Position numbers and translations under genes: made by a program. This document shows, piece by piece, positions 1-64,000 of a stretch of DNA of 64,000 nt (the stretch's first letter is position 1; every line of letters begins with the position of its first letter). Source of the stretch: Gracilibacter sp. BRH_c7a (GTDB taxonomy: Bacteria; Bacillota; Desulfitobacteriia; Desulfitobacteriales; Syntrophobotulaceae). Location: contig LOEZ01000067.1 of assembly GCA_001516055.1 (NCBI GenBank), forward strand, positions 1-64,000. Direction: 5' to 3'. Below the pieces are notes generated by a model, which saw nothing but the letters and a program-made list of their open reading frames with translations, was not told where the DNA came from and ran no database searches.

Positions 1-342
1 CAGGCATGGAAAGGGAACCGTCTTTTTGACATTTCTTATGCTATTCAGTCCTACGTAGAAAAAAATGGTATGTCGGTTGTACGTGATTATGTAGGTCACG
101 GAATCGGAACAAAAATGCACGAGGAACCACAGCTGCCCAACTTTGGCAAACCCGGCAGGGGGCCGAGACTCGAGGTAGGAATGGCCCTGGCGATTGAGCC
201 CATGGTGAACTTAGGAGGATATGATGTAGAAACTCTTGAGGACGAATGGACAGTAGTAACCAAAGATCGCCGAGCCTCGGCACATTTCGAGCATACAGTG
301 GCTATCACAGAAAATGGGCCTGAAATACTAACTCGAACGTAG
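1..342 (+). CDS. map: Methionine aminopeptidase, type I (C-terminal part)
   Basis: The reading frame is open from the first base of the window, so the N-terminus lies outside. The enzyme removes the initiator methionine from nascent proteins in the cytosol. Visible family signatures are [12 protein letters not shown] (metal-binding His), EPMVN (metal-binding Glu) and FEHTVAIT (last metal-binding Glu), in the order and spacing of the pita-bread metallopeptidase fold. It ends with TAG about 40 bp before infA, the usual Firmicutes order (adk-map-infA). No sign of damage in the visible part. Confidence 0.96.
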
Positions 343-381
343 TCTCTAGCGGGATAAAAAGTCAAAGGAGGGAAAATGCTT

Positions 382-600
382 ATGTCCAAAGAAGATGTTA
401 TTGAAGTAGAAGGTAAAGTTCTGGAACCACTACCGAACGCCATGTTCAGGGTGGAACTGAATAATGGACACAAGGTATTGGCACATGTCTCCGGAAAGAT
501 CCGCATGCATTTTATCAGGATACTTCCGGGAGATCGGGTCACAGTGGAGCTTTCTCCTTATGACCTGACCAGAGGACGCATTGTATATAGATTTAAGTAA
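382..600 (+). CDS. infA: Translation initiation factor IF-1
   Basis: A 72-residue S1/OB-fold protein beginning [13 protein letters not shown] and ending GRIVYRFK, the standard length and ends of IF-1, which binds the 30S A site during initiation. An in-frame ATG lies two codons upstream (376), but it is only 3 nt from the GGAGGG ribosome binding site at 367-372, whereas ATG 382 is 9 nt away and gives the canonical N-terminus. I therefore prefer 382. It sits between map and rpmJ in the ribosomal cluster and is probably cotranscribed with both. Confidence 0.97.
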
Positions 601-621
601 AGGATTAAGGAGGGATTACCA

Positions 622-735
622 ATGAAAGTAAGGCCTTCTGTGAAACCGATTTGTGAAAAGTGCAAAATAATAAAACGGCACGGAAAAGTCATGGTAATAT
701 GCGAAAATCCAAAGCATAAACAACGCCAAGGCTAA
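622..735 (+). CDS. rpmJ: Ribosomal protein L36 (bL36), zinc-binding form
   Basis: A 37-residue ORF starting [14 protein letters not shown], with ribosome binding site AGGAGGG at 609-614 region just upstream. Cys11, Cys14, Cys27 and His32 form the CxxC...C....H zinc site, so this is the C+ (zinc-containing) version of L36, a component of the large subunit. It lies between infA and rpsM exactly as in most Firmicutes. The following 135 bp before rpsM is AT-rich with no confident promoter. Confidence 0.96.
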
Positions 736-870
736 ATCAGAAGAACATTGCTTCAATACGTAATATCTGCTAAAATTATATGTCTTGGTTGAATAAATCA
801 AAACAAATAAAAAAACATTGAAATGTGAACTTCGAATACAAAATATCGATAATGGGGGTGTGACATCTAG

Positions 871-1242
871 ATGGCACGTATCGCAGGGGTTGATTTACCT
901 CGAGACAAACGTGTTGAGATATCTCTGACTTACATTTATGGAATAGGAGTTTCTCAATCAAAAAAAATCCTGGCTCAAGCCCAGGTGAACCCTGATACCA
1001 GGGTTAAGGATCTTACAGATGACGAAATAGCTAGAATCAGGGAAACGATCGATAAAGAATATAAGGTTGAAGGAGACCTTCGTCGGGAAGTATCTCTCAA
1101 CATTAAAAGATTGATGGAGATCGGTTGTTATCGTGGTCTTCGTCATAGACGTGGACTACCTGTGCGGGGACAGAGGACCAAAACCAATGCCCGTACACGT
1201 AAAGGGCCAGCCAGAGCAATCGGCGGCAAGAAGAAAAAGTAA
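871..1242 (+). CDS. rpsM: Ribosomal protein S13 (uS13)
   Basis: 123 residues starting [21 protein letters not shown], with the helix-two-turn-helix and the basic C-terminal tail ([21 protein letters not shown]) that reaches to the decoding site and P-site tRNA in the 30S head. Length matches the family. A GGGGGTGTGA ribosome binding site precedes the ATG. rpsK starts 16 bp downstream of its stop codon, so the two are cotranscribed. Confidence 0.97.
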
Positions 1243-1258
1243 AGGAGGGCATTGAAGC

Positions 1259-1648
1259 ATGGCACGTAAAGTGGCTCGTACAAGAAGAAGAGAACGTAAG
1301 AACATTGAAAGTGGCGTAGCGCATATCAAATCAACTTTTAACAATACAATCGTCACCATTACAGATCCTACTGGAAACGCTGTTTCTTGGTCAAGTGCCG
1401 GATCTCTTGGATTCAGGGGCTCGCGCAAAAGCACTCCTTTTGCTGCTCAAATGGCCGCTGATACGGCAGCTAAGGCTGCGATGGAACATGGATTGAAGAA
1501 TGTTGAGTGCTTAGTTAAAGGTCCAGGCGCAGGCAGGGAAGCAGCAATAAGAGCCTTGCAAGCAGCAGGATTGGAAGTTAACCTTATCAGAGACGTAACA
1601 CCAATTCCGCATAACGGGTGTCGCCCACCCAAACGCAGAAGAGTATAG
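1259..1648 (+). CDS. rpsK: Ribosomal protein S11 (uS11)
   Basis: 129 residues; the core [18 protein letters not shown] and the C-terminal [20 protein letters not shown] are hallmark S11 sequences forming part of the 30S platform near the mRNA exit. Ribosome binding site AAAGGAGGG is 10 nt upstream of ATG. rpsD follows 15 bp after the stop, consistent with the rpsM-rpsK-rpsD-rpoA operon. Confidence 0.97.
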
Positions 1649-1663
1649 GGGGTGTAAGCAAGC

Positions 1664-2293
1664 ATGGCAAAATATACAGATTCCGTCTGTCGGTTATGCC
1701 GACGGGAAGGACAGAAACTATTTCTAAAAGGTGATCGTTGTTATTCCAACAAGTGTGCTATTGATCGTCGTCAATATGCCCCGGGAATGCATGGACAGAG
1801 CAGAGGCAAAAAACCAAGCGATTTCAGCATTCAGCTGAGAGAAAAGCAAAAAGTTCGTAGGATTTATGGTGTCTTAGAGAAACAATTCCACAGATACTTT
1901 GTGATGGGCAATCGCCAAAAAGGTATGACAGGGGAGAACCTCCTGCGTTTACTTGAGCGTCGCTTGGATAATGTGGTATATAGACTTGGTTTTGCAGCTT
2001 CCAGACCGGAAGCCCGCCAGATTGTTAATCATGGTCACATTACTGTGAATGGCAGACGTGTGGATATCCCTTCTTATCTAGTAAGCACAGGTGAAGTTAT
2101 TTCTATCAAAGAAAAGAGCAGGGGTATTAACAGAATCAAGGAAATGACTGAGACACTTAAAGATCGTACAGTTCCTGCTTGGCTCAGCATAGATGCTAAC
2201 AATCTAACTGGTACAGTTATAAACTTACCGGCACGTGAAGATATTCAGCTTCCTATTGAGGAACATCTTATCGTAGAGAAATATTCACGTTAA
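1664..2293 (+). CDS. rpsD: Ribosomal protein S4 (uS4), zinc-binding form
   Basis: 209 residues with an N-terminal region followed by an S4 RNA-binding domain (about residues 99-160, [15 protein letters not shown] and [21 protein letters not shown]). Cys9, Cys12, Cys26 and Cys31 make a CxxC...C....C zinc site, so this is the C+ form. S4 nucleates 30S assembly by binding 16S rRNA and in many bacteria also represses its own operon; no leader element is obvious here. It is placed directly before rpoA, as in other Firmicutes. Confidence 0.97.
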
Positions 2294-2321
2294 ACTTTTT
2301 CCGAGAAAGAAGGTGCATCCG

Positions 2322-3269
2322 ATGCTAGAAATCGAGAAGCCCAATATAGAGTGCGTTGAGCGATCAGAAGACAATACCTATGCCAAATTCGTAATCGAAC
2401 CATTGGAAAGAGGATATGGAATAACACTAGGAAATTCCTTACGTCGCATTCTACTTTCTTCCTTACCCGGTTCGGCGGTTAGTTCGGTCAAAATAGAAGG
2501 AGTACTTCACGAATTCTCAACCATTCCAGGAGTCTTGGAAGACGTAACAGAGATAATTCTCAATATAAAGTCCTTGGCACTTAAAGGCCATACGGATGAA
2601 CCAAGAGTTCTTCGTCTGGAATGTGAAGGTGAGAGAATTGTCAAAGCCAGCGATATTATCACTGGCCCTGATATTGAGATTCTTAATCCTGACTTGAAAA
2701 TTGCTACTCTAGACAAAGATGGACGGCTCTTTATGGAAATGAATGTGGAGCGTTCACGTGGATATGTACCTGCTGAGAAAAACAAGAAGAATGATCATAC
2801 TATAGGTGTCATTCCTGTAGATTCGATATTCGCACCAATCTATAAAGTTAACTATGCTGTAGAAGATACACGTGTAGGTATGATGACCGACTTTGATAGA
2901 CTTACCTTGGAGGTATATTCGAATGGGAGTATAACTCCGGAAGAAGCTACTAGTTTGGCTGCCAAGATATTGAGTGAACACTTACGTTTATTCATAGGAC
3001 TTACCGATAGCCTCGGCAATGTTGAGATTATGGTCGAAAAAGAAGAGGAAGCGAAGGACAAGATACTAGAGATGACCATCGAGGAACTAGATTTGTCCGT
3101 AAGATCCTACAACTGTCTTAAACGAGCAGGAATTAACAGCGTTGAGGAACTGACCCAGAGAACAGAGGAAGACATGATTAAAGTGCGCAATCTTGGACGT
3201 AAATCTCTAGAGGAAGTTGAAAATAAACTCAGAGAACTAGGACTGGGATTCCGTACTCCGGAAGATTAA
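2322..3269 (+). CDS. rpoA: RNA polymerase alpha subunit
   Basis: 315 residues with an N-terminal dimerisation domain ([22 protein letters not shown] early, [14 protein letters not shown] around residue 210) and a C-terminal helix-hairpin-helix domain ([39 protein letters not shown]) that contacts UP elements and activators. A GTG at 2313 is in frame, but ATG 2322 is about 8 nt from the GAAAGAAGG ribosome binding site and gives the usual start [10 protein letters not shown]. It sits between rpsD and rplQ as in nearly all bacteria. Confidence 0.97.
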
Positions 3270-3290
3270 AGCTTAAAGGGGGGATCACAG

Positions 3291-3632
3291 TTGGCATATC
3301 GTAAGCTAGGAATTAACATGAGTCAAAGAAAAGCTCTGTTAAGAAATATTGTAACTTCATTGCTGAAACATGGAAGAATCGAGACTACTGAAGCAAGAGC
3401 CAAAGAAATGAATTCTCTGGCTGAGAAAATGATTACTCTTGGTAAAAGAGGTGATCTGGCTGCTCGGAGGCAAGCAATGGAATTCTTGCTCGATGAAACT
3501 GTAGTCAAGGAATTATTTGATAATATCGCTCCTAAATATGCTGACAGGCAAGGGGGATATACCAGGATCGTTAGAACCGGCTTCCGTCGTGGAGATGCAG
3601 CTCAGATGGTCTTGGTTGAACTTGTTGACTGA
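3291..3632 (+). CDS. rplQ: Ribosomal protein L17 (bL17)
   Basis: 113 residues, beginning [19 protein letters not shown] after a TTG start codon placed about 7 nt after a strong AAAGGGGGG ribosome binding site. The C-terminal [26 protein letters not shown] is typical. L17 lines the peptide exit tunnel of the 50S subunit. The energy-coupling-factor genes (ecfA1, ecfA2, ecfT) often found next in Firmicutes are missing; truA follows after a 75 bp gap that contains a perfect hairpin. Confidence 0.97.
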
Positions 3633-3642
3633 ACTGTATAGC

Positions 3643-3673
3643 GGTCAGGTTACTGCGGTAAAGTAACCTGACC
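3643..3673 (+). other. Perfect 12-bp hairpin between rplQ and truA
   Basis: GGTCAGGTTACT (3643-3654) pairs perfectly with AGTAACCTGACC (3662-3673) across a 7-nt loop. No run of T follows, so it is not a standard intrinsic terminator; it may be an RNA-processing, stability or attenuation element separating ribosomal-protein mRNA from truA. Confidence 0.55.
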
Positions 3674-3707
3674 ATGGATGCGGTAGAACCTAACTTAGGA
3701 GAGGGAA

Positions 3708-4538
3708 ATGCGTAACATCCTTCTGCGATTAGCCTATGATGGTACGAACTACCACGGATTCCAGCGTCAGCCCGAAGAGCATGGACCTACTATCCAAGGT
3801 GAATTGGAAAAGGCCTGGAAGAAACTTTTTGTCGAAGAGATTAACATTACCACTGCAGGTAGAACAGATACCGGAGTGCACGCTGCGGGGCAGATTATTA
3901 ATTTTAACTCTAAGATTGGTATCCCTGAGGAAAAGATTCCTAAAGCCTTAAACAGTATCCTGCCTGTTGATATCAGGATTCAAGAGGCTCAGGATACTTC
4001 AGAGGATTTCAATGCCCGCTTAGGTGCTAAATGGAAGAGATATGATTACAGAATAGATAACGGACGAATCCCTGATGTTTTTACGAGATTGTATACCCTT
4101 CATGAACCAGTCCCACTTAATATACTTCAAATGCAGCAAGCAGCTTCCTTTATAGAAGGAATACATGATTTCAGGGCTTTTGCCGCTACCGGATCTTCGG
4201 CCAAAAGTTTTGTCCGGACACTTTACCACTGTAGGGCCAGACAGATAGGAAGAGAAATCCTAATCACCTGTATAGGAAACGGTTTTCTGTACAATATGGT
4301 GAGAATTATTGCAGGAACTCTCTTATATGTTGGTAAAGGAAGAATTTTACCAGAGGAGATTCCTGAGATTATCGCTTCTCAAGAAAGGATTCGGGCGGGA
4401 AAGACGGTTTCAGCCTCAGGGTTAACGCTTACTATGGTTAATTATGATGGCAGGAAGCCAAGTAGTATCTTTACGGATATTGAAGAGAATGAATTAGAAA
4501 AGGCGATAATTGTTGACTTAAAACGCAATTTTCGATAG
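3708..4538 (+). CDS. truA: tRNA pseudouridine synthase A
   Basis: 276 residues. It makes pseudouridine at positions 38-40 of tRNA anticodon stems. The catalytic aspartate is Asp54 in the invariant GRTDTGVHA motif; AYDGTNYHGFQRQ near the N-terminus and FLYNMVRIIAGTL in the second half are further family signatures. The protein is somewhat longer than the usual roughly 245-250 residues because of a C-terminal tail of about 25 residues. Start ATG follows AGGAGAGGGA. Position after rplQ and before rplM is the conserved Firmicutes arrangement. Confidence 0.95.
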   Translation: MRNILLRLAYDGTNYHGFQRQPEEHGPTIQGELEKAWKKLFVEEINITTAGRTDTGVHAAGQIINFNSKIGIPEEKIPKALNSILPVDIRIQEAQDTSEDFNARLGAKWKRYDYRIDNGRIPDVFTRLYTLHEPVPLNILQMQQAASFIEGIHDFRAFAATGSSAKSFVRTLYHCRARQIGREILITCIGNGFLYNMVRIIAGTLLYVGKGRILPEEIPEIIASQERIRAGKTVSASGLTLTMVNYDGRKPSSIFTDIEENELEKAIIVDLKRNFR

Positions 4539-4571
4539 AATTTTAAGAGTGATTATTTTGCCGGAACGTGA

Positions 4572-4656
4572 TTGAGCCCCACGTTTTTGGTGATAATATA
4601 ACAACATGTAACATGTTAAAAAAAAGTTCAGACGCGAATAAAATGGAGGGAACGCT
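4572..4656 (+). promoter_or_regulatory. Candidate promoter and leader of rplM-rpsI
   Basis: TTGAGC (4572-4577), a 16-nt spacer and an extended -10 (TG, then TAATAT at 4594-4599) precede a short hairpin AACATG/CATGTT (about 4603-4616) and the ribosome binding site TGGAGGG. In Firmicutes the rplM mRNA often carries an L13-binding leader. The short structured leader here is compatible with that, but I could not match it to the known motif by eye. Confidence 0.4.
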
Positions 4657-5088
4657 ATGACCACTCAGTTTGCGAAAGCCCATGAGGTGGAACGTAAATG
4701 GTACGTCATTGATGCAGCAGGTATTCCTCTCGGTCGAGTAGCGACAGAAGCCGCACGCTTGCTTAGAGGTAAACATAAGCCCATATTTACTCCAAATGTG
4801 GATACGGGCGATTTTGTTATCGTAATTAATGCTGAGAAGATCGTACTAACTGGAAAAAAACTTGATGACAAAAAGTATCGCTGGCATTCGGGATACCCGG
4901 GTGGACTTAAAGAAATGACTTATCGAGTTCTAATGAATAAAGCACCTGAAAGAGCTATGGAACATGCTGTAAAAGGAATGCTTCCTCATAACAAACTTGG
5001 AGCACAGATGTACAGAAAGCTCAAAGTTTATAAGGGTTCCGAACATCCACATCACGCACAAAAAGCTGAATTATGGCCAATTAAATAG
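4657..5088 (+). CDS. rplM: Ribosomal protein L13 (uL13)
   Basis: 143 residues with the L13 signatures [27 protein letters not shown] and [29 protein letters not shown]13 is an early-assembling 50S protein. ATG follows TGGAGGG with normal spacing. rpsI starts 19 bp downstream, so the two form the standard rplM-rpsI operon, closed by the terminator at 5525. Confidence 0.97.
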
Positions 5089-5107
5089 GTTGGAAGGAGG
5101 TTAAAGC

Positions 5108-5503
5108 ATGGCAGCACAACTTCAACATCAAGGAACCGGAAGAAGAAAAAATGCCGTAGCCCGGGTTAGACTTCTGGCCGGTGATGGTAAATATAGTATC
5201 AATAATAGAGATTTAAGCGAGTACTTTGGCAAGAAAACTCTGGAGATGATTGTCCAACAGCCGTTGGAGATTACAGAAACTCTTGGTAAATATGACGTTT
5301 ATGCTCGCGTTCATGGTGGTGGAACAACTGGTCAAGCAGGAGCGCTTAGAATGGGTATCGCCAGAGCTCTCCTGAAAGTTGACGAAAGTCTTCGTCCTAC
5401 CTTAAAAAGAGCAGGATTCTTAACTCGTGATCCTCGTATGAAAGAACGTCGTAAATACGGACTGAAAAAAGCCCGTAAAGCTCCACAATTTTCCAAACGT
5501 TAA
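5108..5503 (+). CDS. rpsI: Ribosomal protein S9 (uS9)
   Basis: 131 residues: [14 protein letters not shown] at the N-terminus, [21 protein letters not shown] in the middle, and the basic tail ending KAPQFSKR whose last Lys-Arg contacts the P-site tRNA anticodon loop. The ribosome binding site GGAAGGAGGTT is near consensus. It is the last gene of the ribosomal block, followed by an intrinsic terminator. Confidence 0.97.
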
Positions 5504-5524
5504 TATTCAAATTCACAGATTATC

Positions 5525-5556
5525 AAAGGAGAGGATTACCTCTCCTTTTTTGTTTT
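5525..5556 (+). terminator. Intrinsic terminator after rpsI
   Basis: AAAGGAGAGG (5525-5534) pairs with CCTCTCCTTT (5539-5548) over an ATTA loop and runs into a T-rich tail. It closes the rplM-rpsI unit. Confidence 0.9.
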
Positions 5557-5593
5557 TAATTTCGAACGCCCTCTATTTAAACATATATTCAAA

Positions 5594-5624
5594 TTGTAAT
5601 AAATGGTAAAAAAAGTGCTATACT
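5594..5624 (+). promoter_or_regulatory. Candidate sigma-A promoter for the zinc-ribbon gene
   Basis: TTGTAA (5594-5599) and TATACT (5619-5624) are separated by 19 nt, which is long, so the call rests mainly on the good -10 box just after the rpsI terminator and 36 nt before the start codon. Confidence 0.35.
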
Positions 5625-5660
5625 GAAAGAAAAGAGTATTTACTCAAGGAGGGGCGAAAA

Positions 5661-5930
5661 ATGCATTGTCAAAAATGCCAAAAACCTTTACAAGCGGACT
5701 TTAAAGTTTGTCCTTTTTGTGGTACCCAGACTGACTACAAACCAAAATGTTCTTCTTGCCAGAAAGAAATTGAAGCAAATTGGATAGTCTGCCCTTACTG
5801 TGGTATAAGCGTAAAAGGCCAGAGTATTGAACAGATTTCTGAATCGCAGCACAGACCCACGCAGGATAACCAACATCAAAACAGCCCCAACAGACACCGA
5901 AATAGAAAGGGATTTCGGGGAGGATCATAA
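5661..5930 (+). CDS. Small double zinc-ribbon protein
   Basis: 89 residues with two tandem zinc ribbons: CQKC and CPFC (about residues 3-22), then CSSC and CPYC (about 30-49), followed by a polar, low-complexity tail rich in Gln, Asn, His and Arg (residues 55-89) that ends in basic residues. No catalytic domain or membrane segment is visible, so a nucleic-acid or protein-binding adaptor role is only inference. Ribosome binding site AAGGAGGGG. It occupies the position between rpsI and cwlD where Bacillus carries the unrelated ybaJ. Confidence 0.75.
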   Translation: MHCQKCQKPLQADFKVCPFCGTQTDYKPKCSSCQKEIEANWIVCPYCGISVKGQSIEQISESQHRPTQDNQHQNSPNRHRNRKGFRGGS

Positions 5931-5999
5931 ATAGTTTTTTGACTATACCGAATAATAACAGCTTTTCCCCCATAAATATATGTGAGAGGGGGGAAGGAA

Positions 6000-6749
6000 A
6001 TGAAAAGATACTTGAAATCTTTTGATAAGAGAAAAAGATTGAGTCTACTTAACCATCGAATAATTGTTAGTATTGTGATAGGCTTATGTATAGTTATTGC
6101 AGGAGGGAGTCTAATCCTCCATAAAGCCACTAAGGTAGATAATAACGTTCCTGGTTGGTCCTGGGTACTTGGGGGAAAAACAGTATTCATAGATGCAGGT
6201 CATGGAGGGGTCGATCCTGGAGCGGTTGGATATAATAATACATTGGAAAAAAATATCAATCTTGAAGTGGCGAAAAGACTTAATTTGCTTGTAACGCAAG
6301 CTGGTTGTAATGTAGTTATGTTACGGGATGACGATCGAGATTTTGGCAATTCGAATAATCTCATGCAGAGAAAAAGAGAAGATCTAGCTTTCAGGATTCG
6401 GGCAGCAATGGAAACTGAAGCAGATATATATTTAAGCATCCATGCCAATAGTTTTCCTGATCCGGGACAGTTTGGGCCCCAAGTATTTTATCATCCTAAC
6501 TCATCGGAGGGTGAAAAACTAGCCTTAAGTATTCAAGAGAAACTTAATACACTGAGTGAAAAGCAAAGAGCTGCCAAGGCTAATCAAAGTTACTTTATTT
6601 TGAAAAACACTGGGATGGTCGCAGTTACTGTGGAGTTAGGATTTCTTTCTAACCCGGAAGAAGAGGAAAGACTAAACCAAGCAGATCATCAACAGAAACT
6701 AGCGATGGCTATCTTTGAAGGACTAGGGAACTACTTAACAAAGGATTAA
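6000..6749 (+). CDS. cwlD: N-acetylmuramoyl-L-alanine amidase CwlD
   Basis: 249 residues: one N-terminal membrane anchor (about residues 20-40, IIVSIVIGLCIVIAGG) and an Amidase_3 catalytic domain. Zinc ligands are visible as the His in IDAGHGGVDPG, the Glu in LEKNINLEVA and the His in SIHANSF; the catalytic Glu is in VTVELGFLSNPEEE. CwlD removes peptide side chains to allow muramic-delta-lactam formation in spore cortex, which implies an endospore former. A GTG at 5982 is in frame, but it lies within the purine-rich ribosome binding region; ATG 6000 is preferred. Location after rpsI matches Bacillus. Confidence 0.9.
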   Translation: MKRYLKSFDKRKRLSLLNHRIIVSIVIGLCIVIAGGSLILHKATKVDNNVPGWSWVLGGKTVFIDAGHGGVDPGAVGYNNTLEKNINLEVAKRLNLLVTQAGCNVVMLRDDDRDFGNSNNLMQRKREDLAFRIRAAMETEADIYLSIHANSFPDPGQFGPQVFYHPNSSEGEKLALSIQEKLNTLSEKQRAAKANQSYFILKNTGMVAVTVELGFLSNPEEEERLNQADHQQKLAMAIFEGLGNYLTKD

Positions 6750-6799
6750 GTGAAAAGGATCTACTATTTATAATCAAATAAAAGGGAAAGAATAGATTC

Positions 6800-6874
6800 A
6801 TCCCGAATATTAAAATGTGAAATTAGTTCAGATATCCTCGGATATGAACTGCGTTTGCATATTATATTCGGGAT
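6800..6874 (+). other. Nested two-tier hairpin element
   Basis: Outer arms ATCCCGAATAT (6800-6810) and ATATTCGGGAT (6864-6874) are perfectly complementary and enclose a second hairpin, AGTTC..ATATC (6825-6836) with GATAT.GAACT (6841-6850), over a CTCG loop. The downstream tail TATTATTTT is only moderately T-rich. It could be a large terminator for cwlD or a structured leader for the next gene. Confidence 0.5.
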
Positions 6875-6937
6875 TATTATTTTGGCGATTTATGATTTGT
6901 TTATCATCTTACAACTAGAAAAATGAGCAGGTGTAAC

Positions 6938-8119
6938 ATGGAAGAAAATAAAAACAAAATTATAAATATAGCTGATTATCTTGAAAATGAGATTTGGGTG
7001 ATTGCTTCAGAAATAGGGAATAACCCCGAAGAAGGCTATAAAGAATTCTTCGCTCATAAGGTGCTTACTAATTTCTTGCGCAAAAAGGGATTTAACATTG
7101 AGAATTCACTCGCTGGTATAGAAACGGCTTTTTCGGCCAGTTTTCGAGGGAAAGATATAGGTCCTAAGATTGCCTTCTTAGCAGAATACGATGCTTTACC
7201 AGAGATCGGGCACGGGTGTGGGCACAATTTGATTGGAGCGGCTAGTGTTGGGGCAGCAGTTGTCTTAAGTAGTATCGGTTTTAGCGGAGAGGTTATTGTT
7301 ATAGGTACTCCCGCAGAAGAATCAAGCGGTGCTAAAGTTGTCTTGGTAGAGCAGGATGTATTTAAAGATATGAACGCAGTACTAATGTTTCATCCTGGAA
7401 GTTGTTATGTCCCTGAAATATCCAGTCTAGCCCTTGATGCTCTGGAGATAACTTACTATGGGAAGGCGGGCCATATGGCAATTTCTGAAAACAACGGGAT
7501 AAATGCCCTTGATGCACTGCTAATTTTATTCGAGAAACTATCCAAGTTCAAACGTAGATTATCCAAATCTGAAAGAATAGACGGCATTATTATAGAAGGT
7601 GGTAAAGTACCTAATGTAGTACCAGATAAAACAGTAGCCAGATTCTATTTGCGTGCTGGAACGAGGGATGACTTAGATAAACTTCGTCATAAGTTCTTAG
7701 ACTTGGCCAGTAAGGCTGCAAGTATTGTCGGGGCCCAAATGTCTTGGAAATACTATGAGAATTCCTATCATGAGATGAAAAGTAACAGTGTCCTTGCGGG
7801 ACGCTTTAGAGATAACTTGCAAGAACTGGGGATAAGGGAAATTGAACCTCCACAGACTATGATGGGGTCGGTTGATTTGGGAAATGTCAGCCAAGTTGTC
7901 CCGGCAATCCATCCTTACCTAAAGCTGGGAAAAGGGCTAGAAGTACCTCATACCATAGAATTTACTCAAGCCGTACTCTCGGATGAAGGGAAAAAAGTGC
8001 TCTCCCTAGCAGTAAAAGCGTTAGCATTAACAGGATGGGATATTCTTACAGATAAGATACTCTTGGAGAAGATGCAAAAAGAATTTAAAAAAGAAAGACA
8101 CTGGCTGGGAAGGCTTTAA
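6938..8119 (+). CDS. M20-family amidohydrolase (AbgB/aminoacylase-like)
   Basis: 393 residues. Zinc-site motifs of the M20D branch are visible: AFLAEYDALPEIGHGCGHNLIG (His and Asp ligands), TPAEESSGAK (Glu-Glu, catalytic base and ligand) and MFHPG. A dimerisation lid domain follows (around residues 170-290). Enzymes of this branch hydrolyse amide bonds of N-acyl amino acids or aminobenzoyl-glutamate; the substrate here is not identifiable. ATG 6923 is also in frame but lacks a ribosome binding site; AGGTG before ATG 6938 favours the latter. No clear operon partner: about 125 bp and a good promoter separate it from the next gene. Confidence 0.85.
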   Translation: MEENKNKIINIADYLENEIWVIASEIGNNPEEGYKEFFAHKVLTNFLRKKGFNIENSLAGIETAFSASFRGKDIGPKIAFLAEYDALPEIGHGCGHNLIGAASVGAAVVLSSIGFSGEVIVIGTPAEESSGAKVVLVEQDVFKDMNAVLMFHPGSCYVPEISSLALDALEITYYGKAGHMAISENNGINALDALLILFEKLSKFKRRLSKSERIDGIIIEGGKVPNVVPDKTVARFYLRAGTRDDLDKLRHKFLDLASKAASIVGAQMSWKYYENSYHEMKSNSVLAGRFRDNLQELGIREIEPPQTMMGSVDLGNVSQVVPAIHPYLKLGKGLEVPHTIEFTQAVLSDEGKKVLSLAVKALALTGWDILTDKILLEKMQKEFKKERHWLGRL

Positions 8120-8173
8120 TAGGGCTTAATGTGCTTGAAATTGTTTATAATTTGTTTAGAATCTGTTAACAGA

Positions 8174-8202
8174 TTGTCAAGACCTAGGGGTTAGAATATA
8201 GT
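8174..8202 (+). promoter_or_regulatory. Strong sigma-A-type promoter
   Basis: TTGTCA (8174-8179), exactly 17 nt, then TATAGT (8197-8202), 42 nt before the start of the secreted-protein gene. A second overlapping candidate, TTGAAA (8135-8140) with TAGAAT (8157-8162), lies upstream. Confidence 0.7.
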
Positions 8203-8244
8203 CAGGAAGCTTCTAGAAAATAAATTACTTAAGGAGTTGAGCAC

Positions 8245-9483
8245 ATGAAGTTGAAAAAAAAGACAGTAATGCTGATAAGTTTTTCTTTGGGTGCCTTACT
8301 GTTTGCTACGACAGCCTTAGCTGATATGGTCAATAAGAGCGGCTATGAACAGCTTAAAGATGGGTTAAAGGTAACAGCAGAGAAATGTAGTGAAGAACTG
8401 GACAGTTTCACTTTAGATCTTTCTATGGAAGTCAAGAATAACGGTGAAACCCTTATCACAAGCAATGAAGTCAGCAAATTCGATAGAAGTAACAATGCTC
8501 AAGAAAGTTTTTCAAGTCAGGAAAGCGTCTATGGAAATGATTATAATTCTTATAATTATTCCGACGATAAAATGAGAATTAGATGGAGTGAAGATCAGGA
8601 TACATATTATGTAACTGAATTCACCAATGAAAGAGATCAGAGTTACTATAATAACCCCTTCAAGGAGGAAGGTGCTGAAGATATAGAAAGAATAGTAGAT
8701 GCAGTAGTCGGAAGCTTGAAAGATCATGTGATGGTAGAGGAGAATTCAGACGGGGGTAAAGAACTATCAGGTTCCCTATCTGAAATGCAGATACCTGCCT
8801 TGATAAATGCTTTTGCATCTTTCCAACTGAAACAACAGTTTAATGGCAGGCAGTCTAATATGCCTCATTTGACTCAAGATATCTTCGTCAAAGAAATCAG
8901 TGGTAAATCCATAATCAACGCCGACGGCATTATGGAAAGCATGCTAGGAACGGCTTTACTTTCCGGTAAGGATAAACAAGGACAGGTACATGAGCTGAGC
9001 TTCGAAATCTTAGTGAAGATGAGTGATATTAATAACACTACAGTAACTATGCCGGATTTAACCAATGAAAACGTTGTTAAAGAGGTAGAAAGACCGGGTT
9101 ATGGGCCAGAAATAACTAATCCGGAAAAATTCCAGGGACTATTCAAAAACGATATCCTAATCGAAAAGGATGGACAATACGTTAAGATTGGAGAGAGATA
9201 TATAAATATTACTCATATCGATGATTCTACGATCTCGGGTAGATATTATGAGGAATATAGAGACGATTATGAACAGTATACTGAGGGAGCTCTGGACTTT
9301 AGATTTGATGCCAGCTTTGAAAGAGATGGACGTCAAGCCAGTTTTGAATACACTACCGAGACAGGAAAGACAACTAGCGGCAACCTCTATCTTGACGAGT
9401 ATATAGGCAAGCTAAACTTCAATATCAATCAGGATAGCAGGAGTATGGTATATGACTATATGTTTAGCAAAGTGTTTGATTGA
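8245..9483 (+). CDS. Secreted protein of unknown function, first gene of an ABC/two-component operon
   Basis: 412 residues with a classic signal peptide (KLKKK, hydrophobic core, then TTALA-D, predicted cleavage near residue 27) and no lipobox or further membrane segment, so it should be exported to the cell surface or medium. The mature part is acidic and rich in Ser, Asn, Tyr and Asp, with a Tyr/Asn-rich patch near residues 92-125 and predicted beta-rich C-terminal half. I do not recognise the family. It is followed by a GC-rich hairpin and then an ABC-2 exporter and two-component system on the same strand; by context it may be the sensing or effector partner of that exporter. Confidence 0.8.
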   Translation: MKLKKKTVMLISFSLGALLFATTALADMVNKSGYEQLKDGLKVTAEKCSEELDSFTLDLSMEVKNNGETLITSNEVSKFDRSNNAQESFSSQESVYGNDYNSYNYSDDKMRIRWSEDQDTYYVTEFTNERDQSYYNNPFKEEGAEDIERIVDAVVGSLKDHVMVEENSDGGKELSGSLSEMQIPALINAFASFQLKQQFNGRQSNMPHLTQDIFVKEISGKSIINADGIMESMLGTALLSGKDKQGQVHELSFEILVKMSDINNTTVTMPDLTNENVVKEVERPGYGPEITNPEKFQGLFKNDILIEKDGQYVKIGERYINITHIDDSTISGRYYEEYRDDYEQYTEGALDFRFDASFERDGRQASFEYTTETGKTTSGNLYLDEYIGKLNFNINQDSRSMVYDYMFSKVFD

Positions 9484-9509
9484 TAGTATTTTATTTAAAA
9501 GTGATTGTT

Positions 9510-9532
9510 GCTGCCGGGTCATTCCCGGCAGC
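9510..9532 (+). other. GC-rich intercistronic hairpin
   Basis: GCTGCCGGG (9510-9518) pairs perfectly with CCCGGCAGC (9524-9532) over a TCATT loop. There is no T tract, so it probably stabilises the upstream mRNA end or partly attenuates transcription, giving more secreted protein than ABC transporter. Confidence 0.6.
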
Positions 9533-9558
9533 TATCGTTGCATTCTTGGAGGAAAAGC

Positions 9559-10302
9559 ATGAACAAAGTGATAGAAATTAAGGAGTTAAATAAGATATAT
9601 CAAAATGGTCGCGGTATCATGGACATTAACCTCGAGATCTACGAAGGAGATATCTTTGGTTTTCTAGGCCCTAATGGGGCGGGAAAGACAACAGCAATGA
9701 AAATTATGACAGGTCTTATTGCTCCTGATAGTGGAGATGTTAGGATTTTCGGACATAGCATTACAGAAGAATATGAACAGGCTATGGCCGGAGTGGGCTG
9801 TATAATAGAAGTTGCAGAATCCTTTCCTTTTCTTAGTGCTTATGAAAACCTCAAACAGTTTTCTCGCTATTATCCAGATGTTGATGACAAAAGAATAGAT
9901 GAAGTTCTGGAACTTACAGGGATGATTAAATTTAAACATGAAAAACCCAAGAAGTTTTCTTTGGGGATGAAACAGCGGCTGGGGTTGGCTGCTGCCATAG
10001 TATCCCGGCCTAAGATTCTAATACTTGATGAGCCACTTAATGGGTTGGATGTCGAAGGTATGATCGATATCCGCAAGCTAATTTTGCACTTAGCTGAAAA
10101 AGAAAGGACAACTTTTTTTATCTCTAGCCACTTGATACATGATGTTGAATTGACCTGTGACCGTATTGGAGTAATTTATAATGGAAAAATGCTTAATATT
10201 GACCGTACGGATAACATACTCCAAAACTATGCCACTTTAGAGAATTATTTTGTAAGTGAGGTGGAGAGAAATGGCCGTGTTCCAAGCAGCACTAATCAAT
10301 GA
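9559..10302 (+). CDS. ABC transporter ATP-binding protein (ABC-2 exporter type)
   Basis: 247 residues. Walker A is GPNGAGKTT, the signature is SLGMKQRLGLA, Walker B is ILILDEPLNGLD and the switch His is in FISSHLIHDVE. The branch resembles the BcrA/NatA-type ATPases that power antibiotic, lantibiotic or sodium efflux. The start ATG at 9559 follows GGAGG by 6 nt; the frame is open upstream but without a ribosome binding site. The stop lies 32 nt inside the following permease gene, indicating translational coupling. Confidence 0.92.
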   Translation: MNKVIEIKELNKIYQNGRGIMDINLEIYEGDIFGFLGPNGAGKTTAMKIMTGLIAPDSGDVRIFGHSITEEYEQAMAGVGCIIEVAESFPFLSAYENLKQFSRYYPDVDDKRIDEVLELTGMIKFKHEKPKKFSLGMKQRLGLAAAIVSRPKILILDEPLNGLDVEGMIDIRKLILHLAEKERTTFFISSHLIHDVELTCDRIGVIYNGKMLNIDRTDNILQNYATLENYFVSEVERNGRVPSSTNQ

Positions 10303-11023
10303 AATAGAAAAATTATATAAAAAGAAAAAAATAATGGTAGCTATTATTATCTCCCTCTCCGTCATAATCATAGGTCAACTTATTATAGTAGGGATGAGAA
10401 CGGGATTTGGACTAAGGGGGGTGGGTAGTGTTGAATTCCCTATCCTGGTATTATCAGTAGTAGTCAATACCATCCTCCCACTTTTTACTGCCTTGGTAGC
10501 AATTGATTGTTTCTCGAGCGAATTCTCCAACAACATGATGAGAGTTACCCTTACTAGACCGGTGAGCAGATTCAAGATTTTTAGTGCTAAAGTAACCACT
10601 ATAGTATTCTTTATCCTATTTAATCTATTTGTTCTTTTCGTATTCTCATTGCTGGCAGGATTTTTATTCAATGCTAATTCGGCTACCGCAATAGGCTTGT
10701 TCAAGATAGTGATATCTTATGGTGTAAGCCTAATACCTATGATAGTATTGGCCTTAGGAATTATCCTTTTAACCAACATTTTTAAGAATGGGACATCGGT
10801 ATTCTTCGTCTCAATTTTAGGATTCCTTATTTTAAAAGCCGGTGCAGTAATCTTTTCTCAGTATTCCAGCTTATTTATTACCTCCCAGCTAGATTGGTAT
10901 AATTTGTGGCTGGCAAGTTCGTTCCCTCTTAATACAATTGTTAATCAACTCTTGATAATGCTGGGATACGCTATAATGTTTTTTACAGCAGGATATTATT
11001 TGTTTGATAAAAAAGAGTATTAG
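10271..11023 (+). CDS. ABC-2 type permease
   Basis: 250 residues with about six hydrophobic segments (roughly residues 24-45, 58-80, 100-130, 140-165, 175-195, 220-245) and a soluble N-terminal lead of about 20 residues. It carries no binding-protein partner, so with the preceding ATPase it should form an exporter of the BcrAB or bacitracin/lantibiotic-immunity kind. ATG 10271 follows GTGGAGAGA. It ends 8 bp before the histidine kinase gene, in the same operon. Confidence 0.88.
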   Translation: MAVFQAALINEIEKLYKKKKIMVAIIISLSVIIIGQLIIVGMRTGFGLRGVGSVEFPILVLSVVVNTILPLFTALVAIDCFSSEFSNNMMRVTLTRPVSRFKIFSAKVTTIVFFILFNLFVLFVFSLLAGFLFNANSATAIGLFKIVISYGVSLIPMIVLALGIILLTNIFKNGTSVFFVSILGFLILKAGAVIFSQYSSLFITSQLDWYNLWLASSFPLNTIVNQLLIMLGYAIMFFTAGYYLFDKKEY

Positions 11024-11031
11024 GTGGAAAG

Positions 11032-12462
11032 ATGAACCTTAACAAACGCTTAAAATTTGCTAACGCAGCAACAGTAATAATTCCGGTAATTATTACTGCT
11101 TTGCTTGTGTTGGCTTATCTTTTTATTTATAGCAAAGTCTCAAACACCAATTTATCATTTGATAACTATCAAAGATTGAATCAAATCACGTTGGAGTTAT
11201 CGAGACCTGAAAGTTATTTGCAAAAGAATCCTGAAATTATCGAAGAGAAGAGTTTCCAAAGTTATCTAGAGGAAAGAATTGCTGGACTAGATGGAGAGTT
11301 AGTTATCCTAAAAGATGAAAGACTTGTATTTTCCACTCGTCCATTTAGCAAAATAGAGATAGCTAAAGTCTTAGGAATAGGAAAGATGGAGCAAAGTAAA
11401 GAACCAGTAATTCTTGATAGAGTATCCTATACCATCCAAACAGTTGAAGTTGATTTAAAGAACGGTTCCGAAGGTCTGGTAATATTACTAGCACCATTGG
11501 AAAAGGGAATAGCCGGTTTTATGGGTATCCTTATCCTAGCAGGATTATCCTTTGGTTTATCCTTTACATTTATGAATATCTTCATATCGCGCCAGTTTTC
11601 CCTAACCATCTTGAAGCCCCTGAATAACCTTCAGAAGGCAGCAGCAGAAATTAGCGGCGGAAATCTCAACTATGAGATAGTTGAAGAGGGGGATGAGGAG
11701 ATTCAGGAGTTATGTAGAGATTTAGAACTTATGAGGATTAAACTGAAAAACGCTGTTAATGAACAATTAAAACTCGAAGATAACCGTAAGGTGCTTATAT
11801 CAAGCATATCACATGATCTGAAGACGCCGGTTACATCAATCAAAGGCTACGTAGAGGGAATACTTGATGGGGTTGCCAATTCACCAGAAAAAACCGATAG
11901 ATATCTAAAAACCATTTATACAAAAGCCCAACAAGTAGATGAAATGATTGATGATCTTTTACTTTATGCTAAACTGGACCTCAATCAAATACCTTTTAAT
12001 TTTGAAAAGACAGAGGTAGAAGAGTACATTAAAAAATGCATCTTGGAAAGCGAACCTGAGTTGGATAGGCATAGAATTAAGATTATGCTGGTTAACGACT
12101 TAAAAGGAAACCATCATGTCCTGCTAGATCAGGAAAGAATGAACAGAGTCATTATGAACATCCTAGATAACTCGCTCAAATACATGGATAAGGATCAAGG
12201 AGAAATAAGAATATTCCTTAGAGAGACAAAAACCAGTATAATTATTGAGATTCGGGATAATGGAATAGGTATCAAGGAAAAAGATCTTCCTTACATCTTT
12301 GACCGCTTCTATCGTTCAGATACTGCAAGAGGAGAAATTAAAGGAAGTGGTCTGGGACTGGCCATCGCCAGACAAATTATCGAAGGCCATGGAGGCAAAG
12401 TATGGGCCCTAACTCATGGAGACCAAGGTACCAGCATAATGATTTCACTAAGTAAATCATAA
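11032..12462 (+). CDS. Sensor histidine kinase (two transmembrane segments, HAMP)
   Basis: 476 residues: TM1 about 12-33, extracytoplasmic sensor region about 35-155, TM2 about 160-184, HAMP about 185-240, HisKA with phospho-acceptor His261 in SSISHDLKTPVTS, N box 371-384 (NRVIMNILDN...), G1 DNGIGI 409-414 and G2 GSGLGLA 438-444. All catalytic motifs are intact. The stimulus is probably sensed by the roughly 120-residue outer domain. The response regulator gene begins 14 bp downstream; the pair most likely controls the preceding exporter and secreted protein. Confidence 0.93.
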   Translation: MNLNKRLKFANAATVIIPVIITALLVLAYLFIYSKVSNTNLSFDNYQRLNQITLELSRPESYLQKNPEIIEEKSFQSYLEERIAGLDGELVILKDERLVFSTRPFSKIEIAKVLGIGKMEQSKEPVILDRVSYTIQTVEVDLKNGSEGLVILLAPLEKGIAGFMGILILAGLSFGLSFTFMNIFISRQFSLTILKPLNNLQKAAAEISGGNLNYEIVEEGDEEIQELCRDLELMRIKLKNAVNEQLKLEDNRKVLISSISHDLKTPVTSIKGYVEGILDGVANSPEKTDRYLKTIYTKAQQVDEMIDDLLLYAKLDLNQIPFNFEKTEVEEYIKKCILESEPELDRHRIKIMLVNDLKGNHHVLLDQERMNRVIMNILDNSLKYMDKDQGEIRIFLRETKTSIIIEIRDNGIGIKEKDLPYIFDRFYRSDTARGEIKGSGLGLAIARQIIEGHGGKVWALTHGDQGTSIMISLSKS

Positions 12463-12476
12463 ATGAGGGAACGGAT

Positions 12477-13175
12477 ATGAAAAAGATTCTGATTATCGAA
12501 GATGATAAAAGTATCTCTGAGTTACAAAAAGATTATCTAGAAGTGGCAGGGTTTGAAGTGGAAGTATGCTCTAACGGCCTAGAAGGGTTAGAAGTAATGA
12601 GGCAAGATCATTTTGACCTGCTCATTCTGGATATCATGCTTCCTGGTATGGATGGTTTAGATATTCTCCGCAAGATAAAAGAAGAGAAAGATATACCAGT
12701 TCTTTTGGTCTCTGCTAAGAAGGAAGAAATCGATAAAATCAAAGGGTTAAGTCTTGGTGCGGATGACTATATAACCAAGCCTTTTAGCCCGGGAGAGCTG
12801 GTTGCCAGGGTAAAAGCAAATATGGTCAATTATGAAAGATTGAAACAAAAATTCAGGGACGGTTCACACGGAAACGATTCGGTAACCATCCGTGGCTTAA
12901 AAATTGAAAAAGGTGCTCGCCGAGTTTTTATCAATAACCAGGAAGTAAATTTGGCTCAGAAAGAGTTTGACTTACTTATCTATCTGGCCCAAAATCCGAA
13001 TAGAGTGTTTGGACGGGAAGAATTATTTGAACGTGTTTGGGGATTAGAAGCTTTAGGAGACTCTGCTACCATAACTGTACACATTGCAAGAATAAGAGAA
13101 AAAGTTGAGATAGACCCATCTAATCCACAATATATCGAAACTGTTTGGGGGGCAGGCTATAGATTCAGAGTCTAA
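12477..13175 (+). CDS. OmpR/PhoB-family response regulator
   Basis: 232 residues. Receiver domain 1-118 with the acidic pocket Glu8-Asp9-Asp10, phospho-acceptor Asp52 in LLILDIMLPGMDG and Lys in ADDYITKPF; a winged-helix DNA-binding domain (about 135-232) with FDLLIYLAQNPNRVFGREELFERVWG and TVHIARIREKVE. Start follows GAGGGAACGG. It is the last gene of the 8.2-13.2 kb operon. A shallow hairpin in the AT-rich 210 bp downstream may end transcription, before the arginine promoter. Confidence 0.94.
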   Translation: MKKILIIEDDKSISELQKDYLEVAGFEVEVCSNGLEGLEVMRQDHFDLLILDIMLPGMDGLDILRKIKEEKDIPVLLVSAKKEEIDKIKGLSLGADDYITKPFSPGELVARVKANMVNYERLKQKFRDGSHGNDSVTIRGLKIEKGARRVFINNQEVNLAQKEFDLLIYLAQNPNRVFGREELFERVWGLEALGDSATITVHIARIREKVEIDPSNPQYIETVWGAGYRFRV

Positions 13176-13324
13176 GGATATAATAAACGAAAGAGGTAAA
13201 AATATAATAATACATAGATAATTGAAGTGTCCTGAAACTCAAGCTGAGTAGAAGAGGCACTAATTTTATTTATGAAGATAAAAGAAAGATAAAGATATAA
13301 ATGTAACAAGCTAGCAAAATATTA

Positions 13325-13356
13325 TTGAATAATTATACATTAGAATGTATAATTAT
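13325..13356 (+). promoter_or_regulatory. Arginine operon promoter overlapped by an ARG-box palindrome
   Basis: TTGAAT (13325-13330), a 17-nt spacer and a perfect TATAAT (13348-13353) form a strong promoter. ATAATTATACAT (13329-13340) and ATGTATAATTAT (13345-13356) are a perfect inverted repeat across TAGA and match two ARG boxes (TGAATAATTATACA type), so ArgR with arginine would block polymerase directly. Confidence 0.85.
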
Positions 13357-13385
13357 AATAAAATCGATTTGAGGAGGTTATCTAA

Positions 13386-14411
13386 GTGAAAGTCGGGATT
13401 TTAGGCGCAACGGGATATACAGGGCAGGAACTGCTTCGAATCTTGAATAACCACCCTGAAGTTGAAGTAGTCTATATTGGATCTTCTACATCAGCGGGCA
13501 AGAAAATAGCTGAGATATATCCTCATCTTACTGATACTAGTTTGTTAATCCTCGAAAATGAAGAAGTGCCTGATGTCGATCTATTATTTATAGCCCTCCC
13601 TCATGGAATAGCAGCATCCAGGGCAGAAGAATTATTAGCGCGAGGAATCAAAATCATCGATCTCGGAGCGGATTTCCGCCTCAGGCAGGCTGATGTCTAT
13701 GAAGAGTGGTATAAATTAAAACATCCTAACCCTACAATAATTAAGGATGCAGTGTATGGACTACCTGAATTATATAGGCAGGAAATAAAAGATAAAAATA
13801 TTATCGCCAATCCAGGATGTTATCCAACGGCATCCCTTCTTTCTCTAGTGCCATTATTGAAGGCAGGATTTATCAAAAAAGAAGGTATCGTCATCGATGG
13901 GAAATCTGGAGTATCCGGGGCAGGGCGAGGAATGAACCAAGCCGTGCACTTCTCAGAAGTCAATGAAAACTTTAAAGCATATGGAGTAGGTGAACATAGA
14001 CATACTCCAGAAATCGAACAACAATTAGGTTTGGCCGCAGGCAGTTCAGTTATTATCAATTTCACACCTCATCTTGTACCCATGACCAGAGGAATTTTGG
14101 TAACCATCTATGCAGATATCAAGGGTGAGATAAGCGATCAAGAACTGCGTAACTGCTGGCAAGATTACTATGCGGGGGAACCTTTCATCCATTTACTTCC
14201 TGAAGGGATATGGCCTCAGACCAAATATTGTTATGGTAGTAATCATGCTTTTCTTCAATTAAAATATGAGCCAAGGACAGGCAAAGCCGTCTTGGTAGGA
14301 GTTATAGATAACCTTGTCAAAGGTGCGTCAGGTCAGGCTATCCAAAATATGAATCTTTTGTTCGGATTACCTGAAACTACAGGTTTGGAAACTACAGGAT
14401 TATGGCCGTAG
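13386..14411 (+). CDS. argC: N-acetyl-gamma-glutamyl-phosphate reductase
   Basis: 341 residues. It reduces N-acetylglutamyl phosphate to the semialdehyde with NADPH, the third step of arginine synthesis. GATGYTGQELLRIL at the N-terminus is the nucleotide-binding motif; catalytic Cys145 lies in ANPGCYPTASL. Start is GTG, after a GAGGAGG ribosome binding site. First gene of argCJBD-carAB, directly behind the ARG-box promoter, so repression by arginine is expected. The last residues (a repeated TTGLETTGL stretch) extend slightly beyond the usual end. Confidence 0.96.
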   Translation: MKVGILGATGYTGQELLRILNNHPEVEVVYIGSSTSAGKKIAEIYPHLTDTSLLILENEEVPDVDLLFIALPHGIAASRAEELLARGIKIIDLGADFRLRQADVYEEWYKLKHPNPTIIKDAVYGLPELYRQEIKDKNIIANPGCYPTASLLSLVPLLKAGFIKKEGIVIDGKSGVSGAGRGMNQAVHFSEVNENFKAYGVGEHRHTPEIEQQLGLAAGSSVIINFTPHLVPMTRGILVTIYADIKGEISDQELRNCWQDYYAGEPFIHLLPEGIWPQTKYCYGSNHAFLQLKYEPRTGKAVLVGVIDNLVKGASGQAIQNMNLLFGLPETTGLETTGLWP

Positions 14412-14446
14412 ATTAAGTGTCAAGCAATGTAAAGGAAGGATAGATA

Positions 14447-15694
14447 ATGAATACGAAGAATCGCAGATGGAAGATAGTTAAGGGAGGAATTTCGGCACCA
14501 ACCGGTTTCCACGCTGTCGGGGTCAAGGCCGGAATCAAATATCAAGAAAAATTTGATATAGCACTTCTCAAATCTGAGCTTATGGCAACCGCTGCAGGGA
14601 TGTTTACGCGTAATGTAGTAAAAGCTCATCCCTTGGTTCTTACAGAAAAACATCTTAAGGACAGTAAAGCTCAGGCTGTGATTATAAATAGTGGTAATGC
14701 CAATGCCTGTATGGGAGAGATTGGAGATAGAGCAGCTTGGCAGATGGCAGAGGCGACAGCAGAGGAATTGGGAACATCACCTGAGAATATATTGGTATCT
14801 TCTACAGGTGTCATAGGTCAAGCCATGTCTATGGATAAAGTCCTTCCTGGAATTAGATTGGCCGTTCAGGAGTTAAAACATCTTGAGCAATCTAATGATG
14901 CTCAATTAAAAGCAGATCAGGCTCATAAGGCAGCTCTAGCAATTATGACTACTGATCTTGTCCCGAAAGAGCTGGCTATGGAACTTGAGTGCGCGAGCGG
15001 AACAGTGAAATTAGGCATCATGGCTAAAGGATCCGGAATGATTCACCCCAATATGGGTACCATGCTCTGTTTTATCACTACCGATGCCAAGGTTGAAGCT
15101 GGGAAGCTCAAAGAACTATTACAAGAAGCTACGGATGAAACCTTTAACATGATAACAGTTGATGGTGATACCAGTACCAATGATATGATAGTCATCCTAG
15201 CTAATGGAGCTTCTGGAGTGAAACCAGAAGGTGATGACTGGCATTCATTCTCAGGAATGGTAAAGGAAGCCTGCTGTGAGATGGCTAAAGCCATAGCACG
15301 AGATGGAGAAGGGGCTAGTAAGTTCCTGGAAGTAAGAGTGACAGGAGCCAGGTCTTTAGATGATGCTAGGAAGATAGCCCGAAGCGTTACGTCTTCCAGT
15401 CTTGTTAAATCAGCATTATATGGCGAAGATGCTAACTGGGGAAGGGTCCTCGCTGCTGCAGGATATTCCGGAGCAAACTTTAATCCTCGTAAAGCAGATA
15501 TCTTTCTGAACAATCTTCAGGTGGCGAAGAATGGTCAGGGTCTGGAGTTCTCCGAAGAAGAAGCTTCTGTGAGACTAAAAGAAAAAGATATTATTATTTT
15601 AATAAGTTTACAAGATGGCAATATATCGGCCACAGCCTGGGGATGTGACCTAACCCATAAATATGTGGATATTAATGCAGATTATCGAACATGA
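14447..15694 (+). CDS. argJ: Glutamate N-acetyltransferase (ornithine acetyltransferase)
   Basis: 415 residues. ArgJ transfers the acetyl group from N-acetylornithine to glutamate, closing the acetyl cycle. It is an Ntn-type enzyme that cleaves itself before a nucleophilic Thr; here the site reads MIHPNMGTML, with Gly in the position that is usually Ala before the Thr, a mild variation. Other family motifs are KGSGMI, TVDGDTSTNDM and GEDANWGRVLAAAGYSG. Start ATG follows GGAAGGATA. Whether it is mono- or bifunctional cannot be read from the sequence; no argA was seen in the window. Confidence 0.95.
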   Translation: MNTKNRRWKIVKGGISAPTGFHAVGVKAGIKYQEKFDIALLKSELMATAAGMFTRNVVKAHPLVLTEKHLKDSKAQAVIINSGNANACMGEIGDRAAWQMAEATAEELGTSPENILVSSTGVIGQAMSMDKVLPGIRLAVQELKHLEQSNDAQLKADQAHKAALAIMTTDLVPKELAMELECASGTVKLGIMAKGSGMIHPNMGTMLCFITTDAKVEAGKLKELLQEATDETFNMITVDGDTSTNDMIVILANGASGVKPEGDDWHSFSGMVKEACCEMAKAIARDGEGASKFLEVRVTGARSLDDARKIARSVTSSSLVKSALYGEDANWGRVLAAAGYSGANFNPRKADIFLNNLQVAKNGQGLEFSEEEASVRLKEKDIIILISLQDGNISATAWGCDLTHKYVDINADYRT

Positions 15695-15708
15695 TTATGT
15701 TGACTTAG

Positions 15709-15792
15709 GTAAGGATACATAGTTGCGTAAGGATAATTAGCAAGTTAGGTAAGGATAATTCACAAGTTAGTTGAAAGATAGTTCGGAAGCTT
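15709..15792 (+). repeat. Degenerate 22-bp tandem repeat between argJ and argB
   Basis: Two adjacent 22-bp units beginning GTAAGGATAATT (15727-15748 and 15749-15770) differ at two positions. Decayed copies flank them (from 15709 and from 15771). The spacer has no gene; it lies inside the transcribed operon. Confidence 0.7.
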
Positions 15793-15830
15793 GTGCGTGA
15801 TGAACGGAAAATGAAAAGAGGGGATATGAG

Positions 15831-16742
15831 ATGGAAGAGAAAACAAATATCAGAGGCAGCATAAGTAATTTAGATAAAGCGGATATTTTGATAGAAGCCT
15901 TGCCTTATATCCAAAAGTTTGCTGGAACTACCGTGGTAATCAAATATGGTGGTCATGCCATGATAGATAGACAGCTCAAGGAAAAGGTCATGTTAGATAT
16001 TCTTCTTCTACATTCAGTAGGGATAAGACCTGTGATAATTCACGGCGGCGGGCCGGAGATTAATACTATGCTGAAGCGAGTTGGCAAGGAGAGCACTTTT
16101 ATTCAGGGTCTAAGGGTAACCGACAAGGAGACAATGGAGATAGCCGCCATGGTGCTAGTAGGTAAACTCAACAAAGAAATCGTCTCTATGCTTAATGCTT
16201 ACGGTGGTAAGGCTGTTGGCTTAAGTGGCCAGGATGCTCAGCTCCTGCAGGCAGATAAGAAGCCAATGAAGATGGAAAATGAAGATGGTCTAATGGAAGA
16301 TATAGATCTGGGCTATGTAGGTCAGATTACCAAAGTTTCTCCCGGTATTATCACTAGTCTTCTTGAACAAGGATATATTCCCGTAATCTCACCCATCGCT
16401 GGAGGGAAGAGCAGCGATAATTACAATGTCAATGCTGATACGGCAGCAGGTATGATCGCTGGAGCGTTAGATGCAGATAAACTCTTGCTTTTGACAGATG
16501 TCAAAGGGGTTATGGAGGACGTTCAGAACCCTGAGTCGCTAATCTCTGTAATCGATAGAAATAGAGTACCATCTATGTTATCGGAGGGAGTCCTTCAAGG
16601 AGGGATGATTCCAAAAGTTGAATGTGCTGTTAATGCACTGCAACAGGGGGTCGGTTCGGTTCATATTATTGATGGCCGACAACCTCATGCTATTCTGCTG
16701 GAAATCTTCACTGACGGTGGGATAGGTACTATGATTAGGTAA
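15831..16742 (+). CDS. argB: Acetylglutamate kinase
   Basis: 303 residues of the amino-acid-kinase fold. It phosphorylates N-acetylglutamate. Motifs are VIKYGGHAM near residue 38, [11 protein letters not shown] (substrate loop), the Asn-rich [26 protein letters not shown] region and a C-terminal [16 protein letters not shown]. The N-terminal extension of about 25 residues is of the type found in hexameric, arginine-inhibitable kinases, so feedback inhibition by arginine is plausible (inference). Third gene of the operon; argD follows 37 bp later. Confidence 0.96.
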
Positions 16743-16779
16743 TGATAATACCAATTTGAATGAAAGGTGTCTGGTTTAG

Positions 16780-17976
16780 ATGAATAATACTGAACACATT
16801 ATTAATATGGGAAAAGAAAATGTGATGAATACCTATGGCCGCTTACCTATGGCTTTAGTAAGAGGTGTAGGAACAAGAGTTTGGGATAGTGAAGGCCGAA
16901 GTTACTTGGATTTCGTTACGGGCTTGGCGGTTACTTCTCTGGGACATTCTCATCCGGAAATCGTAGAGACGATTAGGAAACAAGCTTCAGAGATCCTGCA
17001 TACATCTAATCTCTACTGGATACCTAACCAGGTGAGATTGGCTGAGATGTTGACTGCCAATTCCTTTGCGGATAAGGTTTTTTTCTGTAACAGCGGGGCT
17101 GAAGCTAATGAAGGTGCCATTAAACTAGTCCGCAAATACGCTAAAAAGCATTATGGTAAGGATAAGCATAAAATCGTTTCGCTGAAGAACTCTTTTCATG
17201 GTCGGACTTTGGGGGCGTTAAGTGCCACTGGGCAGTTAAAATACCATCAAGGATTTGAACCACTACCAACTGGTTTCTCTCATATTGAAGCAGGGAATTT
17301 AAGTGAACTTAAAGAAGCTGTTGACCAGAACACTGCTGCAGTAATAATTGAACCTATACAGGGTGAAGGGGGAGTACATCCTATTCCCAAAGAATTCTTG
17401 CTCAGCACTAAAGAAATATGTGAAAAGCATGGAGCACTACTAGTATTTGACGAGGTACAATGCGGTGTAGGACGAACTGGAAAGCTTTTTGCCTATGAGT
17501 GGCTGGATGTAGTTCCCGATATTATGACTTTGGCCAAGGCCTTGGGAAATGGTGTACCTATAGGTGCTGTCTTAGCTTCAGCGAAGGTTGCTGAAAGTTT
17601 TCAACCAGGAGATCATGCCTCAACTTTCGGGGGAAATCATTTGGTCACAGCCGTAGGTTGTAAAGTAATGGAAATTATGACCGGAGAAGGATTCCTTGCT
17701 GACGTGGAATACAAGAGTTCTTATTTCAAGAATAAACTTCAGGAATTAGCCAAAAAATATAAGCTTGATGGTACTGTTCGAGGTCTAGGATTCATGCTAG
17801 GACTCCCTGTCCAAGAAAAAGGACCGGAAATTGTTCAATACTGTTCCGACAGAGGGCTTCTAATTAACTGTGTGGGTAGTACTACCTTACGTTTCTTACC
17901 ACCTCTCACCGTATCAATGTCGGAGTTAGATGAGGCCTTGGTAATTTTGGAGCAGGCTTTTAGCGAAAAATTCTAA
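16780..17976 (+). CDS. argD: Acetylornithine aminotransferase
   Basis: 398 residues, class III PLP aminotransferase. It converts N-acetylglutamate semialdehyde to N-acetylornithine with glutamate as donor. PLP lysine is Lys253 in MTLAKALGNGVPIGA; FFCNSGAEANEGAIK binds the phosphate, and LLVFDEVQCGVGRTG holds the ring-contacting Asp. All motifs are intact and the length is typical. carA starts about 97 bp downstream without an evident terminator, so carAB probably share the arg transcript. Confidence 0.95.
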   Translation: MNNTEHIINMGKENVMNTYGRLPMALVRGVGTRVWDSEGRSYLDFVTGLAVTSLGHSHPEIVETIRKQASEILHTSNLYWIPNQVRLAEMLTANSFADKVFFCNSGAEANEGAIKLVRKYAKKHYGKDKHKIVSLKNSFHGRTLGALSATGQLKYHQGFEPLPTGFSHIEAGNLSELKEAVDQNTAAVIIEPIQGEGGVHPIPKEFLLSTKEICEKHGALLVFDEVQCGVGRTGKLFAYEWLDVVPDIMTLAKALGNGVPIGAVLASAKVAESFQPGDHASTFGGNHLVTAVGCKVMEIMTGEGFLADVEYKSSYFKNKLQELAKKYKLDGTVRGLGFMLGLPVQEKGPEIVQYCSDRGLLINCVGSTTLRFLPPLTVSMSELDEALVILEQAFSEKF

Positions 17977-18073
17977 TAAGAGAATAAATAAAAAGAAAAT
18001 AAAACGAAAAATAGAGTAATGTTACTTTATTAGACGGGAATATCTTCTTATAACCCGAGAGGAGGGCGGAACT

Positions 18074-19162
18074 TTGCAATGTGCACTTGTACTGGAAACA
18101 GGAAAAGTATTTATAGGTGAACCTTTTGGAGCTCAAGTGGAAGCCAGCGGAGAAGTGGTCTTTAATACCGGTATGACGGGGTATCAGGAGGTACTGACAG
18201 ACCCATCTTATGCTGATCAAATAGTTTGTATGACCTACCCACTGGTGGGTAACTACGGAATCAATCTCGATGATAATCAGTCGGGAAGAATACAGGTCCG
18301 AGGTTTCATTGTCAAGGAAGCGGCAGCTGAACCCAATCATTGGCAGTCCGATAATAATCTCGACGATAAGCTGACTAAAGCCAATATCCCAGGTATCAGA
18401 GGGATAGATACCCGAGCATTAACTAGACATATACGGGAGTATGGAGTTTTAAAAGGTGTAATAACCTGTGATCTCCATAATCTCGATAGAATAAAGGAAG
18501 AAATTAAAAATTGGCAAAGCCAGGAGAATATCATCTCCGCAGTAAGTACACCCGAGATATATACCATCCCTGCACTCCAATCAGAGGGCAGAGTAGGGAA
18601 GGAATACCATGTGGTAGCAATGGATTTTGGGATTAAGAAAAATATCCTACACGCCATGCAGAATAAAGGGTTTAACATTACTGTTGTGCCTTATAAGACA
18701 ACCTCTAAGGATATCCTGGCACTTAATCCAGATGGGATTTTCTTATCCAATGGTCCCGGAGACCCTAAAGATGTACAAGAAGGGATATCTACGATTTCAG
18801 AGCTTGTAGGAAAGCGGCCCATATTTGGAATTTGTCTGGGACACCAACTCCTTACGCTGGCTCTTGGAGGAGACACCTACAAGCTGAAATTTGGACATCG
18901 AGGAGGCAACCAACCAGTACAGGATATTATAACGCGCAAGGTAAATATTACTTCTCAGAATCATGGTTATGCGGTAGACCAGAAATCCATAGAAGGTCTG
19001 CCTTTAGAAGTAACTCACATTAACCTGAATGATAAAACAGTGGAAGGACTTGCACACACGACGCTTCCTATTTTTTCTGTGCAGTATCATCCAGAAGCAG
19101 GACCAGGCCCTAATGATTCTCTATATTTATTTGATGAGTTTGCGGCTTTAATGGAGGAATAG
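18074..19162 (+). CDS. carA: Carbamoyl-phosphate synthase small subunit
   Basis: 362 residues. The N-terminal CPSase small-chain domain (about 1-150) is followed by a class I glutaminase with nucleophile Cys254 in FGICLGHQ and His339/Glu341 in [11 protein letters not shown]. It supplies ammonia to CarB through an internal channel. Start is TTG, after GAGGAGGGCGG. Placement after argD suggests this is the arginine-specific enzyme, although it may also serve pyrimidine synthesis. The stop is 2 nt from the carB start. Confidence 0.96.
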
Positions 19163-19164
19163 AA

Positions 19165-22100
19165 ATGCCACTTAATCCTATTTGGAAAAAAATATTAGTA
19201 ATTGGTTCGGGTCCTATAATAATTGGTCAGGCTGCTGAATTTGATTATGCCGGTACACAAGCCTGTAAAGCTCTCAAGGAGATAGGACTCGAAGTAGTTT
19301 TAGTGAATAGTAATCCCGCAACCATAATGACGGATGCTCAGATGGCGGATAAAACATACCTTGAACCTCTTCTCCCGGAAAGGCTGGAAGAGATTATTCG
19401 AAAAGAACGACCTCAAGCTCTTCTCCCGTCTCTTGGTGGTCAGACTGGACTGAATCTAGCGATGGAATTAGAGAGAAAATGTATACTTCAGAAATATGGA
19501 GTAGAGTTAATCGGTTGTAATGCGGATACTATCTACAGAGCTGAAGATCGTGAAGCTTTCAAACAAATGATGATAGAGATTAATGAGCCTATAGCTCAGA
19601 GTGCTATAGTAAGTACCTTAGAAGAAGGAAAGATCTTTGCTGAGGAGAATGGGTTTCCGCTCATCATCCGCCCGGCGTATACCTTAGGAGGCACTGGGGG
19701 CGGGATTGTTCACAATGATAAGGAGCTAACAGATGTATTGCCAAGGGGCCTTCAGGCCAGTCCTATATCCCAGTGTCTACTTGAACAGAGTGTAGCGGGT
19801 TGGAAAGAAATTGAATATGAGGTTATGCGCGATTCAGAAGATAACTGTATAACCGTCTGTAACATGGAGAATATCGACCCGGTAGGGATCCATACAGGCG
19901 ATAGTATAGTAGTAGCTCCTTCTCAGACGTTGTCTGACGTAGAGTATCAGATGCTTAGAGCGGCTTCTTTAAAGATAATCAGGGAACTTAAGGTAAATGG
20001 TGGCTGCAATGTACAGTATGCTCTCAATCCGAAAAGTCGCGAATATGTGGTTATAGAAGTTAATCCAAGGGTAAGCCGCTCAAGTGCCTTGGCTTCGAAG
20101 GCAACAGGCTATCCCATAGCAAAGATGGCGGCTCTTTTGGCTGTAGGGTTTACCCTTCCGGAACTCACCAACCCTGTCACAGGGCATACCAGTGCTTGCT
20201 TTGAACCAGCCTTAGACTACGTGGTGGTAAAGTTTCCGAGATGGCCTTTTGATAAGTTCCCTGCAGCAGATAATAAACTGGGAACCCAGATGAAAGCTAC
20301 TGGAGAGGTAATGGCGTTGGAAAGAAACCTAGAAGGAGCCTTGCTTAAAGCAATCCGTTCTCTGGAGATAGGTGCAATTGGGCTAACCATACCCGAGGCC
20401 GGAAGCTGGACTGAAATTCAAATTGAGGATAAATTAATCCATGCTGATCATGAAAGAATTTTTGCAGTCTTTGAAGCTTTTCGAAGAGACTGGACCATTA
20501 CCGAAGTAGAGCAGAGAACCAAGATAGACAGATTTTTCTTAACCAAGTTCAAGGAACTTGTCTTATTGGAAAGAAAGTTACAGCAGAACCCTCTGACATT
20601 CAAAATTCTAAGAGAAGCTAAAGCTAAAGGCTTTTCCGACTTAGCTGTATCTAAATTGACGGGTAATGCTGAAGAAAATATCCGCCAACAAAGACTAAGT
20701 GAGGGAATCATACCGGTATATAAGATGGTAGATACTTGTGCCGCAGAATTCCTCTCAGCCACTCCATATTATTACTCCACTTATGAGGAGGAAGATGAAG
20801 TCGAGGTAAGTGATGTACCTAAGATCATAGTCTTGGGATCAGGGCCCATCAGGATTGGACAGGGAATCGAATTTGATTATTGTTCAGTTCATGCACTCTG
20901 GGCTTTACAACAGGCTGGCGTCCAATCCATAATGATTAACAATAATCCTGAGACAGTATCTACGGATTTCGACACAGGGGATAAACTTTACTTTGAACCA
21001 CTTACGACAGAGGATGTTCTTCATGTCGTGTTAAAAGAGAAAGCCAATGGTGTCTTAGTCCAATTTGGGGGTCAGACGGCGATTAACTTAGCTGAACCTC
21101 TCAGTAAGGCTGGAGTAAAAATTCTGGGGACATCATTTGATGCCATAGATATTGCTGAAGATCGAGAAAGATTCGCTGCAGTACTTGATGAGTTAGGAAT
21201 CCTTCAGTCAGAGGGCAGGACAGCCACTAGTGTATCTAATGCCAAGAAGATTGCAGAGGATCTAGGGTTTCCGGTATTGGTGCGCCCGTCTTATGTTATT
21301 GGAGGACGGGCGATGCAGGTCGTTTATAGCTTAGGAGAACTAGAATCTTATCTAAGACAGGCTATCCATCTTTCTCCTGAACACCCCATCCTCGTAGACA
21401 AATATTTGGAGGGTAAGGAAGTAGAGATAGATGCTATCTCAGATGGTGAAACCACTCTCATTCCTGGGGTCATGGAGCATATCGAAAGGGCAGGCGTCCA
21501 TTCAGGCGACAGCCTGGCAGTCTATCCGACCCAAAGCTTAACTATGGGGGAAATTAAGCAGATTGAAGACATCACATGCAGAATCGCCCAACGATTAGGA
21601 ATAAAAGGACTCATCAATATTCAGTTTGTTGTGGTCAATAGCTGGGTATATGTACTGGAAGTAAATCCTCGGGCCAGCCGTACCGTCCCTATCCTCTCAA
21701 AAGTTACAGGGATACCTATGGTTAATCTGGCAGTTCAAGTAGCCTTAGGGAGCAAATTAGTTGACTTAGGTTATCAGAACGGCCTTATCCCGGAAGTACC
21801 GTATGTTGTAGTTAAAGCACCAGTATTTTCTTTTGAGAAACTGACTAAAGTTGAAACATCTCTGGGACCAGAAATGAAATCCACCGGTGAAGTGCTGGGA
21901 ATGGATACTTGTTTCGCTTACGCTTTGGCTAAAGCTTTGGCAGGTGCTCAGATCAATCTGCCAGAAGAAGGATATATTCTAGTGTCGGTTGGTCCAAAGG
22001 AATTACCTGAGGCTTTGGCGATAACGAGAGAGTTTGAAAAGCTAGGATTTAAGATTAAAGCAACCGGCGACTCTTGCAAGGCTCTATCCCTTTGTGGGAT

Positions 22101-22389
22101 CGAGGCTGAAGAAGTAGATGAGGCCAGTGACAGTTTGAAAGATGCTATCAGGAAGAAAGAATTCGCTTTTATATTGAGTACTCCTGCAAAAGGTAAATCA
22201 ACAGAAAGAACAGGGTATCTTCTGCGTCGCTTGGCTGCCGAACATCGAGTACCTTGCTTCACTTCCATGGATACAGCCAAGGCTGTTATCCGAGCTTTGC
22301 AGAAGATGAGGACAGCTACCAAGCCGGAGAATATGACTTTGCAAGAATATCTAGGAACTGTAAGCACGCTAAAACGTTTAGCCAAATAA
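19165..22389 (+). CDS. carB: Carbamoyl-phosphate synthase large subunit
   Basis: 1074 residues, the normal full length. Two homologous halves each have a pre-ATP-grasp and an ATP-grasp domain: [17 protein letters not shown] at residue 12 and [15 protein letters not shown] near 555, with GGTGGGI and [10 protein letters not shown] loops. The C-terminal MGS-like allosteric domain (about 930-1074) binds effectors such as UMP or ornithine in relatives. Translationally coupled to carA. The operon ends at the hairpin at 22407. Confidence 0.97.
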
Positions 22390-22406
22390 GCTGTAACTCC
22401 AATCTA

Positions 22407-22438
22407 AAGAGCAGTCCGTCCATAGGCAGACTGCTCTT
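22407..22438. terminator. Bidirectional terminator between carB and the minus-strand ABC operon
   Basis: AAGAGCAGTC (22407-22416) pairs perfectly with GACTGCTCTT (22429-22438). It stands between convergent genes; the T-rich flank is modest on both strands. Confidence 0.7.
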
Positions 22439-22451
22439 CGTTTGATTGCAA

Positions 22452-23531
22452 TTATTTCAGCAAACCCCTAAAAGAATAACGACCTTCGCTATTATTATCA
22501 AAAGTCACCGAGTAGCTCCATTCTCCTTCTGTTAATGGTATAGTGACCAACTCATTGGTACTCCCGGAAGCAGTGTACACTACCTCCCCAGAAGGAGACT
22601 CTACAGTTAGAGTCAAGTTGCCTTTTTGCATTTGTGATCTCCAGGAAAGGTGCAACTTTTGATTTGCCTTACTGTAGAAGCCATTTTCATTTACTACCTG
22701 TTCTGAATGACTAGATCGACCAGAATCATAAATAGTATTCGTATTGGAACTAAGTCGTTCCGTTCCAAGATAGGAAGAAGATATCAATAAAATCAACATA
22801 CCAATGAAGAAAACAAAACTTGGGAAAGTGATTCTCGGACGGTAGGAACGAATTTCAATCTTAGATAGTATGAATTTACTAAGTGCTAAAAAGAAGATAC
22901 TTACAATAATCATTTTCAAACAGACTAAAACATAGGAGCCACCCCAGATATAGAATTGGTAGAAATCATTTAAAAGCAAAACAGGGAGTGAAAGTGTTAA
23001 TAAAATTAATCCCAGTCCCCACATTAAACCCCAACGCTGGAAGCTAACGCCGACGAAGAAAAAGATATTGGTAACCATAAAAAATAAAAAGAGATTAAAA
23101 ATGCTAATTCGTAAGATACTGTTCCAATCAGTTAAAAATGTCCCCATATAAATAGCAGATAGACTCTCACTGCCAGTTGCATAAATGCCAATCAATAATG
23201 ATAAGAAGGCAGTAATGAAAATCGTATACAAACCATTATTGGCTGTCGCGGTAAACAAGATATCCTTTCTGCGGCTCCCTAAGGTCAACAGATAAGGGAT
23301 AGCGGTCACCTCTATAATTGGGATAGCAATCAGCATACCCACAAGAACACCTATTAATGTTGGCAGGATTGAGGCCATATTAATAATCTGAGGAGACCCA
23401 TTGATAATCGTAATGATAAATGTTTGTAACCCTAAATTAACTGTTAATACCGTGGCAAAAATCAATATTAATATTTTCTGCGTTCTCCAGTAGACCCCTA
23501 AATGAGCTTTGAGAATATTAGAATTTAACAT
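22452..23531 (-). CDS. ABC-2 type membrane protein with a periplasmic-type C-terminal beta domain
   Basis: 359 residues. About six or seven hydrophobic segments occupy residues 15-270, then a roughly 80-residue soluble C-terminal region (from about residue 280) predicted to be extracytoplasmic, with a beta-rich sequence (LHLSWRSQMQKGNLTLTVESP). Such an outer tail is unusual for ABC-2 permeases and could bind a ligand. It overlaps the ATPase gene upstream by 14 nt. Two adjacent ATG codons are possible; the second gives better spacing (6 nt) from AGGAGG. Third gene of a YtrA-type operon. Confidence 0.82.
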   Translation of the reverse strand: MLNSNILKAHLGVYWRTQKILILIFATVLTVNLGLQTFIITIINGSPQIINMASILPTLIGVLVGMLIAIPIIEVTAIPYLLTLGSRRKDILFTATANNGLYTIFITAFLSLLIGIYATGSESLSAIYMGTFLTDWNSILRISIFNLFLFFMVTNIFFFVGVSFQRWGLMWGLGLILLTLSLPVLLLNDFYQFYIWGGSYVLVCLKMIIVSIFFLALSKFILSKIEIRSYRPRITFPSFVFFIGMLILLISSSYLGTERLSSNTNTIYDSGRSSHSEQVVNENGFYSKANQKLHLSWRSQMQKGNLTLTVESPSGEVVYTASGSTNELVTIPLTEGEWSYSVTFDNNSEGRYSFRGLLK

Positions 23532-24417
23532 CATATCCCTCCTTGTTGGCTGTTAGATAGACAAACAGTTGTTGTAAGGTGAGACTGCGTATCTCAAGGT
23601 CTGCTTGTGTTAAGACGGTTTTTTCCGGTTCAGACAATGTATCAAATAGCGAATAAGTAGCCCTGCGCCCCATATACTCTATATTAATTACCTTTTTATT
23701 ACTTAACATAGATTTAAGTTTCTCTTCATCCCCGCTAACCATAAATGATGACTCCTCTAAGGTTTCAATAGGCTCTTGTAATAGGATACGACCTTGATGA
23801 AGAAGAATCACATCCTCAAAAAGTTTACTTGCTTCATCTATTAAATGAGTTGAGAAAATTATTGTGCGGGGGTGATTACTATAATCTTCAGCTAGAATGT
23901 CGTAAAACTCTTGTCTTGCTGCTGCATCCAAGCCGGTATAGGGTTCATCAAGTAAGGTTAGAGGTGCTCGGCTGGCTAAGCTGATGACTATGGCAACCAT
24001 GGAGAGCATACCGGCAGAAAGGTTTCTGTAATGCTTTTTAATATCCAGAGAAAATAATCGTATCAGTCTGTCTGCAAAATCCTGGTCCCAATCAGGATAA
24101 AATAGCGAAGCCGTTTTTAGAAAATCTCTGACTCTAAATGTTTTAACATAATTATTAATATTGCTAAAAGGGCCTACATAGCATATTTTATTTAACGTCT
24201 CTTTGTTCTCATATACATTTTCTCCATAAATATTAATTGATCCCTCTGTCGGAAGTAACTGTCCGGCTAATAAATGCATCAGGGTTGTTTTCCCAGCCCC
24301 GTTACGCCCCAAAAGACCGTAAATTTTACTGTGCGTACACGAGATAGTAATATTTTCTAGAGCAATTATATTTCTGTATTCTTTCGTTAGATTGTTAACA
24401 TCTATAGCATTCTTCAT
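23518..24417 (-). CDS. ABC transporter ATP-binding protein (YtrB-like)
   Basis: 299 residues. Walker A GRNGAGKTTLM, signature LSAGMLSMVAIVISLA, Walker B LTLLDEPYTGLD and switch His in IFSTHLIDEASK. The signature is the LSAGM variant usual in YtrB-type ATPases. The C-terminal 80 residues (after about 215) form an accessory region. The start overlaps the stop of the GntR regulator in an ATGA, so translation is coupled. Likely function is export or envelope-stress response; substrate unknown. Confidence 0.9.
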   Translation of the reverse strand: MKNAIDVNNLTKEYRNIIALENITISCTHSKIYGLLGRNGAGKTTLMHLLAGQLLPTEGSINIYGENVYENKETLNKICYVGPFSNINNYVKTFRVRDFLKTASLFYPDWDQDFADRLIRLFSLDIKKHYRNLSAGMLSMVAIVISLASRAPLTLLDEPYTGLDAAARQEFYDILAEDYSNHPRTIIFSTHLIDEASKLFEDVILLHQGRILLQEPIETLEESSFMVSGDEEKLKSMLSNKKVINIEYMGRRATYSLFDTLSEPEKTVLTQADLEIRSLTLQQLFVYLTANKEGYDVKF

Positions 24418-24797
24418 AACGACCCTCTCTCTCCTTTCTCGTATCTCACAATCATTTCAAGGATTTCAGTTGAGGCAATCCCTAGTTTCTTAGCTTCCAA
24501 CAAAGTTTTAATCAGGTAGTCATTATAAAATGATTGCTTGCGTTTTTGGCGTATTTTCTCCACCGCACCATCTGCTACAAACATACCCAATCCTCGGCGC
24601 TTAAATAAGATTTCTTCATCCACCAACATGTTGATCCCCTTTCCGGCGGTTGCAGGATTGATTTGGTATACTTTAGCTATGTGATTAGTCGAATAAGCCT
24701 GTTCACCTTCCTCAAGCCTTCCGGTGAGAATGTCATCCTCAATACCCTCAGCAATTTGTTGGTATATTGGCTTTGGACTTTCATTAGATAATAGCAT
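24414..24797 (-). CDS. GntR-family regulator, YtrA subfamily
   Basis: 127 residues: winged helix-turn-helix (about 10-75; KPIYQQIAEGIEDDILTGRL, then NHIAKVYQINPATAGKGINMLVDEEILFKRRGLGMFV) with the short C-terminal dimerisation helices that define the YtrA branch (no effector domain of FadR or HutC type). YtrA proteins repress their own ABC operon and respond to cell-wall antibiotics in some Firmicutes. First gene of the minus-strand trio; a palindrome stands 32 bp upstream. Ribosome binding site TAGGAGTG. Confidence 0.9.
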   Translation of the reverse strand: MLLSNESPKPIYQQIAEGIEDDILTGRLEEGEQAYSTNHIAKVYQINPATAGKGINMLVDEEILFKRRGLGMFVADGAVEKIRQKRKQSFYNDYLIKTLLEAKKLGIASTEILEMIVRYEKGERGSL

Positions 24798-24828
24798 TTT
24801 TTCACTCCTAGCTATCTATACCTAGTTG

Positions 24829-24850
24829 GTTAGTTACTTATGTAATTAAC
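24829..24850 (-). promoter_or_regulatory. Imperfect palindrome, probable operator of the YtrA-type regulator
   Basis: GTTAGTTAC (24829-24837) and GTAATTAAC (24842-24850) are inverted repeats around TTAT with one mismatch pair. It lies just upstream of the regulator start, where autorepression of this regulator family usually acts. Confidence 0.55.
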
Positions 24851-24963
24851 TATATAACAAACTATCCCCAAAAGCAATAGTAGTATTTATTTTTTATTTA
24901 GCATTTGCTTTATTAAATCTCTTCACAGAGTGATCTATTATCAAATAAAAAATATAAGAAGCT

Positions 24964-25022
24964 TATTATAATTAGCCTGTTATTAGTTTTTATAATGGGA
25001 CAAATTATATTATAATTAGCCT
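24964..25022 (+). repeat. 15-bp direct repeat in the ytr/SDR intergenic region
   Basis: TATTATAATTAGCCT occurs exactly at 24964-24978 and 25008-25022. Each copy contains TATAAT but no matching -35 box. The 416-bp intergenic stretch (24798-25213) holds no gene; it contains the regulator operator, this repeat, a small GGTTA/TAACC hairpin near 25035-25050, and the promoter and palindrome listed next. Confidence 0.7.
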
Positions 25023-25096
25023 AGCAAAGTATTGGTTATCATGTAACCATAATAGTTTACACGGCTTTAAATAACTATCGGCTACCCAAAGGTCCA

Positions 25097-25125
25097 TTGA
25101 CATATTAAAGTTAAAATTCTAAAAT
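25097..25125 (+). promoter_or_regulatory. Strong sigma-A promoter of the short-chain dehydrogenase gene
   Basis: A consensus TTGACA (25097-25102) is followed after 17 nt by TAAAAT (25120-25125). The predicted start of transcription is near 25132, leaving a leader of about 80 nt. Confidence 0.75.
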
Positions 25126-25161
25126 AATTACTGAATCCAACATGGCTTGTATTACTTAGAC

Positions 25162-25187
25162 TTAAACAGTGGATGTCCATTGTTTAA
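25162..25187 (+). promoter_or_regulatory. Palindrome in the leader of the short-chain dehydrogenase gene
   Basis: TTAAACAGTGGA (25162-25173) and TCCATTGTTTAA (25176-25187) are inverted repeats with one G-T mismatch, placed between promoter and ribosome binding site. It may be an operator for a repressor or an RNA hairpin affecting translation. Confidence 0.5.
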
Positions 25188-25213
25188 AATAAATTCTTAA
25201 AGAGGGATTAAAT

Positions 25214-25999
25214 ATGGATCTTAATCTTAAGGGAAAAGTAGCTTTAGTGATGGCCTCCAGTCAGGGTCTCGGTAAAGCCGTTGCAACGCAACTAGTAGAA
25301 GAGGGCGCCAATGTAATGGTGACCAGTATAGACGGTCCAAACCTTAAAGTAGTTCAGGAAGAGCTCCAGGCTTTGGGCAAAGGAAAAGTCGCTCAATTTG
25401 AGGCGGATATAACGAAGGCAGAAGATATCCGTTCGCTCGTCCAATTCACACGTGATACATTCGGCAAGATTGATATTCTGGTCAACAATACTGGAGGCCC
25501 TCCAGGAGGAGCTTTTGATAATTTCCAAGATGAAGATTGGCAAAAAGCTTTCGAGTTAAATCTTCTCAGCTATATCCGGGTTATTCGAGAAGTCCTGCCG
25601 GATCTTAAGCAGAGTGGAGGACGGATAGTAAATATGACTTCTTCCTCTATTAAACAGCCTATTCCTAATCTTATCCTATCTAATACTTTCCGCATGGGTG
25701 TATTAGGCCTCTCCAAGTCTCTGGCGGAAGAACTAGCACCGTTTAATATTCTTGTTCATACAGTCGCTCCAGGCCGTATTGCAACCGACAGGGTTGCCTT
25801 TTTGGACGGTCTTAAAGCGAAAAAGTTAGGAATTACTCCTGAAGAAGTGGCTGAACAATCCCGCAAGACCATTCCACTTGGAAGATATGGTGAGCCTGAA
25901 GAGTTTGCTAAGGTAGTCACTTTCTTAGTTTCCGATGCCTGTACCTACATGACAGGAAGCACTGTTGTGATTGATGGTGGCATGATACGCTCAGTTTAG
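25214..25999 (+). CDS. Short-chain dehydrogenase/reductase family protein with a non-canonical active site
   Basis: 261 residues, Rossmann fold. The cofactor loop is ASSQGLG (near 14-20), the second motif is NNTGGPP (near 90), and the C-terminal VSDACTYMTGSTVVIDGGM is typical of FabG-like enzymes. The catalytic segment, however, reads SNTFRMGVLGLSKSLAEEL where classical members have YxxxK: the Tyr aligns with Ser and the Lys with Arg. A subgroup of FabG-like proteins is known to share this change, and their activity is unclear. Ribosome binding site AGAGGGA. The IscU-like gene starts 48 bp later, probably in the same transcript. Confidence 0.88.
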   Translation: MDLNLKGKVALVMASSQGLGKAVATQLVEEGANVMVTSIDGPNLKVVQEELQALGKGKVAQFEADITKAEDIRSLVQFTRDTFGKIDILVNNTGGPPGGAFDNFQDEDWQKAFELNLLSYIRVIREVLPDLKQSGGRIVNMTSSSIKQPIPNLILSNTFRMGVLGLSKSLAEELAPFNILVHTVAPGRIATDRVAFLDGLKAKKLGITPEEVAEQSRKTIPLGRYGEPEEFAKVVTFLVSDACTYMTGSTVVIDGGMIRSV

Positions 26000-26047
26000 G
26001 AACATCATGAGTCTAACTTAGATATAGTATTACTGGAGGACGCTTTT

Positions 26048-26428
26048 TTGGACTATTCAAATACGGTTATTGAGCATTTCATGTGCCCACGGAACGTAGG
26101 AAGTATGCCGGACGCCGATGCTGAAGGTACATATGGGGATACAAACTGTGGAGATTTCTTGAATGTGTATCTTAAGGTAGAAAATGACATCATTAAAGAG
26201 ATTAGTTACCTGGTATTTGGCTGTGCGGCAGCGGTAGCCTCAAGCAGCATGATGTCTGTACTTGCTCAAGGGAAGATGATAGAAGAAGCGTTACTGATAA
26301 CTAATAAGGATATAGATGAAGCACTGGACGGGTTACCAGCGAATAAACTCCATTGTTCTGTATTGGGAGCTAAAGCGTTAAGAAATGCTATTGATAATTA
26401 CCTGATGAATAGACAGAAGAAAAAATGA
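26048..26428 (+). CDS. IscU/NifU N-terminal-like iron-sulfur scaffold protein
   Basis: 126 residues. The three scaffold cysteines are present: Cys34 in TNCGD (with Asp36), Cys59 in VFGCAAAVASSS and Cys103 in LHCSVLG. This is the pattern of IscU, which assembles 2Fe-2S clusters received from a cysteine desulfurase. No desulfurase is adjacent; the neighbours are a short-chain dehydrogenase and an aminotransferase, so it may be an accessory scaffold. Start is TTG after CTGGAGGA. The C-terminus ends in a basic KKK tail. Confidence 0.88.
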   Translation: MDYSNTVIEHFMCPRNVGSMPDADAEGTYGDTNCGDFLNVYLKVENDIIKEISYLVFGCAAAVASSSMMSVLAQGKMIEEALLITNKDIDEALDGLPANKLHCSVLGAKALRNAIDNYLMNRQKKK

Positions 26429-26443
26429 AAAGGAATGGGAAAG

Positions 26444-27631
26444 ATGAAATTATCTCAACGGATCCTGAGGATTAAACCTTCAGCCACATTTGCGGTAGAT
26501 GCCAAAGCCAAGGAACTAATTAGCCAAGGTAAAGACGTCATTTCCTTCGGAGCAGGGGAGCCGGACTTTGTTTCACCTCCAGCCGCATTTAAATATGCTC
26601 AGGAAGCAATGAAGAAGGGAGAGACTCATTACACTCCGACGCCTGGAATCATTGAGCTTAGAAATGAGATATGCAATTATTATCAGAAAAATTTCAATCT
26701 GGATTACAAGCCTAATCAAGTTGTAGTAGGTAGTGGTGCTAAACCTTGTATATACGAGGCGTTAGCAGCAATAGTTGATCCGGGTGACGAAGTTATCTTG
26801 CTTGCACCGACTTGGGTAAGCTATATTGAACAGATTCAGTTGCTTGATGGAAAAGTAACTGTGGTGTATACCCAAGATAGTGGATTTGTGCCTTTGGTGG
26901 AAAAAATTGAAGAAGTGATAACGGATAAAACAGTGGCTATTCTACTTAATTCCCCTTCCAATCCTACCGGTATGATGCTTGACGAACAAACAATCAAGAG
27001 CATTGGTGAGTTAGCAATCAAATACAATCTCTGGGTTATCTGGGATGAAATTTATGAACAACTTGTTTATGGAGAAGAGAAACATTATAACTGTGTCCAA
27101 GTGCTTCCTGAACTTATATCTAGGACTATTATTATCAATGGTGTAAGTAAAGGATATGCTATGACAGGATGGCGCATAGGCTATATCATTGGTCCTCAAG
27201 AAGTAGCCTCAAAGATTAATGCTTTTCAAAGTCATTTAACCTCTAATCCCTGTTCGATAGCCCAATGGGCGGCTGTCGGAGCTATGAGGGAAAGTGATGA
27301 GGATGTCGAAGTCATGCGAGGAGAATTCCAAGCAAGAAGAGACCTTATCTGTAGCCTTCTTAGAGATATGCCCCATATCACTTTCCCTGAGCCGCAGGGT
27401 GCCTTTTACGTCTTCGTAAATGTTCAGGGATGTGTAGGAAAGAGCTTCAATGGCAAGGTTATAGAGGATGATATCTCTTTCTGTGGTGCTCTCTTAGAAG
27501 ATTTAGTTGCGGTTGTTCCAGGAAGTGCTTTCTTTGCCCCCGGTTATATCCGAGTATCTTATGCCAGTTCTCCAGAAGTTATTAAAGAAGGTATGAGAAG
27601 GTTAAAGACCTTCTTAGAAAAGCTGGTTTAG
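26444..27631 (+). CDS. Aspartate-type aminotransferase (class I/II, PLP)
   Basis: 395 residues of the AAT I-beta group. FGAGEPDF near 35 is typical; the PLP lysine is Lys236 in NGVSKGYAMTGWRIGY, with the ring-binding Asp201 and Tyr204 in WDEIYEQ and Asn in NSPSNPTG. It transfers amino groups between aspartate or related amino acids and 2-oxoglutarate. An in-frame ATG at 26435 directly abuts the AAGGA sequence, so ATG 26444 (9 nt spacing) is preferred and gives the usual MKLSQRI start. Followed by a terminator, so it is the last gene of the unit. Confidence 0.92.
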   Translation: MKLSQRILRIKPSATFAVDAKAKELISQGKDVISFGAGEPDFVSPPAAFKYAQEAMKKGETHYTPTPGIIELRNEICNYYQKNFNLDYKPNQVVVGSGAKPCIYEALAAIVDPGDEVILLAPTWVSYIEQIQLLDGKVTVVYTQDSGFVPLVEKIEEVITDKTVAILLNSPSNPTGMMLDEQTIKSIGELAIKYNLWVIWDEIYEQLVYGEEKHYNCVQVLPELISRTIIINGVSKGYAMTGWRIGYIIGPQEVASKINAFQSHLTSNPCSIAQWAAVGAMRESDEDVEVMRGEFQARRDLICSLLRDMPHITFPEPQGAFYVFVNVQGCVGKSFNGKVIEDDISFCGALLEDLVAVVPGSAFFAPGYIRVSYASSPEVIKEGMRRLKTFLEKLV

Positions 27632-27661
27632 AAATCTAAAACTGAAAAAGATAAGCTATTT

Positions 27662-27701
27662 AAACGTATTGTATCTGTAGTGACGGGTGCAATACGTTTT
27701 T
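27662..27701 (+). terminator. Intrinsic terminator after the aminotransferase gene
   Basis: AAACGTATTG (27662-27671) pairs with CAATACGTTT (27690-27699) and continues into a T run. Confidence 0.8.
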
Positions 27702-27843
27702 AATAATTGCCTAAGAAACTGATGTACAACGTTGGTACAGAATAATGTTTATATAATACAAATTTAAAAGGACTACCTTTATTGTTTTAAAATTGTTATA
27801 CTGAATATTATTAATACTTTTCATTAACAAGGAGGGATAATCT

Positions 27844-28722
27844 TTGAAACTTTATGGGATATACGCACCAATACCAACCCCTTTTGAAAATGATGTCCTA
27901 GCTTATGACAAACTTACTGCGAATATGAACTACTGGCTTGACTCTAAACTTTCGGGTATTGTAGTCATGGGTTCCAACGGTGAATTTGTTGTCTTAAGTC
28001 CCGAGGAAAAAAGAAAATTAATCAGCACAGTTTGTGAGGCAGCTCAAGGAAAGAAACCTATACTTGCGGGTACAGGGTGTGAGTCCACTAGTGAAACGAT
28101 CGAGTTAACTAAATATGCAGCTGAAGCAGGGTGTAATGCAAGCTTACTATTAAGCCCCAATTATTATAAAAGGTCAATGACCGATGCCCTAATCAAAAAT
28201 TTTTACTTAGAAGTAGCTGAGGCTAGTCCTATACCTGTTATCGTATATAATATGCCAGCTAATACCGGAATTAACCTATCCTCCAAACTGGTAACAGAAT
28301 TATCTGAGCATCCAAATATTATTGGGGTAAAGGATTCTGGTGGTAATATTGTGCAAATAGCGGAAATTATTAATAATACCCCTGAAGATTTCGCTGTTTT
28401 TGCAGGTTCTGCTAGTTTTCTTTATCCGAGTCTAGCATTAGGAGCCAAGGGAGGAACGCTGGCTTTAGCGAACATACTACCGAATGAATGTGCCACGATT
28501 CAAGAGCTGGTAGAGGAAGGTAGACATACTGAAGCCAGAGACCTACAGCTAAAACTATTAAATATTAATAATGCAGTTACCGCTCGTTGGGGAGTTGCTG
28601 GGTTGAAAGCGGCTTTGGAGCTACAAGGATTATACGGTGGAAATCCACGTAAGCCTTTACTGCCATTGGGTGAAACAGAGAGAAGAGAACTTGCAGATAT
28701 CTTGGCAAAGGCTAAGAAGTAA
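27844..28722 (+). CDS. DapA/NAL-family aldolase or lyase
   Basis: 292 residues, TIM-barrel of the dihydrodipicolinate synthase superfamily. GSNGEFVVLS (43-52) binds the oxo-acid carboxylate, Tyr135 (VYNMPANTG) and Schiff-base Lys163 (GVKDSGGN) form the active site. The GVKDSGG loop is more like 4-hydroxy-2-oxoglutarate aldolase-type members than GIKEATG of true DapA. With two FAH-family hydrolases nearby, a catabolic oxo-acid aldolase or decarboxylase is more likely than lysine synthesis; this is inference. TTG start follows AAGGAGGGAT. Confidence 0.85.
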   Translation: MKLYGIYAPIPTPFENDVLAYDKLTANMNYWLDSKLSGIVVMGSNGEFVVLSPEEKRKLISTVCEAAQGKKPILAGTGCESTSETIELTKYAAEAGCNASLLLSPNYYKRSMTDALIKNFYLEVAEASPIPVIVYNMPANTGINLSSKLVTELSEHPNIIGVKDSGGNIVQIAEIINNTPEDFAVFAGSASFLYPSLALGAKGGTLALANILPNECATIQELVEEGRHTEARDLQLKLLNINNAVTARWGVAGLKAALELQGLYGGNPRKPLLPLGETERRELADILAKAKK

Positions 28723-28749
28723 GCCGATTTAATTAAATAGATTACTAAC

Positions 28750-28787
28750 CTAATACGATTCTGGGTATTAACCCTGAATCGTATTAG
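28750..28787 (+). terminator. Long hairpin after the aldolase gene
   Basis: CTAATACGATTC (28750-28761) pairs perfectly with GAATCGTATTAG (28776-28787); after one T-T mismatch GGGT pairs with ACCC. No T run follows directly, so efficiency as a terminator is uncertain. Confidence 0.55.
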
Positions 28788-28863
28788 TGACGGCCTATGA
28801 ATTTTTAAAGTCACTTTCTAAATGATATAATCATTAAATGGTACATAATAGGAGGCAATACGT

Positions 28864-29496
28864 ATGACGGTTAATGTAAAGAATATCTACTGTGTGGGAC
28901 GGAATTATGCTCAACATGCTAAAGAACTTAATAATGCTGTTCCAGAATCACCCTTAGTGTTTACCAAGACTACTCATGCTTTAGTTGAGGCCAATGGCCA
29001 GGAAGTTATACTTCCAGGTAACTTTGGCCGCATGCACTACGAAGCTGAATTCGTAATCCATATTGCCAGACAATATGAGCCTGGGATTAAAATCGACGAT
29101 CTTATTGATAAGATGGCTATAGGGATTGATTTCACTCTTCGAGATTTACAGGATGACTTAAGACAGAAAGGATACCCTTGGGTTCTAGCCAAAGGATTTC
29201 TAAACTCTGCGGTAATCTCGCCCTGGTATCCATTCGAGGGATTGACTGTCTCCAGCGAAAAAGACTTTTCTTTAGTAAAGAATGGGCAAGAAGTTCAGCG
29301 TGGCAACATAAAAGATATGATTTTTGATTTGCCTGTGGTTACAGAGTATATAGCCAAACACCTGGGACTGGGAGCGGGAGACATCGTCTTTACAGGAACT
29401 CCTGAAGGGGTAGGACCTGTATCAGATGGTGACCAATTCATTTATAATTGGGGAGAAAAACAGATAGGCAGTAGTATTATCAGGCTTTCAATTTGA
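28864..29496 (+). CDS. Fumarylacetoacetate hydrolase (FAH) family protein, short form
   Basis: 210 residues covering just the catalytic FAH domain. NYAQHAKEL, metal ligands Glu60 and Glu62 in HYEAEF, an Asp in GIDFTLRDLQDDL and GTPEGVGPV are the family motifs. Members hydrolyse or decarboxylate C-C bonds of beta-diketo or oxo-acids such as acylpyruvates and oxaloacetate using Mg or Mn. The exact substrate is not readable. ATG follows AGGAGGCA; a perfect TATAAT (28826-28831) lies just upstream though its -35 is weak. Second member of the catabolic region. Confidence 0.88.
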   Translation: MTVNVKNIYCVGRNYAQHAKELNNAVPESPLVFTKTTHALVEANGQEVILPGNFGRMHYEAEFVIHIARQYEPGIKIDDLIDKMAIGIDFTLRDLQDDLRQKGYPWVLAKGFLNSAVISPWYPFEGLTVSSEKDFSLVKNGQEVQRGNIKDMIFDLPVVTEYIAKHLGLGAGDIVFTGTPEGVGPVSDGDQFIYNWGEKQIGSSIIRLSI

Positions 29497-29531
29497 TTGA
29501 AAGGTTAATAATAAGACTATTGGCATTACTA

Positions 29532-29556
29532 AAAACGGGTGTTAAGCCCGTTTTAG
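29532..29556 (+). terminator. Intrinsic terminator after the first FAH gene
   Basis: AAAACGGG (29532-29539) pairs with CCCGTTTT (29547-29554) over a 7-nt loop, with a short T tail. Confidence 0.7.
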
Positions 29557-29604
29557 TTAATTAAAACATAAGATTAATGGATTTTAGCATATGAGGAAAA
29601 AAGA

Positions 29605-30759
29605 ATGATATATCTAATAGTAATAGTTTTTCAATGCTTTTATTTAAGTTTTCGTAGTAATACTATGCTTACTACGTTATATGCAATTAATCTAGACGCA
29701 AGCACCTTTCAAATAGGGATAATAGTGGGATTAACTTCTTTATTCCCTATGCTTTTATCAATCTATATAGGCCAAGTTTCTGACAGAATTGGTTTTCGCT
29801 ATCCTTTGATGTTAGGAAGTTTCGGGGTAAGTATTGCATTGCTGCTTCCCTATATCATCAAAGGTGAACTCTATATATTGTTTGTATCTCAGGTAATATT
29901 CGGTTTGGCGTTCATCTTGTTATTAGTCAACATACAGAACCTCGTAGGCAAGATAAGTACGATAGAAAATCGTTCCCAGAATTATGCGATATATAGTTTA
30001 GGACTCTCTACAGCAAGTTTATTAGGGCCCTTGATAACGGGATTTTCTATTGACCACTTTGGCTATAACAATACTTATTTATTATTATCCTTGTTGGCCG
30101 CTGTTCCAGGATGTTTTATTCTCTTAAATCTACTCAAACTTCCGGAAAGAGTGGCTGTTAACGAAATTACTTCTAATAGCTTTATGGATTTGTTAGTTTC
30201 TCGGTCTTTAAGAAAAACATTTATCCTCAGTGGAATGATTCTGGCAGGGATAGGAATCTACGAGTTCTACTTCCCCATATATGGTAAACATATAGGTTTT
30301 TCGGCATCTATGATTGGGATTATTCTTAGTGTCAATGCTTCGGCGTTTATTTTAGTGCGTTTATTTATGCCCTTCCTAATCAAAAAATTAACTGAAGAAG
30401 GGGTTTTCAGAATATGCTTATTCATAGCTGCCGGTGCTTTTATGTTAGTGCCTTTATTTAAAGGTTTTATTTCCTTAGCTATTGTCTCCTTTATTATGGG
30501 AATAGGTTTAGGCTGTGGTCAGCCTTTATCTATCGTAATGGCCTATAATGCTTCTCCGAAGGAGAGGACAGGGGAAGTTCTCGGTATTAGATTAACCGTC
30601 AATAAGATAGTTCAGTTTTCTGTTCCGATCATATTTGGATCAGTAGGCGCAATAGTAGGTTTCTTTCCGGTATTCTGGGCGAATGCTCTGTTGCTTTTTT
30701 CAGGTGGATTATTTAGTCGCCTCGAAAGAACAGAATCACATCAGCAAGAAGAAAGTTAA
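29605..30759 (+). CDS. Major facilitator superfamily transporter
   Basis: 384 residues with about 12 hydrophobic segments split by a central loop near residues 185-200. The GQVSDRIGFRYPLMLG stretch between segments 2 and 3 is the MFS signature loop (GxxxDRxGxR), and CGQPLSIVMAYNASPKERTGEVLGIR is the equivalent loop in the C-terminal half. It is most like the drug or sugar/organic-acid efflux-uptake branch; direction and substrate are unknown. Context suggests transport of the acid or aromatic compound handled by the neighbouring FAH and aldolase genes. Convergent with the FadR-type regulator. Confidence 0.87.
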   Translation: MIYLIVIVFQCFYLSFRSNTMLTTLYAINLDASTFQIGIIVGLTSLFPMLLSIYIGQVSDRIGFRYPLMLGSFGVSIALLLPYIIKGELYILFVSQVIFGLAFILLLVNIQNLVGKISTIENRSQNYAIYSLGLSTASLLGPLITGFSIDHFGYNNTYLLLSLLAAVPGCFILLNLLKLPERVAVNEITSNSFMDLLVSRSLRKTFILSGMILAGIGIYEFYFPIYGKHIGFSASMIGIILSVNASAFILVRLFMPFLIKKLTEEGVFRICLFIAAGAFMLVPLFKGFISLAIVSFIMGIGLGCGQPLSIVMAYNASPKERTGEVLGIRLTVNKIVQFSVPIIFGSVGAIVGFFPVFWANALLLFSGGLFSRLERTESHQQEES

Positions 30760-30793
30760 TTATAGTTACATAAGTAGTTTATTAGAAATAGAT

Positions 30794-30836
30794 AAAAGCC
30801 TGTCGATTTTTTATCAACAGGCTTTTCACATCATCG
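30794..30836. terminator. Bidirectional terminator
   Basis: AAAAGCCTGT (30794-30803) pairs with ACAGGCTTTT (30827-30836). A/T runs on both sides allow it to serve the MFS gene (plus) and the regulator gene (minus). Confidence 0.85.
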
Positions 30837-30861
30837 AATTACCTATATTGAAGTTGTAATA

Positions 30862-31578
30862 TTACAAGCGTTTGCTCCAATATTCTTCCAAGTCTTCGAG
30901 AGCACTTAAGATATGCTCTTTAATAATCTTTTCAGTTTTTTCTCCATCGCGGTTTTTTATCGCCTCAAAGATAGCTTTATGCTCTTTAACCGATAGAGGA
31001 GCACGATCAGCAAGAAAACTAAGACTTGCATGAAAGAACCCGTTCCATAACTGAACAATCATGCGATAGAGTCGAGGGGAATTCGCCGCTGCATAGAGTG
31101 TCTGATGAAAGTCTGTATTCAGTAAAGATAACTGCGCTATTTCGTTATTTGCCAGGCTTTTTTCCATCTGTTGGCATAAATTTTCTAACTTATCTATTTC
31201 TTCCTGAGTTAGTCTGCTGCAGGCTAAGTTTCCGGCAGCACCTTCTAAGATGCTTCTAAGATGGTAAATCTCTCTTAAGTCATCTAGTTTTAGTACAGAA
31301 ACAGTGAAACCTTCATCTGCTTTATGTTGTACAAGATTATCCGTTGAAAGACGAACAAGAGCCTCACGAATTACAGCCTTGTCAGCTCCGACTCTTTCTC
31401 CAAAATCTGCGATTTCCGTCTCTGAAAGACGATATCCAGGAGGAAACACTCCTGACAGAATCGCATTGCGCAAGTAGATGTAAACCTCTTCATCTTTTAT
31501 AGCATTGGGGCTTTTACCCTTGAGTACATCGACCGTATCTGGAGAGAACTGACCTGTGTACTTTTCTAACAATCCCAT
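30862..31578 (-). CDS. GntR-family regulator, FadR/FCD subfamily
   Basis: 238 residues: winged helix-turn-helix (about 25-95, YIYLRNAILSGVFPPGYRLSE, ALVRLSTDNLVQHKADEGFTV) and an all-helical FCD effector domain (about 105-230) with the metal/acid-binding residues DFHQTLYAAANSP and a late His (EHKAIFEAIKNRD). FCD regulators typically bind organic acids. ATG 31578 follows AAAGGGGGT; the upstream ATG at 31614 lies inside its own promoter. It is divergent from the second FAH gene and shares an operator with it, so it is the likely repressor of the FAH-Gate genes and of itself. Confidence 0.9.
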   Translation of the reverse strand: MGLLEKYTGQFSPDTVDVLKGKSPNAIKDEEVYIYLRNAILSGVFPPGYRLSETEIADFGERVGADKAVIREALVRLSTDNLVQHKADEGFTVSVLKLDDLREIYHLRSILEGAAGNLACSRLTQEEIDKLENLCQQMEKSLANNEIAQLSLLNTDFHQTLYAAANSPRLYRMIVQLWNGFFHASLSFLADRAPLSVKEHKAIFEAIKNRDGEKTEKIIKEHILSALEDLEEYWSKRL

Positions 31579-31604
31579 TAACCTGACCCCCTTTATACTA
31601 ATAT

Positions 31605-31681
31605 ATTCTATCATGTTTTTTTGTCACAGTAAAAAGTATTTTACTACAACCATTGATACTTTTTTAATTTTATTATAAAAT
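31605..31681. promoter_or_regulatory. Divergent promoters sharing an inverted-repeat operator
   Basis: Rightward: TTGATA (31653-31658), 17 nt, TAAAAT (31676-31681). Leftward, read on the minus strand: TTTACT (31633-31628), 17 nt, TAGAAT (31610-31605). Inverted repeat AAAAAGTAT (31631-31639) and ATACTTTTT (31656-31664) overlaps both -35 boxes, the layout expected for joint repression by the FadR-type protein. Confidence 0.7.
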
Positions 31682-31757
31682 GTTTATTACTGCTATTAAT
31701 ATATAAAATTTTTCAATCTGAATACTTAAAAAAAAAGAATTGTATGGATGTGATAGT

Positions 31758-32639
31758 ATGCGTTTGGCTTCCATTAAATTTCAAGAGGAAGAAATAGTTG
31801 CCATTGTAACCAAGGAAGGTGTAATACCTGTACGAGCAATCAATGATTCCGGACAGAATTTTGCGGACAATTTATTTGCCTTGATTACCAGTGAACAACT
31901 TGATGAACTGCAGAATTGGTGGTCAACCGAGGGACTTCCAAACATAGACAAATGGTCAAAATATGTTATTCCTTATGATGAAGTAGAATATGCTCCTTTA
32001 TACCGACATCCACGTAAAATTTGGGGAATCGGGCTAAACTATTTGGATCATGCCAATGACTTAAAAGAGATAACACCCCAGACAGAACCTGCGAGTTTTA
32101 TGAAACCTGATACAGCTATTATTGGGCCTGGTGATACCATTGAGGTTCCTAAACAGTCCAATAGAACAACTGCAGAAGCTGAATTAGGAGTAATCCTCAA
32201 AAAACGCTGTTATGGAATCGGTGAACAAGAAGTTCCAGAATATATTGCTGGGTATACCTCTATTATAGATATGACTGCAGAAGATATTTTAAAAGAGAAT
32301 CCTCGCTACCTTACCCGTTCCAAAAGCTTCAATACTTTCTTCAGTTTCGGACCACACTTTGTGACGTCGGATGAGGTAGATGACTTATTAAATCTTAAAG
32401 TAGCCACTGTCATAAATGGTAAAATTCATAGAGAGAACATAATCTCCAATATGACCTTTAGACCCGAGACCTTGGTCGCTTTTCATTCGCAAGTAATGAC
32501 GTTATTACCTGGAGACATAATATCTACTGGGACTCCCGGGGCAGTAGTAATTAGTGAAGGTGACGTTGTAGAGTGTCATATTGAGGGATTCCCTCCCCTT
32601 GTGAATCCAGTTAAGGACTTGAAGGTTAGCAAAGGCTAA
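31758..32639 (+). CDS. Fumarylacetoacetate hydrolase family protein, long form
   Basis: 293 residues: an N-terminal domain of about 80 residues and a C-terminal catalytic FAH domain. GIGLNYLDHANDL, metal ligands Glu140 and Glu142 in TTAEAELGVIL, and STGTPGAVV are visible. This longer form resembles 2-oxo-hepta-3-ene-dioate hydratase/isomerase, ureidoglycolate lyase-like or acylpyruvase proteins; substrate unknown. ATG 31758 gives the normal MRLASIKFQ start; a TTG six codons upstream is also in frame. Controlled by the promoter at 31653 and probably repressed by the divergent FadR-type regulator. Confidence 0.88.
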   Translation: MRLASIKFQEEEIVAIVTKEGVIPVRAINDSGQNFADNLFALITSEQLDELQNWWSTEGLPNIDKWSKYVIPYDEVEYAPLYRHPRKIWGIGLNYLDHANDLKEITPQTEPASFMKPDTAIIGPGDTIEVPKQSNRTTAEAELGVILKKRCYGIGEQEVPEYIAGYTSIIDMTAEDILKENPRYLTRSKSFNTFFSFGPHFVTSDEVDDLLNLKVATVINGKIHRENIISNMTFRPETLVAFHSQVMTLLPGDIISTGTPGAVVISEGDVVECHIEGFPPLVNPVKDLKVSKG

Positions 32640-32692
32640 AGAACCCTAAAGATTGCCTTTAATAACCTTGGATAATAAATTATTAGTAAAAC

Positions 32693-32730
32693 AATACAAG
32701 CAAGCGTATTATATGCCTGCTTGTATTTCT
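32693..32730 (+). terminator. Intrinsic terminator after the second FAH gene
   Basis: AATACAAGCA (32693-32702) pairs with TGCTTGTATT (32718-32727), followed by a short T-rich tail. Confidence 0.65.
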
Positions 32731-32766
32731 TTAGTGAATATCTAATAGCTGAAAGAAGGAAAAGTC

Positions 32767-33711
32767 TTGAATAAAATAACATTAGACACCTTGAAAAAGG
32801 GTATTTTCAAAGGCTTGGAAACTACATGGACTTTGGGTAAAATAATATTTCCAATTACCTTTATAGTTAGTATTTTGAAATATACTCCAGTCATAGATTT
32901 TTTAAGTAAAGCCTTACAGCCAATAATGGGGGTCTTTGGTCTCTCGGGAGAATCGGCAATTATTTTAGTCTTGGGCAATATCCTTAACCTTTATGCCGGT
33001 ATTGGAGCAATGCTTACTATGGATCTGGCACTCAAGGAAGTATATATCCTTTCTATTATGCTTAGCCTTTCACATAATATTATTATAGAGACGGCTATTA
33101 CCACTAGAATTGGTGTTAGTCCCTGGATAGTAGGGTCTATTCGTCTAGGCATGGCATTTTTATTTGCCTTCTTTATTAACTTATTTTGGAAGGGTGGTCA
33201 AGAAAAAGCACAATATCTATTGAACCCGCCTGATACTGAAGTATTGACTTCCTGGCCGGAAATTGTGCTTAATGCCGGGCAGACTGCAGCTATGGGTATT
33301 ATTCAAATAATTGTCATTGTGATACCGGTAATGCTCTTTATACAAATATTAAAGGATGTTGATATTCTTCCTTTATTGGCGAGAATGATGAGTCCCCTAA
33401 CTCGTCTCATAGGGGTAAGTGAAAAAACCGGCGTTACTTTATTGGCAGGTCTTTTGTTTGGAATCGCTTACGGTGCGGGGGTAATTATTCAGACAGCTAG
33501 GGAAGAGAACCTATCTAAGAAAGATATCTATCTCGTTAGTATCTTTCTTGTAAGTTGTCATGCAGTTATCGAAGATACCCTTATATTCGCTCCCTTAGGG
33601 GTAAATGTAATATATTTACTACTGGTAAGGGTTGCCTTAGCACTTATCTTAACCGTTGTCACAGCAAGTTTTTGGAGAAAAGTCGAAAGCCGTACAACAG
33701 CGATAGAGTAA
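32767..33711 (+). CDS. Gate (nucleoside recognition) domain membrane protein
   Basis: 314 residues, strongly hydrophobic with about eight membrane segments arranged as two Gate domain repeats: one at about 15-140 (KIIFPITFIVSIL, LSLSHNIIIETAI) and a second at about 180-300 (LFGIAYGAGVIIQ, FLVSCHAVIEDTL). The paired LSHNIIIET/SCHAVIEDT motifs mark the internal duplication. The family includes SpmA/SpmB, YlbJ and putative transporters; a small-molecule transport or spore-related role is possible. TTG start after GAAAGGAAAAG. It follows the FAH gene on the same strand beyond a terminator. Confidence 0.82.
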   Translation: MNKITLDTLKKGIFKGLETTWTLGKIIFPITFIVSILKYTPVIDFLSKALQPIMGVFGLSGESAIILVLGNILNLYAGIGAMLTMDLALKEVYILSIMLSLSHNIIIETAITTRIGVSPWIVGSIRLGMAFLFAFFINLFWKGGQEKAQYLLNPPDTEVLTSWPEIVLNAGQTAAMGIIQIIVIVIPVMLFIQILKDVDILPLLARMMSPLTRLIGVSEKTGVTLLAGLLFGIAYGAGVIIQTAREENLSKKDIYLVSIFLVSCHAVIEDTLIFAPLGVNVIYLLLVRVALALILTVVTASFWRKVESRTTAIE

Positions 33712-33762
33712 TTGAAAACTTATAATTTTATGGGCAAAAAGTGCTGAAACAAACTATGTCTT

Positions 33763-33963
33763 CTAGATAGGCATCTTGATCTCAAAGATGATACTGGCTT
33801 TCGTACTAGGATGTTCATCCTCAAGATACTCATTGAGCTTTTTCTGGAGATTTGCCAATGCTTCCTCTATAGTAATACTTTTAACAGAAATTTTGTATTC
33901 ATCACATTCCGCCACAAACCAATCATTCTCTTTGCGGATAGTGACGGTTACTTTCACTTCCAT
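33763..33963 (-). CDS. Small HicB-like fold protein without a visible toxin partner
   Basis: 66 residues beginning MEVKVTVTIRKENDWFVAECDEYKISVKSITIEEALANLQ. This is the beta-beta-beta-alpha pattern of partial-RNaseH-fold HicB-like antitoxins. There is no C-terminal DNA-binding domain and no HicA gene within several hundred bases on either side. Ribosome binding site AGGTGTT upstream of ATG. It may be an orphan antitoxin-like or unrelated small protein. It stands alone between the Gate gene and the envelope operon. Confidence 0.7.
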   Translation of the reverse strand: MEVKVTVTIRKENDWFVAECDEYKISVKSITIEEALANLQKKLNEYLEDEHPSTKASIIFEIKMPI

Positions 33964-34060
33964 AGTTTTATAACACCTCTGTTTGCTTATACTTCCTTAA
34001 ATTAATATATGATTACATCTGAGTTTGGAAACGATAATGCATTTGCTAAATATTGGTAAA

Positions 34061-34086
34061 AAGAGAAGAAGACCATTTTGGTCTTC
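34061..34086 (-). terminator. Terminator of the PspC/LiaF-like operon (minus strand)
   Basis: GAAGACC (34068-34074) and GGTCTTC (34080-34086) pair over ATTTT; on the minus strand the stem is followed by a T-rich tract ending in TTTTT. Confidence 0.75.
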
Positions 34087-34132
34087 TCATAGGAGTTACG
34101 GAATTATCTAAGCTAAAGAGCTAGTAAGTAAA

Positions 34133-35044
34133 CTATATCAAATGGAACTTAAGGTTGCCAACACCCATTTTTACGGTCAGGATATATTTATTGCTTTTAG
34201 TTTCGAAGTCTGGTGACTCGAAGAAATCATCCTTCTTCACTAAGCCTAGACTTTCAAGATTATTACTAGATAAGGCAGTATCTAATTTGATTCTTAGGCC
34301 GGCATCTTTGGGTAGATATATATCTAAATTTGAAGCACCCGCGTTAAGATTGATTTCTCCTAGGCTGCTTTTGTCTCCCAAACTAAGCTTAAGATCGGCT
34401 GCACCCACATCTAAATCTAATTTACTCACTATTAAATCAGTAAGATTAAGATCAGCCTTTGCGGCCCCGAGTTTAAGATTCATTTCCCAGGTAACGTCCT
34501 CGTGCAAGTCTAAATAACAAAACATATGGTCATACATAGTGTTAAACACATATTCCTGTTTACTAATATCAATTGCTACTTGGCGATCATTATCTTCTAA
34601 CCTATGGTCGTAATTAAGATCGGGTATATTACTTTTTAATTGAAGCAGATTATCATCTGTAGAAGATAAACGTATTTCTCCTGCACCGAAGTTGAGGGTT
34701 AACCGGCCTTGTTCAGTCTCTGCTTTCTTGGTTAAATCATAATTATGATTTTCTGTATAACTATTGGGATTCCGATAACCATATTTGGTGGAGTAGCCAT
34801 TGTTTATCCCAAAAAAAGCATAGAGTAAAATCACCAAGAAGATTATAAGCCAAACGATTGATTTTACAATATCTTTTTCTTTAAGCAGAATACTCAAGCC
34901 GATACCTACGAGTATAAGAGGCCATAAAGAACGTAAGGCAAGAAAAAAAGAGCCTATAGAAAAAGTGAATATATTCAAATTACTAAGCAGCCAGAGGATT
35001 CCGATAAAAATAATTATGATTCCCAGTGATATATTCTTTTTCAT
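34133..35044 (-). CDS. LiaF-like membrane protein with a beta-toastrack C-terminal domain
   Basis: 303 residues. Three or four N-terminal hydrophobic helices (about 5-85; LGIIIIFIGILWLLSNLNIF, PLILVGIGLSILL, IVWLIIFLVILLYAF) match the LiaF-type transmembrane domain. Residues 125-303 form a repetitive beta structure with recurring GAAKADLNL, GAADLKLSL, GASNLDIYL and GVGNLKFHL elements, one per strand pair, of the DUF4097/toastrack type. LiaF inhibits LiaRS envelope-stress signalling in Bacillus; there is no LiaRS here. ATG 35044 after AAGGAGATG; 4 nt after the PspC gene stop. Confidence 0.82.
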   Translation of the reverse strand: MKKNISLGIIIIFIGILWLLSNLNIFTFSIGSFFLALRSLWPLILVGIGLSILLKEKDIVKSIVWLIIFLVILLYAFFGINNGYSTKYGYRNPNSYTENHNYDLTKKAETEQGRLTLNFGAGEIRLSSTDDNLLQLKSNIPDLNYDHRLEDNDRQVAIDISKQEYVFNTMYDHMFCYLDLHEDVTWEMNLKLGAAKADLNLTDLIVSKLDLDVGAADLKLSLGDKSSLGEINLNAGASNLDIYLPKDAGLRIKLDTALSSNNLESLGLVKKDDFFESPDFETKSNKYILTVKMGVGNLKFHLI

Positions 35045-35048
35045 ATAT

Positions 35049-35441
35049 TCATCTCCTTGCGTTATATAATACAAATATACCGATTGCTATTATGGCCAAG
35101 GGTACAATAACAGCCATATCAAACCATCTGAAGAACACGTCAAACAGAAAAACACTACCGATTATTACTAGTGCGATACCAATTATCTTTTTGTTTTTTT
35201 CCTTTTCTTCAGTAGTTTGATGGTCATTTTCATAGAAATCAGCAGAAGCTACACTAGAACTCTTCTCGGGCATAACAATCCAGCAAATAATATAAGCTAT
35301 TAGCCCGATACCTCCGGGGAAAGCTAATAACAGCCAAGCAATCCTAACTATGGTCGGATCGACTTCAAAGTATTCCGCAACACCTCCACACACCCCGGCT
35401 ATGACTTTATTATTTCTAGAACGATATAATTGTTTGTTCAT
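35049..35441 (-). CDS. PspC-domain membrane protein
   Basis: 130 residues. The PspC domain is at about 3-62 (LYRSRNNKVIAGVCGGVAEYF, DPTIVRIAWLLLAF, AYIICWIVMPE) and contains one long or two membrane helices; a polar linker (65-85) precedes two further hydrophobic segments (about 88-128). PspC proteins sense or stabilise stressed membranes. Of two ATG codons, the second gives 6-nt spacing from GGAGG. It heads a two-gene operon with the LiaF-like gene. Confidence 0.88.
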   Translation of the reverse strand: MNKQLYRSRNNKVIAGVCGGVAEYFEVDPTIVRIAWLLLAFPGGIGLIAYIICWIVMPEKSSSVASADFYENDHQTTEEKEKNKKIIGIALVIIGSVFLFDVFFRWFDMAVIVPLAIIAIGIFVLYNARR

Positions 35442-35614
35442 GTACATCCTCCTTCAAAATCTTGTTATATTATGTTTCAATATATGTTTTATGTGATAAA
35501 AAAACATTACAGGCCGTTTATTTAGATTATTTATTATCCTAAATATATTATATGAGGTCACCAGCCAATAGTAAAATTAAGAAATCATTAAAAATTTGGG
35601 CTTAGTTAAGAAAA

Positions 35615-35659
35615 CAAAAAAGCTGACATTCTAATAATCACTTGAATTAGAATGCCAGC
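35615..35659 (-). terminator. Terminator of the amino-acid ABC operon (minus strand)
   Basis: GCTGACATTCTAAT (35622-35635) pairs with ATTAGAATGCCAGC (35646-35659) with one mismatch, and on the minus strand runs into TTTTTTG. It lies 67 bp past the ATPase stop. Confidence 0.85.
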
Positions 35660-35725
35660 AAAAAGCATTATCTTAGCAAATTAGGTATTATTATTTGTTA
35701 CTTATAACCCATAATTAAAGAATAC

Positions 35726-36487
35726 TCACCTTAATATCTGACCTAAGAAAGCTTGTGTCCGTGGATGTGTAGGATTGCCAAAAACATCCTCAGGTTTCCC
35801 TTGTTCGATTATCTCTCCTAGATCCATGAATATCACCCTATCAGCCACTTCGCGGGCAAAGGCCATTTCATGGGTCACCACTAACATAGTCATATGCTCT
35901 TCAGCCAAAGCCTTCATCACTCGAAGTACTTCTCCTGTAAGTTCGGGATCAAGTGCTGAAGTAGGTTCATCAAAAAGCATGATAGCCGGATTCATAGCTA
36001 AAGCTCTTGCTATTGCGACCCTCTGCTTTTGGCCTCCTGAAAGTTCACAAGGAAAACTGTTTCTTTTGTCCGAAAGGCCTACTTTAGCTAAAAGCTTATC
36101 CGCTGTACTTTCTGCTTCTTCTCTAATAGTTCTATTAACGGTAAGGGGAGCCTCAATAATATTTTCGAGGACACTTTTATGAGGGAAGAGGTTAAAATTC
36201 TGGAAGACCATACCCATCTTTTTTCGAAGGACTCGGATATCCTTTTCAGAAGAGTAGATGCTGACACCTGTATCATCTTGATCTACCATAGACTTACCGT
36301 CGATTTCAATACTTCCTTTGTCGATGTTTACTAACCGAATAAGACACCTAAGGAGTGTACTCTTACCGGATCCCGAGGGTCCTATAATCGCAACAACTTC
36401 TCCTCTGGTTATTTCTAAATTGATATTTTTTAGTACTTCTAGAGCACCAAATTTTTTACTAACATTTTTTATTTTGAGAATATTCAT
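35726..36487 (-). CDS. Polar amino acid ABC transporter ATP-binding protein
   Basis: 253 residues of the GlnQ/HisP class. Walker [10 protein letters not shown], signature [14 protein letters not shown], Walker [13 protein letters not shown] and switch His in [12 protein letters not shown] are intact. It drives import by the permease and binding protein encoded upstream on the same strand (order: binding protein, permease, ATPase). ATG follows AAGGAGTCTAAT. About 44 bp separate it from the permease stop. Confidence 0.93.
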
Positions 36488-36531
36488 ATTAGACTCCTTG
36501 CGGATTTTATATAGATATACTGAAGATAAAT

Positions 36532-37182
36532 CTAATCATAATAATAAGAATATTTTTGTTCTAGTCTATTGAAGACGATAGTGAGTATCAAAGTGTTAAT
36601 TAAGTAAAAGATCCCTGCAATGATGAAAGCTGTAATGTTAAAATCTCTGGTTACGATGATTTGAGCTGTTCTTAAAGTATCGAGCAGACCGATACCAAAG
36701 ACAAGAGCCGTATCTTTAACAAGTGTTATAACCTCATTGCTTACCGGAGGGAGTACCCTTTTAGCCATCTGGGGCACAATAATTCTTTTCATGGTTTGAG
36801 GATAAGTTAGTCCTAGGACATCAGCACTTTCATATTGTCCCCGATCGATGGACTGAATACCTGACCTGAATATTTCAGCAAAGTAAGCAGCATAGTTTAG
36901 GGAAAAAGCAACGATAGCTGCAGTCATGCTATCAAAGGTTATGCCAAAAGCAGGTAACCCAAAATAGATAAAGAATACTTGAAGCAATAAAGGGGTACCC
37001 CGTAAAAGCCATATATATGTTCCTGAAACATATTGTAACAGGCGTGTTTTCGAAATTCGAGCCAGAGCTATTAGAAGCCCCAGAGGAAGGGAAAGTAACA
37101 GGGTGGTAAATAAGAGAGAGTAGGTTACTTTAAACCCTTTGGTAATTGCAATCGCCGTATTGATAATATAATCGTAATCCAT
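36532..37182 (-). CDS. Polar amino acid ABC transporter permease (HisMQ family)
   Basis: 216 residues with about five membrane helices. The N-terminal [27 protein letters not shown] and the EAA loop [30 protein letters not shown] identify the His/Glu/Gln/Arg/opine family. A single permease gene implies a homodimeric channel. ATG follows CAGGAGAATAG. Preceded by a strong hairpin that separates it from the binding-protein gene. Confidence 0.92.
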
Positions 37183-37240
37183 TCTATTCTCCTGAGATTA
37201 TTATAATTGTTTAGCGGATATACCAGTTTACTGAGAAGAA

Positions 37241-37271
37241 GTTTAGGCTGTTGATAATCAACAGCCTAAAC
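37241..37271 (-). other. 13-bp hairpin between binding-protein and permease genes
   Basis: GTTTAGGCTGTTG (37241-37253) pairs perfectly with CAACAGCCTAAAC (37259-37271). On the minus strand it is followed by TTCTTCTC, a weak T tract, so it likely acts as a leaky terminator or 3'-end stabiliser that raises binding-protein output. Confidence 0.65.
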
Positions 37272-37295
37272 TCTATTTCCATCAACTTAAAGGAA

Positions 37296-38114
37296 TTACT
37301 TAAGAACGATATCAGCTCCGAACCATTTCTCAGAGATCTCTTTAGCGGAGCCATCTGTGATCATAGTATCGATAGCTTTCTGGAGTTCGGCTCTGAAAGC
37401 TTCATCACTCTTGCGTATTCCAATACCAAACTGCTCGTCACCAAAGTTCTCTTCGAGAACTTTGTATAAATCAGGTTTTTTAGCTATATAATATCTTCCG
37501 ACTATTTCATCTACAACTACTGCAGAAACTCTTCCTGCGGCCAGGTCCAGTAAAGCTGCTGTATTATCAGGGAATTCAACCATTCCTTCTAAGGAATTAT
37601 ATGTTGCCTCATCGCTCTTAACAGCATCTACAGCACTGCTGCCTGCTTGGACAGCAATCTTTTTACCTGCCAAATCGGCTTTAGTGGTTATATCAGCATC
37701 TTTTTGTACAACTATGATTTGTCTGTTTGCCAGGTAAGGCTTAGAGAAGTTAATAGCTTCTTGTCTTTCGGCAGTAATAGTCATACCGTTCCAGACTAAA
37801 TCAATGTTCTTGTTATTAAGTTCCATTATAATTCCTGACCATACAACCGGTTGGAATTTAACTTCAATACCCATTAATTCGGCAGCTCTTTTTGCTAAGT
37901 CGATGTCAAACCCTACGATATCACCTTTTTCATCTCGGAAGCCCATCGGTGGGAAAGAATCATCCAGCCCGACAGTCATGTACCCCTTGGCTTTAATATC
38001 ATCCCAAGATGTGTCTCCGGCTGCAGGTTCAGCAGGTTTTTGAGATGCACAGCCTGTGAAAGCCAAAGCAAGCACAAGAATAATAGTTAGTAATACGACG
38101 AAACCCTTCTTCAT
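37296..38114 (-). CDS. Amino acid-binding lipoprotein of an ABC importer
   Basis: 272 residues: lipoprotein signal peptide with lipobox LAFTGC (Cys near residue 22), a Pro/Ala linker, then a type 2 periplasmic-binding fold (SBP_bac_3; GYMTVGLDDSFPPMGFRDEKGDIVGFDIDLAKRAAELMG, and LVWNGMTITAERQEAINFSKPYL). The Arg in TAERQ and Asp in late VVVDEIVGRYY fit alpha-amino-acid binding. ATG 38114 follows AAAGGGGAAAAG; an upstream in-frame start has no ribosome binding site. It is first in the importer operon. Confidence 0.93.
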   Translation of the reverse strand: MKKGFVVLLTIILVLALAFTGCASQKPAEPAAGDTSWDDIKAKGYMTVGLDDSFPPMGFRDEKGDIVGFDIDLAKRAAELMGIEVKFQPVVWSGIIMELNNKNIDLVWNGMTITAERQEAINFSKPYLANRQIIVVQKDADITTKADLAGKKIAVQAGSSAVDAVKSDEATYNSLEGMVEFPDNTAALLDLAAGRVSAVVVDEIVGRYYIAKKPDLYKVLEENFGDEQFGIGIRKSDEAFRAELQKAIDTMITDGSAKEISEKWFGADIVLK

Positions 38115-38278
38115 TTTCTCTTTTCCCCTTTCATTACTTCTGTCTAATCGCTCTGGACAGTAGCTCAAATATGTATTCGAAAGTGATGGAATACCGCTTG
38201 TCCATAGCCAAAATAATTATACTTTAATTGAGTAAATTAGTAAACTAGTAGTAATTACATAATTAATGAACATGAATT

Positions 38279-38325
38279 AAACAGGGTTAGGTCTCGAAAC
38301 GATCTCGAGGCTTAACCCTGTTTTT
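38279..38325 (-). terminator. Terminator between lipoprotein gene and importer operon
   Basis: AAACAGGGTTA (38279-38289) pairs with TAACCCTGTTT (38313-38323). It lies just past the stop of the minus-strand lipoprotein gene; the T run TTTTT (38321-38325) is on the plus strand and a shorter TTTAATT on the minus strand. Confidence 0.7.
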
Positions 38326-38370
38326 GCCATAAAGCAGGTACTTGGATCTCAGAAACTAAGACGTACAGAC

Positions 38371-39237
38371 TTAATTCATCGGAATCTCCTTCGCATTCTT
38401 AGCTTCTTCCGGTATAGTGAAATCCTGTGCTTGATTATGATTATAAACACTATATTCCATGGACATTTCCATGTTGCTGAATACTTCTTTTAGTTCCTCG
38501 GGAGAGTCTTGGTCTTCAGCCATTGCACTGCCAAGGTTTCTCATATTATCTGTAAGATCCATATAACACTTGACAGTTTCCAGGGTGTTCTTATCTATCC
38601 ATACCGTATACTTCATATCTCCGATCTTAGAGAAGATATCTTTACTGAACATTTCACTGTTAAGCCCTAAACTTTCGTCAGTCATATCTTCCAAGACTTG
38701 ATTGAAGATTTCACCGGAAGCTAGGAGGTCGATTTTATAGGTGTCCCTTTCTCCGACCTTTTCTTCACCGACAATCTCAGCTTGGACAAGATTATTCATA
38801 AAGAGTTCCATATTTTCCCGAGGGTCCATCTGCATCATTTGAGACATGGCTGGATCATCTATGACTGTCTTGTACCATTGTCCATCAAGTTGTTGATAAA
38901 TAGTAACTATCTGGCCTTCTTCCACCATGTATTGCGTTATCTGCATAGTCTGATCCATTCCAGGAATCATAGTATCCATGACCATTTTCATTTTGATAGG
39001 ATTTTGAAAAACTGTTGCTTGACCGTCAATAGAGATATCCACAGTTTCTGAACTTACGGACATCTTCATGTCCATGCTTAAGTCCATATCATAACTATCG
39101 ATTCCATACCATTTCTCGAAAGATTCCTCTGCAATCTGCTGAGCAGTCTTGTCATCGATTACTTCATTAGGATTGGAACATCCCGTCAGAATGACGAACA
39201 AGGAAAGAACAAGTACCAATAATAGGTTTCTTTTCAT
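38371..39237 (-). CDS. Lipoprotein of the DUF6612-like / LolA-like type
   Basis: 288 residues: signal peptide with lipobox VILTGC (Cys near 20), then a mature part rich in Met, Asp and Glu. Repeated beta-strand patterns (YDMDLSMDMKMSV, MKMVMDTMIP, MKYTVWIDKNTLETVKCYMDL) suggest the open half-barrel seen in LolA/LppX-like proteins that bind lipids; this is inference. ATG 39237 follows AAGGAGCG; the upstream start lacks one. It is a single-gene unit with a terminator at 38279. Confidence 0.75.
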   Translation of the reverse strand: MKRNLLLVLVLSLFVILTGCSNPNEVIDDKTAQQIAEESFEKWYGIDSYDMDLSMDMKMSVSSETVDISIDGQATVFQNPIKMKMVMDTMIPGMDQTMQITQYMVEEGQIVTIYQQLDGQWYKTVIDDPAMSQMMQMDPRENMELFMNNLVQAEIVGEEKVGERDTYKIDLLASGEIFNQVLEDMTDESLGLNSEMFSKDIFSKIGDMKYTVWIDKNTLETVKCYMDLTDNMRNLGSAMAEDQDSPEELKEVFSNMEMSMEYSVYNHNQAQDFTIPEEAKNAKEIPMN

Positions 39238-39419
39238 AAGAATACGCTCCTTAGTATTTATTTTCACTTTTAAGTTCATTTTTTGTATTCACCATTAAAT
39301 TATAGCACTTTATATAATCTTAGAACACAGAGAATTGTTGGCAGACTCGAAAATGAATAATTACTTCTAGTTATGGAAAAATAATTTAGCTGAAATGTTT
39401 ACAGGGGGTATTGAAGTTT

Positions 39420-42400
39420 GTGGTTGAAAAAATGCTAGAAGAAAAACCGTTATATTTTTTTGGAATCGATGTCGGTTCGACAACCGTAAAGATAGCAGTC
39501 TTGGATGAAAAGGATAATTTAATCTTCTCTAGGTATAAAAGACACTATTCTGATATATGGAAAACACTCCAAGAGCTTATTCAGGAAGTTCATCAAGAAT
39601 TACCTAATCCTAGAATAAAGATAACAGTTACAGGTTCAGGCGGAATGTCCATATCGGAACAGCTTGACATCACATTTGTTCAAGAGGTAATCGCAGGGAG
39701 CAAAGCTATCGATAGATTTTTGCCCGGGACGGATGTAGTTATTGAACTCGGGGGAGAAGATGCCAAAATCACTTTTTACAATAATGGTGTAGATCAGAGG
39801 ATGAACGGAATTTGTGCTGGTGGAACAGGGGCCTTCATAGATCAGATGGCAATTCTCCTAAAGACTGATGCTGAGGGACTCAATAGGCTAGCCCAAGATC
39901 ATCGAGTAATCTATCCAATAGCAGCAAGATGTGGAGTATTTGCCAAAACAGATATTCAACCTCTTCTTAATGAGGGAGCACGTAAAGAGGATATTGCAGT
40001 CTCGATTTTTCAAGCCGTAGTCAATCAGACTATCGCCGGCTTAGCCTGTGGCCGAAGAATTCACGGCAAAGTAGTACTTCTAGGAGGGCCTGTCTACTTT
40101 TTGCCTCAGCTAAGGCTAAGATTCAAAGAAACTTTAAATCTAGAAGATGAGAATATTATAGTGCCGGATAACTCTCAGATTTATGTTGCTGTAGGTGCTG
40201 CTCTAGCTTCTAAGAAAGAGGAAGAGGTTACCTTGGATAATCTAAAAAGCAAGTTCAATTTAGATAGAAAGAGTCTCTTATATGAGACTGGCAAACTAGA
40301 GCCGCTTTTTGCGGATAATATTGAGTATAAAAGGTTTGTTCAGCGTCATGATCGTAATAAAGTTAAAAGAAAGGAACTTAATAGTTTTCAAGGAAAAGCC
40401 TTCCTAGGGATGGATGTCGGTTCAACTACCACTAAAATAGCCCTAATCGATGGTCGGGGAAACTTACTCTATTACGACTATGGAAATAATGGAGGAAATC
40501 CTTTAGAGTCAGCCGTAAATATGTTAAAAAAATTGTATAAGAGCCTTACCCCCGAACTAGAAATAGCTCATTGTGCAGTCACCGGATATGGGGAAAACCT
40601 GGTTAAGAATGCTCTCTGCTTTGATATTGGGGAAGTAGAGACAATCGCTCATTATACAGCAGCTGAGTATTTTCTCCCGGGAGTTAACTTCATCCTAGAT
40701 ATCGGTGGGCAAGATATGAAGTCACTGAAAATACAGGATGGTCTTATCGAGAACATTATGCTTAATGAAGCCTGTTCCTCGGGATGCGGCTCTTTTATAG
40801 AGACCTTTGCCCAATCACTAGAAATGGATATCCAAGATTTTGCCCGCCAGGGATTACTTGCCCAAGCCCCGGCAGATCTGGGTTCAAGGTGTACAGTTTT
40901 CATGAATTCCAGGGTAAAACAAGCTCAGAAAGAAGGGGTATCTGTTGGTGAGATCTCTGCCGGGTTATCATATTCTGTTATTAAGAATGCTCTTTATAAA
41001 GTGATAAAGATAAAAGGGTCGGAAGACTTAGGTGAAAAGATTATTGTTCAGGGAGGAACCTTCCTTAATGATTCCATCGTAAGAAGCTTGGAACTTATTA
41101 CGGGAAGAGAAGTAGTCCGACCGGATATTGCAGGAATAATGGGAGCTTTTGGAGCAGCACTATTGGCGAGTAGAGCTTGGAGGGAAGGAGTTGCCAGCTC
41201 GCTGATAGGAGTAGATAAGATACAAGATTTTACCGTAGAATCGCGTATTATAAGATGTAATAAGTGTACGAATAATTGTCTGCTCACAGTGAATACATTT
41301 ACCGATGGGCGTAAACTTATCACAGGCAACCGTTGTGAGAAAGGTGCCGGCTTGGAAAAGTCCGAAGAAATCCCTAATCTATATGAATATAAGACCAAAA
41401 GGTTATTTTCCTATACACCACTTCAGAGGGATAAGGCTATAAGAGGAACGATAGGAATTCCCCGTGTTTTAAATATGTATGAAAACTATCCTTTTTGGTT
41501 TACTTTTTTTACCCGCTTAGGGTTTAGGGTAGAAATTTCACCGGAATCTAATAAGAAATTATTCGAAACAGGGATGGATACCATTTCCTCAGATACTGCC
41601 TGTTATCCAGCCAAAATTGTTCATGGTCACATCGTTTCCCTGGTTAATCAAGGGGTTAAACTAATCTTTTATCCCTGTGTACCAAAAGAACGCCAGGAAA
41701 TGAAAAAGGCCGATAATTGCTTTAACTGTCCAATCGTAATTGGCTATGCTGAAGTGATCCGGGCTAACATGGATATTCTCAAACAAAATAATGTTAGATT
41801 TCTCAATCCCTTTTTGCCTTATCATAACAAAAAGAGATTAACAAAAAGGCTGTTCGAGGAATTAAGAGAATTCGGGGTGAGTCTAGAGGAAACTGCCAAG
41901 GCTGTTGAGGCTGCTTGGGAGGAAGATCTAAAGAGCAAACGAGATATCAGAAAAAAAGGGGAAGAAATACTTGCCTGGCTTCAGGAAAACGGAAAACGAG
42001 GGATTGTTCTATCGGGAAGACCTTATCATCTTGATTTGGAAGTAAATCATGGTATCCCTAATATCATTACGTCTTTAGGAATGGCTGTTCTAACCGAAGA
42101 TTCTGTAGCGCACCTTGGAAAAGTCAAGAGACCGTTAAGGGTTCTCGATCAATGGATGTACCACTCCCGCCTGTATGAAGCAACTGACTTTGTATCTCAG
42201 CAAGACAATTTAGAATTAGTTCAATTAGTCTCTTTCGGTTGTGGCCCTGATTCCATAGCTGCGGAACAAGCTGAAGAAATTCTTCATAGAACAGGTAAGA
42301 TATATACCATGATTAAGATAGATGAAGTAAGTAATCTGGGGGCAGTAAGGATAAGGCTCAGATCTCTTAAGGCTGCTGTGGAAGCCAGACAAGGTCGACA

Positions 42401-43655
42401 GAATAAGAATAAATCGGATGTTTATTCTATCCCGCAAAGACCTGTTTTTACAAAGGAAATGCGGAAAAGTCATACTATCCTTGCCCCTCAGATGGCACCT
42501 ATACATTTTGAATTCACCCAAGAGGTTGCTCGCTCCGAAGGATATAACTTTGTGGTTCTGGCGGAGGTAGATAATAAAGATATCGAAGAAGGACTGAAAT
42601 ATGTTAATAACGACTCTTGTTATCCTTCAATAATTATCATTGGTCAAGTTCTAAGGGCTCTTAAAACAGGTAAATATGATCTGGACAAGACTGCGATAAT
42701 AATGAGCCAGACCGGAGGACCTTGTCGTGCCAGCAATTACTTAAGCCTTCTTAAGAAAGCACTTCATTCTAACGGCTTTGGACATATTCCGATCATATCT
42801 CTGAATGTGGCTGGTTTGGAGAAAAATCCCGGTTTCAAGATTACTATGCCCATGTTCACAAAAGCTGTAATGGGTATGGTTTACGGAGACATTCTCATGA
42901 ATGTTGTTCATAGAGTCAGGCCATATGAACTTATTCCAGGAACAACCAACAAGCTCCTAAAGAAATGGATTGAAATATGTAAGGTAAATGTACGTACCGG
43001 TGAACGCAGGGTATTCAGAGAAAACCTTAAAAGTATAGTTCAAGATTTTGATAATATTAAAATCAAAAAAAATGAAAGAAGACCCCGTGTAGGTCTTGTT
43101 GGAGAGATACTGGTAAAATTTCATCCAGCAGCGAATAATAATATGGTTGATTTTATAGAAAAATCCGGTGCAGAAATGGTAGTTCCGGGGCTTTCGGAAT
43201 TCTTCCTCTACTGTGCTAGCAGTCGTACTTATGAGCAAAAATATCTTGCAGGAAGTAATTTAAAAAAGATACTCGGAAACTTCTTCATCAAGTATGTGGA
43301 AAGCTATCGGGAAGATATGCGAAATGCTCTCCGAGAGAGCAGTAGGTTCACAGTTCCACATACCATTGCTGAAATGGCCGAAAGTATCAATGCTATACTC
43401 TCCTTAGGTAATCAGACAGGAGAGGGTTGGCTGCTCACGGCTGAGATGGTAGCTCTTATCGAGGAAGGAGCCCATAACATCATCTGCATGCAGCCCTTCG
43501 CTTGTTTACCTAATCATATAACAGGTAAAGGGATGATAAAAACCTTAAAGGAGTTATACCCTCAAACGAATATAGTGGCCATTGACTATGACCCAGGAGC
43601 CAGCGAAGTTAATCAGATTAACAGAATTAAACTTATGTTGGAAAAAGCCCGCTAA
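39420..43655 (+). CDS. Giant 2-hydroxyacyl-CoA dehydratase activator/HgdB-like fusion protein
   Basis: About 1411 residues. Two BadF/BadG/HgdC ASKHA ATPase domains come first (about 15-275 with [16 protein letters not shown], and 328-590 with [16 protein letters not shown]), each with the glycine-rich Cys loop ([24 protein letters not shown]). A CxxCxxxC...C cluster lies near 615-645, then a DUF2229 CoA-activase segment (about 670-880; [14 protein letters not shown]), then an HgdB/dehydratase-beta-like region (about 1015-1400). ATP-driven electron transfer through Fe-S clusters is the family theme; the substrate is unknown. GTG 39420 best fits the AGGGGG site; TTG 39411 and ATG 39432 are alternatives. 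Confidence 0.87.
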
Positions 43656-43671
43656 AATTAATTATGTTAAC

Positions 43672-44424
43672 TTAAAACAACTTCAGCTCAACCGGACAAT
43701 GATCTGATCCCAGCACCGAAGAATGGATATCCGCAGAAACAAGGTTATGCTTTAATCTATCTGAAACACAAAAATAGTCTATTCTCCAGCCTGCGTTCCT
43801 CACTCGTGCGTTGAAACGATAAGACCAATAGGTGTAGGACTCAGGCTGAGTGGGATAGAAGTAGCGATAGGTATCAGTAAAACCAGATTCTAGTAATAGA
43901 GAAAACTTAGATCGTTCTTCATCTGTGAATCCGGCGCTGCGACGGTTACTCTGGGGGTTTTTTAGATCAATCTCTTGATGAGCAACATTCAAATCGCCGC
44001 ACAAAATTACCGGTTTCTCTTGATTCAATCTATTAATATAATTACGGAAATCATCCTCCCAGGACATCCTGTAGTCCAGCCTTGCTAGCTCTGGTTGAGA
44101 ATTTGGAGTATACACGTTGACCAGGAAGAAATCTTCGAATTCTAATGTGATTACCCTACCTTCCTTATCGTGGTGGGGAATTCCTAACCCGTAAGTATAA
44201 TTATGAGGTTTTTTCTTGGTAAAAATAGCCGTCCCGGAGTAGCCTTTTTTCTCAGCATAATTAAAAAACTGTTCGTATCCAGCTAAAGATAGTTCCAACT
44301 GTTCTGGTGAGAGTTTAATCTCCTGGATACAAAAAATATCGGCATCAATCTCATTGAAATAATCCAAGAATCCTTTAGTAAGACAAGCTCGGAGACCATT
44401 AACATTCCACGATATTAATTTCAC
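43672..44424 (-). CDS. xth: Exodeoxyribonuclease III (AP endonuclease)
   Basis: 250 residues of the EEP nuclease fold. WNVNGLRA (Asn7), CIQEIKL (Glu35, metal), NVYTPNS, GDLNVAHQEIDL (catalytic Asp-Asn), DYFCVSDRL and the closing GSDHCPV (catalytic His) are all present. It repairs abasic sites and removes 3' blocks. GTG start follows GAGAGGAGG. The gene is convergent with the giant activator gene, with only 16 bp between the stops and no visible terminator. Confidence 0.95.
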   Translation of the reverse strand: MKLISWNVNGLRACLTKGFLDYFNEIDADIFCIQEIKLSPEQLELSLAGYEQFFNYAEKKGYSGTAIFTKKKPHNYTYGLGIPHHDKEGRVITLEFEDFFLVNVYTPNSQPELARLDYRMSWEDDFRNYINRLNQEKPVILCGDLNVAHQEIDLKNPQSNRRSAGFTDEERSKFSLLLESGFTDTYRYFYPTQPESYTYWSYRFNARVRNAGWRIDYFCVSDRLKHNLVSADIHSSVLGSDHCPVELKLF

Positions 44425-44558
44425 AATAATCCTCCTCTCGTAATGAAAAGTAGCATGATTATTTCTGTTGTGATTATCGTACTTTCAAATAATCACTTTC
44501 ACCTCTTATGAAAAAGAAGATTTAATGATTAGTGTATTACTATATAATTACAGAATAA

Positions 44559-45746
44559 CTACCGAAGTTTAACCCCGCATTTAGCACAATATACAACGTT
44601 TAGCCTAATCTTGGTCCCGCAGGTAGGGCAAAAATTCAATTCGGTACTTGATTCCATATTCTCTTTCTCAGAATATCGAGGAGATGAATGATAGTATCCA
44701 GGGGGACTATCTTCTGCTCTCGGTTTATAATCAGGTGCAAAAGTATGTTCCTCCATGTTGCTATGATAGAGTGAATCGTCAAAGGCAGAATCATCATACG
44801 CAGAGTTGTCATGCTCTGAATTATAAGATTCATTTGTTTCTGAAGTACTGTTTAATAATACTTCTTCCTCCCAGGTTCTAGCCGTACCAATCTCAGAATC
44901 TAATAAAGCTAACTTCTGTTCTTCGTTTATCAAAGTTATTGTCCAAATAATAATAATCATGGTAGAAAAAGGTGTAGCAAGAAAAGAAATCATTCCCCCG
45001 ATAGATTGGGACATCTCCTGAAATATTACGATTGTAATATTCAACAAAAACATTGCGATGACAGCTCCCCAGAGATCACGCATGTTTCGACGGAAAAATC
45101 CCCAACTATTAACCAAAGCTTTGCCCAAAGATAGATCTCTGTGAGCCAAAACATAGAAACCACCAGCAACTATCCAGGGGATAATAAATATTGAAAACAG
45201 AACCAGGCATACTAAATAAATAACAATAAAAGCCAGAGAAAGATTTTCAGAAAAGATACTTAGAACTGCAATTAGAAAGATACCAATACTTATCGTTAAT
45301 AAAAATAAAAATAGCAAGAAAGAATGCCATCCTATCATCCTGGAGACCCCTGTAAATCTAAAATCTCTAAAAAAGGCTTTTCCTTTAAGTCCTTTATTAG
45401 TTAAATGAAATGTTCCTGTGAATATGAGGGAAGTCTCTAATAGTCCAAATATAAGCAATAGAGTGAAAGAGAAGATGAAAGCAGGAAGATATTCTAAGAA
45501 TAAATCAGATTCAAGAATATTTGAGGAAGAACTTGGTATAGCTTCTGAAGCCTGAGTAAATGCGGAGAACTGATATTGATCAAGATAGTTAAAATACTGA
45601 ATGAAGTCTTTGCCTAAGGGCAAAAGGTAAAATATATAAACCAAACTGCTAAATAGTATTAAAAATAATAGATACCAAAGATAAAGAGGTAAGGCTATAC
45701 TCTTAAAAGTATTTATGGTAAGTTTTAAGCGTTCGCTCCAGGTCAT
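44559..45746 (-). CDS. Multi-pass membrane protein with a C-terminal zinc ribbon
   Basis: 395 residues. About six or seven hydrophobic segments span residues 15-275 (for example LPLYLWYLLFLILFSSLVYIF and SIGIFLIAVLSIF). A long acidic, Ser/Asn/Tyr-rich linker (about 295-360) leads to a zinc ribbon with CPTCG and CAKCG at the extreme C-terminus. The membrane part resembles glycerophosphodiester-phosphodiesterase-type or DUF-type membrane domains, but no catalytic residues are seen. Ribosome binding site GGGAGGAT. Function unknown. The 130 bp between it and the exonuclease gene shows nothing definite. Confidence 0.78.
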   Translation of the reverse strand: MTWSERLKLTINTFKSIALPLYLWYLLFLILFSSLVYIFYLLPLGKDFIQYFNYLDQYQFSAFTQASEAIPSSSSNILESDLFLEYLPAFIFSFTLLLIFGLLETSLIFTGTFHLTNKGLKGKAFFRDFRFTGVSRMIGWHSFLLFLFLLTISIGIFLIAVLSIFSENLSLAFIVIYLVCLVLFSIFIIPWIVAGGFYVLAHRDLSLGKALVNSWGFFRRNMRDLWGAVIAMFLLNITIVIFQEMSQSIGGMISFLATPFSTMIIIIWTITLINEEQKLALLDSEIGTARTWEEEVLLNSTSETNESYNSEHDNSAYDDSAFDDSLYHSNMEEHTFAPDYKPRAEDSPPGYYHSSPRYSEKENMESSTELNFCPTCGTKIRLNVVYCAKCGVKLR

Positions 45747-45880
45747 AGTGGTTATATCCTCCCTTGAAAAAGACTCTGCTTGATTTCATACTTAGATTAT
45801 TATAATCTATTTCTAGAGGTAATACATATACTTATTGGGTATAATTAACCAAATTCAGCGATTTCTGTCGGCCTAACTCG

Positions 45881-45909
45881 TTGAATATTTATGCATAAGA
45901 TAGTATAAT
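45881..45909 (+). promoter_or_regulatory. argF promoter overlapped by an ARG box
   Basis: TTGAAT (45881-45886), 17 nt, TATAAT (45904-45909). The sequence TTGAATATTTATGCATA (45881-45897) matches an ARG box and covers the -35 region, the same design as upstream of argC. Confidence 0.75.
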
Positions 45910-45977
45910 AATACAGAAACACTGATACTAAGGCTTGTGTAAGTAAGCTGAAAATAGATATTAGGAAGGAGAAAGCA

Positions 45978-46922
45978 ATGATTCAGCTTGATAAAGAAAA
46001 GTTTAGAGGGAAAGATTTTATTTCACTGAATGATTTTTCAGCCGATGAGATAAATCATATGATTGATGTGGCTCTAACTCTTAAGTCTGAGAAAAAAGCA
46101 GGTATCCCTCATCCACTATTGCCGGGAAAAACATTAGCTATGATTTTTACCAAATCATCTACCAGAACCAGAGTATCTTTCGAGGTGGGAATCTACCAAC
46201 TCGGGGGGACAGGGCTATTTTTAAGCAGCAGAGACATCCAAATCGGTCGTGGAGAACCGATTCAGGATACATCCCGAGTGTTATCAAGGATGGTTGATGG
46301 CATAATGATTAGAACATTCAGCCACCAAGAAGTTTTGGATCTTGCTCGATACTCATCAATTCCAGTTATAAACGGTTTAAGCGATTACCTTCATCCTACG
46401 CAGGTTCTAGCTGACCTGATGACTATCCAAGAGTATAAAGGTAAGGTCAAGGGCCTTAAACTTACTTATATAGGAGACGGCAATAATGTTGCTAATTCTT
46501 TACTTATTGGCGGAAGCAAGATGGGCATGCAGGTCGTGATTGCTTCCCCCAGCGGCTATCAGCCTGTTCCAGAAATAATGAAAATAGCCGAGCAGAATGC
46601 AGCTGAAAGCGGAGGAAGTGCCAAGGTAGTGGAAGATCCGCTGACCGCTGCTCAGGATGCTGATATTATTTATACTGATGTTTGGGCCAGTATGGGTCAG
46701 GAAGAAGAAAGTCAAATCAGAAAGAAAGCTTTTGCCGGTTATCAGATTAATGCTGAGATGTTAAGAGTTGCTCACCCTGAGGCTATAGTTATGCATTGTT
46801 TGCCCGCTCACCGGGGAGAGGAGATTACTGATGAAGTTATGGAAGGACCCCAGTCAGTGGTCTTCGAGGAAGCGGAGAATAGATTACATGCTCACAAGGC
46901 TATCATGGCATTGGTGATGTAA
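45978..46922 (+). CDS. argF: Ornithine carbamoyltransferase
   Basis: 314 residues. Condenses ornithine and carbamoyl phosphate to citrulline. Motifs are STRTRVSFE (carbamoyl-phosphate loop), HPTQVLADL, DVWASMGQE (ornithine loop) and MHCLPAHRGEEI. All catalytic residues are present and the length is normal. Start follows GAAGGAGAAA. It is the first gene of a separate arginine unit, regulated by an ARG box like the argC operon, and is followed by argG after 50 bp. Confidence 0.96.
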   Translation: MIQLDKEKFRGKDFISLNDFSADEINHMIDVALTLKSEKKAGIPHPLLPGKTLAMIFTKSSTRTRVSFEVGIYQLGGTGLFLSSRDIQIGRGEPIQDTSRVLSRMVDGIMIRTFSHQEVLDLARYSSIPVINGLSDYLHPTQVLADLMTIQEYKGKVKGLKLTYIGDGNNVANSLLIGGSKMGMQVVIASPSGYQPVPEIMKIAEQNAAESGGSAKVVEDPLTAAQDADIIYTDVWASMGQEEESQIRKKAFAGYQINAEMLRVAHPEAIVMHCLPAHRGEEITDEVMEGPQSVVFEEAENRLHAHKAIMALVM

Positions 46923-46972
46923 GGTTAGAGGCGTTTTCCCACTAAAAACTATATTAAAAAGGAGAAAAGTAT

Positions 46973-48178
46973 ATGAATAAAGTAATACTGGCGTATTCAG
47001 GTGGACTGGATACTTCTATCATTATTCCCTGGCTGAAGGAGAACTATGGTTACGAGGTTATCGCAATGGCGGCGGACCTTGGTCAAGGGGAAGAACTAGA
47101 ACCTCTCAATGAGAAAGCAATTAAGACTGGAGCATCTAAGATATATATTGAAGACTTACAAGAAGAATTCATAACCGATTTCATCTATCCTACCCTTCAA
47201 GCAGGAGCAGTATATGAAGGAAAATACTTACTGGGAACTTCCTTTGCTCGTCCTCTCATAGCTAAAAAATTAGTTGAGATAGCCGAAAAGGAAGGGGCCG
47301 TTGCAATAGCCCACGGAGCAACAGGAAAGGGTAATGATCAAGTACGCTTCGAATTAACGGTTAAGGCTTTGAATCCAGATCTGAAGATTATTGCTCCTTG
47401 GAGAGAATGGGATATCAAATCTCGTGATGATGCTATCGACTATGCCAATGAGCGTGGAATTCCTGTTCCTGTGACCAAGGATAGACCTTATAGTATGGAC
47501 CGGAATCTATGGCATCTAAGTCATGAGGGAGGAGACCTTGAAGACCCATGGAATGAACCTCAGGATGATCTCTATTTACTGGGTGTGTCTCCGGAAAGAG
47601 CACCCGATCAACCAACTTATCTGCAACTCGATTTTGAACAGGGCATCCCGATTGCTTTGGACGGTCAAAAGTTGTCCCCAATTAAACTGCTGGAAAAGCT
47701 AAATGAACTGGGGGGACAAAACGGTGTAGGTATTGTCGATATGGTGGAGAACCGTTTAGTAGGAATGAAATCCCGGGGCGTTTATGAAACTCCCGGAGGC
47801 ACCATTCTTTATACAGCCCATCAAGCTTTGGAGCTTCTTACTCTTGATCGTTCCACCTTACATTATAAAGAACAGATTGCTCTCAAATATGCAGAGATGG
47901 TCTACGACGGTGTTTGGTATTCCCCTCTTAGAGAAGCATTGGATGGGTTTGTAAAGGTTACTCAAAAAAATGTCACAGGGACGGTCAGAATTAAACTCTA
48001 TAAAGGAAACTGTACCGCTGCAGGGGTTAAGTCACCTTATTCCTTATATAATGAAGAATTCGCTACTTTTGGGGAAGATGCTGTCTATAACCAAAAAGAT
48101 GCCGAAGGTTTCATTAACCTCTTTGGTCTGCCTTTAAAAGTAAGAGCTATGATGGAGAAGAAGTCAGGACTTAGGTAG
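46973..48178 (+). CDS. argG: Argininosuccinate synthase
   Basis: 401 residues. Joins citrulline and aspartate with ATP cleavage. [15 protein letters not shown] is the pyrophosphatase P-loop; [20 protein letters not shown] and [14 protein letters not shown] are other family motifs. The predicted length and ends are normal. Ribosome binding site AAAAAGGAGAAA. Followed by a hairpin, then argH after about 180 bp. Confidence 0.97.
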
Positions 48179-48190
48179 TATAAGGTGATT

Positions 48191-48245
48191 AAAGGGCTGT
48201 CTAAAGCGATCGGGAAAACTCTGCTGAAGCTTTAGACAGTTCTTT
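48191..48245 (+). terminator. Long hairpin between argG and argH
   Basis: CTGTCTAAAGC (48197-48207) pairs perfectly with GCTTTAGACAG (48229-48239), extended by two G-T pairs and AAAG/CTTT. The loop is 21 nt; only a short T tail follows, so termination may be partial. A lone TATAAT (48312-48317) downstream may help start argH transcription. Confidence 0.6.
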
Positions 48246-48360
48246 ATCACGTTAACCTTTATTCGGCTGAGAAGAAGGACAGATGTAAATATCCGAAGGA
48301 TTCGAGTATACTATAATAGAGATTGAAGTTCATACTATATTTATCGAAAGGAGTCTTAAT

Positions 48361-49743
48361 ATGAAATTGTGGGGAGGGCGTTTTGAGAAAGATACTGATG
48401 CCCTAGTCGAAGATTTTCATTCTTCTATAGCTTTTGATCAGCGCCTATACAAGCATGATATTAGTGGAAGTATAGCCCATGCACGAATGCTTGGTAGAAT
48501 TGGAGTTCTGACATCTGAGGAGGCTCAGAAAATAATAGAAGGATTAGGTATTATCCTGCAAGAAATAGAACAAGGTAGTGTTCAGTTTGAGGTAGGAGCC
48601 GAAGACATACATATGAATATTGAGAAGCTCCTAACTGAAAAAATCGGTGAAATTGGAAAGAAGTTACATACTGGACGCAGTCGAAATGACCAAGTTGCTC
48701 TTGATTTTCGTCTCTTTCTCAGAGAAGAGATGGATAATACCAAAGAGTTATTGATAAAGCTGATTGATACACTACTCCAGTTGAGTGACAAACATCTTCT
48801 TACCTGGATGCCTGGTTACACGCATTTACAAAAAGCACAACCTATTTCTTTTAGCCACCATCTGATGGCTTATATCCAAATGTTCCTAAGAGATCTAGGA
48901 CGACTTAAAGATGCCCGTAAGAGATTAAATCTCTCTCCTCTGGGGTCTGGAGCACTGGCGGGAACCACCTTTCCTTTACGCAGAGAGGAAATAGCTGACG
49001 AACTGGGATTTGATGGCATTACTCTTAACAGCCTGGATGGGGTCAGTGATAGAGATTTCGCTCTGGAATTCTTATCTTCTGCTGCCATTCTGATGATGCA
49101 TCTCAGCCGCTTATGCGAAGAACTGATTATTTGGTCCACTGGTGAATTTTCCTTTGTCGTAATTGATGATGCTTATGCCACTGGTTCGAGTATCATGCCT
49201 CAAAAGAAAAATCCGGACGTAGCCGAACTAGTAAGAGGAAAAACAGGGCGGGTCTATGGTGATTTAATCACTCTACTTACTGTTATGAAAGGACTCCCAC
49301 TGGCGTATAACAAAGATATGCAGGAAGATAAGGAATGCGTTTTCGATGCTATAGATACTATTCAAAAGTCATTATTGGTTATGGAACCGATGATTGCAAC
49401 CATGCAGGTCAATAAAATCATAATGGCTGAAGAAGCCAAGAAAGGGTTCACTAATGCTACAGATTTAGCTGATTATCTTGCTAAGAAAGGGATTCCTTTC
49501 CGAGACTCACATGAGATAGTAGGGAAGCTAGTCTTAGATTGTTCCAAGAAACGCTGTGCTTTGGAAGATCTTACCCTTCAAGAACTAAGGGAAGTATCAA
49601 AGGTATTTGAGAACGACCTTTTTGAAGCTATCTCATTAGATTATTGTGTGAAGTCTAGAAATATCCCCGGGGGACCTGCTCCTGAATCAGTTAAAGAAGC
49701 TATCCATCTTTCTCGGACTCAACTAGCTAAGTTAAAGTGGTAA
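48361..49743 (+). CDS. argH: Argininosuccinate lyase
   Basis: 460 residues. Splits argininosuccinate to arginine and fumarate, the last step of the pathway. Family signatures are WGGRFEKDTD near the start, TGRSRNDQVALDFRL, HLQKAQPISF and the catalytic-serine loop GSSIMPQKKNPD. Ribosome binding site AAAGGAGTCTT. The gene is separated from argG by a hairpin and may have its own weak promoter. It completes the arginine set in this window. Confidence 0.97.
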   Translation: MKLWGGRFEKDTDALVEDFHSSIAFDQRLYKHDISGSIAHARMLGRIGVLTSEEAQKIIEGLGIILQEIEQGSVQFEVGAEDIHMNIEKLLTEKIGEIGKKLHTGRSRNDQVALDFRLFLREEMDNTKELLIKLIDTLLQLSDKHLLTWMPGYTHLQKAQPISFSHHLMAYIQMFLRDLGRLKDARKRLNLSPLGSGALAGTTFPLRREEIADELGFDGITLNSLDGVSDRDFALEFLSSAAILMMHLSRLCEELIIWSTGEFSFVVIDDAYATGSSIMPQKKNPDVAELVRGKTGRVYGDLITLLTVMKGLPLAYNKDMQEDKECVFDAIDTIQKSLLVMEPMIATMQVNKIIMAEEAKKGFTNATDLADYLAKKGIPFRDSHEIVGKLVLDCSKKRCALEDLTLQELREVSKVFENDLFEAISLDYCVKSRNIPGGPAPESVKEAIHLSRTQLAKLKW

Positions 49744-49919
49744 AATGTAAATAGAAAGAAAATAAACAAGAATAATAGCTTTTTTACAAAAATAAAATCA
49801 AAATTTTAAGTTTTATTAAATATTTCTAAGAAGATATAAAATAGCAAATTTGTAATAATCTAAGGGAAATGAGGCACATCAAGGACTACTAGAAAAACAA
49901 AGAGTAAAATAAAAAAATA

Positions 49920-49949
49920 TGTGGATAAAACTGTGGATATTGTGGATTA
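49920..49949 (+). promoter_or_regulatory. Cluster of three DnaA-box-like sites in an AT-rich intergenic region
   Basis: TGTGGATAA (49920-49928) is a perfect DnaA box in reverse orientation; TGTGGATAT (49932-49940) and TGTGGATTA (49941-49949) each differ at one or two positions. All three point the same way. The 403-bp stretch 49744-50146 has no gene and is very AT-rich; nothing else distinct was seen in it. Confidence 0.65.
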
Positions 49950-50146
49950 TATTTTTAAAATAGAGATTAACTATTAAAATATTAAGAAGTTATATCTAAA
50001 TTAAATACAAATTACTAGGACTTAGTCGTTAAAAGGGTGTATATTAATATTAATAATGTTAAGTAAAGTAAATGACTGCCTTGTAAATCTTATTTAAAGG
50101 ATTATTGACTGATAAATCACATATTGGAAAGAAGGAGGGCTTAAAA

Positions 50147-50920
50147 TTGTGGACTAATGAAGAAATCCAACTCAGAATTGATGTAGTTGTCAGATGGTTA
50201 CAACAAAAAAGCGAAGATGCACATACTAAGGGGCTAGTTTGTGGTATTTCTGGCGGAGTTGATTCTGCGGTAGTTGCTGCTTTATGCCAAAAAGCTTTTC
50301 CGAATGACTCACTGGGAGTAATCATGCCGTGTCATTCAAATCCGGTCGACCGTGAAGATGCCCTTTTAGTAGCGGGTACTCTCGGATTAGAAGTTATTGA
50401 GGTTGACCTAGGCGATGCTCATAGCATAATATATGAAAAAGTAGAAACTGGTTTAGATGCTAAGGACTATCCTGATTATAGAAGAAAGGTAGGCCAAGGT
50501 AACCTGAAAGCACGACTAAGGATGGCAACTATATATTCTGTTGCGAATTTGAGAAACTACCTTGTAGTAGGCACGGATAATGCTGCGGAGAGCTATACAG
50601 GTTATTTTACCAAGTATGGTGATGGTGGGGTTGATCTCTTACCCATTAGTTCTCTGACTAAAACAGAAGTAAGATCTTGGGCAAAAGTATTGGGGTTACC
50701 TGAAAGTATTGTTACTAGAATACCGACAGCAGGTCTCTGGCAGGGTCAGACTGACGAGAAAGAAATGGGTTTGACGTATGATATGATAGATAAGTACTTA
50801 AGCGGTGGTAACATACCAGAAGACGCTATAAGCAGAATCGAACATCTTCATAAAATTAGTGAACATAAAAGACAGATGCCTCCTACTATAGAATTACCAA
50901 AATATGAAAGGCTTGATTAG
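50147..50920 (+). CDS. nadE: NAD synthase, ammonia-dependent
   Basis: 257 residues. Amidates nicotinic acid adenine dinucleotide to NAD. The P-loop SGGVDS lies at 35-40, followed by TDNAAESYTGYFTKYGDGG and ISSLTKTEVRSWAKVLGLPESI. There is no glutaminase domain, so free ammonia is the donor. The TTG at 50147 is 7 nt from AAGGAGGG and preferred; the frame is open further upstream without a ribosome binding site. Its stop codon overlaps the GTG start of the HAD gene by one base. Confidence 0.93.
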   Translation: MWTNEEIQLRIDVVVRWLQQKSEDAHTKGLVCGISGGVDSAVVAALCQKAFPNDSLGVIMPCHSNPVDREDALLVAGTLGLEVIEVDLGDAHSIIYEKVETGLDAKDYPDYRRKVGQGNLKARLRMATIYSVANLRNYLVVGTDNAAESYTGYFTKYGDGGVDLLPISSLTKTEVRSWAKVLGLPESIVTRIPTAGLWQGQTDEKEMGLTYDMIDKYLSGGNIPEDAISRIEHLHKISEHKRQMPPTIELPKYERLD

Positions 50921-51528
50921 TGTTGAGACTAAGGATTGGGCTGGATATCGATGGAGTCGTAGCTGATAGTTTTCCAGTATTTATCCGGGAGTTAAATAAA
51001 CATTACGGTAAAGACATTACAGAGTTAAAGACCTATAATATGACCGATATTTATGGAGTGGAATGGGATGAAATGAGCCAGTTCTTCCATGATAATATGG
51101 AATACCTATTCTCCGCCCCGAAACCTATGCCAGGAGCAGTTGAGGGCATTAACGACTTAGTAGAATCAGGACATGAGATAGTCTATGTCACTGCCCGAGC
51201 GCCAGGGGCGGAAGAGATATTGACATGCAAATGGTTTGATGATAACAAGATTTATAGAAATGAAACATTTTTTACTGGGGGCCTAAGTAAAAAATTTGCC
51301 GTTAAGGAAAATGAGATAGATATTTTTGTAGATGACTTTATGACTAATGCTTTGGAGGTAGCTTCCTTAGGAGTGCCCGTGCTTCTTATGGATTCACCGT
51401 ATAACCAAGGAAAACTTCCCCAAGGAGTGTCTCGCTGTTATTGCTGGGATGATATATTATGTCAAATCAATCAATTCATTAGAAGTAAATCCCACAGTGG
51501 ACTGCCTAGATCTTCTTGCAGTAGGTAG
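50920..51528 (+). CDS. HAD-superfamily 5'-nucleotidase-like phosphatase
   Basis: 202 residues. LDIDGVVAD (Asp9 and Asp11) is HAD motif I, VYVTARAPG holds motif II, and DIFVDDFMTNALEVASLG is motif III/IV. The overall pattern matches the 5'(3')-deoxyribonucleotidase or YqfW-like group. GTG start overlaps the nadE stop, so the two are translationally coupled, suggesting a nucleotide-recycling or NAD-related role (inference). The C-terminal tail beyond about 185 is Ser- and Arg-rich and probably disordered. Confidence 0.85.
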   Translation: MLRLRIGLDIDGVVADSFPVFIRELNKHYGKDITELKTYNMTDIYGVEWDEMSQFFHDNMEYLFSAPKPMPGAVEGINDLVESGHEIVYVTARAPGAEEILTCKWFDDNKIYRNETFFTGGLSKKFAVKENEIDIFVDDFMTNALEVASLGVPVLLMDSPYNQGKLPQGVSRCYCWDDILCQINQFIRSKSHSGLPRSSCSR

Positions 51529-51572
51529 TTTTATACAATGATACAATGTATGAACATGTATAACTTTAAATA

Positions 51573-51604
51573 AAAAGGGAGAGCCAACTATGGTTCTCCC
51601 TTTT
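51573..51604. terminator. Bidirectional terminator after the nadE unit
   Basis: AAAAGGGAGA (51573-51582) pairs with TCTCCCTTTT (51595-51604), with CC/GG pairs inside. Serves convergent genes on both strands. Confidence 0.85.
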
Positions 51605-51624
51605 ATTATCGTTAGTTACTTTTG

Positions 51625-52404
51625 TTAAATCCTGAAGAACAGATATTCTTCATAGGACATATTGTTCTCATAAAGTTTAAGAGCAAGCTCTTGACCGACA
51701 TAACGGAGATGCCATGGTTCATAAGTATACTCCGTGATATGTTCTTTTCCTTGCGGATAACGAACAACAAAACCAAAGAGATGGGCATTGTCTTTAAGCC
51801 ATTCATATTCTTTGGTATCTCCGAAACTCTCAATAAGTCCGAAATTTACACTTTCAGAAGTTACGTCCATTGCCAGACCTGTTTGGTGTTCGCTTTCACC
51901 AGGGCGGGCACTTATCTGATTAGCTTTTTCTTCACTTCCATCTCTTTGGACAAAGTATTGAAAGAGATATTCTTGAGTCTGGTAAGAACGATATCCAGAG
52001 ACTCCATAAAGAATAATATCATTTTCCTGGGCAACAGTAAAAAGTTCTTCGAGATGGGAGGCCGCTTCTTGGCGTAGTAATCGTTTTTCTGCCTTTTCGG
52101 CAAAAGTAAAGGGAATATTGGGTTCAACCAGATCTGGAGGAACATAATCGTCAGACAAGTGATTTTGTTTGTTAACTAGAACGGTAATACTGGTAATATC
52201 GCTATAGTTAAGTGCTTCTTGAACAGCGGCTCCTCTTTTTACTAAAAATGATTCCAAATAAGGGGTGCTATCTACCAAGTCGGGGCTGAGTTGACTTGGC
52301 TTGGGTTCTGGTTGGTTGCTTGGGGAAGTTACTTGGGCACACCCTGTGATTAAAGTTATTGTGAAAATAGTTATTATGAATAATGACAATAATCTTCCTC
52401 TCAT
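51625..52404 (-). CDS. D-alanyl-D-alanine carboxypeptidase, VanY/LAS type, lipoprotein
   Basis: 259 residues: lipobox LITGC (Cys near 22), a Pro/Ser linker, then an M15B peptidase domain (about 90-250). Zinc-site and substrate motifs are SGYRSYQTQEYLF, SEHQTGLAMDV (His and Asp ligands) and EPWHLRYVG (third His ligand and base). It trims terminal D-Ala from peptidoglycan stem peptides outside the membrane. ATG follows GAGGAGATAAA. It is downstream of and probably cotranscribed with the MurC gene. Confidence 0.92.
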   Translation of the reverse strand: MRGRLLSLFIITIFTITLITGCAQVTSPSNQPEPKPSQLSPDLVDSTPYLESFLVKRGAAVQEALNYSDITSITVLVNKQNHLSDDYVPPDLVEPNIPFTFAEKAEKRLLRQEAASHLEELFTVAQENDIILYGVSGYRSYQTQEYLFQYFVQRDGSEEKANQISARPGESEHQTGLAMDVTSESVNFGLIESFGDTKEYEWLKDNAHLFGFVVRYPQGKEHITEYTYEPWHLRYVGQELALKLYENNMSYEEYLFFRI

Positions 52405-52427
52405 TTTTATCTCCTCAAAATAGTATA

Positions 52428-53789
52428 TTAAGATACAGATATCAGCACATGTCCGACTTTATAAATATCTCCGGCTCCAAGGGTGATAACTAAATCATCC
52501 TTATCCAGCGTTTCATCAAGATAAGAGCTTATTTCTTCAAGGGTAGCAAAGTATTTGGTAGAGATACCTTTCTCTCCGATAAGTTCGGCTAGCTTTGCCG
52601 AGGTAATAGAGCAACTACCGGACTTCTTCTCACGAGCAGAAGAAAAGATTTCTGCTAGAAGAACCTCATCCGCTTCTTGGAAAGATTGGGAGAATTCATA
52701 GAACAGTTTTTCCGTCCTGCTGAAAGTATGAGGCTGAAATACCGCTCTTATTCTTCTCCCTGGAAATGAGCGACGTGCCCCATCCAGAGTAGTCTGGATC
52801 TCCGTTGGGTGATGGGCATAATCATCAACAATAACAGCTCCGTTGCGGCTTCCCAATCTCTCAAATCTTCTCTTAGTACCATTAAAACCTTCCAAAGCAC
52901 GAAGGATATCCGCAGAGGGCACTCCTAACATTGTTGTCAAGGCTATAGCCGCTAAAGCATCTAAGATATTATGCATTCCTGATACATCAAGATTGATACT
53001 ACCGATGCTCTCTCCGTGGACTAGAATATCAAAACTGCACCCTGAATCGTTAAAAGCAATGTTTACAGCTCTAAAATCAGCATCTGAAGATATCCCGAAA
53101 GTTACTTTCTGGGCAGTTGTTTTAATCAGGTCTTTATTGGGGTCTTCATTCCATATAACAAGATGGCCATGAGGCGGAAGCTTCTGAGCTAGTTCATTGA
53201 AAGCTAATATGACATCATCTAAATCACGAAAATAATCCGGATGATCCAACTCCATGTTGGTAATAATCAAACTCTCTGGCGAATAATTTAAAAAGTGTCT
53301 TCTATATTCACAAGATTCAGCTATAAATAAATCACCCAGCCCTGCATGAGCATTGCCCCCTATACAGGGCACATCACTCCCCACCACTACTGTTGGATCT
53401 AGCCCATTATCCAGCAAAATCTTTCCGACCATAGCAGTCGTTGTAGTTTTGCCATGAGTGCCCGCAATACAGACACCTCTCTTTCTGGACATGAGTTTCC
53501 CTAAAAACTGAGGATAAGTGAGGATAGGGATATTCAACTCTTTGGCTTTTGCTATTTCAGGGTGACTCTCATCATAAGCCGCAGAGGTTACAACCAAATC
53601 TGCATTTATCACATTTTCTGAATCGAAACCAAGAGTAATAATCCCGGCTCTCTCCAGTATAATATCTGTAAAAAATCTTTGGTCAACATCAGAACCGGAA
53701 ATGATTGCATCTTCTATCTTGGGAGTAATTTGAGCAAGAGCACTCATTCCGGTTCCTTTAATACCTACAAAATGAATATGTAATTGCAA
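52428..53789 (-). CDS. murC: UDP-N-acetylmuramate--L-alanine ligase
   Basis: 453 residues with the three Mur ligase domains: N-terminal UDP-binding (HFVGIKGTGMSALAQ), central ATPase with P-loop GTHGKTTTT at 110-118 and the ligand Glu/His region FIAESCEYRRHF, and C-terminal VIVDDYAHHPTEI. It adds L-Ala to UDP-MurNAc. The KGTGMSALAQ loop (rather than GIGMSGIA) and location outside a division-cell-wall cluster leave open that it is a MurC paralogue or Mpl-like recycling ligase. TTG start, after GGAAGGAA. It pairs with the carboxypeptidase gene. Confidence 0.85.
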   Translation of the reverse strand: MQLHIHFVGIKGTGMSALAQITPKIEDAIISGSDVDQRFFTDIILERAGIITLGFDSENVINADLVVTSAAYDESHPEIAKAKELNIPILTYPQFLGKLMSRKRGVCIAGTHGKTTTTAMVGKILLDNGLDPTVVVGSDVPCIGGNAHAGLGDLFIAESCEYRRHFLNYSPESLIITNMELDHPDYFRDLDDVILAFNELAQKLPPHGHLVIWNEDPNKDLIKTTAQKVTFGISSDADFRAVNIAFNDSGCSFDILVHGESIGSINLDVSGMHNILDALAAIALTTMLGVPSADILRALEGFNGTKRRFERLGSRNGAVIVDDYAHHPTEIQTTLDGARRSFPGRRIRAVFQPHTFSRTEKLFYEFSQSFQEADEVLLAEIFSSAREKKSGSCSITSAKLAELIGEKGISTKYFATLEEISSYLDETLDKDDLVITLGAGDIYKVGHVLISVS

Positions 53790-54098
53790 AGTACATCGTT
53801 CCTTCCGGTAATCTATTTCTATCTTACATTATACCCAAATATCCTAAAAAAGGTATCATCTTAAGACAAGGAAAATTAAGTTAATTTTTTAATATGCTAT
53901 TGGGCTTACGAAAATCGCTATTCAGCCTTTCCTGTTTGCCGTTAAGAAACCAATCGTATTCTTCTTTTTCATATTATACTATAATAATACTACGCTAGGA
54001 TGTAACAATATCATTACTGACTTGACGTTATAGAAAAAACCGTCGATGAACGGTTAGGTTGAGGGATTAGATATTAGAGGAAAAGAGGCGATTTGAGT
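53790..54098. other. Intergenic region between divergent murC and the orphan AMP-domain gene
   Basis: 309 bp without a gene. It holds a perfect TATAAT (53980-53985) with a poor -35 box, on the plus strand, and no clear hairpin. No remnant of an adenylation N-terminal domain could be recognised here. Confidence 0.6.
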
Positions 54099-54467
54099 AT
54101 GGCTAGTTATGCAACTCTACAGAAGATGGATAACTTAAAAGGGAAAGAACGAGAAAGCGGTATTTTTGTCAATGATAGGTTTATCAGTTATTTTCAGGTT
54201 GAATCAGTACTTTATTCTTTCTCCAAGGTATTAGAAGCGGGAGTAATAGTACAATCTCATAAAGAAGATAATGAAAAACTAAAAATATACCTGGCTCTTG
54301 AAGAATCATTTAATTCTGATGAAGAAAGAGAAAGCTACTGTCAAGAAGTTGAAGAATTTGTAGGACGCAAGTTTTCTTTAAAAATGCCAATAAATGTTCT
54401 CGTCCGTGACAAACTGCCAATGACAAGATCCGGCAAAATTTTAAGATCTGTTTTAATAGATTACTAA
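54099..54467 (+). CDS. Stand-alone AMP-binding enzyme C-terminal domain protein
   Basis: 122 residues. From about residue 24 it follows the C-terminal domain of acyl/acetyl-CoA synthetases: FVNDRFISYFQVESVLYSF (VNG..IS..EVE.. pattern), LEAGVIVQS, then the closing MTRSGKILRSVL with the catalytic adenylation lysine at Lys113. The large N-terminal adenylate-forming domain is absent, and none is encoded next to it. In full enzymes this lysine is the site of acetylation control. The protein may work in trans or be a regulatory decoy. A TTG two codons upstream is in frame; ATG 54099 was chosen. Confidence 0.78.
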   Translation: MASYATLQKMDNLKGKERESGIFVNDRFISYFQVESVLYSFSKVLEAGVIVQSHKEDNEKLKIYLALEESFNSDEERESYCQEVEEFVGRKFSLKMPINVLVRDKLPMTRSGKILRSVLIDY

Positions 54468-54497
54468 AGATAATGTTAATTTTTAATATTTGATTAA

Positions 54498-54532
54498 TTA
54501 GAACCTATACCTTATCCAGGTCTAGGTTCTAA
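54498..54532 (+). terminator. Hairpin after the orphan AMP-domain gene
   Basis: TTAGAACCTA (54498-54507) pairs perfectly with TAGGTTCTAA (54523-54532), with an inner ACCT/AGGT step. The T tail is weak. Confidence 0.55.
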
Positions 54533-54548
54533 TCATTATATAAAAAAG

Positions 54549-54569
54549 CACCTTTCTACAAGAAAGGTG
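54549..54569 (-). terminator. Compact hairpin with a minus-strand T run
   Basis: CACCTTTCT (54549-54557) and AGAAAGGTG (54561-54569) pair over a 3-nt loop; read on the minus strand it is followed by TTTTTT. Confidence 0.55.
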
Positions 54570-54645
54570 AAAAAATTAAAACTGAATGAGTAAAACGAAG
54601 ATGTGATATCATAATAAACCTAAATAATAAACTAGTCAATTTAAA

Positions 54646-54682
54646 ATATAGCCAATTAATCCATTATTGGCCATATTTTTTT
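54646..54682 (+). terminator. Plus-strand intrinsic terminator without an obvious gene
   Basis: ATAT-GCCAAT (54646-54656) pairs with ATTGGC-ATAT (54666-54676) apart from one mismatch and runs into TTTTTTT. The nearest plus-strand gene ended 180 bp earlier. Confidence 0.6.
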
Positions 54683-54704
54683 GTCCAAAATACTACAATA
54701 AAAA

Positions 54705-54732
54705 AATCAGAATGAAATAATGCATTCTGATT
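54705..54732 (-). terminator. Terminator of the small multidrug export gene (minus strand)
   Basis: AATCAGAATG (54705-54714) pairs perfectly with CATTCTGATT (54723-54732); the minus strand continues with a T7 run. It lies 37 bp past the stop codon. Confidence 0.8.
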
Positions 54733-54769
54733 ACGGTTATTTATAATTTAAATAAAAATAATTTGAATC

Positions 54770-55258
54770 CTAACCAAAGAAATGGAATAATACAACACTA
54801 ACTCCAAGGCCTGCCAACACTACTCCAAAAATTATTGCCGGCAAAGCATAACGTATAGGGATAGCGAAAAAAGAAGCAGCAGCACAAGCACTATAAGCAC
54901 CTGTAGTAGGTAAGGGGATAGCTGTGAAAAGAGCCAGACTCAAAAAACCATATTTCTTGACTTGATCGCTCTTTTTAAGCGTACGTCCATAGAGCCAATT
55001 ATAGAAACGTTTATACCAAGTATACCTTAGGAGGAATCTACTTAATGGTTGAAAAAGAATAAGTACGGGTAAGATAGGGAGGATATTACCAAAAAGAGAT
55101 AGTAATAGAGTTTTCCAGAAGGGAAACCCAAATCCTATACCTAAAGGTATCCCTCCTCTAAGCTCCAAGATAGGAGTTGCAGATACTATTACTACGAGTG
55201 CCTCCGGTGGTAGGAAATTAAGATAGGTCAACAAAAAATGTTCAATACTTTCTTTCAC
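54770..55258 (-). CDS. Small multidrug export protein family (COG2426)
   Basis: 162 residues, four or five hydrophobic segments. The ATPILELRGGIPLGIGFGF stretch and AIPLPTTGAYSACAAA are the paired family signatures, each probably a re-entrant or helix-break region. The family is annotated as putative small multidrug export proteins, but transport has rarely been shown. GTG start follows GTAGGAGGAT. It is preceded by a small zinc-ribbon gene on the same strand. Confidence 0.85.
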   Translation of the reverse strand: MKESIEHFLLTYLNFLPPEALVVIVSATPILELRGGIPLGIGFGFPFWKTLLLSLFGNILPILPVLILFQPLSRFLLRYTWYKRFYNWLYGRTLKKSDQVKKYGFLSLALFTAIPLPTTGAYSACAAASFFAIPIRYALPAIIFGVVLAGLGVSVVLFHFFG

Positions 55259-55293
55259 TGCTGAATAATCCTCCTACTCGATTATAAGAAAAC

Positions 55294-55515
55294 TTAAATG
55301 AAATTATATTGAAGTTCATCCTTGGTGAAAACACCTTCAAAGTTTTTCTGGTCGATTAAATTATCGATTTCTTCTGAATCAGTTAGGAAACAGCCGTTTT
55401 CGCATTCAGCGAAAGATTCATATTTAATATGCAAAGAGTATTTCCCACATTGAGGGCAATAATAACGTCTGATTACAATATCCGGGTCATTAAGACCTTT
55501 TTGCCATAATGCCAT
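55294..55515 (-). CDS. Small zinc-finger-like protein
   Basis: 73 residues. YYCPQCGKYSLHIKY followed by CENGC gives a CxxC...CxxxC metal-site pattern within the first 45 residues; the rest is acidic. No known enzyme domain or membrane segment. Ribosome binding site TGGAGGA. It lies between the cation-efflux gene and the small exporter gene, same strand, possibly in one transcript with them. I do not recognise a function. Confidence 0.7.
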   Translation of the reverse strand: MALWQKGLNDPDIVIRRYYCPQCGKYSLHIKYESFAECENGCFLTDSEEIDNLIDQKNFEGVFTKDELQYNFI

Positions 55516-55584
55516 GCTATTCCTCCATTTAATTAAATTAAAAAACTCTAACTGATATCATTATACGATATTTGTCTCCAATCA

Positions 55585-56454
55585 TCAAAAGGACCTAGTC
55601 TCAACATGGATGGTAATACAAATATTATCCAGCGAATAGCACAAATCATCTTGAATACCTTCTGATATTGTTTGGTATTCTTGAATGGACAAAGAGGGGT
55701 CCACTTCCAAATGAAACTCAGCGTATCGTTGGCTCCCGGATTGGCGAGTTTTGAGATTATGATAACCATGAACTTGAATCTGATCATTATATTTATCTAG
55801 AACTTCAACTATTATAAGCTCTTCACCCTCCGGCAGCTTAGTATCCAACAAAGGGTTAAAGGCTTTACGGCAGAGTTTAAAGGACTCTTTTAAGATAAGA
55901 GATGCTACAAATATAGCCACTAAGGGATCAAGCAGAACAAAGCCTGTAATCTCTATCAGAATTATTCCGAATCCTACTCCGGCTGAGGTATAGACATCTG
56001 TTCTCAGATGGAGAGCATCTGCTTCTAGGGCAACAGAGTCTTCTTTTTTGGCTACTTTATAAAGATAGGAAGATACGAACCAATTAATGATTGCTGAAAA
56101 TAACATCACGACGATGGCTATAGTTGTCTCATTTAAAGGATGAGGGTTATTCAATTTCTTTATTGCTTCAGAAATAATGAGGATAGCAGCGACAAGAATC
56201 AAAATTCCCTCAATGGTACCTGAGATATTTTCTATCTTCCCATGCCCATAGGGGTGCTGCTTATCAGGAGGTTTTGAAGAGATGCTTACTGAGAATAAAG
56301 CAATAAAAGAAGCTACAAGATCCATCCCTGAATGAATAGCTTCAGATAAGATACTTACGGAACCGCTAAGAATACCAGCACATACTTTCAGTACAATAAG
56401 TATAGAGTTAGAAATCACTGATATTAAAGCGGCCCGGGTTTTAGCATTTCCCAT
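55585..56454 (-). CDS. Cation diffusion facilitator (CDF) family metal efflux protein
   Basis: 289 residues, six membrane helices in the first 200 residues and a cytosolic ferredoxin-like C-terminal domain. The metal-site helices read SEAIHSGMDLVASF (TM2) and LEADALHLRTDVYTS (TM5, D..H...D), and GHGKIENISGT is the inter-helix loop of this branch. ATG 56454 follows CAGGGAGTG. A probable NiCo riboswitch with terminator precedes it, so the exported metal is likely nickel or cobalt. Confidence 0.92.
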   Translation of the reverse strand: MGNAKTRAALISVISNSILIVLKVCAGILSGSVSILSEAIHSGMDLVASFIALFSVSISSKPPDKQHPYGHGKIENISGTIEGILILVAAILIISEAIKKLNNPHPLNETTIAIVVMLFSAIINWFVSSYLYKVAKKEDSVALEADALHLRTDVYTSAGVGFGIILIEITGFVLLDPLVAIFVASLILKESFKLCRKAFNPLLDTKLPEGEELIIVEVLDKYNDQIQVHGYHNLKTRQSGSQRYAEFHLEVDPSLSIQEYQTISEGIQDDLCYSLDNICITIHVETRSF

Positions 56455-56478
56455 AACGACACTCCCTGAATCAAATAT

Positions 56479-56600
56479 AAAAAACCTGTGAGACAAATGT
56501 TAGTCCCACAGGTTTTTTTAACCTGCTGCCCGTAGAAGGGCCCGGCCCCATCTCCCGAGGAGATCGCCTGCTCTAATAAACACAATATGTGCGATTTACA
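56479..56600 (-). ncRNA. Probable NiCo (czcD) riboswitch with terminator expression platform
   Basis: On the minus strand a compact GC-rich fold (about 56585-56519) contains GCAGGCGATCTCC, GGGAGATGG, GGGCC and GGGCAGCAGG, i.e. hairpins ATCTCC/GGGAGAT and GCCC/GGGC closed by the outer GCAGG..GCAGC segments, as in the four-way-junction NiCo aptamer. It is followed at once by a strong terminator: CACAGGTTTTTT (56507-56518) with AAAAAACCTGTG (56479-56490). The last aptamer bases CAGGTT can pair with AACCTG of the terminator, giving an antiterminator. The gene controlled is a CDF metal exporter. An exact match to the motif was not computed. Confidence 0.75.
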
Positions 56601-56652
56601 TAATATGTTAACATATAAAATGTTATAGGGTCAATACCTGAAAGTAGTCATT

Positions 56653-57051
56653 TTATCTTCTTTGATAGTTCAGAATGCTGGTAAGAAAACTCTCTACATT
56701 CTCTGACTTCTTGACTATTGTTTCATGAAGCATAATTAGATTGGTCTGAAAATCAGATTCCTTATTCAACGGCGTAAGTAGAGCTTTACTGTTACTTTGG
56801 ATAGCAAGGGTAAAGAAATCCTCACTCAACTTATTAGTGATAAGGAATATATATAGGAAACCATTTTCGAAATTGGCATAATAACTCATCTTAAAATCCA
56901 TCGCATAGCCTTCGTACAGTTCCCTGAAAAAAGTTACTCTGTACTTATTTTCATGCAAGATATCATGAGTAATCCTCTCCCATATTAGGATATTATCTTC
57001 AGTCAGCTCTATTAATTTTTCTGTTAATTTGTTTACCCGATAATTATTCAA
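56653..57051 (-). CDS. Unrecognised protein
   Basis: 132 residues, mixed alpha/beta, no signal peptide or membrane segment. The centre has alternating aromatic-rich strands (MSYYANFENGFLYIFLITN) flanked by helices (VNKLTEKLIELTEDNILIWERITHDIL and a charged C-terminal helix). No motif I know. TTG start after a purine-rich GGGGGGCG site. It is preceded on its strand by about 300 bp with several hairpins and is followed by the NiCo-riboswitch region. Function unknown. Confidence 0.6.
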   Translation of the reverse strand: MNNYRVNKLTEKLIELTEDNILIWERITHDILHENKYRVTFFRELYEGYAMDFKMSYYANFENGFLYIFLITNKLSEDFFTLAIQSNSKALLTPLNKESDFQTNLIMLHETIVKKSENVESFLTSILNYQRR

Positions 57052-57243
57052 GAAGACGCCCCCCTATAATTAGTAAAGGGTGATTAATAGGTTCTTACTT
57101 ATATATACCTATTACTTTACTTTAGGTAGTATTCAAAGAATAATAAAAAAATTATGGACTTAATAAATACTACTAATGGCATTGACATAAATTAACTAAA
57201 AGAAGAGTGGATATTTTTTTAGAGGTTAGAAGAAACTATAAAC

Positions 57244-57348
57244 GAGAGATTGGGAAATACCGCAAGGTTAATAACCTTTCTCTAAGGTTGTCCGCCCTGT
57301 AGCGGAATAGAGTGCCCGACAGTATGAATTGTCGGGCATCTCTGTTTT
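57244..57348. other. Stretch of consecutive hairpins, possible RNA element
   Basis: Within 57052-57357 (306 bp, no gene) are: AGAGA/TCTCT (57245-57249 and 57279-57283) enclosing AAGGT/ACCTT; CCGC (57292-57295) with GCGG (57302-57305); and a strong stem TGCCCGACA (57313-57321) with TGTCGGGCA (57330-57338), extended by AGAG/CTCT and followed on the plus strand by GTTTTC. The last stem is also just past the stop of the minus-strand metallo-hydrolase gene, so it may simply be that gene's terminator. Confidence 0.5.
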
Positions 57349-57357
57349 CTAAAACTT

Positions 57358-58284
57358 TTATAAGTTAAAGACAAGTGTTTCTCCAAGTTTAAAGAGCTTT
57401 AAAGCATTGGCAGGGTGTTGCCGCCGACCCCATTCTGCAATTAAACGATCCAGAGCTTCCTGAGGTGTATCATCGCCCAGTTGAAAAGACTCGTAATGCA
57501 TGGGGATAAACAGATTTGCTCCGACATCTACATAAGCTTGCACAGCCTGTTCAGGTGTAATGTGCTGAATCTCCATGAACCATTCAGGTTCATAACAACC
57601 TATAGGAGCAAGAAATATATCAACAGTAAACCTATTAGCTATTTCTTGAAAACCACGGAAATAACCTGAATCTCCTACGAAATAAATAGATTTATTTATG
57701 TTATCTTCTTTTATCATCCAACCACCCCAAAGGGTTCGGTTTGTATCCCAAAGAGATCTTTTTGACCAGTGTTGAGCAGGCACGAAAGTACAACTAACCT
57801 GTCCTAACTTGATGTCTTCCCACCATTGAAACTCCTGTGTGTTTTTTAAACCTTTACGAGAAAAAGATAACCCCAAACCTTTAGGAATAAGAAAGGTTGG
57901 ATCCCCAGCCAGCTTTCTTAATGACCGGAAGTCAAGATGATCGTAATGGTTATGAGAGATAAGGACAACATCAATTTGAGGAAGCTCTGTCAACATGAGA
58001 CCTGGAAGAACTAGACGTTTGGCTGTCCCCAATCTTTGAGCCCATACAGGGTCGGTTAGGATATTTAAACCACCAAGCTGAATCAAGAAAGTAGCATGTC
58101 CAACCCAAGTAAGAGAGGGTTGTTTTTTATTTGTCTTAAGGAAATCTATTTGTTTAAGTTCTGCTTGAGGCACGCGAAAAGAAATATCTTTTATTTTCCC
58201 CTTTCGTTCTCTTCGCCAGCGGAAAAGATCACTCAAGGTAGTATTCAATGGAATATCATCAAGATTCTTGAATTTATCCTTCAT
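57358..58284 (-). CDS. Metallo-beta-lactamase fold hydrolase (NAPE-PLD/UlaG-like)
   Basis: 308 residues. SHNHYDHLD is the HxHxDH zinc motif; SLTWVGHATFLIQLGGLNILTDPVW at the start of the domain and a later FVGDSGYF and PMHYESFQLG (third His ligands) match the N-acylphosphatidylethanolamine phospholipase D-like branch. In bacteria the substrate of these enzymes is usually unknown. Ribosome binding site GGGAGGAAAA. Divergent from the LysR gene at 58546, with 261 bp between; no clear operator was seen there. Confidence 0.88.
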   Translation of the reverse strand: MKDKFKNLDDIPLNTTLSDLFRWRRERKGKIKDISFRVPQAELKQIDFLKTNKKQPSLTWVGHATFLIQLGGLNILTDPVWAQRLGTAKRLVLPGLMLTELPQIDVVLISHNHYDHLDFRSLRKLAGDPTFLIPKGLGLSFSRKGLKNTQEFQWWEDIKLGQVSCTFVPAQHWSKRSLWDTNRTLWGGWMIKEDNINKSIYFVGDSGYFRGFQEIANRFTVDIFLAPIGCYEPEWFMEIQHITPEQAVQAYVDVGANLFIPMHYESFQLGDDTPQEALDRLIAEWGRRQHPANALKLFKLGETLVFNL

Positions 58285-58545
58285 TTTTTCCTCCCCAGAA
58301 AGTGAAGTCCTAGCAAACTATTTTTATTATATTCAATAATATATCACTAAAAGTAGAAAGACCATAATAATTGAAACTAAAAGAATAACAGAACTTAGAG
58401 ACTTTAACCGGAACCTTATATAATTAAACATTAACGGATAGAGTCGTTGTCTATCTTTAAGTGGTTAATTTTGCTAAAATATAGATAAAAATATAATAAT
58501 ATCCTCTAAAAGTTCCGTATATAAAATGGTGGGAGGGCTAAGTCG

Positions 58546-59406
58546 ATGGATGAAAGAGATTGGCTTATTCTTAGAGCTTTATATGAACATAAGAATATTA
58601 CTAAAGCTGCCCAAGAACTTTATATGTCCCAGCCTGCACTGACAAATAGACTTAAGGATATAGAGGAAAAGTTTAAAGTAAAGATTGCTATGAGGGGACG
58701 AAGAGGTGTTCACTTTACTCCTCAAGGAGAATATCTTGCAAATTATGCCGACCAAATAATATTAAATTTAAGAAGAATTAAGGAAAATGTCTTAAATTTT
58801 GATAAAAATATTGGAGGCACGCTAAGAATAGGGACATCCAGATTAGCAGCGAAATATCAACTTCCTAAAATACTTAGACTCTTTAGAAATGAGTACCCAG
58901 AAGTAGATTTTAAAGTAATTGCTACTTGGAGTAGAAATATTCCAAATTATTTAAAAAGTGAAGAAGTACATATAGGTATTTTTCGCGGCGAACAGTATTG
59001 GCCAGATGAGAAACACTTGTTATCCGAAGAAAAAATTTGCATAGCGTCAAAAAATAGAATTAAACTCCAGGATCTGCCTAATCTTCCGCGTATCGATTTT
59101 GAGACAGATAGTTTGCTTCAAGTCGAGATCGATAATTGGTGGAAAAGAAACTATACTCAGCCCCCTCAAATCAGCATGGAAGTTGATCAGGTTGACACTT
59201 GTAAGGAGATGGTTATCAATGGCTTGGGATATGCGATTCTCCCGAATATCGTTGTTCAAGGAGTAAAAGATATTGATACTATGGACATATTTAACGAAGA
59301 TGGCCAACCAATAACAAGACGAACTTGGATGGCCTATCAAAAGAAGTCAACTGATATTAATGCAGTCAGAGTGTTCGTTGATTTTGTCAAAAGTAAGAAG
59401 TTCTAA
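58546..59406 (+). CDS. LysR-family transcriptional regulator
   Basis: 286 residues: winged helix-turn-helix at 1-60 (NITKAAQELYMSQPALTNRLKDIEEKF) and a periplasmic-binding-like effector domain from about 88 (GTLRIGTSRLAAKYQLPKIL). The family is normally activated by a small-molecule inducer and controls adjacent genes. It is placed just upstream of the tct operon and is the obvious regulator; the inducer is probably the transported acid. ATG follows GGGAGGGC. A terminator lies immediately downstream. Confidence 0.92.
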   Translation: MDERDWLILRALYEHKNITKAAQELYMSQPALTNRLKDIEEKFKVKIAMRGRRGVHFTPQGEYLANYADQIILNLRRIKENVLNFDKNIGGTLRIGTSRLAAKYQLPKILRLFRNEYPEVDFKVIATWSRNIPNYLKSEEVHIGIFRGEQYWPDEKHLLSEEKICIASKNRIKLQDLPNLPRIDFETDSLLQVEIDNWWKRNYTQPPQISMEVDQVDTCKEMVINGLGYAILPNIVVQGVKDIDTMDIFNEDGQPITRRTWMAYQKKSTDINAVRVFVDFVKSKKF

Positions 59407-59451
59407 GTCCTTAAGAATAATAATTCCTGTCTATATAGGTATTTGAATTAG

Positions 59452-59486
59452 TAATAGATAATTATTCGAATTATCTATTATTTTTA
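59452..59486 (+). terminator. Terminator of the lysR gene
   Basis: TAATAGATAATT (59452-59463) pairs perfectly with AATTATCTATTA (59469-59480) over ATTCG and runs into TTTTTA. Confidence 0.75.
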
Positions 59487-59487
59487 T

Positions 59488-59518
59488 TTGATAAAATGTA
59501 TTAAGATTATTTTATCAA
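59488..59518 (+). promoter_or_regulatory. Perfect inverted repeat upstream of tctC, candidate LysR operator
   Basis: TTGATAAAAT (59488-59497) and ATTTTATCAA (59509-59518) are perfect inverted repeats spaced by 11 nt, a palindromic T-N11-A-compatible layout. It is about 155 bp upstream of tctC. The 150-bp leader that follows has three purine-rich ribosome-site-like stretches but no convincing small gene. Confidence 0.55.
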
Positions 59519-59671
59519 TATTATTAAAATACAAAAAGTGTACCGATAATTTATAAAGACGAAAGGAGCAAGTGCAATAAGAGAGGTGATAATTAATAAT
59601 CTTGTTAGAGGAGGTGATATATTTTTCCGTTTTAATAAAATTATGAATAAAACATGAGGAGGAATTGATAA

Positions 59672-60661
59672 ATGCTTAAAAAAATCTACTTATTAACCAT
59701 TTGTTTGCTGGTAGCTCTTTCGACATTAACCGGATGTTCATCAGCAAGTAAGCCGGCGGATACAGAAAAAGCTAAATGGCCTGAGCGCAAGGTAGAAATA
59801 ATAGTGCCTTTTGGAGCTGGAAGTGGTACTGATACAACAGCCCGTGCCTTAGCTGCTCCCCTAGAAAAAGTGCTTGGTGTTCCCGTTGTAGTCACGAATA
59901 TGGAAGGCGGCGGCGGGATTATAGGTATGGAATATGTCAATAAACAACCAGCTGATGGATATACTTTCATGATTCATTCTCCGACCCACTTGCTTCTGTC
60001 TATTCAAAAACTTTCTGAAGTTGATTTAATCAAAGATTTCGTTCCCGTTACACGTCTTGTTCAAGATTCTGTATTAATAACTGCAAGTTCAAATGGGCGT
60101 TTCAAAACATGGGATGAAGTAGTTGCCTGGGCTGAAGATCACCCTGGAGATGTAACAATTGGTGCTCAGGCACCAAAAGGTGTCGATGCAATAACTGTTC
60201 GAATGATTTCTGCTGGTGCTGGTATTGAAACAAAATTTATACCTTTTGATGGCGGTGCTGAGGTAAAATCTGCTATGTTGGGTGGTCATATAGATCTAAG
60301 TAATGATGATCCCATTAATGCACTAGCCCTTGTTCAATCAGGAGAGTTAAACGCTTTATTAGTTGGAAATGACAAACGACTTCCAGGTTTTCCAGATACT
60401 CCCTGTACAGTCGAATTAGGTATAGACGTAACGGCTGGTCCGTGGCGCGGTATTTCAGCAAGAAAAGATACTCCTGAAGAGGCAATCAAAGGTATGGAAG
60501 TTGCTATAGCTGAAGCTATGAAAAGTGCACAATGGCAGGACTTTGCTAAGAAGGCTATGCTCGATCAGCGACCTGGCTATGCAAATGCCGAAGAATTTTC
60601 AAAGATCTGGGAAGAACAATATCAATTCTATAGTGATGCCTTTGAGAAGTTTGGCTTATAG
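59672..60661 (+). CDS. tctC: Tripartite tricarboxylate transporter substrate-binding protein TctC
   Basis: 329 residues: lipobox TLTGC (Cys near 22) and a Venus-flytrap domain of the Bug/TctC family. WPERKVEIIVPFGAGSGTDTTARALAAPLEKVLGVPVVVTN, GGGGIIGMEYV and ADGYTFM are the usual signature segments; the Asp/Gly ligand loops are present. It captures the carboxylic acid outside the membrane and hands it to TctBA. ATG follows GAGGAGGAATT. The first gene of tctCBA. Confidence 0.93.
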   Translation: MLKKIYLLTICLLVALSTLTGCSSASKPADTEKAKWPERKVEIIVPFGAGSGTDTTARALAAPLEKVLGVPVVVTNMEGGGGIIGMEYVNKQPADGYTFMIHSPTHLLLSIQKLSEVDLIKDFVPVTRLVQDSVLITASSNGRFKTWDEVVAWAEDHPGDVTIGAQAPKGVDAITVRMISAGAGIETKFIPFDGGAEVKSAMLGGHIDLSNDDPINALALVQSGELNALLVGNDKRLPGFPDTPCTVELGIDVTAGPWRGISARKDTPEEAIKGMEVAIAEAMKSAQWQDFAKKAMLDQRPGYANAEEFSKIWEEQYQFYSDAFEKFGL

Positions 60662-60673
60662 TTCAGAAAGGGG

Positions 60674-61180
60674 TTGGTCCTAATTATCACCGAATTAGTT
60701 TTTAATGCAGCATTATTAATATTCTTTGGCTATTGTTTTTGGTATATTGGGGAAACCACTCCACCGCCGGATCCCGGAAACATGGGATCCGGCTTATGGC
60801 CCCAATTCTTACTTGGGATTTTAATCGTTTTGATAGCATTGAATATTTTTAATTCTATCCGTAAGTATCGTAAAGAAGAAAATAAAAGAGATTTCTCAAT
60901 TAGCTTTCACTCATTATTTACGAACAAATTAGTTATAGGATCTATAATTATTGGGGTTTATAGTTTAATTTTGGATTATTTTGGGTACCTACTAAGCACT
61001 ATTTTGTTTATTTTTTTATACATGACCCTTTTGTCAGAGAAAAGATTGGTGTTTAAGATTGTCACAAGCTTAGTGGCTACGTTAGTCATCTATATTATCT
61101 TTGCAAGAGTGCTGCAAGTACCGCTACCGCGAGGAATAGGAATACTTCGTGATTTTGCTCTCTTGTTAGAAACACTGTAA
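60674..61180 (+). CDS. tctB: Tripartite tricarboxylate transporter small membrane subunit TctB
   Basis: 168 residues with four predicted helices (about 5-28, 45-62, 85-105, 110-160). It carries the early PPPDPGNMGSGLWPQFL motif typical of TctB. TctB stabilises the large subunit TctA. The presumed start, TTG 60674, directly abuts GGGG; a start at the next few codons would give better spacing, so the N-terminus is uncertain by a few residues. Twelve bases separate it from tctC. Confidence 0.88.
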   Translation: MVLIITELVFNAALLIFFGYCFWYIGETTPPPDPGNMGSGLWPQFLLGILIVLIALNIFNSIRKYRKEENKRDFSISFHSLFTNKLVIGSIIIGVYSLILDYFGYLLSTILFIFLYMTLLSEKRLVFKIVTSLVATLVIYIIFARVLQVPLPRGIGILRDFALLLETL

Positions 61181-61192
61181 GGGGGTGGGATA

Positions 61193-62686
61193 ATGCTTGA
61201 ATTATTGACTTCTGGGTTCGCAGTAATTCTTGAACCGTCAGCTTTTATAATGATAATTTTTGCTACAATCGTTGGAATTATCTTTGGTGCACTTCCTGGT
61301 GTGGGATCTGCAATGGCAGTCGCTTTAATGGTTCCGTTTACTTATAAAATGGGTCCTGTTGTTTCTATAGCTTTTCTTACTGCGGTATATTGCTCAGCAA
61401 TTACAGGTGGTGGAATAACTGCAATCTTATTTAAAATTCCTGGTACTCCAGGTAATACTCCCACCACCTTCGATGGTTACCCTATGGCTCAACAGGGTAG
61501 GGCAGATAAAGCATTAGGAATTGCTCTTGTTTGTTCTGCCATAGGTGGAATTGTATCTGCCTTTGCTATGTTACTTATTTCCCCTCAACTATCAAGTGCT
61601 GCTTTAAGATTTGGGCCAGCAGAACTCTTTGCAGTAGCTTTTTTTGGACTCAGTGTCCTAAGTAGTTTAGATTCTAACAATGTACTGAAAACTCTTATTT
61701 CCGGATTGATAGGATTATCCTTAGCAACAGTTGGTATGGATCCAATCTTTGGGGTTCCACGCTTCACCTGGGGCCACAGTGCTCTGGTGGGAGGTATACC
61801 TATGATTCCCGTTATGATTGGAATGTTCGCTGTTACTGAGGTACTGAAACAAACCGTAAATCCCTTTAAAATTGAAGGAGAATTTTTAAATAAAAAAGTT
61901 AGCACTAAGCTATTAACAATCAAAGAAACAATCGCAATGAAAATTACCATTCTGCGTTCAGCGGTTATGGGGACTGTAATAGGGATATTACCGGGGGCCG
62001 GGGCAACTATAGCCGGTTTTCTTAGTTATGCAGCAGAAGTTAAGTCTTCTAAAACTCCAGAACGATTTGGAAAAGGTGCACCAGAAGGTGTCGCTGCCAC
62101 TGAGACAGCAAATAATGCTGCAACAGGTGGTTCAATGGTTCCTTTATTATCTCTCGGTATTCCTGGAGGAAATTCATCAGCAATCATGGTCTCCGCTTTA
62201 ATGCTTCAGGGGGTTCAGGTTGGACCAATGCTGATTAAAACTCAACCAGTTTTTCTTTCTGGCGTATTTGCCTCTATGATTGTGACAAATATTCTTATGG
62301 TAATCGTAGCAATAGGTATCGCAAAAGTCTTTAGTAAGATACTGAATATGCCATATTCAGTACTTGGTCCCGTTATTATTCTCCTATCTGTAGTAGGCAG
62401 CTTTGCTTTACAAAACAACACAGGAGATGTGAGATTGATGATGGTTGCTGCAATCTTAGGATATGCATTCATTAAACTTGGTTTTTCCTCTGCAGCTTTG
62501 GTACTGGGGCTAGTCCTTGGGGACATCTGTGAATCTAACCTTAGACGAGCCGTGATGATAGCGGATGGCGATATATTGAGCGTTCTTTCTCGTCCTATCA
62601 CAGCGACGCTGCTCATTACCTGTGCAATTTTATTGATTCTTCCCTTTGCCAGACAATTATATAAAAGTAAAAAGGCATTATCATAA
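61193..62686 (+). CDS. tctA: Tripartite tricarboxylate transporter large membrane subunit TctA
   Basis: 497 residues, about 12 membrane segments. GALPGVGSAMAVALMVPFTY near residue 30, the repeat GILPGAGATIAGFLSYAAEVKSSK near 265 and GIPGGNSSAIMVSALMLQGV near 325 are duplicated loops that line the transport path. It carries tricarboxylates or related organic acids, probably with sodium or protons. ATG follows GGGGGTGGG. The following dehydrogenase gene starts within 66 bp. Confidence 0.95.
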   Translation: MLELLTSGFAVILEPSAFIMIIFATIVGIIFGALPGVGSAMAVALMVPFTYKMGPVVSIAFLTAVYCSAITGGGITAILFKIPGTPGNTPTTFDGYPMAQQGRADKALGIALVCSAIGGIVSAFAMLLISPQLSSAALRFGPAELFAVAFFGLSVLSSLDSNNVLKTLISGLIGLSLATVGMDPIFGVPRFTWGHSALVGGIPMIPVMIGMFAVTEVLKQTVNPFKIEGEFLNKKVSTKLLTIKETIAMKITILRSAVMGTVIGILPGAGATIAGFLSYAAEVKSSKTPERFGKGAPEGVAATETANNAATGGSMVPLLSLGIPGGNSSAIMVSALMLQGVQVGPMLIKTQPVFLSGVFASMIVTNILMVIVAIGIAKVFSKILNMPYSVLGPVIILLSVVGSFALQNNTGDVRLMMVAAILGYAFIKLGFSSAALVLGLVLGDICESNLRRAVMIADGDILSVLSRPITATLLITCAILLILPFARQLYKSKKALS

Positions 62687-62752
62687 TTCTGTAGGAGGAT
62701 GGTTTTGAATAGTAAACATACAACATTAGATACACCTGTAGGAGGAACTACT

Positions 62753-63799
62753 ATGAAATTTGGGGTAATAAGAGGTAATGGTATCGGTCCGGAAATAGTG
62801 GAAGCAACCAAATATGTTCTAGAGGCAACAGGGTTAGCGATAGAATGGGTACATATACCTGTAGCAGAGGAAGCAGTTAAAGAATATGGACACCCTTTGC
62901 CTCAGGAATCAATCAATGCCCTGAAAGAAGTTAAAGTGGCATTCAAGGGTCCTCTTATTGTAGACAAGATGCGTGGGAGAATTACGTGTGTCCATGATGA
63001 TGGATCAGAGGATACTTATCCATCAATTAACAACGCAATCCGGAGAGAACTAAAGCTATTTGTGTGTCCGCGGCCTATCAGGGGAGTACTCAATATCTCT
63101 GGGAAGTATGAGAATCTGGATGTCACAATTATGAGAGAAATAACAGAGGATGTTTACAGTGGTTTAGAGCATAAAATTGGAGATGTTGCTGCAGAAGGGA
63201 TCAAGCTAACTACTAGAGAAGCTGTTGAACGGGTTACTCGATATTCATTTGATTTTGCCAGAAAAAATGGACGCAAACTAGTCACCTGCGCTCATAAAGC
63301 CAATGCCTTAAGTTTTACAGATGGGCTATTCCTTAAGTGTTTTCGTGAAGTTGCTAAAGAATACCCTGAGATAGAATCAAATGATTATATGATCGATGCC
63401 ACATGCTACAGTTTGGTAAAATTCCCGGAAAAATTTGATATTATCGTAGCATCTAATCAATATGGAGATATACTATCAGATTTAGCGGCAGGTTTAGCAG
63501 GAAGCTTGGGACTTGCTCCAGGAGGAAATATTGGAGAACATGCATCTGTGTTTGAGGCTTCTCATGGGGCAGCTGATGATATTGCAGGACTAGGTATTGC
63601 TAATCCTGCGGCCCTGATTCTTTCAGGAGCTTTAATGTTACGTCATATTGGTAATACAGTAGAGGCTACTAAAGTAGAAGAAAGTACTCGTAATGTATTA
63701 TCTAGAGGCAAGGTCTTAACTCCTGATCTAGGTGGAACAGCTACAACAATGGAATTTGCGGAAGCTATCACGAAGGAAGTAGAAGCCTATTCTAGGTAA
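62753..63799 (+). CDS. Isocitrate/isopropylmalate dehydrogenase family protein
   Basis: 348 residues. GVIRGNGIGPEIVEA at the N-terminus, FKGPLIVDKMRGR, RRELKLFVCPRPIRGV (substrate Arg residues), CAHKANALSFTDGLF (catalytic Lys) and SNQYGDILSDLAAGLAGSLGLAPGGNIG (metal Asp) are beta-decarboxylating dehydrogenase motifs. It oxidises a 2- or 3-hydroxy acid to an oxo acid with NAD(P). ATG 62753 follows TAGGAGGAAC and matches the family start. TTG 62705 (or ATG 62699), in frame, has its own TAGGAGGA and would add 16-18 residues. The substrate could be isocitrate, isopropylmalate, tartrate or another acid. Confidence 0.88.
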   Translation: MKFGVIRGNGIGPEIVEATKYVLEATGLAIEWVHIPVAEEAVKEYGHPLPQESINALKEVKVAFKGPLIVDKMRGRITCVHDDGSEDTYPSINNAIRRELKLFVCPRPIRGVLNISGKYENLDVTIMREITEDVYSGLEHKIGDVAAEGIKLTTREAVERVTRYSFDFARKNGRKLVTCAHKANALSFTDGLFLKCFREVAKEYPEIESNDYMIDATCYSLVKFPEKFDIIVASNQYGDILSDLAAGLAGSLGLAPGGNIGEHASVFEASHGAADDIAGLGIANPAALILSGALMLRHIGNTVEATKVEESTRNVLSRGKVLTPDLGGTATTMEFAEAITKEVEAYSR

Positions 63800-63816
63800 C
63801 AAATGGAGGTTTAATT

Positions 63817-64000
63817 ATGGCCAAAAGTGTTTCTCTTCCCTATGGAGACGGAATGCAGACCGTAGATATTCCAGAATCCAACAATCTAACTATAGTTACT
63901 ATGCCCAAAAGCCAAATAGGTAAGCTCGAGGACGAGGCAGAGATTTTGGAAAAAGCACTCGACGAGCCAATTAACTCGCTAGCTTTAACAGAACTAGTCA
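63817..64000 (+). CDS. larA: LarA-type nickel-dependent racemase (N-terminal part)
   Basis: The first 61 residues are visible before the window ends. SLPYGDGMQTVDIPESNNL and the later EKALDEPINSLAL match the start of the LarA/DUF2088 lactate racemase family, which uses a nickel-pincer nucleotide to racemise lactate, malate or similar 2-hydroxy acids. ATG follows AATGGAGGT. It is 17 bp after the dehydrogenase gene, so it belongs to the same unit; the substrate assignment lies outside the sequence seen. Confidence 0.8.
   Translation, partial: MAKSVSLPYGDGMQTVDIPESNNLTIVTMPKSQIGKLEDEAEILEKALDEPINSLALTELV

Follow-up and report, generated by a model that had tools for sequence, protein, structure and literature searches.

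A stand-alone AcsA-type C-terminal domain conserved beside murC, possibly retained as a target of the acetyltransferase AcuA

Why a bacterium would encode only the C-terminal domain of an acyl-CoA synthetase is the question raised by a short gene in the 64,000-nucleotide stretch of Gracilibacter sp. BRH_c7a DNA analyzed here (the window). Its product, a 122-residue stand-alone AMP-binding_C protein labeled T below, is read from an ATG start codon (Table 1), and the open reading frame is real, far beyond chance. Pfam PF13193 (AMP-binding_C) matches residues 33–113 along the whole profile (positions 1–76 of 76; E 5.7e-8), with a score of 34 bits against a gathering cut-off of 24.5. The nearest full-length family is the acetate–CoA ligase NF003313/PRK04319 (E 1.3e-13), and B. 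subtilis AcsA (PDB 9g79) is the top PDB sequence match. AlphaFold models T with the expected domain fold (pLDDT 78, pTM 0.70; residues 1–17 disordered), for which Foldseek returned the AcsA chain of the AcsA–AcuA complex entry 9g7f as the top PDB match. The protein consists of the C-terminal domain alone, the N-terminal adenylation domain (PF00501) being absent, and tblastn with two AcsA queries detected no remnant of the missing domain in the 50–58 kb interval or at 17 homologous loci. These results bear out the original prediction of a gene with its own ribosome binding site (GAGGAAAAGAGG, a purine-rich stretch of a kind also present upstream of T at the other loci), a preserved C-terminal domain with a Gly-Lys lysine (G112–K113; the AAA codon of K113 lies at 54435–54437), and no N-terminal adenylation domain upstream, present or decayed.

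Table 1. Features at the T locus, in window coordinates.
Feature	Position	Strand	Basis
murC, divergent neighbor of T	52428..53789	-	TIGR01082 equivalog
murC–T divergent intergenic region	53790..54098	.	no Rfam family; sigma-70-like sites not above chance
Probable ribosome binding site GAGGAAAAGAGG, purine-rich, ~10 nt 5' of T	54077..54088	+	sequence
T, stand-alone AcsA-type C-terminal domain protein, 122 aa + stop	54099..54467	+	ORF, profile and homologue searches
Degenerate A8/hinge segment, residues 15–31	54141..54191	+	alignment to AcsA
A10 loop KLPMTRSGKILR, residues 105–116, with K113	54411..54446	+	alignment

Two terminator-like hairpins lie 3' of T at 54549–54569 and 54705–54732 (four found in the region, against 0.4 expected from shuffling), as would fit transcription of T on its own. 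An RNA element or riboswitch in the gap between murC and T was rejected as a reading, Rfam matches there being only at chance level.

The gene is not peculiar to this genome. Following the suggestion to search for similar stand-alone proteins and conserved neighbors, we surveyed the order (74 genomes, 22 genera, with families labeled f1, f2, and f3) and found homologues of similar size in 18 genomes and 9 genera, at 41–64% identity; besides this genome, 17 carry a stand-alone homologue at the same locus. All 18 genes are divergent from murC, mostly in an argG-argH-nadE-HAD-murC neighborhood, and one named T-bearing organism is Paradesulfitobacterium ferrireducens. Six close pairs whose synonymous sites are not saturated give T a dN/dS of 0.07–0.18, which, together with conservation across 9 genera and 18 genomes, argues that T is not a decaying scrap. 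No stand-alone T was found outside the order: the matches among 398 phylum-wide genomes were all full-length AcsA proteins of 573–614 aa, so the stand-alone form appears confined to two families, f1 and f2. One homologue, that of genome G066 (L048, 1566–2024, minus strand), carries an N-terminal, Asn/Ser/Gly-rich insert of ~36 residues. The gene has also been lost. In the sister species G001 (L125), the interval equivalent to 53900–54541 of the window (T and its flanks) is swapped for ~207 unrelated bases, and this loss is recent and clean. T is likewise cleanly deleted in other genera, and no T remnants were found in the T-less loci.

The source of T can be traced from the third family. In all three f3 genomes (G071, G072, and G073), a full-length AcsA of ~573 aa, identified in G071 as a PRK04319 equivalog at 984 bits, is encoded divergently from murC at the place of T. 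This shows that T derives from a synthetase and contradicts the original prediction of an orphan domain. Outside f3, acsA beside murC was not seen among 22 sampled AcsA loci. In a tree of C-terminal domains, all T proteins group together (SH-aLRT 100) and attach to AcsA, at a weak support of 80, and not to the long Acs that these genomes also encode; the stem leading to T is long, at 3.3 changes per site. Synteny, alignment, and the tree show T to be an old truncation of AcsA that has been kept and reshaped; the direction of change that we infer is the shortening of an ancestral AcsA-type ligase (PRK04319 type, as in B. subtilis) before f1 and f2 split. The simplest history is one truncation before that split and a phase of rapid change, after which T came under purifying selection and was lost several times. 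With its root on a very long outgroup branch, the murC tree places f3 beside f2; if that root is right, a stage with both acsA and T, or a re-acquisition, would be needed.

To see what the truncated protein has kept, we compared 16 aligned T proteins with 24 AcsA proteins. Both the Gly and the Arg of the A8 GER motif are lost in T (neither is kept in any of the 16), the GP that follows GER in AcsA, invariant there like GER itself, is SY in all T proteins, and the last ~14 AcsA residues are missing. In AcsA, GER 464–466 binds CoA and acyl-AMP, and the A8 Gly belongs to the CoA tunnel (PMC11255334). With no substrate site and with the A8 Gly and Arg that are needed in the thioester half-reaction gone, T cannot make acetyl-CoA; the same A8 losses and the missing last ~14 residues make a catalytic role in trans unlikely. 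The A10 loop, KLPxTRSGKIxR, is near-perfect in T, except that the K preceding TRSGK is consistently M (I in one protein) and that there are two conservative R-to-K changes. Its core is invariant (K105-L106-P107, T109, G112-K113, and R116), and the Gly-Lys lysine is present in 16 of 16 and unchanged in every homologue.

The loop that has been kept is the one that an acetyltransferase recognizes in the B. subtilis enzyme. There, AcuA binds AcsA tightly, the K549 loop of the AcsA C-terminal domain sits in the AcuA active site, K549A weakens the complex, and the C-terminal tail of AcuA plugs the CoA site of the AcsA N-terminal domain (PMC11910552). Using as the query B. subtilis AcuA, its sequence checked against PDB 9g7f, we found AcuA in 16 of the 18 T-bearing genomes versus 8 of the 56 lacking T (both/T only/AcuA only/neither, 16/2/8/48; by genus, 9/0/3/10), counts for which Fisher values ignore shared ancestry. 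Within f2, 9 genomes have both, 1 has T only (a 76% complete genome), none has AcuA only, and 36 have neither. Six f1 genomes encode AcuA without T, and full-length acsA occupies the locus in the other two of the eight AcuA-positive genomes lacking T, G072 and G073. Tree-corrected pairs on well-supported branches gave 3 concordant versus 1 discordant, an underpowered comparison that is not significant. The presence of Acs does not explain the pattern, since full-length Acs is widespread in the order, including the AcuA-less genomes of genus g15. Sirtuins were rejected as partners, being found in 2 of 18 genomes with T versus 11 of 56 without (2/16/11/45; no association). An HDAC-like protein of 440–480 aa is nearly universal in the order and hence uninformative about T; a high-scoring HDAC lies beside acuA in G072 and G073 only.

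Gene order around acuA adds to this picture. In G073 (L169), which has intact AcsA, the order is acuA-acuB(CBS+ACT)-acuC(HDAC)-HD, whereas in the f2 genomes compared (L163, L164, L165, L166, L174, and L175) the HD gene comes directly after acuA, or other genes do; the T-bearing Desulfitobacterium-type genomes have kept acuA, with acuB and acuC not beside it. Truncation of AcsA and loss of acuB and acuC coincide, leaving the acetyltransferase and the domain that it recognizes, and the T gene itself is not near acuA. AcuA of the order keeps the active-site residues E102, R108, and H139. Across the order (L161–L175) it is without the C-terminal RFxxRxMY-type tail, also in a genome with full-length AcsA; loss of the tail as a T-specific change was ruled out on that ground, being common to the AcuA of AcsA-bearing and T-less genomes. 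The present genome (96% complete) has no AcuA match. Its acs cluster (contig C30, L160) consists of acs, a gene for a 193-aa protein, and a peptidase-like gene, followed by different content; where P-type-ATPase-like genes interrupt this cluster, relatives carry Mrp-ahcY-acuA.

Given these observations, we suggest with not quite even confidence that what T preserves of AcsA is the half that binds AcuA, and that it serves as an acetylation substrate or decoy. T would bind AcuA and be acetylated by it on K113, and as a competing substrate or decoy, or as an acetyl-CoA-responsive acceptor, it would set the strength of AcuA toward the remaining full-length Acs (643 aa, TIGR02188 type) or other targets. 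In the present genome, T would have a different acetyltransferase as its partner or be en route to loss. The isolated C-terminal domain of Acs is a sufficient substrate of Pat (PMC4053389), which is compatible with such a role. For Salmonella Acs, SlPatA needed 17 residues after the lysine (PMC4053389), most of which T is without. Many relatives have kept T as a protein of its own, the probable reason being that it can still engage the acetyltransferase of such synthetases. The fuller account, which we put forward tentatively, is of an enzyme stripped to the domain recognized by its regulator and kept for longer than a family's divergence as a dedicated acetyl acceptor or decoy by which a lysine acetyltransferase is tuned, a natural pseudo-substrate of AcuA. 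Of the roles originally proposed (a trans-acting domain, a competitor, or an acetylation target), the latter two would fit best, by way of AcuA, and the first is disfavored.

What else could hold such a domain in place? One reading, which we consider unlikely, makes T a conserved protein-interaction domain unrelated to lysine acetylation, for example an adaptor with the A10 loop as its binding surface. Its occurrence in this AcuA-less genome would agree with that, and a stem as long as that of T allows for a complete shift of function; against this, the residue kept most strictly, together with its loop, corresponds to the acetylated lysine loop, and AcuA is found in nearly all T-bearing genomes. 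It also seems improbable that the divergent promoter region shared with murC ties T to murC and cell-wall synthesis, whether as their regulator or by joint regulation with them. The arrangement is invariant, and the genome has no second strong MurC match (this murC is the sole TIGR01082 match at E ≤ 1e-60), but the adjacency is inherited because full-length AcsA occupied the same place; moreover, murC is unchanged where T has been deleted, as in G001, and a Pfam search detected no DNA-binding domain in T.

We give little credence to T acting as a C-subdomain in trans, either completing a core that lacks one or swapping with the C-terminal domain of full-length Acs. The N- and C-terminal domains of ANL-type synthetases are natural structural units when isolated, and both the AlphaFold fold and the adenylation lysine of T are intact, yet the A8 Gly and Arg are gone from every aligned T protein and none of the loci has a core gene linked to T. 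The eight AMP-binding cores (PF00501) of this genome all appear to have a C-terminal domain of their own: six carry PF13193, and the other two are PaaK-like, with sequences that extend through a C-domain-like region as judged by eye. No orphan core that might partner T was apparent among the eight. Least credible is that T is a non-functional acsA remnant that is open by chance. It had been stated beforehand that T would count as a remnant if close relatives had a full-length synthetase here, and in f3 one does exist; derivation from a full-length gene and clean deletion in the sister species and other genera agree with that view. Nevertheless, the frame has stayed open, its motifs invariant, in 18 genomes belonging to 9 genera, and the dN/dS already contradicts a mere remnant.

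Comparison with characterized systems helps to delimit what T may be. AcsA itself (NF003313/PRK04319; PDB 9g79/9g7f) shares with T the C-terminal fold and the A10 loop with its catalytic and acetylated lysine, as well as, in the third family, the murC-divergent locus; lacking the N-terminal domain, the A8 Gly and Arg, and the C-terminal end, T is no enzyme alone. With respect to the acuABC system and the AcuA–AcsA complex (PMC11910552, PMC11255334, PMC13121692), the loop with which AcsA enters AcuA is retained in T, and an AcuA with its active-site residues is encoded in 16 of the 18 T-bearing genomes. The differences are that AcsA is here reduced to its C-terminal domain, that acuB and acuC are not beside acuA in f2, that AcuA is without the tail that inhibits the AcsA N-terminal domain, and that the genome under study has no AcuA match. 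The isolated C-terminal domain of Salmonella Acs (PMC4053389; PDB 4u5y) is a similar excised unit and is acetylated on its A10 lysine in vitro, although it is a laboratory construct, whereas T is encoded in nature and has a shorter C-terminus. The Acore/Asub division of NRPS adenylation domains falls at the same subdomain boundary as T; in this case, however, neither an Acore partner nor a natural-product cluster was found.

T represents a well-bounded natural case of a two-domain ANL enzyme of which only the C-terminal domain survives, and relatives still carry the ancestral enzyme at this locus. Should T indeed bind AcuA, it would amount to a decoy or acetyl-CoA sensor, encoded by a gene of its own, in the lysine acetylation of bacteria. 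The prediction can be tested in organohalide-respiring bacteria and related ones. Our literature searches on stand-alone AMP-binding C-terminal domains or such decoys found nothing relevant, and a decoy or sensor role of this kind did not appear in the literature searched. The case also cautions against assuming that a gene annotated as an AMP-binding C-terminal fragment is a pseudogene. Elsewhere in the window, at 58546–60661, a LysR-type regulator is followed by a TctC/Bug-type solute-binding protein (assigned by reading), possibly representing a tricarboxylate transport operon.
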